Positions 1-48,014 of a stretch of 48,014 nt of DNA are shown in pieces; position 1 is the stretch's first letter, and every line of letters begins with the position of its first letter. This DNA comes from Candidatus Poribacteria bacterium (lineage in GTDB: Bacteria > Poribacteria > WGA-4E > WGA-3G). The translations under genes and the position numbers were made by a program. Where the stretch lies: NCBI GenBank assembly GCA_026702755.1, contig JAPPBX010000079.1, forward strand, positions 1-48,014, read 5' to 3'. The notes beneath the pieces were generated by a model. That model was not told the DNA's origin and did no database searches. It saw only the letters and a list, made by a program, of their open reading frames with translations.

Positions 1-64
1 TGAAGGATACCCAGTATCCTGACTTTTGGCAACTATTATTTATGAAACACCCTCATTTAAATAG

Positions 65-1636
65 ATGAATACGTTTTCACGTTTAAGCTTATTTACGCTC
101 GTCTGTCTCGGCTTGATACTTGTCGGTAATGCTGCTGACGTGCACGCCCAAGCAGCAGACGAAGTGACTCTAGAGGTTTCAAGTGCCGACAAGGTTTATG
201 ATGTAGGTGCCCCGGTGGAGGTAACATTTGCTGCCGCGAAGAATGCCCTTCCAGAAAGTGGTGTCACACTAACTATTACAAGTTCGGCAAATGTGTCGGA
301 GGTTCCTTCTAGTGCCGTAACTGCATTGGGTAGAGTAACAGTGAAGGGTACAGCCAAATCCCCTGGTGCAGGTTATATTGAAGCAGTATGGCGCTTCGGG
401 CAGACGACAAAGGTTGCTAGGGCTCGGTTCACTATAAGACAGGTTGGCCATAGTCCTGCCCTAATTGTTGTGAATTCGCCTTCCAATAAGTCCAAGATAA
501 AAATTGGTGATACCTTCACGCAGACAATTACGATCGAAAATAGGGATAATACACCTCCCCGCTATCCAACTTTGCCTTTGTCTGCGTGGCAAATGGATGT
601 TGTCTACAACCCTCTTATACTCGAAGTCATTGATGTCACAGAGGGTGGTTTTTTGGAGAGTGACGGTGTAAATGCTGTGTATGATAAGGTGACATCGTCC
701 GGTAAAATCAGCGTCAGTCAAGCTCGAGCTGGACAAATGGCGAATGCCTCTCCTCCACCTTCTAATGTAGCAAAAGCTCCCTCTCCTACTGGTATCTCTC
801 TGGCTCCTGGGGACAAAGGGGAATTGCTAACGATCACGTTTAAGGTGCTGGCGGTTGCTGAGGAAGCATTAGGAATACACAATGTCCGACTCCAAAGTGA
901 TGAAGATGAGGATAAGAACGGAACACCTGATCGGATATCCTACTCTATTCTCGTTAGCGACGTTATTGTCACTACGCATCAGTCTTCCGCAAAAGAGGAT
1001 GTGAATCAAGATGGAGAAGTGAATATCCTTGATTTGGTTATGGTAGCTGGAAGTATCGGGGCAGTTCCATCCAATCCGCGCGCGGATGTCAACGGCGATG
1101 GGTTTGTCAATACCCTTGATCTCATCAAAATTTACATGAGTGAGCATTGGGCAAAAAGTGTGACTATCAGCGAGGTTGGGGAAGATAATGAGCCTGCACT
1201 TACTGCGCCTCCTGTGAGTCGTAATGTGGATTCGGCTACCATTCAATCCTGGATTGACCTTGCACAGGTTGAAGACGACGGTTCCGCTATTTTCGATCTC
1301 GGCATCGCGAATCTTGAAGCACTTCTTGCTTCCAGAATTCCCGGCGAGACGCGGCTCCTGTTGAACTATCCGAATCCGTTCAATCCTGAAACGTGGATTC
1401 CGTATCAGTTGGCAGAGGCGACGGATGTCACAGTGACGATCCATGCCATGAACGGTTCTCTGATTCGGACGCTTGCGTTAGGGCATCAGGCTGCAGGGGT
1501 ATACCAAAGCAAGAGCCAAGCGGCGTATTGGGATGGTCGTAATGAATTAGGTGAGCAGGTAGCAAGTGGTCTCTACTTCTACACGCTCACAGCAGGTAAC
1601 TTCAGTGCGACTGGCAAAATGCTGGTTCGGAAGTAA
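65..1636 (+). CDS. Secreted cohesin-dockerin protein with C-terminal sorting domain
   Basis: A 523-residue protein with an N-terminal signal peptide (hydrophobic core, likely cleavage after VHAQA). Residues about 130-300 read as a cohesin-like beta-sandwich (WQMDVVYNP, then LAPGDKGELLTITFKV). Residues about 312-360 carry two dockerin-type calcium loops, DVNQDGEVNILDL and DVNGDGFVNTLDL. Residues from about 433 are the PNYPNPFNPETW-type sorting/FlgD-Ig domain shared with two later genes. By family knowledge it should be exported and anchored or released at the surface, with cohesin-dockerin contacts; the partner is unknown. No strong ribosome-binding site precedes the ATG. Confidence 0.88.
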   Translation: MNTFSRLSLFTLVCLGLILVGNAADVHAQAADEVTLEVSSADKVYDVGAPVEVTFAAAKNALPESGVTLTITSSANVSEVPSSAVTALGRVTVKGTAKSPGAGYIEAVWRFGQTTKVARARFTIRQVGHSPALIVVNSPSNKSKIKIGDTFTQTITIENRDNTPPRYPTLPLSAWQMDVVYNPLILEVIDVTEGGFLESDGVNAVYDKVTSSGKISVSQARAGQMANASPPPSNVAKAPSPTGISLAPGDKGELLTITFKVLAVAEEALGIHNVRLQSDEDEDKNGTPDRISYSILVSDVIVTTHQSSAKEDVNQDGEVNILDLVMVAGSIGAVPSNPRADVNGDGFVNTLDLIKIYMSEHWAKSVTISEVGEDNEPALTAPPVSRNVDSATIQSWIDLAQVEDDGSAIFDLGIANLEALLASRIPGETRLLLNYPNPFNPETWIPYQLAEATDVTVTIHAMNGSLIRTLALGHQAAGVYQSKSQAAYWDGRNELGEQVASGLYFYTLTAGNFSATGKMLVRK

Positions 1637-1650
1637 GTTTCATAACGTAT

Positions 1651-1684
1651 GGGGTGGATTTACAAATCTGCCCCGCATTTTCAT
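1651..1684 (+). terminator. Probable intrinsic terminator
   Basis: A GGGG...CCCC hairpin (arms 1651-1661 and 1664-1674, two G-T pairs) lies 15 bases after the cohesin-dockerin stop and is followed by a short T-run. Confidence 0.45.
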
Positions 1685-2006
1685 TGAATCTGTTGTATTG
1701 TGAACTATCGCAAACCATATAGAACACTCCTTACAACGGCAATTGATGCGTGCCTACTTGTGGTCCGTGTCAATTGCTTTTTATTTTTTCAAGTGAACAA
1801 GGGTAACTATGTGCTTGTCCAAATTCATTCCTAACGTGAGTTTGAAAAATAAATGCCTATTTTTGTATAAGAGAACCCTTTTAGTATAATTAAGTTATCA
1901 ACATTCTTCAGTCAATAGGAATTCTCTTTACACTTTTACACTCAAGAAAGCTTAGGTATTTATTAAACCCACGTTAATTATAGGATCCACCATAAGGAAT
2001 AAATAG
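1685..2006 (+). promoter_or_regulatory. Intergenic region with candidate promoter
   Basis: This AT-rich gap holds a perfect TATAAT at 1885-1890. The best -35 match (TTGTAT, 1863-1868, 16-bp spacer) is weak. It could drive the gene at 2007. I see no gene or RNA in the rest of the gap. Confidence 0.35.
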
Positions 2007-3266
2007 ATGAAAAAGCGAATGTTTTTCTGTTCTTTTATTTTTGCAATGTCTGTTTTTCACTTTTCAGTTCCGAATGTTATTTTTGGACAATCGTTTGCTG
2101 AACAAGTATTTCACAAGCATCGTGCAACGGTTCTGGACGAAAAGATTCAACCTTTTCTTCCAGATGTCCTACGTGGTTTTAGAAAACCAGAAATTCAAAG
2201 TGCTGTAGATCGTCCTTTTATTGTGGTTGTTTTAAACAATCCCGGTTTCATAACAGCAGTTGATCCGGAGGTAGACTATAGATTTATAGGACTTCTGACT
2301 ATAAATAGTGAACTCCGAGCATTGTTCAGGGATGAACAATTTTACAATGTGCTTAAGGACTCCGATGAGATTGATAAACTTGTAACTTTAATTGAGGAAT
2401 CAGGACCTGCACAACCAATACAACAACCCAACTCAGACTGTGAGCCGCCTCAGCGGGAACAGTCAAAACGAATGAGACTGGCAATAGTGTCAGAGCCTGA
2501 TCAGAAGAGTGAACCTGACAAATCCCTTGACCTTATCGTCGTGGTGCTGGATCAATATAATGCTGGACTTCCCGGAGAGGTTGTCACGTTTGTTGTACCG
2601 AAAGGTAAAGGGACGTTCCCAGAATCAAAAGAAGTATTGATTAAAAAAACAACTAATGATATCGGTATAGCCAAGGCGACCCTCAGCCTCACGAATGTGG
2701 AGCCGAATGAAAAAATAAAGGTGGTGGCATTTGTTATTGGGGGAGGAGAAGCAACATTGTCGGAGGAGTTTAATGTTACTGCCCCCGGTGCAGCGTCGGC
2801 ACCTTCTATACATGCAGCAGTACAAAAAGATATTTCTGTTGAAGATGTTCAGGGGCTGCTAACGCAAGTCAAGGCACTTCCGGAAACTACTCAAGCAGAT
2901 CCTGTTTATCAGCGCGATATTGCTATGCTTGAGCAGCTGTTGGCAACCTTAAGACAGCCGCAAGTTGTTTCAAAGCAAACCGCACTCCTGCCGAATTATC
3001 CGAACCCGTTCAACCCAGAGACGTGGATACCGTATCAATTGTCAGAAGCATCGGAAGTCACCGTGTCTATCTATTCGGTGAACGGTAATCTAATTCGGAT
3101 GCTGGCGTTAGGGCATCAGCCGGCAGGTATCTACCAAAGCAAGAGTCGTGCGGTGTATTGGGATGGTCGTAACGAGTATGGTGAGCGGGTCGCGAGTGGC
3201 CTCTACTTTTACACGCTGACTGCGGGTGATTTCACTGCCACGCGAAAAATGTTGATACGGAAGTAA
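2007..3266 (+). CDS. Secreted Ig-like (Big-1-like) protein with sorting domain
   Basis: A 419-residue exported protein with signal peptide (MKKRMFFCSFIFAMSVF, cleavage near IFGQS). Residues about 155-255 resemble a bacterial Big-1-type Ig fold: LIVVVLDQYNAGLPGEVVTF, a tip-and-strand block, then NDIGIAKATLSL. A linker of about 70 residues follows. From about residue 327 comes the PNYPNPFNPETW sorting domain, almost identical to that of the 1.2-kDa-scale paralogue further downstream at 5491. The N-terminal 150 residues are unrecognised. The next gene starts 28 bases downstream, so the two are probably cotranscribed. The role is probably surface adhesion or structure, which is inferred. Confidence 0.82.
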   Translation: MKKRMFFCSFIFAMSVFHFSVPNVIFGQSFAEQVFHKHRATVLDEKIQPFLPDVLRGFRKPEIQSAVDRPFIVVVLNNPGFITAVDPEVDYRFIGLLTINSELRALFRDEQFYNVLKDSDEIDKLVTLIEESGPAQPIQQPNSDCEPPQREQSKRMRLAIVSEPDQKSEPDKSLDLIVVVLDQYNAGLPGEVVTFVVPKGKGTFPESKEVLIKKTTNDIGIAKATLSLTNVEPNEKIKVVAFVIGGGEATLSEEFNVTAPGAASAPSIHAAVQKDISVEDVQGLLTQVKALPETTQADPVYQRDIAMLEQLLATLRQPQVVSKQTALLPNYPNPFNPETWIPYQLSEASEVTVSIYSVNGNLIRMLALGHQPAGIYQSKSRAVYWDGRNEYGERVASGLYFYTLTAGDFTATRKMLIRK

Positions 3267-3293
3267 TTTCCATACAGAAAAAGGAGAATTTTT

Positions 3294-3836
3294 ATGAAAA
3301 TGAACAGATGTTTTGGGATGTTAACAACTTTGATAGTCTTGCTAATCTGTAGCACACCGGTCGTTACCGACGCGCAGCTGTTTGACGGAGAACGCGAAGG
3401 TTTGCTCTTGGGCATTGGCCTTGGATACGCAGCAATAGCAAGTGGCGGCGATATTGAAGGTTCGGCTACAGGAGTGGCAGGGTCTGGCAAACTCGGTTAT
3501 GGCTTGTCTGATCAGCTGACGATCTATTTTTCATCAACTGTTCCAAGCGTTATACCCAGTCTTGGTTTTATGTATTTCACTGACCGGAACTCGGATTATT
3601 ACCTCCATGGCGGTCTCGGGTATACGAGTGCTGACGAGGATAGTCTTCTTTCAATATCAGGTGGAATCGGTTACGAGTTGCGCGATCATGTGTCTCTTGA
3701 GTTAGGGCTGGGGTACATTAGGTATACTGATACCTATACCAGTGCATGGAATCCTTGGACAGGTGTGACGATCAATGAAACATCTCATAGTAATATTATT
3801 ACCATAGCAGCTACTTTTAACGTCCATTTCTATTAG
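3294..3836 (+). CDS. Small outer-membrane beta-barrel protein
   Basis: A 180-residue protein with signal peptide (cleavage near VVTDAQ) and alternating hydrophobic strands rich in Gly and Tyr (GKLGYGLSDQLTIYF, YLHGGLGYTS, SLELGLGYIRY), ending in the aromatic terminus NVHFY typical of BAM-inserted barrels. Its size fits an eight-stranded OmpX/OmpW-like barrel. An AAGGAG ribosome-binding site lies just upstream of the ATG. It follows the Ig-like protein closely, suggesting one transcript. The specific function is unknown. Confidence 0.75.
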   Translation: MKMNRCFGMLTTLIVLLICSTPVVTDAQLFDGEREGLLLGIGLGYAAIASGGDIEGSATGVAGSGKLGYGLSDQLTIYFSSTVPSVIPSLGFMYFTDRNSDYYLHGGLGYTSADEDSLLSISGGIGYELRDHVSLELGLGYIRYTDTYTSAWNPWTGVTINETSHSNIITIAATFNVHFY

Positions 3837-3918
3837 GCTCCTTGACGGTGTTGCCCAACTAATGAATATATTATACCGTTTCTGAAAATAGATAGCATAT
3901 CTGACTTTTCTGAAGGGG

Positions 3919-3956
3919 TGCACGGTAGCGCAAACTAACTGTTTATGCTACATGCA
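3919..3956. repeat. GTAG-headed hairpin (REP-like)
   Basis: TGCA and GTAGC on the left mirror GCTAC and TGCA on the right, around AAC-TAACT-GTT, giving an 11-bp stem with one mismatch and one wobble plus an outer TGCA pair. Its right half is close in sequence to the inverted doublet at 36096-36151. Confidence 0.6.
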
Positions 3957-4228
3957 CATTGGAAGATATTCAATTAGAAATGGTATAAGTATGATGATGC
4001 TGAGGAAGATTCCCGAGTGTTGCGCGGTGGCTTTTGGCTTGATACTACCCGGTTTATGCGGGTTTCTGCGCGCGGATGGTCCACGCTGTCGTTTACAAGT
4101 GCTTACATCGGTTTTCGTTGTGTGCAGGGTATGAGTCCTTAAACGCGATTGCAAGCCGCGTCTACCAATTTTCCCATGAGCCCTACGTACTGCGCGCCGC
4201 TGACGAGGTTTGAAACCTCACCAGCGAA

Positions 4229-4303
4229 GATGTTGCGTAAGTCCTATGTCTGTGTCAACAACTAAAATTACCTACGCTAAAAATTGATGTTGTGTAAGTC
4301 CTA
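4229..4303. repeat. Short direct repeat GATGTTGYGTAAGTCCTA
   Basis: Two 18-bp copies, at 4229-4246 and 4286-4303, differ at one base. A related GTAAGTCCT core is present in reverse at about 45800. The origin is unknown. Confidence 0.55.
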
Positions 4304-4338
4304 ATTTTTTAACAAAAACTCTATAAGGAGAAACTAAG

Positions 4339-5304
4339 ATGAACAGGAGAGATATTAACCGGTACAAGTTGGCTTGGATCGGTGCAATGTTGTTATTGGG
4401 TTTAGGGGTGTATTCATGTGGTAGAGAAATGCCCACCATACCGACGGCTGAAGTGGTTGAGATTGATCCAAATGATGCGAATGCTCTCTCAAGTGCTCTT
4501 ATCATAGATAATGCTCAGGAGATAGATGGTACGCCGCCATCGCCATCAGATACTCCTACTGCCCCTCGGATTGAAGGAAATGTTGAGGAGTTAATCTCTT
4601 CAAATGGCAGTACCTTTCTCCTACCGTTCCGATACTCGGCAGCTAACAAACTGGCAGGGTATTATGTCTGGATACGAGGATCTGATAGGCACTTTGATGT
4701 GCCTTATACAGAGTTATCCCCGGCCATTGTCCAGGGCAACGCCGGGGCACCTGGGGCACCTGCTGCCCCTTCAGCAGCCAATGGTAATCTCATTATCCCC
4801 ATTGGTCTTCCGCAAAACCTCGGGATAGGTCAATTTGAAGTGATTTACGGGGTCTATGATGACATTGGACAAATCAGTAACTTCATAGAGACTCGGATAG
4901 GATTGGTTAAGGTTGGAACGGGAGCACTCCAAGTTTCGCTCGCGTGGGACAGCACACCAGATATTGATCTTTGGATAACCGATCCGTCCGGTATTGAGAT
5001 CTATTATCGTCATAAATCTTCTCCTACAGGCGGCGAGCTGGATCTGGATGATAGGGATGGTTTCGGCCCAGAGAACATATATTGGACGCAAGACGCACCA
5101 GACGGAGTCTATAAGATTGAAGTCGATTATTATCATGGCAGTGGAAAGGACGGTCAACCTGGGGGCACTGGACCTACAGATTACACTGTCACTATAAACG
5201 GGCTGGGATCTCATCGGGTGTTCGTGGGTTCTCTGAATACTCATGGAGATAGAGACTTGGTTGTTGAAATAGTAAAGCAAGGAAGCAGTCTAACCTTCCA
5301 TTAG
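4339..5304 (+). CDS. Lipoprotein with DUF2135-like domain
   Basis: A 321-residue protein with an N-terminal lipoprotein signal (WIGAMLLLGLGVYSCGRE, lipobox YSC), so probably membrane-anchored. Residues about 90-190 form an Ig-like segment of unknown type. Residues about 195-315 match the DUF2135 pattern: LAWDSTPDIDLWITDPSG, then GGELDLDDRDGFGPENI, then APDGVYKIEVDYY. DUF2135 domains often accompany von Willebrand-type proteins, but none is present here. A ribosome-binding site (AAGGAG, 4325-4330) precedes the ATG. The function is unknown. Confidence 0.78.
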   Translation: MNRRDINRYKLAWIGAMLLLGLGVYSCGREMPTIPTAEVVEIDPNDANALSSALIIDNAQEIDGTPPSPSDTPTAPRIEGNVEELISSNGSTFLLPFRYSAANKLAGYYVWIRGSDRHFDVPYTELSPAIVQGNAGAPGAPAAPSAANGNLIIPIGLPQNLGIGQFEVIYGVYDDIGQISNFIETRIGLVKVGTGALQVSLAWDSTPDIDLWITDPSGIEIYYRHKSSPTGGELDLDDRDGFGPENIYWTQDAPDGVYKIEVDYYHGSGKDGQPGGTGPTDYTVTINGLGSHRVFVGSLNTHGDRDLVVEIVKQGSSLTFH

Positions 5305-5490
5305 TATTTTCGGTGGTCTGTTCAGGGACATTCAGTTTTCGTGTATTTTCCAATTATATTTCTAATGAGTGCACGACACGAAGACCCGATTTACAGATTT
5401 TGGAAAATTGAAAACGGGTGTCTCTAATGGCTGGCTCAATTGTGGCTCATGCTTGACATAAGTCTAATTCACGCCAAGGAGAATTCTTTT

Positions 5491-8400
5491 ATGCCCCTTT
5501 TTTTTCTTATATCACAAGGTTGTAAGGTTACCGTCAAAACGGCTTTCGGCATAATGATCCTTTTTTTTTTCTTTTTTACTTTGGCGGGGCCGGTCGATGC
5601 GTTTCAAACAGTTTTGGTGCGGACGACTGACGGAAACGTCTACCAAATCCGATTTCTTAATAACAATCCTCTCAATTCATATCAGAGAGGCAACTTTATA
5701 GACGACTTTTCCATTTACAATCAAACAGGAGACGTAGAGTTGTGTCCGGGACCTGACGATCCGGTGGTATGGGAACTCTACACGGCAGCACGCGTTTTAG
5801 CAAAAACACGGCGTAGCACACCCGTCTATAACACAGATACACTCGCCGAGGCTTTGGCCCAAGCTGTGGTAGATCAAGAATTATTACCAGTGACGGCAGC
5901 TGAAAAACTGGTAGTCGGAGAAATTGTTGGACATATCACAAGCGAAATACAAAGCCATACATTTCTGAAAAGTCTCAGGATAATCCCTAAGAGTGGTCCG
6001 ATAGCATTTATCGCCTTACCTGCGAATTTGATTGCAAAGATTGGAAAGACAGAGATCCGAATGCGAAAACTGCTTTATGCGTTTTGGATCGCTTCGACAC
6101 ATGCCAATACTGCGATAGTCCTACAGAAAGTTGCCAATCAAGAAGCCAAAAAGTTATGGGATGCCATCAATGCTGGCAATGTTGTTGACATTTTAGGCGG
6201 TGATCTTGATGTAGACATGGAATCGGGTGAAGTTTCAGGTGGCATGAGCATAGATGGGCCTTTACGTCTAAGACTGATGGCAGGAGTTTATCAAGAAAAT
6301 GCTGAGCGTGCAGCAGAATTAGGGACTGACTTGGAAAGTGATAATGCGTGGCACAGTTGGTTGCTGGGTTTCACAGGGATTGGTGGTATACTGGAGTTGA
6401 TCGCTGCTCCTTTTGATGCTCACCGATTAAAGGGTGCGCTTGAGGAGTTGGAGACTTCATCAGGCGAAAGACTTGCGGATAAGATTGAAGAAAACATAGA
6501 GGACCTATACGAATCAGCTGCATTTCAACTAAATTGGCATGGATTTTGTTCGCCTGACTTGCGACTCGGTGCGTCGTACTTTGATGTGTATGAAGGTCAC
6601 GATCTTATCTACACCTTGGCTCTGGATTCTCCACCGGATGGCGTTGCGATGATCACGATAAGCAGCGATAATCCCGATGCGACGGTTTCTCCTGCTATGC
6701 TGACGTTTACCGCCAGCGACTGGTACAAACCCAAAACGGTGAGACTGTTGACGATCGAAGATGCTGATACTGTAAATGAGCGGGTATACCTGACGCACAC
6801 AGCAACGGGCTACGGTGAGATTCTTCCTCAAGGCACTTCGTTTCTGATCATTGATCGCAAGGGTAACGAGGCACCGAAGTTAGTGAAGACGATTGATTCT
6901 CTGATCCTGTCGTTGGGTGATGAGTTGAGGTTAGACATCGCCGATTACTTCCAAGATCCAGAGGGAGGTGAACTCAGGTATTCGCACTCAGTGATGGGTC
7001 AGAACTTCGACGTGTTAAGGGTCCAGCGAGATGCGGTAGGTTCCTGGATAACGATTCGTCCTCAGAAGGTAGGGAGTACGAGGTTGCACATCTGGTCGAT
7101 AGATCCGGCGGGCTTGAAAACTGGGCTGGCTTTTCCTGTCACGGTCACCGATCCCCAAAACCGTCCACCTATGGCGGTTGATCCAATCCCTGATCAAACA
7201 CTGAGGGTTGATGATCCTGCCACACCACTGGACTTATCCACCTACTTTCTTGATCCAAATGGCAAAACGCTCACTTACACAACAGAACTGAGTAATCCAG
7301 GTCCGGTGCTGCCACAGGTCATCGGTTCGGAGCTCACGATTTCAGCTTGGAACGTCGGCAGCACCGAGGTAACAGTCAAAGCGACAAATACCAACGACTT
7401 ATTCATCACACAGACCTTTACCGTCACTGTCACTGCTGAGGATACTGGAGATCCATCACCGGAGCCAGTTACGCAATCTTTTGATCTCGCGATTGAATCT
7501 TTGATAATCAGCAAGGATATCTTGGCTCCCGATGAACCCTTCACTTTATCTATCGAAATCTACAACAAGGGACCCGGCGATTCTCCGGGGCCCGCCTTAT
7601 CGTATTATCATTCGTCTATTCAAGGACTTGCCATAGGAGATCGTCCCCAATTGCAAGGAACAGTGTTGTTGGATCCACTCAAGGCTGGCGAGCGCATCAC
7701 AAAGATAATTCCGTTAAAGGCACCCTCAACGCCGAGAACCTATTATTATGGTGCCTGGTTGGCAGCGAATTACGGCGATACGGATATTTATAACGATGTT
7801 GCTACCGAAGTCGGTGTCATTGTCAGCGACACAGTGAATGCAAGAGTCCAGTTGATATACTGGACCGAGGACAGTAAAATCTACCGGAGTAAGTTAGATG
7901 GAACCCAGCGCAAAGTTATCCTTGTGAGGAAAGGTATGCGGTTAGGTCGGCTTGCCCTGGATGTGTTAGGTGGTAAGATGTACTGGACCGAGTTTCCTAT
8001 CTCTGGGGGGTCGACTACGCTCAAGTGCTCCAATTTGGATGGTTCGGGAATTGAAAATGTCGTCGTAAATATAGGTGCTTTGACAGACCTTTTTTTAGAT
8101 ACATCAAACAGCATGGTGTATTGGGCTGTGATCGTTGGAAGGTTTGAAGGCAACAAGATTCGACGCTCAAATCTGGATGGCTCCCAAGTTGAAGACTTGG
8201 TTACTAACTTTAACCTCGGGAGCATTGGGCAGTTTGAATTATTGGAAAGTTTCGCTGTGGATGTATCGGGCAGCAAGATGTACTGGACCGAGGCCGCGTA
8301 CAAGATACGAGCGAATAACACTATCCAGATTATCGCCGCTGGTAAGATTCGACGCTCAAATCTGGATGGCTCCCAAGTTGAAAACCTGGTTACGGGTCTT

Positions 8401-9051
8401 TCCTCCAGGGCTATCGCGCTGGATATATTAGCAGGCAAGATGTACTGGATTAATAATCATACCAGCAAGATTCAGCGGTCCAACCTTGATGGTTCTCAGA
8501 TTGAAGATTTGGTGAGTGCCCCGAATATGGAAACTCATTTTAACCTTTCACTTGATGTATCAGATGGCAAAATGTACTGGGGTAGTACTCACATCGTTTT
8601 GCGTGCCAATTTGGATGGTACTGAGGCTGAAATTCTATACGAAGTTGCTGATCCGCTCGATAACATCATTGGCGATATCGTTTTCGCTGCTCTACCAGGG
8701 AATATGACGCACGCTGCGCCGTCAACAGCACACAGAATATTAACAGCTATCCATCCAAAAGAAACGTTCCTGCTGCCAAACTACCCGAACCCTTTCAACC
8801 CAGAGACATGGATACCTTATCAGTTGTCAGAGTCTACGGATGTCACCCTGTCGATCTATTCTGTGGATGGGAACTTGGTTCGGACGCTGGACTTAGGGCA
8901 TCAGGCTGCAGGTATCTACCAAAGTAAAAGCCGTGCAGCGTATTGGGATGGTCGCAACCAGTTCGGTGAACCCGTGGCGAGTGGTCTTTATTTTTATACC
9001 TTGATTGCCGGTGATTTCACCGCCACGCGAAAGATGTTAATAAGGAAGTAA
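5491..9051 (+). CDS. Giant secreted multidomain protein with YWTD repeats and sorting domain
   Basis: I chose ATG 5491 because AAGGAG lies 9 bases upstream; a longer frame from 5440 lacks such a site. The 1186-residue product has a signal segment encoded by long T-runs. The first 350 residues are unassigned. A Calx-beta-like unit (about 353-440), two cadherin-like Ig modules (about 460-650, second begins NRPPMAVDPIPDQTL), a CARDB-like module (about 664-775), a run of YWTD/LDL-receptor-like repeats (about 785-1070; MYWTE, SNLDGS recurring) and the PNYPNPFNPETW sorting domain (about 1091-1186) follow. It is probably a surface adhesion or carbohydrate/protein-binding protein with eukaryote-like repeats. 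Confidence 0.85.
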   Translation: MPLFFLISQGCKVTVKTAFGIMILFFFFFTLAGPVDAFQTVLVRTTDGNVYQIRFLNNNPLNSYQRGNFIDDFSIYNQTGDVELCPGPDDPVVWELYTAARVLAKTRRSTPVYNTDTLAEALAQAVVDQELLPVTAAEKLVVGEIVGHITSEIQSHTFLKSLRIIPKSGPIAFIALPANLIAKIGKTEIRMRKLLYAFWIASTHANTAIVLQKVANQEAKKLWDAINAGNVVDILGGDLDVDMESGEVSGGMSIDGPLRLRLMAGVYQENAERAAELGTDLESDNAWHSWLLGFTGIGGILELIAAPFDAHRLKGALEELETSSGERLADKIEENIEDLYESAAFQLNWHGFCSPDLRLGASYFDVYEGHDLIYTLALDSPPDGVAMITISSDNPDATVSPAMLTFTASDWYKPKTVRLLTIEDADTVNERVYLTHTATGYGEILPQGTSFLIIDRKGNEAPKLVKTIDSLILSLGDELRLDIADYFQDPEGGELRYSHSVMGQNFDVLRVQRDAVGSWITIRPQKVGSTRLHIWSIDPAGLKTGLAFPVTVTDPQNRPPMAVDPIPDQTLRVDDPATPLDLSTYFLDPNGKTLTYTTELSNPGPVLPQVIGSELTISAWNVGSTEVTVKATNTNDLFITQTFTVTVTAEDTGDPSPEPVTQSFDLAIESLIISKDILAPDEPFTLSIEIYNKGPGDSPGPALSYYHSSIQGLAIGDRPQLQGTVLLDPLKAGERITKIIPLKAPSTPRTYYYGAWLAANYGDTDIYNDVATEVGVIVSDTVNARVQLIYWTEDSKIYRSKLDGTQRKVILVRKGMRLGRLALDVLGGKMYWTEFPISGGSTTLKCSNLDGSGIENVVVNIGALTDLFLDTSNSMVYWAVIVGRFEGNKIRRSNLDGSQVEDLVTNFNLGSIGQFELLESFAVDVSGSKMYWTEAAYKIRANNTIQIIAAGKIRRSNLDGSQVENLVTGLSSRAIALDILAGKMYWINNHTSKIQRSNLDGSQIEDLVSAPNMETHFNLSLDVSDGKMYWGSTHIVLRANLDGTEAEILYEVADPLDNIIGDIVFAALPGNMTHAAPSTAHRILTAIHPKETFLLPNYPNPFNPETWIPYQLSESTDVTLSIYSVDGNLVRTLDLGHQAAGIYQSKSRAAYWDGRNQFGEPVASGLYFYTLIAGDFTATRKMLIRK

Positions 9052-9072
9052 ACCGCCAAAGTGGAAAAAGAA

Positions 9073-9120
9073 AGAAGGATGGAGGCATTGGAAGAGAGTG
9101 TTCCTTCCATTCTTCTGTTA
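9073..9120. terminator. Imperfect hairpin between convergent genes
   Basis: AGAAGGATGGAGG pairs imperfectly with CCTTCCATTCTTCT, followed by a T-rich stretch. It lies between the convergent YWTD-repeat and FGE-like genes and could end transcription from both sides. Confidence 0.4.
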
Positions 9121-9132
9121 TTTTCTTGCCTG

Positions 9133-10293
9133 TTAGGGGGATACACTTTTCGCACAACGGAACCCGAGGGCACCGATACCGGCATAAGCGGGACTTGTCC
9201 CGTGGCGATTTGAGGCACGCAACCACTCAGGTTCACTGTTCCATCCGCCACCACGCAGGACGCGGAAATCTACAATGTTTTCAAAATTGTTGACGATCTC
9301 TTCAACGTTATTCGCACCTGCAGTGGGATTCCGATCGGGAGAGTTGGCATAGAAGTCGGCTTGGTATTCGTCAAGGCACCACTCCCACACGTTACCTGCG
9401 ATGTCATGCACACCGTAGTCGTTTGAAGGATATTCGCCGATAGGGGTTGTCTCGCCAAGATGTTTACCGTAGTTTGCTCTATTGAGATTAATGCCGTTGC
9501 CCCACGGGTATTGTTTTCTTTGTAATCCACCGCGTGCCGCTTTCTCCCATTCTGCTTCTGTCGGTAAACGCTTGTCTACCCAAACTGCGTAAGCCATCGC
9601 CGCGTACCAACTTACATAGCGAACGGGATGGTCCCGTTCTCCAAGCGGAAAGTTATTCCCATTCCAGTCTTGTAGGTAATTGGCATCGCGAAATTTTCCA
9701 TCGATGCGGTCTTTTTGCCACGCGGGGTTCGCAAGGAGAAAATCCTTAAATTCTCCGTTGGTTACCTCATTTGCGTCTATGTAAAACGCGTCGAGGTGAA
9801 CTTTGTGCACCGGCTGTTCGTCGTTATCAGCGTTCCCGTCGTTGCTGCCCATCTGGAATTCGCCTTCTGGGATCAAGACCATTCCCTCTGGAATAATAGG
9901 TTCGGGTTCCGGGATAATTTCCGGTTCGGGTTCGGGGGACAAATCAGTCGTTGCAGAGGTAGGTGTTGCGACGGTATAGGTAAGTGTTTGAACCCCATCC
10001 GTCCACGTAATTGTTAGTGCGAGTGGACCCGGTGTGAACGGACCGGAGATCGTAATCGTTGCACCTAATTGTTTTAAGACACCTACGTTCACTGACACGT
10101 TGCTGGGAACACCATCGAAAGTAACAGTAATAATTCCGTTGGCATTGATAGTACTTCCATTTGATGGTTCCGTACTCACCAGTGCGATTGCGTCAACCTC
10201 ATTATCTTCTTCACGCTGTCCGCAACTTACTATATGAACAACGAATAAACATATAAGTGCAAGACCGGACAGTTTAAATAAAATTCTCATCAA
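9133..10293 (-). CDS. FGE-sulfatase-like (SUMF1 family) lipoprotein
   Basis: A 386-residue protein with lipoprotein signal (LICLFVVHIVSCGQ). Residues about 40-115 are an Ig-like segment, followed by a proline/glutamate linker (PEPEPEIIPEPEP). From about residue 137 comes a formylglycine-generating-enzyme-type fold: GMVLIPEGEFQMGS, YIDANEVTNGEF, RLPTEAEWEKAARGG, GNVWEWCLDEY and LRGGGWNS. The C-terminal block lacks the cysteine pair used by true FGE near RGGS...C, so catalysis as a sulfatase activator is unlikely; many family members are non-catalytic or ligand-binding. It converges on the YWTD-repeat gene. Confidence 0.85.
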   Translation of the reverse strand: MMRILFKLSGLALICLFVVHIVSCGQREEDNEVDAIALVSTEPSNGSTINANGIITVTFDGVPSNVSVNVGVLKQLGATITISGPFTPGPLALTITWTDGVQTLTYTVATPTSATTDLSPEPEPEIIPEPEPIIPEGMVLIPEGEFQMGSNDGNADNDEQPVHKVHLDAFYIDANEVTNGEFKDFLLANPAWQKDRIDGKFRDANYLQDWNGNNFPLGERDHPVRYVSWYAAMAYAVWVDKRLPTEAEWEKAARGGLQRKQYPWGNGINLNRANYGKHLGETTPIGEYPSNDYGVHDIAGNVWEWCLDEYQADFYANSPDRNPTAGANNVEEIVNNFENIVDFRVLRGGGWNSEPEWLRASNRHGTSPAYAGIGALGFRCAKSVSP

Positions 10294-10323
10294 TTATTCC
10301 TTTGTACCAACGGATCCTCTTTC

Positions 10324-10346
10324 TGTAGGAGCGAGCTGTGCTCGCG
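10324..10346 (+). repeat. REP-like palindrome, copy 1
   Basis: A GTAGG head is followed by a perfect 6-bp stem, GCGAGC-TGT-GCTCGC. An identical 23-bp copy lies at 17691-17713. It sits upstream of the FGE-like gene. The layout (GTAG head, then palindrome) is that of REP elements mobilised by RAYT proteins, but no RAYT gene is in the window. Confidence 0.75.
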
Positions 10347-10382
10347 GTTCTTTACGTAGAGACAAGCCAGTTGTTCCCAACA

Positions 10383-11717
10383 TCAATAAACCTCCAAATA
10401 GTTGTCCGTTTCCCACTGGCTGATGCTCCAATGGTAGTTTCGCCATTCCTCGCGTTTGACCTGAATGTAGTAGTCCGCGTACTCGTTCCCAAGCGCGTTT
10501 TTGATGACTTCGTCTTCTTCAAGCGCGTCTACGGCTTCGCTGAGTGTCGTCGGCAAGGCACCAATACCCCGTTGCTGCAATTCATCTTCCGGGACCTCGT
10601 AAAGGTTGTCCTCGTTTTGCACGCCGGGATCCATCTGATTTTCGATGCCGTCTAATCCGGCTGCAAGCAGTACTGTCGCTGCGAGATAAGGATTCGCTGC
10701 ACCATCACTTAATCGATTTTCGATGCGTCCCGGTGCTGGGATTCGGATCATCTGCGTCCGATTGTTGGCACCGTAGGTGACGTAAACGGGTGCCCATGAT
10801 GAACCGGAACGCGGTGGTCTACGCACTAAACGTTTGTAGCTATTCACAAGCGGATTCGTGACCGCCGTGACCGCTTTCGCATGTTTTAGAACGCCACCTG
10901 TAAACCAGTAAGCAAGTTGGGATAAGCCGTTTTTATCGTTCTCATCAAGGAATAGGTTCGTCTGATTTGCCGTATCCCAGAGGCTCATGTGAAAATGTGC
11001 GCCGTTACCCGTCAGGTTGGTGAACGGCTTCGGCATGAATGTTGCCAGTAATCCTCGCTCCTCAGCGATCGTTTTAACCATCCACTTGAAAAAGGTATGC
11101 CGATCGGCTGTTGTGAGCGCGTCCGAATAGGTCCAGTTCGTCTCAAACTGACACGTCCCATCTTCGTGGTCGTTTGCGTAGGGTTCCCACTCCAATTCTT
11201 GCATATATTTAATGAGGGTTGTCATCATGTCAAGATTACGGTGCAACGCTCTTAGATCGTAACACGGTTTATCTAAAGTATCGAGTTTATCCCATGGTGT
11301 GTATTGCCCTGTCTCGTCCTGCTTCAAAAGCATGAATTCCGCCTCAATACCGACATTGAAGACGTAACCCATTTCCCTTGTTTTTTCTAATTGCTGTCGT
11401 AGAATTGTCCTCGGACAGTAGTGCCACGATTTACCTTCAACGAACATATCCCCCGCTACCCACGCTAAGTTTTTCCGCCATGGGACGATTGTCAATGAAT
11501 TAAAATCGGGGATGCTCGCCATCTCCGGATCGTGTGGGTATTGCCCTATCTCACCTGCGGCAAAACCGCCAAAACCCGCGCCCTCTTCTGCCATGTCCTC
11601 AAGATGTGTGGATGGGATAACCTTTCCTTTCGGGGTCCCGCTCATTTCTACAAAAGAGCAGAGAAAAAATTCAATCCCGTTTTCTTCGACGAAACGTTCT
11701 ACTTGGTCTATGGTCAT
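10383..11717 (-). CDS. glnT: Type III glutamine synthetase-like ligase
   Basis: A 444-residue GS-fold protein. The N-terminal beta-grasp (FFLCSFVEMSGTPKGKVIP) is followed by the catalytic domain, with GIEAEFMLL (metal-binding glutamates), DGTCQFETNW, NLTGNGAHFHMSLWD (metal and substrate loop) and RTQMIRIPAPGRIENR. The sequence style fits the GlnT/type III group, which also includes gamma-glutamylmethylamide synthetases, so the amine substrate (ammonia or methylamine) cannot be decided here. A GGAG site precedes the ATG by 8 bases. It is divergent from the next gene and not in an operon with other nitrogen genes. Confidence 0.88.
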   Translation of the reverse strand: MTIDQVERFVEENGIEFFLCSFVEMSGTPKGKVIPSTHLEDMAEEGAGFGGFAAGEIGQYPHDPEMASIPDFNSLTIVPWRKNLAWVAGDMFVEGKSWHYCPRTILRQQLEKTREMGYVFNVGIEAEFMLLKQDETGQYTPWDKLDTLDKPCYDLRALHRNLDMMTTLIKYMQELEWEPYANDHEDGTCQFETNWTYSDALTTADRHTFFKWMVKTIAEERGLLATFMPKPFTNLTGNGAHFHMSLWDTANQTNLFLDENDKNGLSQLAYWFTGGVLKHAKAVTAVTNPLVNSYKRLVRRPPRSGSSWAPVYVTYGANNRTQMIRIPAPGRIENRLSDGAANPYLAATVLLAAGLDGIENQMDPGVQNEDNLYEVPEDELQQRGIGALPTTLSEAVDALEEDEVIKNALGNEYADYYIQVKREEWRNYHWSISQWETDNYLEVY

Positions 11718-11827
11718 GAAATGTTCTCCAATCTAAAAATGCTAACGCCAAAATACAAAGACATGATAACATTATAACTGAAGTCCTGAAAATTTCAACG
11801 CCTAAGTTTGGGATGAAAGGAAAAACA

Positions 11828-13357
11828 ATGGAGTTCTTCTCTCGCTTCTATACAAAGTGTTCGCTTTTGATCGGTGTGTTAATTGTTATCTATCTGTTAC
11901 CGATTTGGTTGTTCCCCTATTTTCCGACGCAAGACGGTGTGAGTCACGTCTATAACTCCCAAATCCTAACAGAATACAGCAACCCCGAATATGAATTTCG
12001 TGATTATTACGAGATTAACTGGTATCCTTTTCCAAACTGGCTCTCGCATTTTTCGTTGGCGATGTTAATGTTCGTCTTTCCGCCGCTTATCTCCGAGAAA
12101 ATCTTTCTGAGTCTCTATGTTATCCTATTCCCGCTCGCAATCCACTATTTCCTTAACGCTGTCCAGCGCGGACGATATGCGCTCGTCATACTTAGTTTTA
12201 CCTTTATCTACAATTACCTCTTCCTCATGGGGTTCTACAATTTTGCTGTCAGTGTCCCTCTCTTTTTACTCGCACTCGGCTACTGGTGGAAACACAAGGA
12301 CGAGATGAACAGAAAACGGATCGTTCTACTCAATCTGCTCATCATTATCACCTATTTCGCACACCTCATCTCTTACGCCTTCATCTTGTTTTCTATCGCT
12401 TTGCTGGCACTGTTCCATTTCAGACGAGACTTCAAACGGATCCTCATTACAGGCTGCTATCTCCTACCCGCAGCCCTACTTCTTATTGCCTACCTTCCTA
12501 CTTCGGACCTATTGGCAGGCGAACCGCCTGAGTTTGGACTCGGACGGGTCGGAGAACTCTTTGTCAACTTGATCGGTATGCACGTGCTGGTCTCTTACAC
12601 CGAGGCTCCGAGTTGGCTTTCTGCTGCTGTATCTGCTTTTTTGATCTTTCTCAGTGTTGTAACAATCTGGCGAAACAGGAGGGAGATGGCAGCAGCGCAT
12701 ACTGGACAGAAAGCGTTTCTATGTCTTACTGGTGTGCTTTTCGGACTCTATTTTATCCTACCAAACTCTATCGGTCCGGGTGGTTGGGTCAATGATAGGA
12801 TTGCGATTTTAGCCACCCTCGTTTTATGTGCGTGGTTCCGTGGATTTGATAAGCAACAGTGGCAACGTGTATTCACGGCGGTCGTCACGTTTTTCGCACT
12901 CATTAATATCGTTTATGTTGGCGTTCTCTTCAGAAATCTCAACGCTGAGATAAGCGAGTTTAACGCTTTTGTGCAGCGTGTTGAGAAGAATAAGGTTATC
13001 CTCCCGCTTCACTTCGATCCGAGGGGCAGTTCCGAACGCGTCGGTATCTTTGTCAATGCGGCGAATTACTACTGCCTTGACAACGGCTGCATCAACCTCG
13101 GTAACTATGAGATACAGTTTGACTATTTTCCGGTCCGATTCAACGCAGATTTTGAAACACCATTAGCAGAGAAAGAATGGGTGCAAGTTGTGCACTGGCA
13201 ACCGGAGAGGATTGATCTCTGCGATTACGCTGACAATGTGGATTATCTGTTGTTGTGGGATACTCCGGACGAATCTATCGTCGCTGATGCGATTGAGAGG
13301 TGTTATACCCTGATTGCATCTGAGGGGAAGTTGAAACTTTTTAAGGGTAAGCGATAA
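11828..13357 (+). CDS. Polytopic membrane protein, GT-C-like
   Basis: I prefer ATG 11828, 6 bases after AAAGGA, over the in-frame ATG at 11813. The product has 509 residues with about ten transmembrane helices and a soluble C-terminal part of about 120 residues. The first loop has FPTQDGVSHVYNSQ, resembling the acidic motif of the first periplasmic loop in GT-C glycosyltransferases. A glycosyltransferase acting on a lipid-linked sugar is a reasonable guess only; no donor or acceptor can be named. It stands alone on its strand. Confidence 0.65.
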   Translation: MEFFSRFYTKCSLLIGVLIVIYLLPIWLFPYFPTQDGVSHVYNSQILTEYSNPEYEFRDYYEINWYPFPNWLSHFSLAMLMFVFPPLISEKIFLSLYVILFPLAIHYFLNAVQRGRYALVILSFTFIYNYLFLMGFYNFAVSVPLFLLALGYWWKHKDEMNRKRIVLLNLLIIITYFAHLISYAFILFSIALLALFHFRRDFKRILITGCYLLPAALLLIAYLPTSDLLAGEPPEFGLGRVGELFVNLIGMHVLVSYTEAPSWLSAAVSAFLIFLSVVTIWRNRREMAAAHTGQKAFLCLTGVLFGLYFILPNSIGPGGWVNDRIAILATLVLCAWFRGFDKQQWQRVFTAVVTFFALINIVYVGVLFRNLNAEISEFNAFVQRVEKNKVILPLHFDPRGSSERVGIFVNAANYYCLDNGCINLGNYEIQFDYFPVRFNADFETPLAEKEWVQVVHWQPERIDLCDYADNVDYLLLWDTPDESIVADAIERCYTLIASEGKLKLFKGKR

Positions 13358-13366
13358 CACCACGGG

Positions 13367-13470
13367 GAATGGCTATCGGCTATCAGCCATCAGTGAAGCG
13401 TGTAGCAGTTTCATTCGTTTTCAAAACCCCCAGCGATCTCTGGCTGAGGGTTGATGACTGACGGCTATTC
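13367..13470. repeat. MITE-like inverted-repeat element A
   Basis: A 104-bp element whose ends are imperfect inverted repeats of about 27 bp. The left arm reads GAATGGCTATCGGCTATCAG; the right arm read in reverse starts GAATAGCCGTCAGTCATCAA. It lies between two convergent genes. Copies B-E share the 7-bp-unit arms. Confidence 0.7.
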
Positions 13471-13509
13471 TCGGTAGGGGGCGTACCCTCCGAATCGCGA
13501 CTTTTAACT

Positions 13510-14715
13510 TCAATATTGTCCCTTAAACGTGAGCGTCGCGATGGTGTGTGTATAGTTGAGAAAGTCAAGCAGTGGGTCTTCTTCATTGGTGCGGTTTCGG
13601 GTTATCTGGTAATCGGCGTTGAGTGTTAGATACGGATTAAATTGCCAGTTCACCTGCACATTCGCGCCTATCTGTGTATCCCGACGGTTTATTGGATTTT
13701 CTGGGATGTCTCCCGTTTCGTCGAGCGTCTGTCTGCCTTCAAACTGGACCCACAGTCTGGAGAGCCGGAGTCGCAACCAACGTCCGGTATCAAATCGATA
13801 AAAGGAACTCGCTGCGACCTCGGTGCTGACGAAGTTGAAGAAATCAACGTTGGAACGATTCAGGAATAGGTTAATCTCTTCCTGAAACATGAGTCCTTCT
13901 GTTGCTACTTGTATGAGTTTCGCTGAGCCGATATGTCGCCAGTCTTTTCGGCGTTCATTGTCGTCCAGTCCTGTCACACCTAAAATGAGATTGTTCAAAT
14001 TGGTTTGGTAGCTGCCATGCTCTATCCCGTATTCCAGTTTACCGAGTATCTGTTTGAGAAGTCCAAATTCCACGCGCGATGTCATCTTATGGCTGGTGGA
14101 ACCGATAAGCAGGAAATCCTCTCTACGCGTATTTTCATCGTCAAATCGGTGTAACCGCAGATTGTATTCTAACACGCGTCCAAAGCGGAGTCCGAGTTGC
14201 CGTTCGGTGTTGTTGTAGACATTCGAGGTGCGCACGAAACGTTGGAATCGATGTGAAGCCAAAAGTGGCGGTAGATTTGAGATGGGCTGAAAACTCAGTT
14301 CAGTTGAGAGGATGTCACTGAACGCGTCGAATTCGTTGAGTTTTCCCTCCGCACCGGTATAGTTTTCAACTTGGGGGACGTACTGCAGTTTGAGTCTAAG
14401 TTCATCGGTTACTGGTAAATCCCCGCTCAGGTCAACGCCAAAGCGGTTAATCATACCAGCAAGCTGTGGGTCTTCTTCTCCAGCGAGGCTGCTCGTATAC
14501 GGATCTACACTCAAACCGAGTTCAATATGATTATTGAATGTATTAGAGAAGTGGGCGTTAAGTGCGAGTTCTGCGGATTCTGTTTCAGACGTTTCAGACT
14601 TTCTTTCCAAGAGGTCTTGTCCGAATTCGGGTTGAAACTGCGCGGACACGCTACTTACACCCAGTTCTATAAAGATAAAGAAGCATGTCACCAAAGAGAT
14701 GGTTACTGTTTTCAT
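13510..14715 (-). CDS. Putative outer-membrane beta-barrel protein
   Basis: A 401-residue protein with signal peptide (cleavage near VSAQF). The rest is dominated by alternating polar/hydrophobic strands (LRLKLQYVPQVENY, YLTLNADYQITRNRT) with many Arg, Tyr and Phe residues and a C-terminal strand TIATLTFKGQY, all features of a large barrel. No family was recognised. It lies downstream of the duplicated small protein on the same strand, with a 63-base gap and no clear ribosome-binding site. Confidence 0.65.
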   Translation of the reverse strand: MKTVTISLVTCFFIFIELGVSSVSAQFQPEFGQDLLERKSETSETESAELALNAHFSNTFNNHIELGLSVDPYTSSLAGEEDPQLAGMINRFGVDLSGDLPVTDELRLKLQYVPQVENYTGAEGKLNEFDAFSDILSTELSFQPISNLPPLLASHRFQRFVRTSNVYNNTERQLGLRFGRVLEYNLRLHRFDDENTRREDFLLIGSTSHKMTSRVEFGLLKQILGKLEYGIEHGSYQTNLNNLILGVTGLDDNERRKDWRHIGSAKLIQVATEGLMFQEEINLFLNRSNVDFFNFVSTEVAASSFYRFDTGRWLRLRLSRLWVQFEGRQTLDETGDIPENPINRRDTQIGANVQVNWQFNPYLTLNADYQITRNRTNEEDPLLDFLNYTHTIATLTFKGQY

Positions 14716-14778
14716 TGTTTTTTGCAGATGTTGTTAGACGGGGTTGAATATGATTCAGACGGTGCCCCGGTTTGTCCT

Positions 14779-15270
14779 TTAATCGTTGTGTTTTTCCGTA
14801 CGCGTGTAGGTATCCTTAAGAATCATTCCGTTCTCAAGTTTGACCAGCCATGTATGCCGATTGACAGAACAGTCACCCGTTACCGGGTTACACTGTAAAA
14901 AGAAGCCGATCACTCCGGCGGGGGTAAGTTTCTCTGTCAGGATTTCTACTGCAAGTTCATAAAGTTCTATATCTGTCAGTTTTTGAACCTTTTTTGGTGG
15001 TAATTTTCTCTCTCCGGCAAGAACTGTCTTCGCGAGCATCTCGAATTTACGATCTGACTGACCGACCTCACGTGCGTTTTGAATCTTCTTGATTTCCTTG
15101 AGACCTGTTTCTCTATCGATTTTAGCGAGCCATTTATGCCGCTCAACCGTGTAATCGCCTGTACCCGGTTCGCACTGCCTGAGGAACCGAGATACTCCAG
15201 TCGGACCGAGTTTTTCCAAAAGTGTTTCAACACCGAGTTCAAAAAACTCAATATTCGTCATCTCCAGCAT
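14779..15270 (-). CDS. Internally duplicated small protein beside PIN gene
   Basis: I chose ATG 15270, which has AGGAG 8 bases upstream; this start lies 23 bases inside the end of the PIN gene. The 163-residue product consists of two copies of a unit of about 60 residues. Unit 1 has LGVETLLEKLGPTGVSRFLRQ and GDYTVERHKWL (split here only for brevity); unit 2 has ILTEKLTPAGVIGFFLQ and GDCSVNRHTWL. I recall single-copy relatives beside PIN-domain genes in cyanobacteria and similar bacteria, which suggests an antitoxin or accessory role. That is inference. Confidence 0.65.
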   Translation of the reverse strand: MLEMTNIEFFELGVETLLEKLGPTGVSRFLRQCEPGTGDYTVERHKWLAKIDRETGLKEIKKIQNAREVGQSDRKFEMLAKTVLAGERKLPPKKVQKLTDIELYELAVEILTEKLTPAGVIGFFLQCNPVTGDCSVNRHTWLVKLENGMILKDTYTRTEKHND

Positions 15271-15730
15271 TTCTAATCTCCTGTAACCAGGTATAGGGGT
15301 TTTCAACACGAACTTGAAGTAGTGCCCTGACGCGGTTACTTGTCCTGATCAGCCTGTCATCCGTTGTGAGGAAGACATCAGCCTGGCTACTTTCTGCACA
15401 GGCAAGGTGCAAGGCATCAAACCACTTAAATCCCAAGACTTCAAGTTCTTGGCCTCTTATATTTTCGGTCGCACCTATCGAAATGTTTTGATACGCGCGA
15501 TTCAACTGAATTCTCATGTAATCGCGTTGGATTTGGTTTGGAGTATTGTTGACCTCAAGGATCAAGACATCGCTCGTAATCCAGAAACATTGTTCTGTGA
15601 AACAGGACTTGAGAAGCGTCTGAATAGCTTCCGTTTCTCGGCGGATCCGAGTCTGCGTCTGATCATTAAACGGGCGACTTAAACAACACGTATCAAGATA
15701 AATTTTCCAGTTATAAAAAGGTGTTTTCAC
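15248..15730 (-). CDS. PIN-domain protein, probable VapC-like nuclease
   Basis: A 160-residue protein with the PIN pattern: YLDTCCLSRPF (D13), an early acidic residue in SDVLILEV (E59), FDALHLACA (D105) and TTDDRLI (D124). These are the usual metal ligands of VapC-type RNases. The start is a GTG. It lies 23 bases after thiG and overlaps the start of the duplicated small protein, so the two probably form a toxin-antitoxin-like pair with the toxin gene first. The RNA target is unknown. Confidence 0.82.
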   Translation of the reverse strand: MKTPFYNWKIYLDTCCLSRPFNDQTQTRIRRETEAIQTLLKSCFTEQCFWITSDVLILEVNNTPNQIQRDYMRIQLNRAYQNISIGATENIRGQELEVLGFKWFDALHLACAESSQADVFLTTDDRLIRTSNRVRALLQVRVENPYTWLQEIRNAGDDEY

Positions 15731-15753
15731 TCAGTTACTCTGATCTTTTGTCT

Positions 15754-16524
15754 TTATTCTATCATTCCAGCTTGTGGACTTGAGGCGGTCGCGTAGAGTT
15801 TCCGCGGTATCCGCCCTGCTAAAAACGCTGCTCTCCCTGCTTCGACCGCTTTTTTCATCGCCTCCGCCATCAGGACGGGGCGGTGTGCTTTCGCCACTGC
15901 TGTGTTGAGCAGGACGCCGTCGCACCCTAACTCCATCGCAATTGCTGCGTCTGAGGCAGTGCCGACACCAGCATCCACGATGAGCGGCACCTGTACAAGA
16001 TCGCGAATAATCTGAATATTATACGGATTCCGAATCCCCATCCCTGAGCCGATGGGTGCACCCAAAGGCATTACGGCGGCGCACCCAATGTCTTCTAATT
16101 TCTTGCATGTAATCGGATCGTCGTTGCAATATGGAAGCACCGTGAAGCCGTCTTTCACAAGCGTTTCTGCTGCACTGAGGAGCTGCTCCACATCCGGGAA
16201 CAGCGTCTCTTCATCACCGATAACTTCAACTTTGATGAGCGATGTCTCAAGTGCTTCTCGCGCGAGGTTCGCTGTTAGAATTGCGTCCTTTGCTGTGAAA
16301 CAGCCAGCGGTATTAGGGAGGATCGTCATACCGCGTTCACGGAGGAGTGCGAACAGGTTCTCTCCAGATGAATCTGTGAATTTCACACGACGCATCGACA
16401 CCGTCGCGATTTCGGCACCGCTCGCGGTAATGGCTTCCGTCATTATATGGAAGTTCGGATACCCTGCTGTCCCAATAAGCAGCCGTGATGCATAAATTTG
16501 GTCTGCGATTTTGAATTCTTTCAT
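15754..16524 (-). CDS. thiG: Thiazole synthase ThiG
   Basis: A 256-residue protein of the usual family length. It makes the thiazole phosphate of thiamine from deoxyxylulose 5-phosphate, dehydroglycine and ThiS-thiocarboxylate sulfur, in the cytoplasm. The Schiff-base lysine lies in LIKVEVIGD (K98). Other family blocks are [31 protein letters not shown] and [12 protein letters not shown]. Its partners thiS and thiO are about 3 kb upstream on the same strand, separated by a HEPN/MNT pair and a divergent decarboxylase. MITE-like element B sits just before its ATG; the ribosome-binding site is weak. Confidence 0.95.
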
Positions 16525-16544
16525 TTTGGGCTTCTTTTTACTTT

Positions 16545-16648
16545 AATGGTTGTCTGGTGGTCAACTATCAACCGTCCGTTACAAGAAGTTTTGATTCACC
16601 AAACCCCCTCTTGACTGACTGCTGATTGCTGACGACTGACGGCTATTC
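16545..16648. repeat. MITE-like inverted-repeat element B
   Basis: About 104 bp between the MNT gene and thiG. The left arm AATGGTTGTCTGGTGGTCAA mirrors a right arm that reads AATAGCCGTCAGTCGTCAGC in reverse. It is the same length and arm type as element A. Confidence 0.65.
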
Positions 16649-16954
16649 TTATTTTTTATACAGTGCTACGCCAACACGCTTAATTTGCTCAATCATTTCG
16701 GGGTTACGGATATTCTTAAAGATAGACAGATCAATGGTATAAGGCAGCAGCTGGTCGTCCAGATCGTTTGCGATCCGAGAGAGGATTGTATGTGTCAGTT
16801 CAGTGCTGCCGCGAAGCGTCAGGTCAATGTCGGATCCGTTTTTGTAGTCACCTCTGGCGCGGGACCCGTACAACACGGCTTCCTCTACTTGTGGATATCG
16901 GACAAAGACATCACGAATTTTCTGAAGGGTCTGATCGGACAAACCGTATTGCAT
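16649..16954 (-). CDS. mntA: MNT-family nucleotidyltransferase, probable antitoxin
   Basis: A small protein of about 100 residues with the minimal nucleotidyltransferase motif GSRARGDYKNGSDIDL and a third aspartate in YTIDL. ATG 16954 has GGAG 9 bases upstream; a TTG at 16960 overlapping the upstream stop is possible. In type VII toxin-antitoxin systems such enzymes AMPylate and silence the HEPN toxin encoded next door. That pairing is visible here. I assign the symbol by family, not by experiment. Confidence 0.85.
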   Translation of the reverse strand: MQYGLSDQTLQKIRDVFVRYPQVEEAVLYGSRARGDYKNGSDIDLTLRGSTELTHTILSRIANDLDDQLLPYTIDLSIFKNIRNPEMIEQIKRVGVALYKK

Positions 16955-16956
16955 TT

Positions 16957-17400
16957 TCAAGAGCTCCGTCCCTCTTTCAGTTGCTGCAACCGGACGAGTA
17001 ATCTCTCAAATTCGGTGAAATAGGTAGTGCAGATAGCAGCAACAACTTGGGCTGCGGTTTCCTCATCATAGGTATGCGACGTTAGATTACGTTTGTCAAC
17101 CATGTCCATCCAGACTTCTCCATTTTCGATCAACCCATTCCTAAAAGCGGCACGGGTTGTGTCGCGTGAACCGTACAAGTTCATTGCCCCTTGCGCCTCA
17201 AGGAAGTCCTTCAGAGTTTTCCAAGCCAGTTCGTGTGTGTATTCAAAACCTTGTATTAATCCTTGTGCTTCTAAATCTGAGAGTTCCCGTTGTTCCGCAA
17301 GTCTGACAGCCGCCTTTAATCGATTGAAAGCCCTTCCAAAACTATTTGCGCGTTGAATCCAACGAACCTCTTGGCTTTTCATAGTGCTTTGCCTACACAT
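16957..17400 (-). CDS. hepT: HEPN-family (HI0074-like) toxin or NTase-binding protein
   Basis: A 147-residue helical protein related to HI0074. The C-terminal half has RNLTSHTY, the HEPN RNase motif R-x4-H-x-Y (R104, H109, Y111), with the tyrosine that MNT partners AMPylate. GGAG lies 4 bases before the ATG. It ends directly at the start of the MNT gene (TCTTGA junction), so the two are translationally coupled. A good promoter is visible upstream. The target RNA is unknown. Confidence 0.85.
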   Translation of the reverse strand: MCRQSTMKSQEVRWIQRANSFGRAFNRLKAAVRLAEQRELSDLEAQGLIQGFEYTHELAWKTLKDFLEAQGAMNLYGSRDTTRAAFRNGLIENGEVWMDMVDKRNLTSHTYDEETAAQVVAAICTTYFTEFERLLVRLQQLKEGRSS

Positions 17401-17423
17401 CTATCTCCATGTATTTTACAATT

Positions 17424-17453
17424 AGTATAGCAGCGTCAAAGTTTCTTTATCAA
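17424..17453 (-). promoter_or_regulatory. Sigma70-type promoter for HEPN/MNT
   Basis: On the minus strand TTGATA, an 18-bp spacer and TATACT, each one base from consensus, lie about 25 bases before the HEPN start. Confidence 0.6.
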
Positions 17454-17690
17454 GTGGTTTTTCATCGTGGGATTTACAATGATTTGGACATTGTGCGGCA
17501 GCGTGGTTACATACCGGGCCCGACTTCCTACGTAAATTGGCGAAAATGCCAAAAACTGAATGACCTTAGTGAAGGAGTGGATTTTGTTTACGGCGGATGG
17601 ATATAAGGTTAGGGGTCAGTGGCAGCACTCAGTACTTGCAGGGTTATTTAGTTCTCCCATAAGAACAAACGCTAAGTCGTGATATGTCCC
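17454..17690. other. Intergenic stretch without clear gene
   Basis: Between the HEPN promoter and the REP-like copy I see no supported gene. An open frame of 66 codons (17409-17606, plus) ends here but overlaps the promoter and has no ribosome-binding site; it may be a decayed coding fragment. Confidence 0.4.
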
Positions 17691-17713
17691 TGTAGGAGCG
17701 AGCTGTGCTCGCG
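17691..17713 (+). repeat. REP-like palindrome, copy 2
   Basis: Identical over 23 bp to the copy at 10324-10346: GTAGG head and GCGAGC-TGT-GCTCGC stem. It lies 22 bases upstream of the decarboxylase -35 box. Confidence 0.75.
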
Positions 17714-17734
17714 ATCTTCCGCTTGAGTTATTAC

Positions 17735-17763
17735 TTGATTTCTGAGGGAAAGTAGCGTATAAT
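17735..17763 (+). promoter_or_regulatory. Sigma70-type promoter for decarboxylase
   Basis: TTGATT, a 17-bp spacer and a perfect TATAAT. Transcription would start near 17770, which excludes the GTG at 17770 as a start codon and supports the GTG at 17815. Confidence 0.7.
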
Positions 17764-17814
17764 TCAATCGTGCCAATGCAATCCTTAAATACTGATAATG
17801 GAGAGAGAAAAAAC

Positions 17815-19461
17815 GTGAACTACCGCGATATTTTACAAAACATTAGACTTGCCTTCCCTCAACCTACATCTGACCCGATACATGATTCCTACTTCGTGCA
17901 TTCCATCATGCGTGCACTGGACCAAGTTGACGCGCTCAAAACACATCTGCCGATGCTCGGGAGTATCGTCTCTGGGGACTTTGAAAAAGCGCGGCAGACA
18001 GTGTTACCGGACGCTATGTCCTCGGTTGAGGATGTTACTGCTGAGCTCATTGATTATCTTCGGGGGATGACTATCTTCGGGCATCCTCGGACACAACAGA
18101 ACGTTATCCCGCCGACGACAATTCCAAGTGTGATAGGCGTGCTGCTCGCTTCTCTCTACAATCCGAACATCAGTTGGGATGAGTATAGTCGCCTCGTGGC
18201 GTTGGCTGAAGTTGAAGTCGTCGCGATGACCACGAAGATGGTTGGATATGACGCGGAAAAGGCAGGTGGGGTGTTTACCTTTGGCGGCACTGGAACCACA
18301 CTCTACGGGGTGAAACTCGGTTTAGAAAAGGCGTGCCCGGGGACGATGCAAAACGGGACCCCAGAAGAGGCAGTTGTGTTGGTATCAGATGCCGGACACT
18401 ATTGTGCGACGAACATTGTCGGTTGGCTCGGCATGGGAACGAACAATCTGGTTACAATACCAACAACCGATGACAATGAAATCGACCTCGCCCAATTGGA
18501 ACAGGCGGCTCGGGAAGCACTCACAAGTGGGAAAAAGATCGCTGCGATCATTGCGACATTGGGAACCACGGATGCCTTCGGATTGGACGATTTAGAGAGC
18601 ATTGTGGCGTTACGCGATACACTCGTTGATGAGTTCCAACTCGACTACCGACCGCACGTTCACGCCGATGCGGTTATCGGATGGGCATGGTCGGTATTTA
18701 ACGACTATGATCTTGAGGGGAACCCCTTAGAATTCCGCCCGCGTACCGTTCGGGCTTTGGCGGGCGCGTGCCGACGCATACGGCACCTATCCCTCGCGGA
18801 TTCCGTCGGGATTGACTTTCATAAGACGGGCTTTACACCTTATATTTCCAGTCTCGTCCTCGTCAAAAATCGAGAGGACGTCAATTTAGTGAAGCGTCAT
18901 CCGGAACAGATGCCGTACCTTTATCACTTCGGGGAACATCGCCCCGGCATGTATACCCTTGAAACCTCCAGGGCAGGAACGGGGCCCCTTGCAGCCCTTG
19001 CGAATCTCCGATTGTTCGGGGAACAAGGCTTGCAAGCCATCATCGGACACATCGTTGAAATGACACAACTCCTGCGGGAACACTTGGAAGGGCACGCGGG
19101 TACCACCGTGCTGAACCGAGACAACTTTGGAACCGTCACCCTTTTCCGTGCGTATCCGGAGGGAGTGGACACTTTCTCAATCAAACGACAGGAATTTGAG
19201 GATGCTACGTATCGCGAGAGTTTGCGAGCGCATAACGAATACAACCGCAAAATCTTTGACTACGTGCATTCAGAGGCGATGGAGGGTAGAGGCGTGGTCA
19301 TTTCCACAACCGAATGCTATCGACAGACAACATACCAAGAACCGATCGTCGCGTTGAAATCATATATTCTATCTCCGTTTGTCGATGAAGCCGATGTGAA
19401 AACTGTTGTCGATAAGGTCTTGGAGGCGAGGGAGAAGGTTGGGTGTAATGTGAGTTGTTAG
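17815..19461 (+). CDS. PLP-dependent (group II) amino-acid decarboxylase
   Basis: I chose GTG 17815, with GGAGAG 9 bases upstream, giving 548 residues (NYRDILQNIRLAF...). The fold-type I group II pattern is clear: FTFGGTGTTLYGVKLG (cofactor pocket), VSDAGHYCATNIVGW, AIIATLGTTDAFGLDD, HVHADAVIGWAW (the aspartate facing the pyridine nitrogen) and GIDFHKTGF with the Schiff-base lysine (about K337). Length and domain fit glutamate, aspartate or diaminobutyrate decarboxylases; the substrate cannot be assigned. It has its own promoter and lies between the thi gene groups on the opposite strand. Confidence 0.88.
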   Translation: MNYRDILQNIRLAFPQPTSDPIHDSYFVHSIMRALDQVDALKTHLPMLGSIVSGDFEKARQTVLPDAMSSVEDVTAELIDYLRGMTIFGHPRTQQNVIPPTTIPSVIGVLLASLYNPNISWDEYSRLVALAEVEVVAMTTKMVGYDAEKAGGVFTFGGTGTTLYGVKLGLEKACPGTMQNGTPEEAVVLVSDAGHYCATNIVGWLGMGTNNLVTIPTTDDNEIDLAQLEQAAREALTSGKKIAAIIATLGTTDAFGLDDLESIVALRDTLVDEFQLDYRPHVHADAVIGWAWSVFNDYDLEGNPLEFRPRTVRALAGACRRIRHLSLADSVGIDFHKTGFTPYISSLVLVKNREDVNLVKRHPEQMPYLYHFGEHRPGMYTLETSRAGTGPLAALANLRLFGEQGLQAIIGHIVEMTQLLREHLEGHAGTTVLNRDNFGTVTLFRAYPEGVDTFSIKRQEFEDATYRESLRAHNEYNRKIFDYVHSEAMEGRGVVISTTECYRQTTYQEPIVALKSYILSPFVDEADVKTVVDKVLEAREKVGCNVSC

Positions 19462-19507
19462 TTTGCGTTAATTTGTCTGAATCACGGATTATCACGGATG
19501 ACGCAAA
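19462..19507. repeat. Small hairpin with tandem ATCACGGATK
   Basis: TTTGCGT (19462-19468) and ACGCAAA (19501-19507) flank a 10-bp tandem repeat, ATCACGGATT then ATCACGGATG. It lies after the decarboxylase stop and before the convergent thiS end. Confidence 0.5.
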
Positions 19508-19546
19508 TGTTCCCAACCCCCATACATCGTCGGAATGCCCAATGTA

Positions 19547-19753
19547 TCAACCTCCCTGCACAGCGCGGATGATCTCGACTTCACTGTTCTCGCGAAGTTC
19601 CGTCTTCTGCCACTGCGTTTTCGGGATAACTTCCCGATCGACTGCGACAGCGATACCGGCTTGGGTCGGATTCAGGTCCAAGACGATGAGCAGATCGTGA
19701 ACGTTTAGATTTGAACGGATCTCTTTGTCTTCGCCATTAACGCTTATTTTCAT
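19547..19753 (-). CDS. thiS: Sulfur carrier protein ThiS
   Basis: A 68-residue ubiquitin-like protein ending in the diglycine that receives the thiocarboxylate (AVQGG). It starts MKISVNGEDKEI and has the family core LNPTQAGIAVAVDREVIPK. I prefer ATG 19753 to the TTG at 19762. It donates sulfur to ThiG in thiazole formation. It lies immediately downstream of thiO, with a REP-like hairpin in the 38-base gap. No ThiF activating enzyme is visible in this window. Confidence 0.92.
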   Translation of the reverse strand: MKISVNGEDKEIRSNLNVHDLLIVLDLNPTQAGIAVAVDREVIPKTQWQKTELRENSEVEIIRAVQGG

Positions 19754-19772
19754 ATTTTTCAAGTGTGGTTAC

Positions 19773-19795
19773 GGCACACGGCGTGTGCCTACTAC
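19773..19795 (-). repeat. REP-like palindrome, copy 3
   Basis: Read on the minus strand, a GTAGTAGG head leads into GGCACAC-GCC-GTGTGCC, a perfect 7-bp stem. The thiO stop codon TAG is part of this head. Confidence 0.7.
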
Positions 19796-20928
19796 TTTAA
19801 AAATCGGTCTAACTGAAATGGGGCAATTATCTCTGAGGTTTTACCCGTCAGAATCAGTTTGGCTATTTCATAAGCCGTAATTGGTGTGAGTAAGATGCCG
19901 TTGCGATAGTGTCCTGTTGCGTATATCAGATTCTCAATGGGTGTTTTGCCGAGTATGGGGGCATTGTCCCTACTACCGGGACGTAAGCCCGTCCATGTCT
20001 CCAGAAGTGGCAGTTCGTAAATGCCCGGTACTGCTTCCCACGCACCACGGAGCAGCTCAAATGCGCCGCCAGCCGTTAAGCGTGTGTCAAACCCCATCTC
20101 CTCACTTGTTGCACCGACGATAAGTCTGCCATCGGTTCTCGGTACCAAATATACTGATGTCGGATACCTTGCCCTGACAGTGCGGATGACATTTTTAACC
20201 GTAATACCGGCTTCCATCTGTAATGCCAACATCTGTCCTTTCACAGGACGCACCGGCGGAACGATAGTGTTTGGCAATCCTTCAATCTGGGCGGACCAAC
20301 ATCCTGCTGCGAGAATGAGTGTATCTGCTGCCTGAAAGCCGTCTTGTGTTTGAACGCTAGTTGCGACTCCGTTTTCTATAACAATGCTTTCAATGGTGCT
20401 ATTTTCATGCAGCACGCCTCCACAAGCCTGAAAGGAACGCTGGAGTGCTTTTACCATGAGTCGGTTATCAACTTGATGATCGGTCGCGCAACGGATGGCT
20501 GCAGTCACACGCGGCGAGAGAGCAGGCTCGATTTCACGTGCTGCGCGTCCCGTCAACCACTCGACATCTAATTCTAATTCTTGTTGTGAAGCGTGGAGAT
20601 GCCGCAGTTGATGTGTATCATCAGGCTCTAATCCGACGATAAGGGTGCCTTCCACCCGATAACCGACGGACATCTCTGCATCGGTCTCTAATTCATGTAC
20701 CCATTGCGGATAACGTTCCAAACTTTGGCAACCGAGTTTGAGCAGTTCCGGTTCTTCGTTGTGTGCTTCAGCGAGGGGCGCGAGCATCCCAGCGGCTGCC
20801 CAAGAGGCGGCGCGTCCGGCTTCAGCACGATCGTAAATGGTGACGGAGACTCCCGATTTCGCAAGCTGCCATCCGATACCAAGCCCAATCACACCGCCAC
20901 CAATGATGAGAATCGTTTTATTTTTCAC
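19792..20928 (-). CDS. thiO: Glycine oxidase ThiO
   Basis: A 378-residue FAD-dependent oxidase. It oxidises glycine to dehydroglycine, the imine used by ThiG in aerobic thiazole synthesis. The dinucleotide-binding motif is IIGGGVIGLGIGWQLA near the N-terminus; the DAO family blocks SWAAAGMLAP, PVRPVKGQML, YLVPRTDGRLIVGAT and GLRPGSRDNAPILG follow in order. It is followed by thiS on the same strand. The TAXI binding-protein gene upstream is probably unrelated. Confidence 0.94.
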   Translation of the reverse strand: MKNKTILIIGGGVIGLGIGWQLAKSGVSVTIYDRAEAGRAASWAAAGMLAPLAEAHNEEPELLKLGCQSLERYPQWVHELETDAEMSVGYRVEGTLIVGLEPDDTHQLRHLHASQQELELDVEWLTGRAAREIEPALSPRVTAAIRCATDHQVDNRLMVKALQRSFQACGGVLHENSTIESIVIENGVATSVQTQDGFQAADTLILAAGCWSAQIEGLPNTIVPPVRPVKGQMLALQMEAGITVKNVIRTVRARYPTSVYLVPRTDGRLIVGATSEEMGFDTRLTAGGAFELLRGAWEAVPGIYELPLLETWTGLRPGSRDNAPILGKTPIENLIYATGHYRNGILLTPITAYEIAKLILTGKTSEIIAPFQLDRFLK

Positions 20929-20985
20929 TATTCTCCATCTCTAAAAAAGCAAATTTTGGAAACACGACAATTTTTCGTTTTCGAT

Positions 20986-22044
20986 TTAATCCACCGGCAT
21001 GGCGTGTGCTGGGATTTCCACACCCTGTTCGCTCCAAAATTTGTATGCACCACGGTGTAGTGGAATAACAAACGCCTTTGGTCCGTTCTCTATCGTCATA
21101 TCTGCCGCGGCTTGATTTGTCTGAAGCATCATCTGATGTCCTTCTGGTGCGTAAACATGCTTTAGAAGTTTATAGATGGTTTCCTCGCTCACCGCCTTGT
21201 TCGCGATAAGTACCGTCGGCATCAGGAGAGTTCTCACCGGTTCAACTTTGCCTTCATAAGCACCTTCTGGCAAAGACCCGGAGAGATAAAACGGGTACTT
21301 TTCATAGAAGCCGTACTTCTTCGCAACTACGTCGAGATCGATCATCCGAATGGATTTGATTGCTGTGAGTTGAATAACAGCGCTGTTTGGCACACTGACA
21401 AGCCATTGGAATGCAGCGACCTGTCCGTCTTGGAGTGCTTCGGCAGCGGCACTACCACCTTTGTAGATCGGCGTAAACTTGCCCCAGATGCCAGCGAGTC
21501 TTGATAAACGCTCTAACGTTTGAGCGGTGCCTGACCCACTTGCCCCAGAAGCGATTTTTTTACCGACAATATCCTCAAACTGATGAACATCGCTGTGTGC
21601 CAGCGTTGAGAACTGGTCATAAGCAATGAAAAGTAATGTCACCATACGAATATTGGTTTTCGCACCCTCTTCTGCGAAAATTTCTTTGCCGTGGTAGCCG
21701 AGATAGCTCTCAGAGGCAAAAACGACACCGAGTGCTTCCGTATCGTCATTTACACGCCGCGTGTTTTCGACTGAACCGGCGGAAGCACCGACAGATATTT
21801 TGAGATGCGGTTCCTGTTGGGTCAAGATACGACTAACACCCCCGGCAAATTGTGAAAAACTACCACCAATCACACCGCCTAAAATTGAAAGCCACTCCTT
21901 TTCCTGACGCGAGGCATCGGTTGTTTTCGCTTTTTCACTTGACTGCTTATCGCTACATCCGTAAAGGACAACCAGTACAGTTAGTATGAAAGCTGTGAAT
22001 ATAAATAATAAATTATGATGTACGCCTCTGTTCTTTGTAAACAT
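20986..22044 (-). CDS. TAXI-family TRAP transporter binding lipoprotein
   Basis: A 352-residue protein with lipoprotein signal (VLVVLYGCSDK). The mature part follows the TAXI (TRAP-associated extracytoplasmic immunogenic) pattern: LSILGGVIGGSFSQFAGG, SVGASAGSVENTRRVN, GASGSGTAQTLERL and GGSAAAEALQDGQVAAF. Such proteins deliver substrates, often glutamate or other organic acids, to DctQM-type TRAP permeases. No permease gene is in the window, so the partner is elsewhere or absent. The substrate is unknown. Confidence 0.88.
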   Translation of the reverse strand: MFTKNRGVHHNLLFIFTAFILTVLVVLYGCSDKQSSEKAKTTDASRQEKEWLSILGGVIGGSFSQFAGGVSRILTQQEPHLKISVGASAGSVENTRRVNDDTEALGVVFASESYLGYHGKEIFAEEGAKTNIRMVTLLFIAYDQFSTLAHSDVHQFEDIVGKKIASGASGSGTAQTLERLSRLAGIWGKFTPIYKGGSAAAEALQDGQVAAFQWLVSVPNSAVIQLTAIKSIRMIDLDVVAKKYGFYEKYPFYLSGSLPEGAYEGKVEPVRTLLMPTVLIANKAVSEETIYKLLKHVYAPEGHQMMLQTNQAAADMTIENGPKAFVIPLHRGAYKFWSEQGVEIPAHAMPVD

Positions 22045-22070
22045 AAGGTTTCCTTTTTCGTTTGTATATT

Positions 22071-22190
22071 GAATAGTTATTGCTCTTCGGTTATCGGTTG
22101 TCAGTTAACTTCTGTGGATGTTGCAATCTTCCTAATGATCACAAGCTGCTCTTTATTTAACCGATAGCTGATAACTGATGACTATAAGAA
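22071..22190. repeat. MITE-like inverted-repeat element C
   Basis: The left arm has GGTTATCGGTTGTCAGTTAA; the right arm read in reverse has AGTTATCAGCTATCGGTTAA. It lies in the divergent region between the TAXI gene and the CsgG-like gene. Confidence 0.65.
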
Positions 22191-22265
22191 TACCAAATAT
22201 TTTCTTGTATTTCAAGGGTTTTCTGGCTTGGGTAGAAGCCCAATTTCTCAGAACCCTAAATTTTC

Positions 22266-22294
22266 TTGATAAATCTTCCGAAGGCTGCTAAATT
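22266..22294 (+). promoter_or_regulatory. Candidate promoter for CsgG-like gene
   Basis: TTGATA, a 17-bp spacer and TAAATT lie about 47 bases upstream of the GTG start. Confidence 0.45.
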
Positions 22295-22340
22295 ATAGGT
22301 GTAAGAGGTAACCAAAGGAAGAAAAGGAGGCGAAAAAACA

Positions 22341-23615
22341 GTGAAACGCATCTTTTCATATCTGTTAGTGATGGGATTCAGTTTGTGCTTCGTTATCGGC
22401 ACGGTTGTTGTTGGTGAGGCTGCTCCAAAGAAACGGATTGCTGTCCTCTATTTTGAGGACCACAGTCGCTTTGATTCTCCTACCGGATGTGGTTGTATAC
22501 CCAGTTTCATCGGGAATCTGTTTAGCACAAAAAAGCGTTGGGATTTGGAGGCGGGATTTGCCAAAATGCTCAATCGGAAGCTCGTCGAAACGAATATGTA
22601 TGAACCCATCAGCAAAGATGAACTCCTTGATGCTATGGCACTTATGACGCTCTCACGGCACGGCTTAAAGAAACTAAATCAGGAACAACGCGCAACGCTT
22701 GCGAAGCATCTCAATGCAGACGTAATTGTGGTGGGCGATATCCAAAAATTTAATCAGGAACGTTTCAGAACCAATGCTTCACGAACACTGCGAGAAGGTG
22801 GCCGCGAAGCACAGCGGGGACCTGTCGGCGCAAGTTATGTTGCCCCTGTTATTTTGCGGGGCTCTATACACCGTGCCACCATTAAACTGAACATGAAATT
22901 CTACAATGTGTCCGGTAACGCTGTAGCAGAACCCCGAATCTCCGCCAGTCGGGACCACAATTATCTCGGCACAAAAGTTGCTTCTCTTGAAGCGAGCAGG
23001 ACAGAGGAGGGAACGAACCTCACCTTTGGGCAAACGACGGAAAGTCAACGAAAAAATCCACGCCCGATTGTCAAACCGGTTGAGCTGAATGAAATCCAGT
23101 TTGCGAGTGCTGAATACGACAGAACGCTTTTCGGCATCGTAACCAATGAGGCATTAATTAAAGTCGTTTTGGCACTCCGGGATAGTGTCGGACCCAATTT
23201 CATCACACCTTGGGAGCCGAAAACTGCAACCGCCAAAGAAGGACAGGGAAAACCCGCAGCGGCACCTGGTGAGCCTATCAAAGGCAAGATCCAATATGTG
23301 GATAGTGAACATCCTGATAAAATCTATGTCAATATTGGTTCCAACTGGGATATAGCCATCAACCAGGAGTTTGACGTTTATACGAAAGGTAAGCCGGTGC
23401 GTGATTTGGACACGGGTGAAATCCTAACCTACGTGCCAAAACAGATCGGACGCGTGGCGGTTTCCGAAATCCTGACTGATAAGGTCTCTATTTTTCGCGT
23501 TGTTGAAACCACGGAACCTCTCAAAGAAGGCGATATTGTGCGCGAGATCTCACCCGATTCTAATGGGTCTGATGCATCCACTTCTGAAGCGGATTCGTCT
23601 GAAAAACAACAATAA
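22341..23615 (+). CDS. CsgG-like / FlgT C-terminal-like envelope protein
   Basis: A GTG start with AAGGAGG 10 bases upstream. The 424-residue product has a signal peptide (cleavage near GEAAP). Residues about 28-140 resemble the CsgG/LpoB-type fold (KRIAVLYFEDHS, then LNADVIVVGDIQ). Residues about 310-405 resemble the FlgT C-terminal domain: VYVNIGSNWDIAINQEFDVY-like strands (here IYVNIGSNWDI), DLDTGEIL and IGRVAVSEI. It probably sits in the periplasm or outer membrane. The XylF-like gene starts 20 bases later, so they are likely cotranscribed, though a functional link is unclear. Confidence 0.75.
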   Translation: MKRIFSYLLVMGFSLCFVIGTVVVGEAAPKKRIAVLYFEDHSRFDSPTGCGCIPSFIGNLFSTKKRWDLEAGFAKMLNRKLVETNMYEPISKDELLDAMALMTLSRHGLKKLNQEQRATLAKHLNADVIVVGDIQKFNQERFRTNASRTLREGGREAQRGPVGASYVAPVILRGSIHRATIKLNMKFYNVSGNAVAEPRISASRDHNYLGTKVASLEASRTEEGTNLTFGQTTESQRKNPRPIVKPVELNEIQFASAEYDRTLFGIVTNEALIKVVLALRDSVGPNFITPWEPKTATAKEGQGKPAAAPGEPIKGKIQYVDSEHPDKIYVNIGSNWDIAINQEFDVYTKGKPVRDLDTGEILTYVPKQIGRVAVSEILTDKVSIFRVVETTEPLKEGDIVREISPDSNGSDASTSEADSSEKQQ

Positions 23616-23635
23616 ATCTCAAAAGGAGTTATGTG

Positions 23636-24733
23636 ATGCGCCTCTCAAATCTTAACAGCAATTTTTCACTTGAAAAAAAGGTTTGTGTCAAAGTGATCCT
23701 CCACTTCTGCGTTTTAACAGCGTGTCTCGTAATGCTATTCGGATGTGCCGATCCAGAAAAGAAAAGCGAGGGGACGGATGCCACTGCTACTAAGAAGATT
23801 AAGATCGGTTTGTCTATGGACTCTTTACGTGTAGAACGGTGGCAGAAAGACAGGGATATTTTCACGGCTGAGGCAGAGAAACTCGGTGCTGAGGTTATCG
23901 TCCAATCTGCTGATGGCGATGAACGCCGACAAAACGAACAAGCGGAAAATATGATTACGCAAGGTGTAGATGTTCTCGTTGTTATTCCGAAGGATAGTGT
24001 CGCTGCCGCACAAATCGTGCAAGCCGCGCACGCAGAGGGCATCAAGGTGATCGCGTATGACCGATTGATTCGCGAGAGTTCACCTGATCTCTATATCTCC
24101 TTTGACAATGAGCAGGTTGGATATTTGCAAGCCGAATATATCCTCCGTCAGAAGCCAAAAGGGGCTTACTTCTTGCTCGGCGGTGCACCAACCGACAATA
24201 ACGCGCAACTCCTTCGGCAGGGACAGCTCCGTGCCTTGCAACCCGCGATTGATAGTGGCGACATTCGATTGGTGGCGGGAGGCGAGCATTGGGCAGTTAA
24301 TTGGGATCCACGTGACGCACTCAAGAAGGCAGAGCAGGTCTTGACGCAGACGAACAACGAAATAGATGCTGTTGTCGCCTCTAATGATGGTACTGCTGGT
24401 GGCGTTATACAGGCACTTGAAGGTCAGAATTTGGCGGGAACTGTCCTTGTTTCTGGGCAGGATGCAGAACTCGCTGCGTGCCAACGGATTGTTAAAGGCA
24501 CACAAACCATGACGGTTTACAAACCGATTCATCTCATTGCAACAAAGGCGGCGCAAGCCGCTGTCGCCCTCGCAAAGGGTGAAGCAATCGCCGAAGCCAC
24601 GCAGACCGTTAACAACGGCAAAATTGACGTGCCATCAATCCTGCTGACACCCATCCAAGTTGACAAGGAGAACCTGGACGAGAAGGTTATTAAAGATGGG
24701 TTTCATACACACGAAGCGGTTTATCAGGAATAG
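23636..24733 (+). CDS. xylF: XylF-like sugar ABC transporter binding lipoprotein
   Basis: I chose ATG 23636, with AAGGAG 7 bases upstream; a GTG one codon earlier is possible. The product has 365 residues with a lipoprotein signal (LVMLFGCADPE). It follows the type I periplasmic binding fold and reads like D-xylose binding proteins: IGLSMDSLRVERWQKDRDIF, IVQSADGDERRQ, YDRLIRESSPDLYISFDNE, ASNDGTAGGVIQAL and VSGQDAELAACQRI. No xylG or xylH lies next to it. The stop codon lies within the end of MITE-like element D. Confidence 0.88.
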   Translation: MRLSNLNSNFSLEKKVCVKVILHFCVLTACLVMLFGCADPEKKSEGTDATATKKIKIGLSMDSLRVERWQKDRDIFTAEAEKLGAEVIVQSADGDERRQNEQAENMITQGVDVLVVIPKDSVAAAQIVQAAHAEGIKVIAYDRLIRESSPDLYISFDNEQVGYLQAEYILRQKPKGAYFLLGGAPTDNNAQLLRQGQLRALQPAIDSGDIRLVAGGEHWAVNWDPRDALKKAEQVLTQTNNEIDAVVASNDGTAGGVIQALEGQNLAGTVLVSGQDAELAACQRIVKGTQTMTVYKPIHLIATKAAQAAVALAKGEAIAEATQTVNNGKIDVPSILLTPIQVDKENLDEKVIKDGFHTHEAVYQE

Positions 24734-24873
24734 TTGGCAGTACGATTTTTCTGCGAAAAATCTTTCAGTACTCAGTTATCAGTTAAGAGACAATTTGTGG
24801 CGGGTGATTTTCTCGTAAATGCCACAAGCATAAGACTGATTACTGGAAACTGACGACTGAAAACTGAAAACTA
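24729..24873. repeat. MITE-like element D with inserted hairpin
   Basis: The right arm reads AACTGAAAACTGAAAACT and mirrors CAGTTATCAGTTAA on the left. Near the left end, the direct repeat CAGTAC (24738-24743 and 24766-24771) flanks 22 bp containing a perfect 8-bp stem, GATTTTTC-TGC-GAAAAATC. The left edge overlaps the xylF stop. Confidence 0.65.
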
Positions 24874-24880
24874 ATACAAT

Positions 24881-26056
24881 ATGCCTATTTTTCTCATTGG
24901 GACAAATGCTCCAGACATCGGAATCGGGGACCGGCTGAGTTGGGTATGGCGTTCCGATGCCTATCAAAACATTATCGTTATCGCGCTTCTTGTTGGCGCG
25001 GCATGGCTTCTCCGATATGCCTCACAGCAAGAGTATTGGCGGAACGCCGCGAGACAGATTCGTATAAATCGACTTGCCATGGTCTGTCTCTTTATCCTTT
25101 TGGGGTATCTCCTTATCGGTGTGTTGGATAGCATCGGTTGGCGTGATCCGTTGATACGGCGAACCGACCAGACACTCACCCGAAATGAGAGCGGTGCTGT
25201 TGTCTATAGACCGAAAACCTTGAGTCTTCTCGATAGGCTCTGCACACCTCTTCGAGAGCGGACCGAGAAAACCTATTCTGCCCCCTTGGCAACGCATCTG
25301 TATGCGAAAAGTACCCTCCAGACTCCCGATGGACGAACGGTTCGCGATTATCCGCCGCTTGCGTATCCGCGAAGCCATCTCTTAGGGACGGACAAGGTGG
25401 GCAGCGATGTCCTTTACCTTGCACTAAAAGGCATTCGGACTGGACTTATTATCGGTGGATTTACCACATTGATTGCCGTGCCGTTTGCCATATTTTTCGG
25501 TGTTATCGCGGGTTACTTCGGCGGTAGGATAGATGATGCCGTTCAGTATATCTACGCCACCCTTGATTCTATTCCGTCTATCTTGCTTATCGTTGCCTTC
25601 ATGCTCCTCTTTGGACAGGGGTTATTCAATCTGTGTCTCATCATGGGGATCAGCAGTTGGACAGGTCTTTGCCGAGTCTTACGCGGTGAAACCTTGAAAC
25701 TCCGAGAATTGGAGTACATACAAGCCGCTGAAGCATTTGGTGTGCGTCGTGGACTTATTCTTCTCAAACACCTGATTCCGAATCTGATGCATATCGTGCT
25801 AATCTCCGCTATCTTACGGTTTAGTGGATTGGTTCTGGCAGAGGCGTTGCTCAGTTATCTCCAGATCGGCGTTGATCCGACGACCGGAAGTTGGGGGAAT
25901 ATGATTAACACGGCGCGATTGGAACTCGCACGCGACCCGATTGTTTGGTGGAATCTCGCTGCAGCGTTTACGTTTATGTTTGGACTCGTGTTACCTGCGA
26001 ATCTCTTCGGCGATGCCGTTCGCGATGCCTTGGATCCGAGGCTGAGAACGGAGTAA
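24881..26056 (+). CDS. OppC/DppC-type ABC transporter permease
   Basis: A 391-residue inner-membrane protein. The pattern is that of dipeptide/oligopeptide permease C subunits: a long extracytoplasmic insert after the first helices, HLLGTDKVGSDVLYLALKG, a core of five or six helices, and the EAA-like ATPase-contact loop (EYIQAAEAFGVRRGLI). GSWGNMIN and a C-terminal DALDPRLRTE are also family-typical. No OppB, OppD, OppF or OppA gene is adjacent, so it is orphaned here. Element D ends 7 bases upstream and there is no clear ribosome-binding site. Confidence 0.9.
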   Translation: MPIFLIGTNAPDIGIGDRLSWVWRSDAYQNIIVIALLVGAAWLLRYASQQEYWRNAARQIRINRLAMVCLFILLGYLLIGVLDSIGWRDPLIRRTDQTLTRNESGAVVYRPKTLSLLDRLCTPLRERTEKTYSAPLATHLYAKSTLQTPDGRTVRDYPPLAYPRSHLLGTDKVGSDVLYLALKGIRTGLIIGGFTTLIAVPFAIFFGVIAGYFGGRIDDAVQYIYATLDSIPSILLIVAFMLLFGQGLFNLCLIMGISSWTGLCRVLRGETLKLRELEYIQAAEAFGVRRGLILLKHLIPNLMHIVLISAILRFSGLVLAEALLSYLQIGVDPTTGSWGNMINTARLELARDPIVWWNLAAAFTFMFGLVLPANLFGDAVRDALDPRLRTE

Positions 26057-26296
26057 CATCATTCCCTCCAAGGTTTCTCCTCATTCCGTAATTTCTTATA
26101 GTTGCGCTTTATACGTGCGTCCCTGTTGGCTTTGCGCTTTGTTTGTTACGGAACATAGGAGGGGAAATAACGAAGTTTTCTCTCTGAGAGGCATCTAACA
26201 ATACGAACCTAAATCGTTGTTTATAGTAAGCCCGTAATTATTTATACACCCCCAGGAGAAGAGTCGGGAATCGGAGTTCCTTAAGGAATAATTAAA
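26057..26296 (+). other. Intergenic region before LamG gene
   Basis: No gene is seen. The perfect palindrome TTCCTTAAGGAA (26277-26288) overlaps the AAGGAA ribosome-binding site of the LamG gene and could mask it. CTCTCTGAGAG is another small inverted repeat. Confidence 0.4.
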
Positions 26297-27154
26297 ATGA
26301 AAAAGTTAATCTATCCTTTCATATCCTTATTAGCCGTTGCTGCGTTTTGCCACAGCGGATATACTGAGGCGGTCGTCACAGACGGACTCGTGAGTTATTG
26401 GACGTTTGATCGACAAGACATTGCCGCTAATACAGTTAAAGATGTCTGGGGCGAAAATGATGCGACAATTGTAGGAGACCCCCAAGTTGTTGCTGGACAG
26501 GTAAAGGATGCTTTGGAATTTGATGGTTCAGACGATTATGTCAACTTGACAAACCTCGGAGACTTTGGGAGCTGGATGGGTACATCTACGTTTGAAGCCT
26601 GGATCAAAACCAGTTTCAAGAAAGATTGGACAACGCTTTTCAAAGTTATTGACAGAGATTGTAGTATGGGGTGGGGACTGGATTTCAACGCCTCAAGCCA
26701 CTTTGATCAAATTGTTTTCAAGAAGGATACCATTAGCCGCTATATGCGGCATAAATTAGGAAAGAATGGATGCAAGAGTACAACCTCTGAAATCCCGGTT
26801 TCGATCTTTGATGGAAAATGGCATCACATTGTTCACGTAAATGACACTTATGTAGACAAAGTCGGGCTTGAGTTGAGAGAAAAACCTCTCTATATAGACG
26901 GTGAACTGCACCCTCCGGGTCTTTCCATTGTAACAGCATTAGACACCTTTATCCCGTTTGTGGAAGCTGTCTATCTCGGTGCAGGGAACAATCGTGGCAG
27001 GGCAGAGAGGTTCTTCCACGGCATCATTGATGAAGTTCGTGTTTATAATCGACCTCTCACGCATGATGAAGTCCGCCAAAATTTTGAAATCGGGCTTAGT
27101 GTGGAACCCACGCAGAAGTTGCCAACAGTCTGGGGTGCATTGAAAACGAGATGA
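26297..27154 (+). CDS. Secreted LamG-like (concanavalin A-type) protein
   Basis: A 285-residue protein with signal peptide (cleavage near GYTEA). The remainder is one LamG/laminin-G-like jelly roll: GLVSYWTFDRQD, ALEFDGSDDYVNL, TFEAWIKTSF, GKWHHIVHV, YIDGELHPPG and the closing IIDEVRVYNRPLTHDEV. Such domains bind carbohydrates or proteins. No catalytic domain is attached. The lipoprotein gene begins 39 bases later, so one transcript is likely. Confidence 0.85.
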   Translation: MKKLIYPFISLLAVAAFCHSGYTEAVVTDGLVSYWTFDRQDIAANTVKDVWGENDATIVGDPQVVAGQVKDALEFDGSDDYVNLTNLGDFGSWMGTSTFEAWIKTSFKKDWTTLFKVIDRDCSMGWGLDFNASSHFDQIVFKKDTISRYMRHKLGKNGCKSTTSEIPVSIFDGKWHHIVHVNDTYVDKVGLELREKPLYIDGELHPPGLSIVTALDTFIPFVEAVYLGAGNNRGRAERFFHGIIDEVRVYNRPLTHDEVRQNFEIGLSVEPTQKLPTVWGALKTR

Positions 27155-27193
27155 TAGAACACCCTTCTAACCTATCCAAAGTTTGGGGGAGAG

Positions 27194-27766
27194 ATGATCC
27201 AGAAAATTTTTCTACTATTACGACTGCTTTTTGTGCCAATTCTGGCACTGACAGTTGGTTGTGGTGGCGAAGATGAGACACAGCAGAGAGCAGAAGATTT
27301 GGTTGGTAGATGGAAATTTGTATCGTTCGGGGAGCAATCTGTTGATGAAAGGATTGATGCCTTCTTTGATGACACGGGTGTGAAGGTTCATCTCACACAA
27401 AACAGTCTTGTTTTTGATGAGGACGGTTCGTGGGCACGGGACATTGGTGGTGAATTCGTTGGAGATTTAAGCAATATAATTGAACAAGTTTCCTTGTCTA
27501 AGGCGGAAGTGGATTTTTCTGACCAAGGCACCTATTTTGTTTCAGCGTCAGTGTTGTCATTGGTTACGCAAGATATTCGTGTGAGTGTTGAACCGCAATA
27601 TTTTTGGAAATTAGTTGGCACAGCAGAAGAAGATTTCGCGCAACAGTTCCGCAGCGACATCTTTGGTGAGATCTATAAATTTAGTTGGGTTGTACAGAGT
27701 GATACGCTTGTTCTCACAGATGAAGAGGATCAGGAAGAGATAACTCTCAGAAAAATACGCAATTAA
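27194..27766 (+). CDS. Small lipoprotein, lipocalin-like
   Basis: A 190-residue protein with lipobox (LALTVGCGG). The body begins LVGRWKFVSFGEQ and contains repeated beta strands ending in LVLTDEEDQEEITL, reminiscent of the lipocalin-like domain of small Bacteroidetes and Poribacteria lipoproteins. It is probably envelope-anchored. No function can be given. It ends at a strong bidirectional terminator. Confidence 0.65.
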   Translation: MIQKIFLLLRLLFVPILALTVGCGGEDETQQRAEDLVGRWKFVSFGEQSVDERIDAFFDDTGVKVHLTQNSLVFDEDGSWARDIGGEFVGDLSNIIEQVSLSKAEVDFSDQGTYFVSASVLSLVTQDIRVSVEPQYFWKLVGTAEEDFAQQFRSDIFGEIYKFSWVVQSDTLVLTDEEDQEEITLRKIRN

Positions 27767-27796
27767 TCCTGACTGTGTTAGATAGATTGGATGTCT

Positions 27797-27836
27797 AAAA
27801 AAGAACAACGGGCAGTGATGCCCGTTGTTCTTTTTT
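27797..27836. terminator. Strong bidirectional intrinsic terminator
   Basis: A perfect 18-bp inverted repeat, AAAAAAGAACAACGGGCA with its complement around GTGA, gives a GC-rich core flanked by A- and T-runs. It serves both the lipoprotein gene and the convergent iron cluster. Confidence 0.93.
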
Positions 27837-27854
27837 CCGTTTGTTCTAATGAGG

Positions 27855-28316
27855 TTACTCTGATTCGTATTCCATGAGGAATCCTCTGAACTCTCTACGA
27901 TGCTTTTCCTCATCAGCAAGGAGTTTGATACAGAGGTCTTGGGTGACGTAGTCTAACCCGTCGCACAGGCGAATAATCTTATTGTATTGTTGAATCGCGA
28001 CATTTTCCGCCTCAATGACCCCGTGGATCGCTGACACAAGGTCCGTTGAATCTTCTGGTGGTTGAAGCGTGGCTTGTTCGGGTTTAAAGGCAAACGAACC
28101 GGGCACTCGTCCATCTATTTCCTTGATACGGGCGGCAAGTTCCTGGGCATGTGTAATTTCTGTTTGGATATCTGTTGCCAGAGACTTCTTGATCTCTTCA
28201 GCACGGATGCCGTCCAGATCAATAGAAATAGCGAGGTAATTAATCGTTGTTTCCAACTCCAACCAATAAGCGCGAGTAAGTTCTTTGATGATTGCGTCGT
28301 TTGTTGCTTGATTCAT
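27855..28316 (-). CDS. Ferritin-like di-iron protein
   Basis: A 153-residue four-helix protein. Di-iron ligand patterns are visible: E-x-x-H in EITHAQ (E53, H56), glutamates in VIEAENVAIQQY and E-x-x-H in DEEKHRRE (E136, H139), plus an early glutamate in YWLELETTINYLA. It resembles bacterioferritin-like and Dps-like storage proteins. GGAG lies 8 bases before the ATG. It is the last gene of an iron cluster and ends at the strong terminator. Iron storage or detoxification is likely. Confidence 0.82.
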   Translation of the reverse strand: MNQATNDAIIKELTRAYWLELETTINYLAISIDLDGIRAEEIKKSLATDIQTEITHAQELAARIKEIDGRVPGSFAFKPEQATLQPPEDSTDLVSAIHGVIEAENVAIQQYNKIIRLCDGLDYVTQDLCIKLLADEEKHRREFRGFLMEYESE

Positions 28317-28392
28317 GATGATTTCTCCTATAATGAAGTATTAGAATTTTTTATTTTTACATTTATTAGTATACCACAGATTAGAACGGATT

Positions 28393-29793
28393 TCAAAGAG
28401 ACTCTAAAAACGCAATGAGTGCATCACGTTCTGTTTTTGACATCTGTTCAACGGCTCGCCGAGATGCCTCGGCTTCCCCACCGTGCCAGAGGATCGCTTC
28501 CATCAAGTCCCGCGCCCTACCATCATGGAGGAAATTGGTATGACCGTTAACCCTTTTCACTAAACCGATACCCCACAAGGGTGGTGTCCGCCATTCGCGA
28601 CCGTTGGCGTGAAAATCAGGACGATTGTCTGCTAATTCCGGTCCCATGTCGTGTAGCAACATATCCGTGTAAGGATGAATTGTCTGGTTGCTAACTGACG
28701 GAACACCAGCTAAAACGCCCGTTCTTAACGTGGGGATGTGACAACTCGCACACTGTGCTTCGGCAAAGAGTTGCTCGCCTTGTTTGACCTGTGGATCGTC
28801 CACGTTGCGTCGCGCTGGGACTGCGAGAGTTTGAACGTAAAATGTGACGACTTCTAAAATCTCGTCGCTAACCTCCGGTGTCGCGCTGTGTTCAGTAAGT
28901 TGCGACTGCCCCGCCGAGTTTTCAACCCTAAACAGTGAGGTTGTTATGCCCATATCGTCGTTATATGCAGCTGCAACCTGTTGGAGCAATGTCGGTTGGT
29001 TGGCTTTCCATCCGAAACGACCAAGGGTGTAACGCTGTTGGACAACATCCCACACATAGTTGGGCTTTCCAGATATACCGTCTCCATCAGCATCGGCTTC
29101 ATCTGCGTAGGCAAGAATGGCATCTTCAGGAATCGCTTCCAGCAAACCGAGTCCGAAGACGGCTGGTGCAACGCGTGGCGATACTTCGACATCTTCTGGC
29201 AACGGCTGATAGGTTTCCGTAACAGTGTAGTTCGGGTAACGCAGATGCACACGTGTTCCATCTGCTGTCGTCAACGTCTGCTCAGTATAGTCAATCTTAA
29301 CTTTGCCTTCTGGATCTGCGTCCACAATGGCACGATTATTAAGTTGTGTCCCAAAGCCAGGCACCGGAATCGGTGGCTTTCCATCTATTGAATCCTCTGC
29401 CTTCGGGAGACTGAGTCTGAAAAGCAGGGACACGAGCCCTTCGTCAATCTTCGGTGGTCGTCCTCGACCATCACGAGAATGGCAGTTGATGCACGAGACG
29501 TTGTTATAGATGGGACCCAATCCGGGATTTACTACTGCAGGAGCTGTTACAAAAACGGCTTCAAATTCAACATCACCTTCCAGATGCTTCTCAAGTGCTG
29601 CTGCCGAAAGATTAGGCGCAGGGATTGAGAATGCGTGGCTTGATGCATCGAAAACAGTCGTCTCACCGCCGGAGAATTCGCTTGTGGAAAATACCGGTGT
29701 TGATTCTATTGCCACAGGCGATTCGGAATCACACGCGCTCAGTAGAATTGACATCAAAACGGTTAAGGACAATAAACTGTAAAAATGTTTCAT
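28393..29793 (-). CDS. Di-heme oxidoreductase lipoprotein (DHOR family)
   Basis: A 466-residue protein with lipobox (LLSACDS) and two c-type heme motifs: CINCHSRDGRGRPP (residues 101-105 for the CXXCH) and CASCHIPTLRTG (about residue 350). The blocks APAVFGLGLLEAIPE and RFGWKANQPTLLQQ are typical of the DUF1111/thiol oxidoreductase-like family. In many bacteria this gene sits beside imelysin genes in iron-regulated operons, as it does here. It should act in the periplasm, probably in redox steps of iron uptake. Confidence 0.88.
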   Translation of the reverse strand: MKHFYSLLSLTVLMSILLSACDSESPVAIESTPVFSTSEFSGGETTVFDASSHAFSIPAPNLSAAALEKHLEGDVEFEAVFVTAPAVVNPGLGPIYNNVSCINCHSRDGRGRPPKIDEGLVSLLFRLSLPKAEDSIDGKPPIPVPGFGTQLNNRAIVDADPEGKVKIDYTEQTLTTADGTRVHLRYPNYTVTETYQPLPEDVEVSPRVAPAVFGLGLLEAIPEDAILAYADEADADGDGISGKPNYVWDVVQQRYTLGRFGWKANQPTLLQQVAAAYNDDMGITTSLFRVENSAGQSQLTEHSATPEVSDEILEVVTFYVQTLAVPARRNVDDPQVKQGEQLFAEAQCASCHIPTLRTGVLAGVPSVSNQTIHPYTDMLLHDMGPELADNRPDFHANGREWRTPPLWGIGLVKRVNGHTNFLHDGRARDLMEAILWHGGEAEASRRAVEQMSKTERDALIAFLESL

Positions 29794-29911
29794 CTCTTTC
29801 GCTATTCACATTACAATAAGGCTATGAATGTGTCATGAGGGAACAGCACAAATGGCTGTTCCCTATGAAAACCAAATAGCCTTTTCATGTTTACATGAAT
29901 TAAGAGTTTAC

Positions 29912-29937
29912 GGCACGACGGAGCGTGCCTACTACTA
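29912..29937 (-). repeat. REP-like palindrome, copy 4
   Basis: Read on the minus strand, a GTAGTAGTAGG head is followed by GGCACG-CTCCGT-CGTGCC, a 6-bp stem. It abuts the imelysin stop codon. It is of the same type as copy 3 at thiO. Confidence 0.65.
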
Positions 29938-31062
29938 CTAATTAAACTCGCTTGACGTAACAAGTGTGAGTATATCTGCTTCGAGCGTCTGTTGCACCTT
30001 GCTAACGGCATTGATCGCAGCTTGGACAGCCCCACGGTTCGCTGTAATCGAATCGCGGAATGGGTCTGGAATTGCGCCGATAGCGTCAATCGCTGCCTGC
30101 ACCTCTTGCTGGAAACGAGCATCTAAATCAGGGTCGTGACTGTTCACGAAGTCGTTGAGACCTTGCCCGTCCGTCATAAATTTTCCCATATAGACGTTCT
30201 GGATTCCACGGATATTGTCTTGGAAATCTGAGATGGAGTTGAAGCTGAACTGAGATTCAACAAGGGTTGTATCGGATTCGTTGTAAGGATCAGAGATTTT
30301 ACCATTCGCGACTTCATCAGCGATGGTGATCATGCCGTTGACCATCTCTTGCACGGCGGAACTCTGTGAAGGATAGATGGCACTTCCCGCGCCAGCTTGT
30401 GCGACGGCATTGCTGAAGTTTTCACCTTCTGGTGCCCACGCCAACCGCAGTTGAGAGGTACTCGCCTTGAGATTCTCTGTTGTTGAAACGAGGTACTCCA
30501 GTTCACGAGCGGTTATATCCGAGGCTTTACGTTGGTTGCCATCACGGAACAGCAGGAATTCAATTGTGTGAAATCCTTTCTGTGTATCTTCTAATCCACT
30601 GACAAAATCTACTGTCAATGCGTCATCACTATCCAAAACGGATTGTAGGTTAACGTGATCAACGGGCCAGCTGTCTAGTGCTGGATCAAGACCTTGTGTG
30701 TCTACTGGACCGAACAGGAACGCTTCGCTCTGTTCCCACGGCTTCCGCGTTGCTATCCACGCTTGTTGCGCTTTTTCAAGATTTGCTTGCGAGGTATCAG
30801 CTTTCAGGACTTTGATGGCTGCTAACAACTCACCTGCTTTTTTATCCAAATCGATGTATGTGGCTAATACAACCGTATTGGCAAAATCGTTGAGCATCGC
30901 GCCAGCATCAAAAGTTTCAGCCTGTAGGTTGTTTTGTTCCTCGTCTTCATCACTTCCGCATCCCACAACAAAAGTGGATGCGAGGAGCAAACAACACAGT
31001 CCTATAACGAGTTTTGACTTGCAAGCTGCGTCAAAAAGTGTCCAAATCTTATAGAGTTTCAT
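29938..31062 (-). CDS. Imelysin-family (M75) lipoprotein
   Basis: I chose ATG 31062 because GGAG lies 6 bases upstream; an in-frame ATG at 31074 is an alternative. The product has 374 residues with lipobox STFVVGCGS. It shows the imelysin motif G-x-H-x-x-E in KGFHTIEFLLFRDG (about residue 165). Family members such as IrpA/EfeO-like proteins bind iron or haem in the periplasm and are not peptidases in practice. The gene sits between the porin-like gene and the di-heme oxidoreductase gene in an iron cluster. Confidence 0.88.
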   Translation of the reverse strand: MKLYKIWTLFDAACKSKLVIGLCCLLLASTFVVGCGSDEDEEQNNLQAETFDAGAMLNDFANTVVLATYIDLDKKAGELLAAIKVLKADTSQANLEKAQQAWIATRKPWEQSEAFLFGPVDTQGLDPALDSWPVDHVNLQSVLDSDDALTVDFVSGLEDTQKGFHTIEFLLFRDGNQRKASDITARELEYLVSTTENLKASTSQLRLAWAPEGENFSNAVAQAGAGSAIYPSQSSAVQEMVNGMITIADEVANGKISDPYNESDTTLVESQFSFNSISDFQDNIRGIQNVYMGKFMTDGQGLNDFVNSHDPDLDARFQQEVQAAIDAIGAIPDPFRDSITANRGAVQAAINAVSKVQQTLEADILTLVTSSEFN

Positions 31063-31075
31063 GAACATCTCCATG

Positions 31076-31206
31076 GAATGGTTATCAGTTATCGGTTATC
31101 AGTTTTCAGTTAATCTCCTGTGGTAGTAAAAGTATCTATTACTGCTCCAAGAGGACTCTTAACTCTCACTGCGGGGCAAACTGAAAACTGACAACTGAAA
31201 ACTCTT
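31076..31206. repeat. MITE-like inverted-repeat element E
   Basis: The best-preserved arms of the family: TTATCAGTTATCGGTTATCA on the left, repeating the 7-mer TTATCAG or TTATCGG, and AACTGAAAACTGACAACTGA on the right. It separates the porin-like gene from imelysin inside the iron cluster. Confidence 0.75.
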
Positions 31207-31207
31207 A

Positions 31208-32455
31208 TCAATATTGAAAACCGAAACCGAGCGCGAAGGTATTTTCCTTATTTTTATCCTTCGTTGCTAACCGTCGGAGAGAATAGTGGCTCTTGAAAAC
31301 CATCTTTGGATGGATGTGGTAGTTAATACCGAAAGTCCATGTGCGCCTTTCCCACCGCGGATTGTCGAAGATAATTCCTTCAACGCTCGCCATCGTATCG
31401 TAATAATCGTAACGCGCGAAGACATCTAAAGCCTTATCTGGAGGGGTGTCCTTCAGATTGGGATGTTCCGCACTGTTGTTTGGTTGCCTGAAAAATGATA
31501 GAATATCGTAGCCTGCCTCGACGTACCAACCCAAGGCTGAGCTTCCTATCGGTGTTCGCTTCACATTGAGGTTATTGGAGAGTGTGCGGTTAACTTTAGA
31601 CAGTCGATCCGCATTTTCAAGCGTTCCCCAGAGGAGCAACCCGCGCACTTTCACCGCATTCACCTCATAAAATCCGTGAAAACTGACAATCCCGACGTGT
31701 GCATCGAAATCCACGTCAGGTTTCGGTCGGTTCGCTGCAGTGTCGCCGTAGTAGCCGGAAATACCGACGGTCGCGTTTCCGTTAAACGTGTAATCGAGTC
31801 GTCCAACGAACGCAGGTGCTTCAGCATTCACAGTTTCAAATCGCAGTTGGTGTCCACGAACTATCCAGTGCCGGGAACTAAAGCCGGTTGAATCCAATCC
31901 GTTGATAATCTGTGCTTGATAGTTCAGTGAACCGAGTGAACCGAAGATTTCAACACCGGTTTCGTGCCAAATCGTCGGGATGAGGTGTGTCTCCGCTTCC
32001 GGACGCGTTGTTGTAAAGTAGTGTTGTGGTCGGTGCCGTTTCGCGACGAGTCCCACTGGAACGATGATGTGTCCAACGCGGAGGTTGAAGGATGGCTGGA
32101 AGGAGAAAACAGCGGCGAGTTTTTCGACGATCACTTCGCCGCCTTTTTCAATCTCTGTCTCAAATTCCCCGAACTCTTCAAATTTGTCGAATTCCATTGT
32201 ACTGCCGGTGCCACCGTGCTCGAACTCAAGTTCCGATTCGAGTCGGATAGTATCGTTGATACTATATTTTGGCGCAATGACGAAACGTTCCACGTCAATA
32301 GCAGCGCGCCTATCTGGGTCGAGTTCCCAATCGAAGTGGGAGTAGTTAATCACGCCATATCCAGAAACCGAGAATGGATTTGATTCAGCAGTAGCACTGA
32401 CACTTAATAAAATAGACATTCCCCAAATCACGAGGAAAAGTAGTTGTTTCTTCAT
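31208..32455 (-). CDS. Outer-membrane porin-like beta-barrel
   Basis: A 415-residue protein with signal peptide (cleavage near VSATAES). The body shows many amphipathic strands, starting FSVSGYGVINYSHFDWE and ending in the aromatic FALGFGFQY, typical of a 14- to 18-stranded porin. FNLRVGHIIVPVGLVAKRH resembles phosphate-selective-porin-like (OprP/O type) sequences. It is the first gene after two Fur-box matches, so iron-limited expression is likely. The substrate may be an iron complex; that is inference. Confidence 0.8.
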   Translation of the reverse strand: MKKQLLFLVIWGMSILLSVSATAESNPFSVSGYGVINYSHFDWELDPDRRAAIDVERFVIAPKYSINDTIRLESELEFEHGGTGSTMEFDKFEEFGEFETEIEKGGEVIVEKLAAVFSFQPSFNLRVGHIIVPVGLVAKRHRPQHYFTTTRPEAETHLIPTIWHETGVEIFGSLGSLNYQAQIINGLDSTGFSSRHWIVRGHQLRFETVNAEAPAFVGRLDYTFNGNATVGISGYYGDTAANRPKPDVDFDAHVGIVSFHGFYEVNAVKVRGLLLWGTLENADRLSKVNRTLSNNLNVKRTPIGSSALGWYVEAGYDILSFFRQPNNSAEHPNLKDTPPDKALDVFARYDYYDTMASVEGIIFDNPRWERRTWTFGINYHIHPKMVFKSHYSLRRLATKDKNKENTFALGFGFQY

Positions 32456-32481
32456 TAATATATATGTTGTTTTTCTAATAT

Positions 32482-32500
32482 GATATTGAGACTCATTATC
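32482..32500. promoter_or_regulatory. Fur box 1
   Basis: GATATTGAGACTCATTATC matches 16 of 19 bases of the classical Fur box. It lies 27 bases before the porin-like ATG, placed to block transcription. Confidence 0.8.
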
Positions 32501-32562
32501 ATATTTAGTGGCGTTCAGTTTACTTTTTTGATTTTATGTTAGAGATCGCGTTTCTAAAAATT

Positions 32563-32581
32563 GATAACGAATCTCATTATC
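32563..32581. promoter_or_regulatory. Fur box 2
   Basis: GATAACGAATCTCATTATC matches 15 of 19 bases of the classical Fur box. The two boxes are about 80 bp apart, suggesting cooperative control. Confidence 0.7.
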
Positions 32582-32606
32582 TTTTAATTATACCCGCCAT
32601 TCTCGC

Positions 32607-32694
32607 GAATGTCAAAAAAATCACGATAAATTTGCGGATAATCGCACGAATTGTTTTAATTTTACTCACAATTTCGGTGAATGTCAAAAAAATC
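32607..32694. repeat. Direct repeat GAATGTCAAAAAAATC
   Basis: Two identical 16-bp copies at 32607-32622 and 32679-32694, 72 bp apart, in the AT-rich control region of the iron cluster. The rest of 32456-32765 holds no supported gene. Confidence 0.6.
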
Positions 32695-32765
32695 TGCAAA
32701 AAACATCAAAATTTTTTAGTAAAATCTAAAATAAGAAGGTATTGGAAGTTCAATTACCACTTCTT

Positions 32766-32942
32766 TTAACGGTCTGCCTCAGATAGTTTACGCATTGCCG
32801 CTTGATATAATGCTCTGCTTTGGTTTCCAAACGGTCCTGGATTGGATAGGTTGTCTGGGAATTCCGAGAACAATTTCGCTTCACTGACTTCATTAAGATC
32901 CGTTGGACTACCCAATTCTTTAATCTCCCCTAAGTAAGCCAT
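32766..32942 (-). CDS. C-terminal part of split Nudix protein
   Basis: A 58-residue frame starting MAYLGEIKELGSP. It begins at an ATG two codons after an in-frame TGA that ends the N-terminal Nudix part, in the same reading frame. The sequence (NEVSEAKLFSEFPDNLSNPG) looks like the C-terminal strands and helix of a Nudix domain. It may be reached by reinitiation at the ATG, by readthrough, or be dead after a nonsense mutation. Confidence 0.6.
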   Translation of the reverse strand: MAYLGEIKELGSPTDLNEVSEAKLFSEFPDNLSNPGPFGNQSRALYQAAMRKLSEADR

Positions 32943-32945
32943 CCC

Positions 32946-33239
32946 TCAATATTCGAGGTTGTACATGAAGCAGTGTATGTAGCACAGAACTTCGATATTT
33001 TCCAGCGTCGCGCCTGTCTCTTCCAAAAGTTCACGGTGGGCTGTTTCTTCTGCCGTTTCTCCTGGGTCAACGCGTCCTCCGGGTATTACCCAGAAGTTAT
33101 TGTCGCGCCATTTACAGAAGAGTATCCGGTTTTGTTGATGCGCGACGCAGTTGACAAATTCAATTTTTCCTACATCCTTTGGCGGATCACCAAAGTGGAG
33201 AAACATGTGTCCGTCCTGTTCTTCAATCCTTTGAACCAT
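32946..33239 (-). CDS. N-terminal part of split Nudix hydrolase
   Basis: A 97-residue product with a complete Nudix box: G55 to A77, GRVDPGE then RELLEETGA, matching G-x5-E-x7-R-E-U-x-E-E-x-G-U. The family cleaves nucleoside diphosphates linked to another group using Mg2+. The protein stops early, after MYNLEY, at a TGA; the missing C-terminal half follows in the same frame. Together the parts give about 157 codons, the normal length. It begins 2 bases after the lipoprotein gene. Confidence 0.85.
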   Translation of the reverse strand: MVQRIEEQDGHMFLHFGDPPKDVGKIEFVNCVAHQQNRILFCKWRDNNFWVIPGGRVDPGETAEETAHRELLEETGATLENIEVLCYIHCFMYNLEY

Positions 33240-33241
33240 TT

Positions 33242-33754
33242 TTATTGTTTCTCCCAGATTTGTACGTTATGTCCCGGCAAATCGAAAGGATATTCGCCAT
33301 ATTCAAGCGTAGGCAGTCCGTTATCATCGACTGTGACAACAACATAGAGTCGATGTGGTGAAGTCCTTGTGTCCACGCGTTCAACGAACTGCCACTGGTC
33401 ACCACTGGAGGTCGTTACCCGTATCTTTGTCCAGAGGATGCCTTCCCCATCTGTGTATGTTCCATCCGATATTTGGATGCTATGCGGATCATCTGGCGGT
33501 AAGGTGAAACTTTCGCCGATTGTAGAGGTTGAGTTTAAGTGCGTGTGCGATACAAGCACCCATGTCCCCGGTACAGGCACCTCAACACCGTTCTGATCGA
33601 CGACCCAAACATGGTCGCGTACGGGAACATCTGTTTCAGAAATCTCGGGTTCTATTATTTGGTGAACACGCTCGCAAGCGGAAAGTCCAATAACAAATGC
33701 CGTAATCGTCAATATGAATGTGAGTTTTGTGATGTGTCTGTTTTTGATGTTCAT
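33242..33754 (-). CDS. Small lipoprotein of unknown function
   Basis: I chose ATG 33754 (AAGGAA 7-8 bases upstream), which gives a proper lipoprotein signal: TFILTITAFVIGLSACER. The 170-residue product has an Ig-like body, with HVWVVDQNGVEVPVPGTWVL and SGDQWQFVERVDTR as notable segments. A longer frame from 33838 lacks a good start. The Nudix gene follows immediately. The function is unknown. Confidence 0.7.
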   Translation of the reverse strand: MNIKNRHITKLTFILTITAFVIGLSACERVHQIIEPEISETDVPVRDHVWVVDQNGVEVPVPGTWVLVSHTHLNSTSTIGESFTLPPDDPHSIQISDGTYTDGEGILWTKIRVTTSSGDQWQFVERVDTRTSPHRLYVVVTVDDNGLPTLEYGEYPFDLPGHNVQIWEKQ

Positions 33755-33834
33755 GATAAATTCCTTGAAAAAATAAAACATTGGATTAGGAAATCGAACG
33801 CTTGTATAGACCGCGGAAAATCGCTGTTTAAAGC

Positions 33835-34566
33835 TCACAAGTTATAGAAATCGTAGAATGTCTCAATAGAACATTCAGGTCTCAGCACTTGGTACGGAAA
33901 GCATTGGAGGCAGCCTTCAACAGTTTTCTGCGCTTTGAGACACGCCAAAAATTGTGCAGCGGCGGGTTGGCGAACGGATCCGTGGCGGGCAACAAATTGT
34001 CCCCACAACGCCCAGAATGTGGTTTCATAACTGACCGGTTTCGCTGTTTTGACATAGTCTGGCGGGAAGAGTCTCAGGTAGGCTGGAATGTTATAGAGCC
34101 ACGAACCACCGCGCACTGTTTCTACATCGGGATGATTTGCTTGGATATAGCGAAACATCGCTGATAACTCCGACTTTCGGAGTGGCATTCTTTCCTTACT
34201 CAATGTCCCGTGGTCAGAGGTCTCACGATTTTCAAAGTGAAGCCGAAGTTTTTTCGTGCCGCGCCATGGATAGACGTATGAGAAACACCCAAAAAATCGC
34301 CTCTCATCAGAAGCATCTGGGTCCGCAGCCATGTGTTGGAGATAGAAGTTATATGTCCAATCTTCGGGATTATCGGATGTGCAAAAACCGTCGATAAATT
34401 CATCCCAGAGCGGATTCGGAATATCATGAGAGACTCGCAAGTTGAACAAAGTTCGCAATATTGTATAGTCGATGAGTGCGTCTGCCAGTGCTTGATTGGA
34501 GACTTCGGTGATTTTCTGAGCGAATCTAACTTGCAGTGTCAGAAATTCCTTTGCGTATTGTATCAA
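33835..34566 (-). CDS. Conserved-looking hypothetical protein
   Basis: A TTG start with AGGAG 7 bases upstream. The 243-residue soluble product has no signal peptide. Features include WTYNFYLQHMAADPDASDERRFFGC and GGSWLYNIPAYLRLFPPDY (given in part). The latter, with VRGGSWLYN, suggests a nucleotide- or substrate-binding loop, but I recognise no family. Cys residues cluster at the end (ACLKAQKTVEGCLQCFP). The gene lies between the VOC and lipoprotein genes on one strand. Confidence 0.65.
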   Translation of the reverse strand: MIQYAKEFLTLQVRFAQKITEVSNQALADALIDYTILRTLFNLRVSHDIPNPLWDEFIDGFCTSDNPEDWTYNFYLQHMAADPDASDERRFFGCFSYVYPWRGTKKLRLHFENRETSDHGTLSKERMPLRKSELSAMFRYIQANHPDVETVRGGSWLYNIPAYLRLFPPDYVKTAKPVSYETTFWALWGQFVARHGSVRQPAAAQFLACLKAQKTVEGCLQCFPYQVLRPECSIETFYDFYNL

Positions 34567-34598
34567 CGGATTCTCCTATATTGTCCCTGACCGACATC

Positions 34599-34964
34599 TC
34601 AACCGACTGTTCCATCCTTTCGTTGATGGAGGATGACACGATTGCCATCAGGGTCTTCAATAATCGCCCAAAAACATACAGCGGATTCACCCAAAGGTGA
34701 ATGGGCGTGAATTCCTGCTTGTTCTAATTCTTCTAAGGCAGCCTTAACGTCTTCAACAGCAAGCGCGACCGTCCCTCCACCGGGGTGTGTGAAATCGTAA
34801 CCCTGTCCTAATACCAGTGTGCCGGGATTTATCTCAAATTCTGCCCATGTGCCTTCATGCACTAAACATGCCAGTGGCATCCCAAGCAGGTCACGATAAA
34901 AGGTGAGCGATTTCTGCATATCGCTCACCGCAAAGAAAGTAAAGTCGATACCTAATACATTCAT
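34599..34964 (-). CDS. Glyoxalase/VOC-superfamily protein
   Basis: A 121-residue protein with two beta-alpha-beta-beta-beta units: DFTFFAVSDMQKSLTFYRDL, then LAVEDVKAALEELEQAGI and AIIEDPDGNRVILHQ. These are VOC hallmarks, although the usual N-terminal metal histidine is replaced (DFTFFAV). The function cannot be assigned. GAGGAG precedes the ATG. It is 36 bases downstream of the BNR/sialidase-like gene and probably cotranscribed with it. Confidence 0.85.
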   Translation of the reverse strand: MNVLGIDFTFFAVSDMQKSLTFYRDLLGMPLACLVHEGTWAEFEINPGTLVLGQGYDFTHPGGGTVALAVEDVKAALEELEQAGIHAHSPLGESAVCFWAIIEDPDGNRVILHQRKDGTVG

Positions 34965-35000
34965 AGTTTCTATCTCCTCAACACCAACCCAAATGTTGTG

Positions 35001-36005
35001 CTAAGCAGCAAGGATTTGGATCGGATACTCAAGGAGATGAGACAGAGAGTACTCGTCGGACGGTGGCTGGTACTCACCATCGTATTCGGGGGCTGTCCAG
35101 AAAGTACGCCAATCCGTGGCTTGATCCCGCCCGATGTAAAGCGTCTTTCCAATCACCGCCCATGCTGTTCCATCGGATGTGAAAGCAATACAGCCTGTGC
35201 TAATCCGATCGGTGGATTCTGTGAGGTGATTGTTGAGTTCAGTCCACGTTGAGCCGCCGTTCTCCGAACGACAGAGCCAAGCACCACCGCCTCTCGGTCC
35301 GTTTTGGACTGTGGCGATCAGTAGGTCTGGGTCTGCTGGATGTACAGCGATAGCGGTGCCGTAGCGACGCGGTAAACCTTCGATCCGATTTGCCCACGAG
35401 TTCCCTCGGTCTCTACTGACATAAACACCGTTTTGCGTGTTCGCATAAACTCGATTATCGTCTGCAGGACACGTAGCGACCTGATGGACATCTTTATGAA
35501 GTTCCGGCGTGACGGGTTCCCAAGAAGTCCCTTCATCGTTGGAACGCATGATGCTTCCCACATGGATGTCAGCGTAACAAAAACCGTCTTGGGTTTTGGC
35601 AAGCGTCCGTACGGCTGGGGGACCGCCCCACGGCGTGTACCAATCTTTCCGACATTCTAATTCGTCAAACGCGACGACCCGTTCAGCGGGTCCTCCTTCT
35701 CCAACGAGGCGATAGACATAAGCACCCTCATCTGTTCCAATGAGCAGTGTCAACGGATCCTCACGAACAATGAGCAACGAAGCGATTGGATCCTCTATAC
35801 CTGTTGGAATTCGTTTCTCACTATCTTCCGATAAAACCAGTAGCGTTCCATCCGACAAGGCAGACACCACGGCTTGACCGTCTGACAGTGAAACCATTGC
35901 GCCATGGGGAGCCATTTGATGGTCTGTGCCGTTATAGACTACGGTAGGTTCACTATTTCCATCATCTCCAACGGCATAGATAGCATTGTAAGTGGCAATA
36001 AACAT
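35001..36005 (-). CDS. BNR/sialidase-like beta-propeller protein
   Basis: I chose ATG 36005, with AGGAGG 7 bases upstream, over the longer frame to 36059. The 334-residue product has repeated propeller units with BNR/Asp-box-like motifs: SNDEGTSWEPV, SRDRGNSWANRI and SENGGSTWTEL. No signal peptide is seen, so it may act in the cytoplasm, unlike secreted sialidases. It resembles the WD40/YVTN-like exosialidase-fold proteins common in Poribacteria and Planctomycetes. It leads a minus-strand run of five or six genes. Confidence 0.8.
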   Translation of the reverse strand: MFIATYNAIYAVGDDGNSEPTVVYNGTDHQMAPHGAMVSLSDGQAVVSALSDGTLLVLSEDSEKRIPTGIEDPIASLLIVREDPLTLLIGTDEGAYVYRLVGEGGPAERVVAFDELECRKDWYTPWGGPPAVRTLAKTQDGFCYADIHVGSIMRSNDEGTSWEPVTPELHKDVHQVATCPADDNRVYANTQNGVYVSRDRGNSWANRIEGLPRRYGTAIAVHPADPDLLIATVQNGPRGGGAWLCRSENGGSTWTELNNHLTESTDRISTGCIAFTSDGTAWAVIGKTLYIGRDQATDWRTFWTAPEYDGEYQPPSDEYSLSHLLEYPIQILAA

Positions 36006-36187
36006 GATGTTTCCTCCTTTTAATGGTTCTCCTATATTAACCCAAGTTGCTACGGACAAGATTTAGGCAATGAGGCTGATTATCCGTGGCATTTCACAGC
36101 GTAAATTGTTAGTTTGCCGATGCAAAAGCACAGACTAACAGTCTATGCTACAAAGATGGCAGCTTGCGTTATATTATAACTGGTGTG
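36006..36187. other. Intergenic region with inverted REP doublet
   Basis: No gene is seen. Two halves of the same GTAG-type repeat lie head to head at 36096-36120 and 36129-36151. Confidence 0.5.
36096..36151. repeat. REPIN-like inverted REP doublet
   Basis: The right unit on the minus strand is GTAG then CATAGACT-GTT-AGTCTGTG, an 8-bp stem with one wobble. The left unit reads AGCGTAAATTGTTAGTTTGC on the plus strand and matches it closely. The two face each other. A related hairpin is at 3919-3956. Confidence 0.6.
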
Positions 36188-36619
36188 TCAATCGAATTTA
36201 TCGACAAGGCGATAGTAGTTCAACAGGTCGGCGGATTTATAGGTTTCCACCTTGTCTGGTATTATCTCATCCTCGGTTATGGCAACTTGCAGTGGATCAA
36301 TGTAGATTTTTTTGTCGTCTGAAATTTTTGTGAGGTCCACAAAATAAATATAAATTGTCTCATCCGGTTCAAACTGGTCGGGGTTGTCAAAGGAAACGAG
36401 TCGTTCCGTCACACCTATCTTATCGGTTCCCGCCATCCCCATTCTATTGGTTCCTGGTGGACCTGCCGCGCAAAATAGTGCGAAAAGAAAGTCCGGCGTG
36501 AGATAGATTGCTTCCAACGCTTCTTCGGGAGGTCTTTCCGGTGGCGCGTGTGCCTTATGTTTTTTTAACTTCGAGAATGACTGTTTGCTTCCGTGGTATA
36601 AATACATTTTTCCTTTCAT
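36188..36619 (-). CDS. Hypothetical protein with ART-like N-terminus
   Basis: A product of about 143 residues; the start is uncertain between ATG 36619 and ATG 36607. It begins MYLYHGSKQSFSKLKK. LYHGS is a common opening of ADP-ribosyltransferase-fold families such as DUF3990. It continues AIYLTPDFLFALFCAAGPPG, also reminiscent of that fold. No catalytic Glu can be assigned with confidence. The C-terminal half is charged. The function is unknown. Confidence 0.6.
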   Translation of the reverse strand: MKGKMYLYHGSKQSFSKLKKHKAHAPPERPPEEALEAIYLTPDFLFALFCAAGPPGTNRMGMAGTDKIGVTERLVSFDNPDQFEPDETIYIYFVDLTKISDDKKIYIDPLQVAITEDEIIPDKVETYKSADLLNYYRLVDKFD

Positions 36620-36697
36620 AAATCCGCGAGATATCTTGAAAATCAATTATATCATATTTTGTTTGGTTTACGATGCAAATTGTCCAAATACCCTTTT

Positions 36698-37795
36698 TTA
36701 TTCCTCGGTTAAGTGCAAATCAGTAATCGCCGCAATAAATCGCTCGGCTACTCCTTGTGCGAGTTTATTTTCCCTGTCATTTTCTGAATTTAGCGAAGCT
36801 ACCATAAGTACCGCTTGGACGAAGTAACGTGACATAGCGAGGCGATAGTCTTCCCAACATGCCTCGAAGGTATATCCATTAACGCCATTTGCCTTTAGTG
36901 TTTCGTGATAGATTTTTAGGAGCTGCTGTTCCTCCACCTGCCGGTTTGATGTAACTTGTAAGCACCCGCCGATAAACCATGCAACGTCCCAAACTCCCTC
37001 TCCGCGTGATATATCCTGCCAGTCAATCACAGCAAAGCTTTGCTTTCCAAGAGAAGCACCAAAAAATACATTCTCCAAGCGAAAATCACCGTGGACCAAG
37101 GTTCTCGGTGGTTTCCTGAATTGGGATTTGTCCGCTAATTTCTCAGGTAATTGTTCTCCGAAAGCCTTAGCTGCATCCGTCAACAGAGTTCCTGCTTTGC
37201 TAACAAAAATGGGAAATGCGTTTTGGTATTGATTGAGAACCCAACGGGCAATGGAATCGGAATCCGTTGGTGAACCAACTAACCAATCAAATCCTTCAAG
37301 CTTCTCACTTTGCCACCAGTGGGCGTGAAAACCGGCAATTGCGCGAAGAGCAAGAGCTGTTTCTTCCGCTGTACTTCCTCTGATTTGATCTCCGACTTTT
37401 GCGGGTGTAAGGTCTTCAAGAATCCTAACATACTTCCCATCGGTGACGTTCATAGCACTGTAATAGCAATAGGGCGTGCGAAGGTGTATCTCATCGGCAA
37501 GGTGCTGATAAAACAGAATTTCACACTTATCTGGCGTAAATGGGCGTGTTTTCGCTCGCAGCGGTTCGTCTGGCGCATGTAATTTGACAACCAATGTGCT
37601 TGGTAGTGTCAATTGAGATTGACTAAAACTAAGATGCAAACGTGCTAACTGTCCAGCACAAGTGAATTCCGCAATTGGTTCAATACAAAGTGATGTTATA
37701 ACGACATTCGGGAGCGTTCCTGTTGAGCATAGTGCTTCAGTGAGCCATTGCGGTGTAATATCGTCAGGCGTGTTAGGGATACTTAATAGTGCCAC
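36698..37795 (-). CDS. Kinase-fold phosphotransferase (ecdysteroid kinase-like)
   Basis: A 365-residue protein (GTG start) with the aminoglycoside/choline-kinase fold. The catalytic loop is LVHGDFRLENVFF, with H-G-D and the metal-binding asparagine, followed by VIDWQDISRGEGVWDVAWF (the DFG-equivalent IDW). The N-terminal part and spacing resemble ecdysteroid kinase-like or DUF1679 proteins, which phosphorylate small alcohols. The substrate is unknown. It stands alone. Confidence 0.85.
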   Translation of the reverse strand: MALLSIPNTPDDITPQWLTEALCSTGTLPNVVITSLCIEPIAEFTCAGQLARLHLSFSQSQLTLPSTLVVKLHAPDEPLRAKTRPFTPDKCEILFYQHLADEIHLRTPYCYYSAMNVTDGKYVRILEDLTPAKVGDQIRGSTAEETALALRAIAGFHAHWWQSEKLEGFDWLVGSPTDSDSIARWVLNQYQNAFPIFVSKAGTLLTDAAKAFGEQLPEKLADKSQFRKPPRTLVHGDFRLENVFFGASLGKQSFAVIDWQDISRGEGVWDVAWFIGGCLQVTSNRQVEEQQLLKIYHETLKANGVNGYTFEACWEDYRLAMSRYFVQAVLMVASLNSENDRENKLAQGVAERFIAAITDLHLTEE

Positions 37796-38050
37796 CCAAG
37801 TTCTACCCTATAATCTTTCTTAGATTCTATTACTCGGTCGGATATTATTATACTTTAACCGTATCACTTTGTCCACCTTTTCTGTAGAGACTTTCCATTA
37901 AAAGATTGTCACAGCGTATATAAGTTGCTATAATAATCATGTCTGGAGGAGGTGCTTTTTTGTGTTTTGTGTGATATAAACACTTTATCTGGAGATGCTT
38001 TGGCGATTGAGATAGAATGTCTCTTTCTTCACACGAATACGTGAGAAAAA
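37796..38050 (+). promoter_or_regulatory. Promoter and 5' leader of HNHGHQ protein gene
   Basis: TTGTCA (37906-37911), a 17-bp spacer and perfect TATAAT (37929-37934) predict a start near 37941 and an unusually long leader of about 110 bases. No gene is seen in the gap. Confidence 0.6.
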
Positions 38051-39247
38051 ATGAATAAAAAACAAGCCCTTTTAGGTTTTATGCTCATTGTGATGATAAC
38101 ACAGCGATGGGCTCTGTTTGCACAGGAGATTTCCCCGGTGTTCGAGCCAATCCACCCGTATCTGGCGACCCCTGCCCCCGGTCATATTTATGAAATTCCT
38201 GTCGTCATCATGAGGTTTTTACCGACGGCAGATGGAAAAAATTTAGATGTCTCCATGGCAGCGGATTATCGGAGCCTCGGTGAGATTTCCTTGGAGGCAC
38301 TGAAGGAAAGAATTGATGTTTTTGACAAGCGCATTAAGTTTATGCTCGAAGAAGGCAGTCGATTTAGAGGCTATAAAACACCTTCGGTCGCGCCATCGAT
38401 AGGTTATCGGGTGGTAGCATATATTACGGTTTATGAACAAACACCTCGTGGTTCTGTTATTGGAGAGGTAAATGGATTTCCTATCTATGCGCCTGATTTT
38501 TATCAGATATTCGAGAGATTTGATATGGCACATTATGTCAACAGCTTAGGTGTCAAAGAGATTTGGGTATGGATGGGCGGAGTTTCGCCTGATTTTCCGA
38601 GTTATGATCCAAGGCTCCATAAGCCTGAAAATTTCAGAAATTGGTGGGAATCCAACATGTCAAGTCCTCTGACTGGTGACATTTCCAACAGCAATCGGGA
38701 TAACACTGATTTACCTGTGTATAATTCAACCTATACGGTTTATGGACAAAATTTCAGGCGCACCCAAGCGGAAGCCGTTCATAACCATGGACATCAATTG
38801 GAAGCGATATTGAGCCATGTCAATCATTTACAGCACGGTAATACAGACCTTTTTTGGAAAAAATTTGTCGGTCAAGACGAAAATGAAGATTTCATCACAG
38901 GACGTGTGGGCTGGACACACATGCCCCCGAATACAACCAAACACTACGATACTCAAAGCTCCGCACATGTCGAGAGTGATATTGAAGATTGGACCCCTGA
39001 TAATAACGGTTCAAAGAAAGTGGTTAATGTTGATACCTGGGGAAATTTGACCTATCAGTGGCCCGACGCGAACCTTACTGAGATTCCGCAACGTGTGGAG
39101 TCACAATGGTATATCTACTGGATGCAGAATATGCCCGGGCATGGAAATCGGATTCGATACGGAGAGAAAACCATGACAAATTGGTGGGTGTTCACCGGGG
39201 ATTGGGATATGGCTATTTCGTCCAAACTGGGGCTTACCTCCAAGTAA
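38051..39247 (+). CDS. Secreted protein with HNHGHQxE motif
   Basis: A 398-residue protein with signal peptide (cleavage near LFAQE). The middle holds HNHGHQLEA (H244, H246, H248, E251), a likely metal-binding cluster. Tryptophan-rich segments surround it: EIWVWMGGVSPDFPSYDP, NFRNWWESNM and MTNWWVFTGDWD. I do not recognise the family. A metal-dependent periplasmic or extracellular enzyme is possible but inferred. It has its own promoter and no operon partner. Confidence 0.7.
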   Translation: MNKKQALLGFMLIVMITQRWALFAQEISPVFEPIHPYLATPAPGHIYEIPVVIMRFLPTADGKNLDVSMAADYRSLGEISLEALKERIDVFDKRIKFMLEEGSRFRGYKTPSVAPSIGYRVVAYITVYEQTPRGSVIGEVNGFPIYAPDFYQIFERFDMAHYVNSLGVKEIWVWMGGVSPDFPSYDPRLHKPENFRNWWESNMSSPLTGDISNSNRDNTDLPVYNSTYTVYGQNFRRTQAEAVHNHGHQLEAILSHVNHLQHGNTDLFWKKFVGQDENEDFITGRVGWTHMPPNTTKHYDTQSSAHVESDIEDWTPDNNGSKKVVNVDTWGNLTYQWPDANLTEIPQRVESQWYIYWMQNMPGHGNRIRYGEKTMTNWWVFTGDWDMAISSKLGLTSK

Positions 39248-39354
39248 TGCGTAAGCCGTGTCAACCGCTTTCATAACTGTAAGAAACGATAACTATTGGC
39301 GCGGAAGACAGCAAGCCAGAGGCGAAAAACAACACTTATCTGGTTACTACGATT

Positions 39355-39996
39355 TTAGACATGTAGCATTTTCATGAATGTATTGTAACTCGAAAAGTCT
39401 TCAACCCAAAATTCACATTTTCCCTTTAGGCGCGCGCCGACACCTATAAAGTGCCATCCGAGTTCTTGGGTCGCCTGCATATCCCATTCAGCATCGCCTA
39501 TGTATACGACACGTTGGAAGCAATGCCCTAACTGCGATAGGCACTTGTTCATAATCGTTACGCGCTCATCACCATCATCACTGGAAGTTAGAACCGTGTT
39601 CTCCAAGTTAAATCCTACATGTTGAAGTTTCATTTGGGCAGTATGTCTCCAACCGCCTGTCGCGAATCCAACTTCGTAGTCTTCTGCAGTGGTAAGTTTA
39701 TTAATCAGATGAATAGCTCCTTCTTTTGGACGACATTTTCCGCCGTTTTGAAGGTACTGCCGAATCAATTCGCCGAATTTTGTGCGAACTTCCTCAACTT
39801 GTCCTTTTTCCTGAATGTTATTCTCCTCCATGATTTGTCGCAAACTACCTGTGTCGGTGACGTTTTTGTATTTGCTCCAATCACTATAGATATAAACTTC
39901 ACCCAGGACTTCTCTTATTGCGGAAATGTAACAGGCATCATCGAAACCGAAGTTTTCGACCAGGGTGCCATCAATATCAAATATTGTAGCGATCAT
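39355..39996 (-). CDS. HAD-family phosphatase
   Basis: A 213-residue haloacid-dehalogenase-type phosphatase. Motif I is IFDIDGTLVEN (D-x-D nucleophile), motif II is in VGFATGGWRH, and motif IV is VYIGDAEWDMQ. A helical cap follows motif I (FDDACYISAIREVLG). It resembles phosphoglycolate phosphatases and beta-phosphoglucomutase-like enzymes; the substrate is unassigned. GGGGAAAG precedes the ATG. Confidence 0.88.
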   Translation of the reverse strand: MIATIFDIDGTLVENFGFDDACYISAIREVLGEVYIYSDWSKYKNVTDTGSLRQIMEENNIQEKGQVEEVRTKFGELIRQYLQNGGKCRPKEGAIHLINKLTTAEDYEVGFATGGWRHTAQMKLQHVGFNLENTVLTSSDDGDERVTIMNKCLSQLGHCFQRVVYIGDAEWDMQATQELGWHFIGVGARLKGKCEFWVEDFSSYNTFMKMLHV

Positions 39997-40142
39997 TTAT
40001 TACTTTCCCCTATTTTTTCGGTTGTTATGTTCAGGAAGGGCACCCCCTATGCGTGGGTGCAGTTCCCGTTCTATCCATGTAACATCGCCGCGTTCAAGTG
40101 CCCCGTTTTCTCGGAGTATTTCTGTGAAGCGTTTGGGGGCAA

Positions 40143-41015
40143 TTACTCGTCCCCAGTGGAATTCACGAGCAGTTTTCGTTCATTCAAGGGTTGTACCGGC
40201 CGGTTGTTATCATGAATAATCGCTTTAAACGCTGCGATTTGTGTTTCAGACATCTCGATCGGGGTTGTCAGCACAATCCATTTGACACCTTCTGAACAAG
40301 GCGGGGTTGTCAACGAACCGTCGTAACGATAGTAGTTCCAAAAACGCGAGGGGGCTTCGTCGGTTATCTGATCATTTGGTGAGAACATAAAACGAGGATC
40401 AACTATCAAGCTGCCGTCTTCAGTAACATTCTTAATATGTTGTGTTTCACCTGGGACTGCGGGTAAATGGGACCAGATTGGGTCAAATGCGAACTTGTGA
40501 CGACCGCTCTCAATTAGCAATCCAACGACTGCCAACGCGCCATCCTCACTTTTATGAACGAAGTGCGCCTCTATATCAAAGGGTTGACCGACCACCGTAT
40601 GTTCGCTCGGTGCATGGAAATGGAATTGGAGCAGCTGATACCGCGTGCCATCAACCTCAATCCAGTTCCCTTCTGGACACGAAACTTCAATTGTATGACC
40701 AGTGTTTCGGACATTCATACTTGTTGGGCGGTAGTCGTACGGAATAGGCGGAAGTTTGGTTGGCGTAGGGTTCACAAGATCAATTGGTGATTGGCATCTT
40801 CCCTCAGCGCAGAGGATGTATTCCGGACTGAGCTGCGCCCAAACGTCCGGTCCATTCTCCGCTTCGTAGCCCCAGGATACCGCCTCAGTATGCTGGACAA
40901 CCTGCTTTGCTTTTTTCTGATAGTTCATAGGAATATGTGTACAAGAGATGAGACTGTGCGTGATAAAGGTGAGTGCAAATAGCAGCTCAAGATTGAGTGC
41001 GGTAAATTTATTCAA
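40143..41015 (-). CDS. Alpha-carbonic anhydrase
   Basis: I suggest a TTG start at 41015 (GGGA upstream); an ATG at 41066 would overlap the previous gene more deeply. The TTG gives a membrane/lipoprotein-type leader (LLFALTFITHSLISCTH). The alpha-CA fold is clear: RCQSPIDLVNP, the zinc histidines in LLQFHFHAPSEH and EAHFVH, then YRYDGSLTTPPCSEGVKWIV. It hydrates CO2 in the periplasm. It overlaps the 100-residue gene by 8 bases and is probably cotranscribed. Confidence 0.9.
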   Translation of the reverse strand: MNKFTALNLELLFALTFITHSLISCTHIPMNYQKKAKQVVQHTEAVSWGYEAENGPDVWAQLSPEYILCAEGRCQSPIDLVNPTPTKLPPIPYDYRPTSMNVRNTGHTIEVSCPEGNWIEVDGTRYQLLQFHFHAPSEHTVVGQPFDIEAHFVHKSEDGALAVVGLLIESGRHKFAFDPIWSHLPAVPGETQHIKNVTEDGSLIVDPRFMFSPNDQITDEAPSRFWNYYRYDGSLTTPPCSEGVKWIVLTTPIEMSETQIAAFKAIIHDNNRPVQPLNERKLLVNSTGDE

Positions 41016-41310
41016 CTTTGTTCCCGTCCAAAGGCGTTTCTGACAACAATTGGGGTGGAAAAACAAGTGTGTCAGTTACGGATAATTGTTGATACGTTTT
41101 CAACACCTCTTGCAATTGATTGTAGAATTGCTCGCATTCTTCTTTCGTGCCGAGTAGTTCTATGCTGGGTGAATTTGACAGATTAATATGCAACTCGTAT
41201 GAACGATGTCTTCCTTTGATTATCTGAATCTGGTGTACATACTGAATATTCACCATCCCGCGATAGGAAGAATTATATTTCCCATCTTGGTTGATGATTT
41301 CAATAAACAT
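41008..41310 (-). CDS. Small hypothetical protein before carbonic anhydrase
   Basis: A 100-residue soluble product with AAAGGAG before the ATG. It reads like a small two-layer or PH-like domain (MFIEIINQDGKYNSSYRG, ELHINLSNSPSIELLG). The C-terminal 25 residues are variable and proline-rich. No family was recognised. The carbonic anhydrase start lies inside its end. Confidence 0.65.
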   Translation of the reverse strand: MFIEIINQDGKYNSSYRGMVNIQYVHQIQIIKGRHRSYELHINLSNSPSIELLGTKEECEQFYNQLQEVLKTYQQLSVTDTLVFPPQLLSETPLDGNKVE

Positions 41311-41449
41311 GATGAATCTCCTTTAAATTTTCATAAAAAATAGGTAACCTCCACTTGTATATCCCGTAGCATGTGCGGAATTGTAGGCAGGTTTGATTGG
41401 GTTTATCAGATTTGTTGCTAAAATATCTGAATTCATTCGATAGGATATG

Positions 41450-42280
41450 TCAACCGTAAGCCATTTCGGGGTGTTTTCCAAGAACGCGCAGTAGACGTTC
41501 ATCGGCACCCTCCAAGACGTAGTCGGGCATACGGTAGTTTAGATAGGGCCAAAACCGCTGCGCAACGAAGCGTTGTCCGTAAACTTGGTGGAATAGGTAG
41601 CGAACCCGATCCGTTTGGTTTGGTATGCCTCGGTGCCATGTCTGTCCGTTGAGCAGATACAGATCCCCCGCTTTCATGAGGAGTGAGACAGGTTCTGAGC
41701 CTTCAAAGGTTGGATGTTCTGGATCATCGGGTTGTCTCCCAGAGTAGTGGCTACCCGGAACGAATTGGGATGGTCCATATTTAATATCGTCCTGATCGGT
41801 CAGGGCAATTTGCACGGACATACGGAACACAGGCATCCGCAGTCTCGGATCATGCCGTTCCATCTCAGGTGTGATCGGAAACTCTACGCCGTCGTCAACA
41901 TGAAATCGGTTGATACCTAAATCTTTTCGGTTGAGGATGCAACCTTGGGCGATACAGTGGCAGTGCTCCCCTAACACATTTTCGGCGATGCTAATAATCG
42001 GTTCACGCACGAGCAGGTCCCGGAACATGAGGTCGCACTCAAAAAGGCGATGCACGACAATAGGGGCTTTTCCGTCTTGCCGAGAACCTTTAACGTTGCG
42101 CATCTCCATAAAGTATGGTTCAGCGAAGATTTCATCAACGCGCGCAATAATACGTTCGCACTCTTCACGTGAGAGTACATTGCGGATAATCGTCGCACCA
42201 TTTTGATAGAAATCCTTCAAAACAGCATTCGAGGTCTCTGAAGGTAAAGGTTCAGCGGGGAGTGGTTTTTCTGTTGCCAT
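41450..42280 (-). CDS. PhyH-family Fe(II)/2-oxoglutarate dioxygenase
   Basis: A 276-residue protein of the phytanoyl-CoA dioxygenase superfamily. The iron triad is HVDDG (H and D) and TWHRGIP (second H), with a downstream arginine (RVRYLF) for 2-oxoglutarate. FYQNGATIIRNVLSREEC is the usual opening. The family is notably expanded in Poribacteria. The substrate is unknown. The weak ribosome-binding site and a 37-base gap after the beta-helix gene suggest possible coupling. Confidence 0.9.
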   Translation of the reverse strand: MATEKPLPAEPLPSETSNAVLKDFYQNGATIIRNVLSREECERIIARVDEIFAEPYFMEMRNVKGSRQDGKAPIVVHRLFECDLMFRDLLVREPIISIAENVLGEHCHCIAQGCILNRKDLGINRFHVDDGVEFPITPEMERHDPRLRMPVFRMSVQIALTDQDDIKYGPSQFVPGSHYSGRQPDDPEHPTFEGSEPVSLLMKAGDLYLLNGQTWHRGIPNQTDRVRYLFHQVYGQRFVAQRFWPYLNYRMPDYVLEGADERLLRVLGKHPEMAYG

Positions 42281-42317
42281 GGTAATGTATAGGTTCGGTT
42301 GAATGACCCCCTATATC

Positions 42318-43583
42318 CTATGCGTATTCGCGAACAATCAGCGGAAGTTTCTCACGTTCTTTACCCAACTCGGCGCGTACGCCGTTTGGATTCAACACTG
42401 TAAGTGTTCCTGTGATGTCGTGAAGTGGAAAATCGCTTTTCGGTTGGGTGAATTCGACAGCGGGACGGTCGCGGTTATCTTCAACGAAGCAGTTGATGAA
42501 ATCGATACCGCCCATCGTCTGAACGATGTCCGGTTGTGGTAAGGATAACGAAATCGGAGACCATTCGCCGCCGAACTGTTGGTCGCTGGCAGCGTTAATC
42601 ACATTGCAATTGGTGAAGGTTACGCGTGCGCCTTTCAAGGACTTTTCCTGAACCTTGATGCCATAACCGACAGTGCTCTCAACTGTGCAGTTATCAAATT
42701 CGATGCTGCCTCCCGGTCCGTTGTCTCCAATTTTCGTTACACGGATACCTGTTCCGTGCTGACTGCTCACGTGGCAATTTTCAAAGCGGAGTGTCACGTC
42801 CTCAGTTTCTCCGGTGGTATGTGCTAAAAACACTTCAATACCGTCACCGACATTATCAACAAACTGGCATCCGGAGAAAACTACATTTTTTATCAGTTGA
42901 TCACTTTTGTCAGGTTCAATGTCCACACCCGAAGCCGGTGGGGTTCCCCATGTATTTGAAAACTCACAGTTCTCAACCTTAAGATTTTCAGCACTAATAA
43001 CGCTGATACCCTGTCGGTAGTGATTGTCGCAGATAATGTCACGTAGTACCACATCTTCAGAGGCATGTCGGTCCTTACCGCCGTCAACGTAAATACCGTC
43101 CCCACCACTATCTTTGAGCGTCAAACCTGATACATTTACGTTTTTACTACCTCGGATTGATAGTGTCATTCGCCACTCCGCTTTCGGATACTGCCCATAC
43201 CAGCGGTGCCAGCCGAATTGTTCAAGCACAAGCCCGTTAATATAGTCCTGTTTCCACATGCGGAAGGTCGCACCATACCCACGGATAGTAAGATTCTCGA
43301 CATCTTGTGCCGTGAACATCGAATCGCCTCCGCCACGATATTCACCCCGTTTTGCTGAGACGATGGTTCCACGCTCAAAAATCAATTCTTGATTTCCAGC
43401 GAGCCGAATTGGTCGAATTATCCAATCGGTGTGCATGTTGGGAACAACCACCCGCTTCGCGCCGGAATCAATAGCGGCTTGCAGTACTTCTGTCGCATCT
43501 TCCGGATCGAATCCCCACCAGGCTGCATTAGCAACACTACTTTTCCCAGACTGGACATTGGCAATCGCTTCAAGGTTTTTCAT
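42318..43583 (-). CDS. Right-handed parallel beta-helix protein
   Basis: A 421-residue protein with many repeated short strands (NLTIRGYGATFRM, VVLRDIICDNHYRQGISVI, NVVFSGCQFVDNVGDGIEVF), the pectate-lyase-like right-handed beta-helix. No signal peptide is present. No catalytic family is recognised. GAGGAG precedes the ATG. It probably handles or modifies a carbohydrate. Confidence 0.85.
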   Translation of the reverse strand: MKNLEAIANVQSGKSSVANAAWWGFDPEDATEVLQAAIDSGAKRVVVPNMHTDWIIRPIRLAGNQELIFERGTIVSAKRGEYRGGGDSMFTAQDVENLTIRGYGATFRMWKQDYINGLVLEQFGWHRWYGQYPKAEWRMTLSIRGSKNVNVSGLTLKDSGGDGIYVDGGKDRHASEDVVLRDIICDNHYRQGISVISAENLKVENCEFSNTWGTPPASGVDIEPDKSDQLIKNVVFSGCQFVDNVGDGIEVFLAHTTGETEDVTLRFENCHVSSQHGTGIRVTKIGDNGPGGSIEFDNCTVESTVGYGIKVQEKSLKGARVTFTNCNVINAASDQQFGGEWSPISLSLPQPDIVQTMGGIDFINCFVEDNRDRPAVEFTQPKSDFPLHDITGTLTVLNPNGVRAELGKEREKLPLIVREYA

Positions 43584-43683
43584 TTCTCACTCCTCTTGGA
43601 GAGGCTATACGAAAATAAAGGAAGCTGCCCGCCTGTCACAACTTAGACGTGCCGGCAGCTTTGTCCTCCTTTTGTTGTTCCGT
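43584..43683 (-). terminator. Candidate terminator after triple DUF5069 gene
   Basis: AAGCTGCC (43622-43629) and GGCAGCTT (43654-43661) form an 8-bp stem around a 24-base loop. On the minus strand T-rich sequence follows. Confidence 0.35.
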
Positions 43684-44967
43684 TTACAACGCGAAGGTCT
43701 TCTCATCGTCAAGAGCCATCAGCGCGAACCATGTATTAATGTCTGTACGCTCTGGCGCAATCTTGTTAATCATATTTGCCATTATCGCCTTATAGCGTTC
43801 ATCTGTGGGACCCATTTGGGTCATCCGTTCGTTGTAGGCTTCGATATCTGCTTCGCTTTTTGAATAATCTGCTTTCAGCCATGTCTCGACTTCTGCATCG
43901 GTTGGCAATGTCTTTAGTGCTTCAGCGAATTCTGCAGCAGAGATGCCAAGGAAAGCGAGCGTTGCCCGATCAATCCCTGAATCCTCGCCATAAAAATAAG
44001 CACCTAATGTGTTGCTGTTAAATGCTCTTCCCTTGTCAATCAACCGTGCGAGTTGAACCATCCCGTAGACATCTGTGTTGTAGGGGCTGCGCGGTGCGCG
44101 ACGTTGGAGGTCAACAATACCGAAACTCAGTTGATCGTCCACGTCCTGAAGTTCTACCCAGGTTGTAATATCTGTCCGGGTCGGATCTACTTCTTGGCAT
44201 CGTGCTTCAAACCGTTCCCGCGTCGTTTCATTGGGCCCGTAGTTTACCAACGTCTGGTTGAACGTCTCAATCTCGTCCTGTGATTTACCGCAGTTTTCCA
44301 GTACCCACGCACCGATTTCAAGGTCGTTTGGATTGTTGACTGCTGCCTCTTGGAAATCTGCAGCTGAAATACCGAGAAACGTTAGGATGCGTACATCTTG
44401 TCCAGAATTGTCGCCGTATACGTATTCACCGATTTTCCCGGCGCGTTCGGCACGTCCTTTATCTGCCATGCGCGCAACACCACAGATACCAGCGATGTCT
44501 CTCGCACGTGCGCTGCGTGGTGGAGCGGCGGTTAAGTCGACCTGCCAGAAGCTTCCCCAATCGTCAAGTTCCATGGACTGAAGCACCGTCGTAATATCGG
44601 TTCTACCGGGCGCAAAGCGAGCGAGTCGATCCTTCAATCGTTGTTTGTGTGCCTCCGTGTCTGGTAGTTGGGTGAGTGCAGCATCATTAAACTCGGCAAT
44701 TTCTGCGGCTGTTTTTCCGCTTGTTTCAAGGATCCAGTGTCCGAGTGCAGAATCATCATGTTCATCAACCACTTCTGCGAAAGCGTCGGCGGAAATTCCT
44801 AAAAACGTTAAGGCGCGCTGGTCCAAACCTGAGCTTTCACCGTAGATATAATCACCGATGGTTTCGGCGTTATGTGCGCGTGCCTTGTCTGTCATCCGTG
44901 CTACACCGACAATTCCAGCAATACCCAAGTTTGAAGGGCGACGTGGTGGTTGGCGTGTCAAATCCAT
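43684..44967 (-). CDS. Triple DUF5069 repeat protein
   Basis: A 427-residue soluble protein made of three tandem copies of a domain of about 140 residues that matches DUF5069. Each has an opening such as DLTRQPPRRPS or DLTAAPPRSARAR, an internal ARMTDKARA or ARMADKGRA, YGESSGLDQRALTFLGISA and a closing APGRTDITT or APERTDINTW. DUF5069 proteins normally have one copy. The function of the family is unknown. The gene is followed by a possible terminator. Confidence 0.8.
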   Translation of the reverse strand: MDLTRQPPRRPSNLGIAGIVGVARMTDKARAHNAETIGDYIYGESSGLDQRALTFLGISADAFAEVVDEHDDSALGHWILETSGKTAAEIAEFNDAALTQLPDTEAHKQRLKDRLARFAPGRTDITTVLQSMELDDWGSFWQVDLTAAPPRSARARDIAGICGVARMADKGRAERAGKIGEYVYGDNSGQDVRILTFLGISAADFQEAAVNNPNDLEIGAWVLENCGKSQDEIETFNQTLVNYGPNETTRERFEARCQEVDPTRTDITTWVELQDVDDQLSFGIVDLQRRAPRSPYNTDVYGMVQLARLIDKGRAFNSNTLGAYFYGEDSGIDRATLAFLGISAAEFAEALKTLPTDAEVETWLKADYSKSEADIEAYNERMTQMGPTDERYKAIMANMINKIAPERTDINTWFALMALDDEKTFAL

Positions 44968-44990
44968 AGTTTATGTCCTTCCAATTCAAA

Positions 44991-45036
44991 AAATAAAGTA
45001 TCGTGCTTTTTACAAATAAAGTATCGTGCTTTTTAC
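44991..45036. repeat. Tandem 23-bp direct repeat
   Basis: Two perfect copies, beginning AAATAAAGTATCGTGCTT, lie between two divergent genes: the triple DUF5069 gene and the cupin gene. It could be an operator. Confidence 0.7.
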
Positions 45037-45099
45037 CGATATTTTATCATATTTAAAGAGAGTGTCAAGCGAAAAAGCACACCGATCCCTTAATTTGCC

Positions 45100-45128
45100 T
45101 TGACATTTTTCATGGAAAATGCTATATT
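45100..45128 (+). promoter_or_regulatory. Strong sigma70-type promoter for cupin gene
   Basis: A perfect TTGACA, 17-bp spacer and TATATT. The ribosome-binding site GGAGG (45145-45149) is 6 bases before the ATG. Confidence 0.8.
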
Positions 45129-45155
45129 CATCTCAAAAGTGCATGGAGGAACGCA

Positions 45156-45788
45156 ATGGGATTTCCTGTTTACGATTACCGCACGGATATACGGAATGTG
45201 TTGGTAACACCGCAAATTCGCTCACGCTTTTTAAAGATGGAACCTGGGCAGAGTGCCCAACTTCATAGCCATGACTTGGGGCATGAAATTTTCCTGATTC
45301 TGGAAGGGCGCGTCGAATTTGAAATTGAGGGTGAAACTGAAGAGTTAGGACCGGGACAAATGTGCGTCGCTCTGGCGGATCAGCCCCATACGGTGCGCGT
45401 TCTTGGTGATGAACCGATGACGATGTATCTCTCTGTTACACCGCATATTCACCCGACGCATACACCGCGTACAGAGGATGGGGAACGGTTACCACACAAT
45501 TTTTCGCCACCTCGCGCTTACGATGTTGATCCCGATGTGCAGGTATCGGTCGCGGAACTCGTTGCTCGGCAGATACACGCAGCACAATTGCTTGAAGAAT
45601 TGACGCAAACATGCGCAGCAGTCCAACAAGAGATGGGCAATCAACTCAAGACTGCTCTCGCCGAAGGGGATGAGGATGCTGCTACCGCAGCGCGCAAAGC
45701 CATGTGGGAGTCGATTTATCCGGTTTACAAGGCTGTTTTTGAGTTAGCTGAGGTTTGGAATACGCTTGCGCCGCGCGCAAGTCAATAA
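45156..45788 (+). CDS. Cupin-domain protein
   Basis: A 210-residue protein. The first 110 residues form a cupin barrel: PGQSAQLHSHDLGHEIFLIL (two metal histidines and a glutamate) and GPGQMCVALADQPHTVR (third histidine). The C-terminal 90 residues are helical (VAELVARQIHAAQLLEELTQ) and of unknown role. No family-specific substrate is visible. It has a strong promoter of its own and no operon partner. Confidence 0.85.
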   Translation: MGFPVYDYRTDIRNVLVTPQIRSRFLKMEPGQSAQLHSHDLGHEIFLILEGRVEFEIEGETEELGPGQMCVALADQPHTVRVLGDEPMTMYLSVTPHIHPTHTPRTEDGERLPHNFSPPRAYDVDPDVQVSVAELVARQIHAAQLLEELTQTCAAVQQEMGNQLKTALAEGDEDAATAARKAMWESIYPVYKAVFELAEVWNTLAPRASQ

Positions 45789-46183
45789 TCTGTTTTTAGC
45801 AGGACTTACGTAAACCTGTTAGCTGCGCTTTACAAGTACACCTAACGACGAAAGTTTTACGGGCGAGTCGCGTAACTCCAAATTAATTTGTTTTGTTTCA
45901 GGGTTTATGGTATACTTAAAAATTAACAAAGGATAGTTTCTCCTGCATTTGCAAAAAAAATTGTTAATTTAAACTGAATTTGATTTGACAACGTTTTAAC
46001 ATTAGGATAAACTTACTTTTAAGAACCTCGTTTAAACGAACCGCCTTTGCGCGTCTGACGGAAGCACACGGGTATCAAGGCGATCCTATATTTTGCGGTA
46101 CGTCTGTTCTCAAACGAGAATCTACATCTGTACCGAAAGGTAGAGAAAACGTCACAATATCAATGAATTATAAGGAGTGTCTT
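45789..46183 (+). promoter_or_regulatory. Intergenic region with candidate promoter
   Basis: TTGACA (45985-45990), a 17-bp spacer and TAAACT may drive the cohesin-spondin gene, with a long leader of about 165 bases. A reversed GTAAGTCCT copy lies near 45800. No gene is visible. Confidence 0.45.
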
Positions 46184-48014
46184 ATGAAAGACCAGCTTTT
46201 TAATAGGAAAGTCCTTTTTTCCTTATTAGCTGTTGTAATGTGTTTGGGATTTACAGCCATGAGTTACGGCGCAGCCGTTGTCTCTGTGGACCCCGCTGAA
46301 GTAGAATCTCCAGCGGCTGGGGAACAACTCATGGTGAATATTAATGTAACGGGTGGTGCAGGGGTCGTCGGTTACCAAGCAACCGTAAACTTCGATGCGA
46401 CTGCGCTCGAATATGTTTCTGCTGCAAACGCCGATTACCTGCCTGCAGGCGCGTTTCCAGTTATAAGACCTGGTGATGGCAGTGTATTGGTTGGTGCTGG
46501 TGGAGCAACAGCAGCCGCAGCCGCCGATGGCACGCTCGCTACGGTAACGTTTAAAGTCATTGAAGCGAAAGCGTCCACTATTAGTTTAACAGGTGTTGTT
46601 CTCTCTGATGCCGCTGCCGCTGAATTAGAAGTCACAACTATGGATGGCATGGTAACTGCTCCCGCTGCAGATGCCGCAGCCGCTGATGATACCGAAGCGG
46701 ATGATACTGAGGCTGATGCCGCAGCCGCTGATGATACCGAAGCGGATGATACTGAGGCTGATGACGCAGCCGCTGATGATACCGAGGCTGAGGCTGATGA
46801 TGCTGAGGCTGATGACGCAGCCGCTGATGATGCTGAGGCTGATGACGCAGCCGCTGATGACGCAGTTGCCGATGACGCAGCTGAAGATGCGCCTGCTGAA
46901 GAACCAGCCCCTGAACCTGTCAGCCAGATGTTCGAGATTACACTCACGAACCTCACTGAGGGTGAACACGGTGTCAGTGGACAAACGTTCTCACCTGCGA
47001 TCTTTGTAGCACATGCCGCCGGTGTTAAACTCGCTGAAGTCGGTCAACCCGCGAATGAAGCGATCGTTGCAATGGCTGAGGGTGGAGATATTTCAGGACT
47101 CGTCGCACTTGCACAAGCTGCTGGCGCGAACGTCGCGATCGCTATGAATGCGGATGGATCGCGCAGATATACGATGCCGGGGCAATCTACGACTGTTACC
47201 GTAACTGCTGATAAAACGAATTCTTCGCTCTCTGTCGGCTCAATGTTGGTCTCAACGAACGATGCGTTCATCGCCGCTATTGACGTACCCCTCTTTGATG
47301 AAGCCGGTATGCCTGTGTCTACGACGATCGACTTAATGGCTTATGACGCTGGTAGTGAAGATAACACGGAGATGGCTTCTGATATTCCGGGACCGCTCGG
47401 TTTAGACGCTGAGATTGATCCGCCAGGCAGTAACGCACGCGTTCCGACCGAAGGTGGTGTGATTGCGCCACACGAAGGGATTCAAGGTGTTGGTGATGTG
47501 GGTGAAGCGTTTGCTTGGGAAGAACCGACAGCGATGTTGACGATTGCCCCTGTTGAAGCACCGCCGGAACCAGAACCAGAACCAGAACCGATAGTTCCTG
47601 GTTTCGATGTCACACTTGGACCCGGCTTGAACATGATTTCCATTCCATTGATGCCAGCAGAACCATATACAGCGAAATCTTTAGCAGAGATGCTCGGTGC
47701 GACAGTTGTCATCCGCTTGGATGCTGCGACGCAGAATTTCGTTGGTTACACGGTTGCTGACGAAGGTTATGGCTTCGGTATTGATGGTGGTCAAGGTTAT
47801 ATCGTAAATACGCCAGCCGGAGCGATGGTGAAGTTCACGGGTGATGCGTGGGACAACCAACCTGAACCGCCGCCACCGCCAGAAGAACCTGCTCCTGAGG
47901 AAAAAGCACCGGCCGATGACGTAGCCGCTGAAGATGCACCTGATGACGATGCCGCAGCTGATGACGCAGCCGCAGACGATGCCGCTGCCGACGCAGGCGA
48001 AGCTGATGACGCAG
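46184..48014 (+). CDS. Secreted cohesin-spondin protein, partial at 3' end
   Basis: ATG with AAGGAG 6 bases upstream; the frame stays open to the window end, giving at least 610 residues. It has a signal peptide (cleavage near MSYGA). Residues about 27-155 are a cohesin-like domain (GYQATVNFDATALEYVS). Residues about 161-240 are an Asp/Ala/Glu-rich repeat. Residues about 248-455 are a spondin-like domain (FEITLTNLTEGEHGVSGQ, IAPHEGIQGVGDV). A module with LGPGLNMISIPL follows from about 473, then another acidic repeat. It is probably secreted and calcium-binding; it reads as an extracellular matrix-like protein. Confidence 0.85.
   Translation, partial: MKDQLFNRKVLFSLLAVVMCLGFTAMSYGAAVVSVDPAEVESPAAGEQLMVNINVTGGAGVVGYQATVNFDATALEYVSAANADYLPAGAFPVIRPGDGSVLVGAGGATAAAAADGTLATVTFKVIEAKASTISLTGVVLSDAAAAELEVTTMDGMVTAPAADAAAADDTEADDTEADAAAADDTEADDTEADDAAADDTEAEADDAEADDAAADDAEADDAAADDAVADDAAEDAPAEEPAPEPVSQMFEITLTNLTEGEHGVSGQTFSPAIFVAHAAGVKLAEVGQPANEAIVAMAEGGDISGLVALAQAAGANVAIAMNADGSRRYTMPGQSTTVTVTADKTNSSLSVGSMLVSTNDAFIAAIDVPLFDEAGMPVSTTIDLMAYDAGSEDNTEMASDIPGPLGLDAEIDPPGSNARVPTEGGVIAPHEGIQGVGDVGEAFAWEEPTAMLTIAPVEAPPEPEPEPEPIVPGFDVTLGPGLNMISIPLMPAEPYTAKSLAEMLGATVVIRLDAATQNFVGYTVADEGYGFGIDGGQGYIVNTPAGAMVKFTGDAWDNQPEPPPPPEEPAPEEKAPADDVAAEDAPDDDAAADDAAADDAAADAGEADDA
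46666..46895 (+). repeat. Low-complexity Asp/Ala/Glu-coding repeat
   Basis: About 230 bp of repeated GATGATACCGAAGC- and GATGACGCAGCCGC-type units encode an acidic linker in the cohesin-spondin gene. A similar block begins near 47925 at the window end. Long opposite-strand open frames here are artefacts of the composition. Confidence 0.7.

What the first reader, a model, noticed from the sequence alone, without database searches (positions are those of the whole stretch)
43684..44967. Triple tandem DUF5069 protein
DUF5069 is normally a single-domain family of unknown function. Here three divergent copies are fused, each keeping the FLGISA block.
Basis: partly seen in the sequence, partly recalled or inferred. 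Interest (0 to 1): 0.5.

Follow-up and report, generated by a model that had tools for sequence, protein, structure and literature searches.

The report
Ancient triple-domain relative of a selenoprotein
A bacterium whose close relatives are Poribacteria, a phylum known from marine sponges, makes a conserved protein built from three copies of a domain of unknown function; a short relative of it in the same genome appears to carry selenocysteine, which suggests that the family does redox chemistry and that the triple protein has given up the key residue.

Summary
In detail: window 43684-44967 (-) encodes one 427-aa protein with three DUF5069 (PF16798) domains (285.8 bits, cut-off 27). It is not a local oddity: full-length triples occur in 59 of 84 genomes of the window's phylum (named relatives: Candidatus Poribacteria) and 33 of 64 of a second, unnamed phylum. 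Each domain position forms its own lineage across both, and all three domains are under purifying selection.

Domains 1 and 3 have Ser (62 of 62 rows each) where most single-copy DUF5069 rows have Cys (15 of 22). Domain 2 keeps Cys in some lineages but has Ser in the window's. Another gene of the same genome bears on that Cys: an 81-aa DUF5069 protein with an in-frame TGA exactly at that codon. In 108 of 108 loci read the TGA sits there, 107 with the same hairpin loop; 13 of 13 no-stop relatives have Cys. selB, tRNA-Sec and selD are present. It looks like a selenoprotein family, and I found no description of it in the papers searched.

Most likely the triple is a non-redox derivative of a thiol/selenol family. 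That role is inferred, not shown.

The parts
43684..44967 (-). Triple-DUF5069 protein, 427 aa
44560..44949 (-). DUF5069 domain 1 (88.2 bits)
44131..44523 (-). DUF5069 domain 2 (101.9 bits)
43702..44100 (-). DUF5069 domain 3 (104.4 bits)
44821..44841 (-). Domain 1 loop GESSGLD: Ser at the position of the Cys of most single-copy DUF5069 rows
44395..44415 (-). Domain 2 loop GDNSGQD: Ser here, Cys (NCPID, DCPID or GCPLD) in some other lineages
43969..43989 (-). Domain 3 loop GEDSGID: Ser at the Cys position
45041..45068 (-). Sigma-70-like site (11 of 12 consensus bases) ahead of the triple gene; a divergent 11-of-12 site at 45100-45128 (+) faces the cupin gene
   Evidence: consensus match only; 10 sites found in the region, 3.9 expected
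43617..43669 (-). Strong hairpin followed by a U-rich tail just downstream of the gene, possibly a terminator (-27.7 kcal/mol, z -4.06)
   Evidence: the pattern scan did not list it

Best explanation
The gene encodes a protein (no signal peptide apparent by eye) of three tandem DUF5069 domains, each an all-helical unit like the solved single-domain protein 3omd. Shown here: (1) the triple architecture is conserved in two phyla, with each domain position its own lineage; (2) the position that is Cys in most single-copy rows, Sec or Cys in a short paralogous family, and Cys in domain 2 of some triples and doubles, is Ser in all three domains of the window's protein; (3) the other most conserved residues (Arg of the PR motif and Arg, Asp, Lys of RxxDK) are kept in every Ser-type domain examined; (4) all three domains are under purifying selection. 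Inferred: the activity of the Cys/Sec members is thiol/selenol chemistry on a residue at the N-terminus of helix 2, and the conserved residues form its pocket. The triple kept these but not the redox residue, so it works as a multi-site binding or regulatory (pseudo-enzyme) protein rather than as a redox enzyme. The substrate is unknown.
For: Triple over at least 400 of 428 positions in 59 of 84 genomes of the own phylum (58 uninterrupted, G070 interrupted) and three matches in one frame in 33 of 64 of the second (32 from the rows listed, G137). Tree of 94 rows, SH-aLRT: T1 plus first domains of doubles one clade (99), T2 plus second domains plus the standalone D2-like gene (94), T3 one side of a branch (78). 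Residue at the Cys column, distinct sequences: T1 62 of 62 Ser, T3 62 of 62 Ser, T2 54 Ser, 7 Cys, 1 Ala; doubles first domain 12 of 12 Ser, second domain 7 Cys, 5 Ser; single-copy 15 of 22 Cys, 3omd included. Arg (PR), Arg, Asp and Lys present in 196 of 196 Ser rows and 68 of 68 Cys/Sec rows; a two-residue insertion before the Ser in 196 of 196, never complete in the Cys/Sec rows. Median dN/dS 0.082, 0.088, 0.084. Model mean pLDDT 86; the only solid structural match is 3omd, Z 21.2, rmsd 1.9 over 142 residues. The helix starts at the residue after the Ser or Cys (residues 47, 189, 331; 43). The redox meaning rests on the Sec paralogue: TGA at the Cys codon in 108 of 108 loci, loop TGGA at the same offset in 107; Cys in 13 of 13 no-stop relatives; covariation score 0.214 against 0.056, reached by 0 of 500 shuffles; selB, tRNA-Sec, selD.
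Against: No biochemical data, and no paper on DUF5069 in the library searched. Cys is not universal in the family: 7 of 22 single-copy rows lack it, and four of these (L091, L092, L094, L095) are among the highest Pfam scores seen, 149-156 bits, so the family's function may not rest on it. The Sec protein is short and covers only model positions 4-75 of 133, so its chemistry need not be that of full-length members. That the conserved residues form one pocket was not tested on coordinates. The conserved Tyr is F or H in 32 of 196 Ser rows. Whether domain 2 lost Cys or regained it is not resolved, and transfer of the triple between the two phyla is not excluded. Inter-domain arrangement is uncertain (pTM 0.62).
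Confidence: 0.5

Rival explanations
1. The Ser of the YGxxSGxD loops is itself a nucleophile: the triple is an active enzyme with three Ser-based sites, a chemistry switch rather than a loss.
For: The loop is conserved, not eroded: S46, G47 and D49 of domain 1 are invariant in the 30-row alignment; Arg, Arg, Asp and Lys are kept in 196 of 196 Ser rows; dN/dS about 0.08.
Against: A two-residue insertion comes with the Ser in 196 of 196 rows, which should move the side chain relative to the Cys-type site; the fold search gave no hydrolase or transferase match, though a missing match excludes nothing.
Confidence: 0.2
2. DUF5069 is a structural or regulatory protein-interaction domain; the triple is a multivalent scaffold and the Cys/Sec is a structural or metal-binding residue.
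For: Only helices and no enzyme fold match; Cys absent in 7 of 22 single-copy rows, some of them the best Pfam scores; gene neighbours are not conserved beyond close relatives.
Against: TGA at the position in 107 genomes, exchanged for Cys in all 13 no-stop relatives, is typical of catalytic redox positions (that rule is general knowledge, not from a call); no His or second Cys is invariant among the 20 Sec proteins aligned.
Confidence: 0.22
3. The triple takes part in a local pathway with its neighbours (cupin, beta-helix protein, PhyH-type oxygenase, carbonic anhydrase).
For: Neighbours recur: beta-helix in 29, PhyH in 28, carbonic anhydrase in 25 and cupin in 24 of 42 loci, a number of which are cut by contig ends.
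Against: None of the 20 loci fetched from more distant genomes keeps these neighbours; subgroups of the second phylum have other neighbours of their own. Promoter-like and hairpin signals flank the gene.
Confidence: 0.05

Closest known systems
DUF5069 single-domain protein 3omd (Leptospirillum rubarum, titled 'unknown function')
   Same: Same fold (Z 21.2, rmsd 1.9 over 142 residues) and 33% identity to domain 3
   Different: One domain, with Cys in YNCPLD; the window protein has three domains and Ser in YGxxSGxD
Two-domain and Cys-bearing three-domain DUF5069 proteins of the two phyla studied here
   Same: Domain positions group together in the tree
   Different: Some keep Cys in domain 2 (14 rows: 7 of triples, 7 of doubles); the window's lineage does not
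Short Sec/Cys DUF5069 protein (81 aa in the own genome, G000 contig 36, match at 8601-8840)
   Same: Pfam DUF5069 hit, 52.3 bits, positions 4-75 of 133; same Arg, RxxDK, Tyr and Asp residues
   Different: N-terminal half only, Sec or Cys instead of Ser, SECIS-like hairpin downstream in the TGA form
Catalogued prokaryotic selenoprotein families (2026 review PMC13188914, passages read)
   Same: In-frame TGA at a Cys position, SECIS-like hairpin immediately downstream, Sec machinery in the genome
   Different: The DUF families in the passages shown are DUF3179, DUF166, DUF1573, DUF1858, DUF2284, DUF523 and DUF466, not DUF5069. The nameless 'hypothetical proteins' listed there were not compared one by one; the NCBIfam library as a whole gave no match

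Membership tests
DUF5069 (PF16798) | Score above Pfam's curated cut-off (27 bits) | tested here: met
   285.8 bits for the protein; 104.4, 101.9, 88.2 for the three domains
DUF5069 (PF16798) | Fold of the solved member 3omd | tested here: met
   AlphaFold model (domain 3, residues 280-424) against 3omd: Z 21.2, rmsd 1.9, 142 residues; domains 1 and 2 have a similar order of helices but were not aligned apart
Cys/Sec (thiol-type) subgroup of DUF5069 | Cys or Sec in the YxCPxD motif | tested here: not met
   Ser in all three domains of the window protein; so it is not filed in this subgroup
Bacterial selenoprotein (claimed for the short paralogue, not for the triple) | In-frame TGA at a position that is Cys in homologues | tested here: met
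   108 of 108 TGA loci; 13 of 13 no-stop relatives have Cys; 15 of 22 single-copy rows have Cys
Bacterial selenoprotein (claimed for the short paralogue, not for the triple) | SECIS-like hairpin just downstream of the TGA | tested here: met
   Inner five stem pairs complete in 106 of 108, loop TGGA in 107 of 108. On 20 sequences covariation score reached by 0 of 500 shuffles, number of pairs with two-sided change by 6 of 500. Part of the conservation may come from the encoded FLEE; no SECIS program was run
Bacterial selenoprotein (claimed for the short paralogue, not for the triple) | Sec machinery in the genome | tested here: met
   selB, tRNA-Sec with anticodon TCA, selD; selA was not searched
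Bacterial selenoprotein (claimed for the short paralogue, not for the triple) | Selenium incorporation shown by experiment | not testable with these tools
   needs 75Se labelling or mass spectrometry
Redox enzyme | Turnover dependent on Cys/Sec | not testable with these tools

The most novel reading that the evidence does not exclude
DUF5069 contains an undescribed kind of thiol/selenol enzyme with a fold unlike thioredoxin. One branch is a new selenoprotein found in most genomes of Poribacteria and in over half of those of a second phylum. The triple protein of the window is an ancient three-domain derivative, in which flanking Ser-type domains enclosed one Cys domain (Ser-Cys-Ser) and the middle Cys was then lost, turning an enzyme into a three-site binding or regulatory protein that still exists beside the selenoprotein.
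Probability: 0.38. Interest if true: 0.8.

Novelty: new variant of a known kind. Interest (0 to 1): 0.58.

Why it matters
A domain of unknown function gains a testable active-site residue and a likely chemistry. One paper reports SelA and SelB co-occurring in the majority of sponge-symbiont bins but missing in most related references (PMC5649159, one passage read); the short DUF5069 protein, present with TGA in 71 of 84 genomes of the phylum, is a candidate for part of what that machinery serves. The triple gives a natural series Sec - Cys - Ser on one fold, including Ser-Cys-Ser and Ser-Ser-Ser arrangements, for asking how a redox domain becomes a non-redox one.

Tried and rejected
Plasmids: no relative by tblastn in PLSDB. 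Viral contigs: 27 stretches matched a pattern, none confirmed. NCBIfam: no match for the triple at E up to 1 or for the short protein at E up to 10. The weak Pfam hit to SIP (E 0.35, below cut-off) was discarded as noise. Foldseek and VIA-align gave no convincing match besides 3omd; the model of the short protein also matched only 3omd, E 0.045. Gene neighbourhood as a guide to function was dropped. Ca-binding by the YGEDSGxD loop was considered and rejected because the acidic position is K, R or N in some rows. TGA as Trp was rejected: the 13 no-stop relatives have Cys, none Trp. In those 13 the TGGA loop is gone in 12, but the stem is only weakened: inner five pairs complete in 1 of 13 against 106 of 108, and some still fold well (mean -6.2 kcal/mol, range 0 to -11.2, against -8.2). 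selB with the TGA gene, counted by hand: both 102, TGA without selB 5, selB without TGA 17, neither 24 of 148 genomes (Fisher p 3e-12); genomes are not independent, so the p value is only indicative. The 5 exceptions are G024, G029, G032, G060 (73-83% complete) and G130 (completeness not told). Of the 13 genomes with the Cys form, 11 keep selB (not G010 and G144), so the Cys form does not simply follow loss of the machinery. Domain 2: loss or regain of Cys is not resolved. Rows dropped: loci L118-L125 (selB hits); exact duplicates and two fragment rows (third match in L114 and L115). 271 domain rows plus 3omd were used; 93 of them, after thinning at 82% identity, plus 3omd. The 20 TGA loci were chosen because search rows showed a TGA; fetched the rest, so one search covers the 107 genomes whose strong rows show one (108 loci; G058 has two; G047 is partial; G022 and G077 were read as G087 and G086, taken to be the same genomes from matching contigs and coordinates). 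dN/dS used only pairs with dS between 0.1 and 1.2: 79, 78 and 59 of 435.

Full report
What is there. Window 43684-44967 on the minus strand holds one ORF of 427 aa. Pfam gives DUF5069 (PF16798) at 285.8 bits with three stretches, and a separate search places the three domains at 44560-44949, 44131-44523 and 43702-44100 with 88.2, 101.9 and 104.4 bits against a cut-off of 27. The copies share 40-46% identity, and each has FLGISA (residues 55, 197, 339).

Whose gene it is. Of 41 related loci found in named genomes, 40 carry the name Poribacteria; the exception, L074, is an unclassified bacterium. The window's genome G000 is held as 5.8 Mb in 126 contigs.

How common. With a profile of 30 triples, 59 of 84 genomes of the phylum have a match over at least 400 of 428 positions, one of them (G070) interrupted. 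Through L074 a second phylum of 64 genomes was reached: 32 have three matches in one open frame in the rows listed, and G137 was added. Two-domain proteins occur in at least 7 genomes of the first (G005, G007, G008, G020-G023) and 11 of the second phylum (G115-G125). One search did not list all rows, so its counts are lower bounds. All 14 control genomes lacked the family. Other phyla were not sampled.

History. In a tree of 94 domain rows (quick IQ-TREE, 143 columns, SH-aLRT support) first domains of triples and doubles form one clade (99), second domains with the standalone D2-like gene another (94), and third domains lie on one side of a branch (78). The triplication is therefore older than the split of the two phyla, unless the gene was passed between them, and the doubles look like losses of domain 3. 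Each domain is under purifying selection: median dN/dS 0.082, 0.088 and 0.084 over 79, 78 and 59 of 435 pairs.

The key position. Of 22 single-copy rows, 15 have Cys there, including 3omd (YNCPLD); 7 do not, and four of those are among the best Pfam scores seen. Domains 1 and 3 have Ser in 62 of 62 distinct sequences each. Domain 2 has Ser in 54, Cys in 7 and Ala in 1 of 62; second domains of doubles have Cys in 7 and Ser in 5 of 12, first domains Ser in 12 of 12. In 196 of 196 Ser rows a two-residue insertion precedes the Ser (YGxxSGxD), and Arg (PR), Arg, Asp and Lys (RxxDK) are present in 196 of 196 Ser rows and 68 of 68 Cys/Sec rows; the Tyr is F or H in 32 Ser rows. The window protein is Ser-Ser-Ser. 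In the models the helix begins at the residue after this Ser or Cys.

What the position means. The own genome has two further DUF5069 genes: a D2-like 146-aa protein with Ser (L004, Pfam 64.7 bits), and an 81-aa protein on contig 36 with an in-frame TGA exactly at the Cys codon, GEYIYP-U-PQDKMF, behind a good ribosome-binding site. The TGA form occurs in 71 of 84 genomes of the own phylum and 36 of 64 of the second; 6 and 7 genomes have a form without stop. All 107 TGA genomes were read (108 loci): TGA at the same codon in 108 of 108; inner five pairs of a hairpin that starts 15 nt downstream complete in 106; loop TGGA in 107. All 13 no-stop relatives have Cys (10 TGC, 3 TGT); the TGGA loop is absent in 12 of them, while the stem is weakened rather than gone. 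On 20 of the TGA sequences the stem has three pairs with changes on both sides; the covariation score, 0.214 against a mean of 0.056, was reached by 0 of 500 shuffles, the number of such pairs by 6 of 500. The own genome has selB, tRNA-Sec with anticodon TCA beside it, and selD with one in-frame TGA whose place I did not examine. selA was not searched. selB is found in 102 of the 107 TGA genomes and in 17 of the 41 others.

Function. That a position is Sec in some members and Cys in others marks it, by general experience with selenoproteins, as a catalytic redox residue; this step is inference. It follows that the Cys/Sec members of DUF5069 are probably thiol/selenol enzymes, and that the triple, Ser in all three domains but otherwise conserved, is a non-redox derivative. 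Whether it binds the old substrate at three sites, regulates, or uses Ser chemistry cannot be told from sequence. The fold gives no further hint: the only solid match is 3omd, titled a protein of unknown function. Gene neighbours (cupin, beta-helix, PhyH, carbonic anhydrase) recur among close relatives but not in 20 loci from more distant genomes. A promoter-like site and a strong hairpin with a U-rich tail suggest that the gene may be its own transcription unit; the terminator scan itself did not list that hairpin.

Known or not. No paper in the library held (PubMed Central, open licences) contains DUF5069 or PF16798; none holds both Poribacteria and selenoprotein, and two hold Poribacteria and selenocysteine, of which I read one passage of one. 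Of a 2026 review of the prokaryotic selenoproteome I saw passages; the DUF families named there do not include DUF5069. Passages of a 2025 prediction paper and a 2022 review did not name it either. In the 2014 Poribacteria single-cell genome paper a word search found no selen-, DUF or UGA. NCBIfam release 20.0 gave no match for either protein. Subscription papers and supplements were not searched, so a description elsewhere is possible.

Verdict. The finding is real. The triple is an architecture variant of a known but uncharacterised family, conserved and under selection. The larger result is that the family very probably includes a selenoprotein, which turns the difference between Cys/Sec and Ser members into a testable statement about function.

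Noticed in passing
L126 4002-4244 (G000 contig 36): Probable selenoprotein: 81-aa DUF5069 protein with TGA at the Cys codon and a SECIS-like hairpin; TGA form read in 107 genomes of two phyla.
   Followed up: yes
L004 1450-1887 (G000 contig 110: 50940-51269): Standalone DUF5069 gene that groups with domain 2 of the triples, on a long branch; similar short genes appear in many genomes of the genus and family.
   Followed up: partly
L194 (G000 contig 96: 159939-160862): selD of the same genome has one in-frame TGA, so it may be a selenoprotein too; the position was not examined.
   Followed up: no
L072 5998-6900: A close relative whose third DUF5069 domain is mostly missing: only its beginning and a few last residues remain before the beta-helix gene.
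   Followed up: partly
window 45156-45788: Divergent cupin gene with an 11-of-12 promoter-like site of its own.
   Followed up: no
window 40143-41066: Alpha-type (eukaryotic-type) carbonic anhydrase, Pfam E 1.3e-40, in 25 of 42 related loci.
   Followed up: no
window 46163-48013: Protein with long Asp/Glu/Ala-rich repeats, running off the window.
   Followed up: no
L091, L092, L094, L095, L097, L100: A divergent single-copy DUF5069 branch without the Cys (KDYNRGFGLD or similar), some with very high Pfam scores.
   Followed up: no
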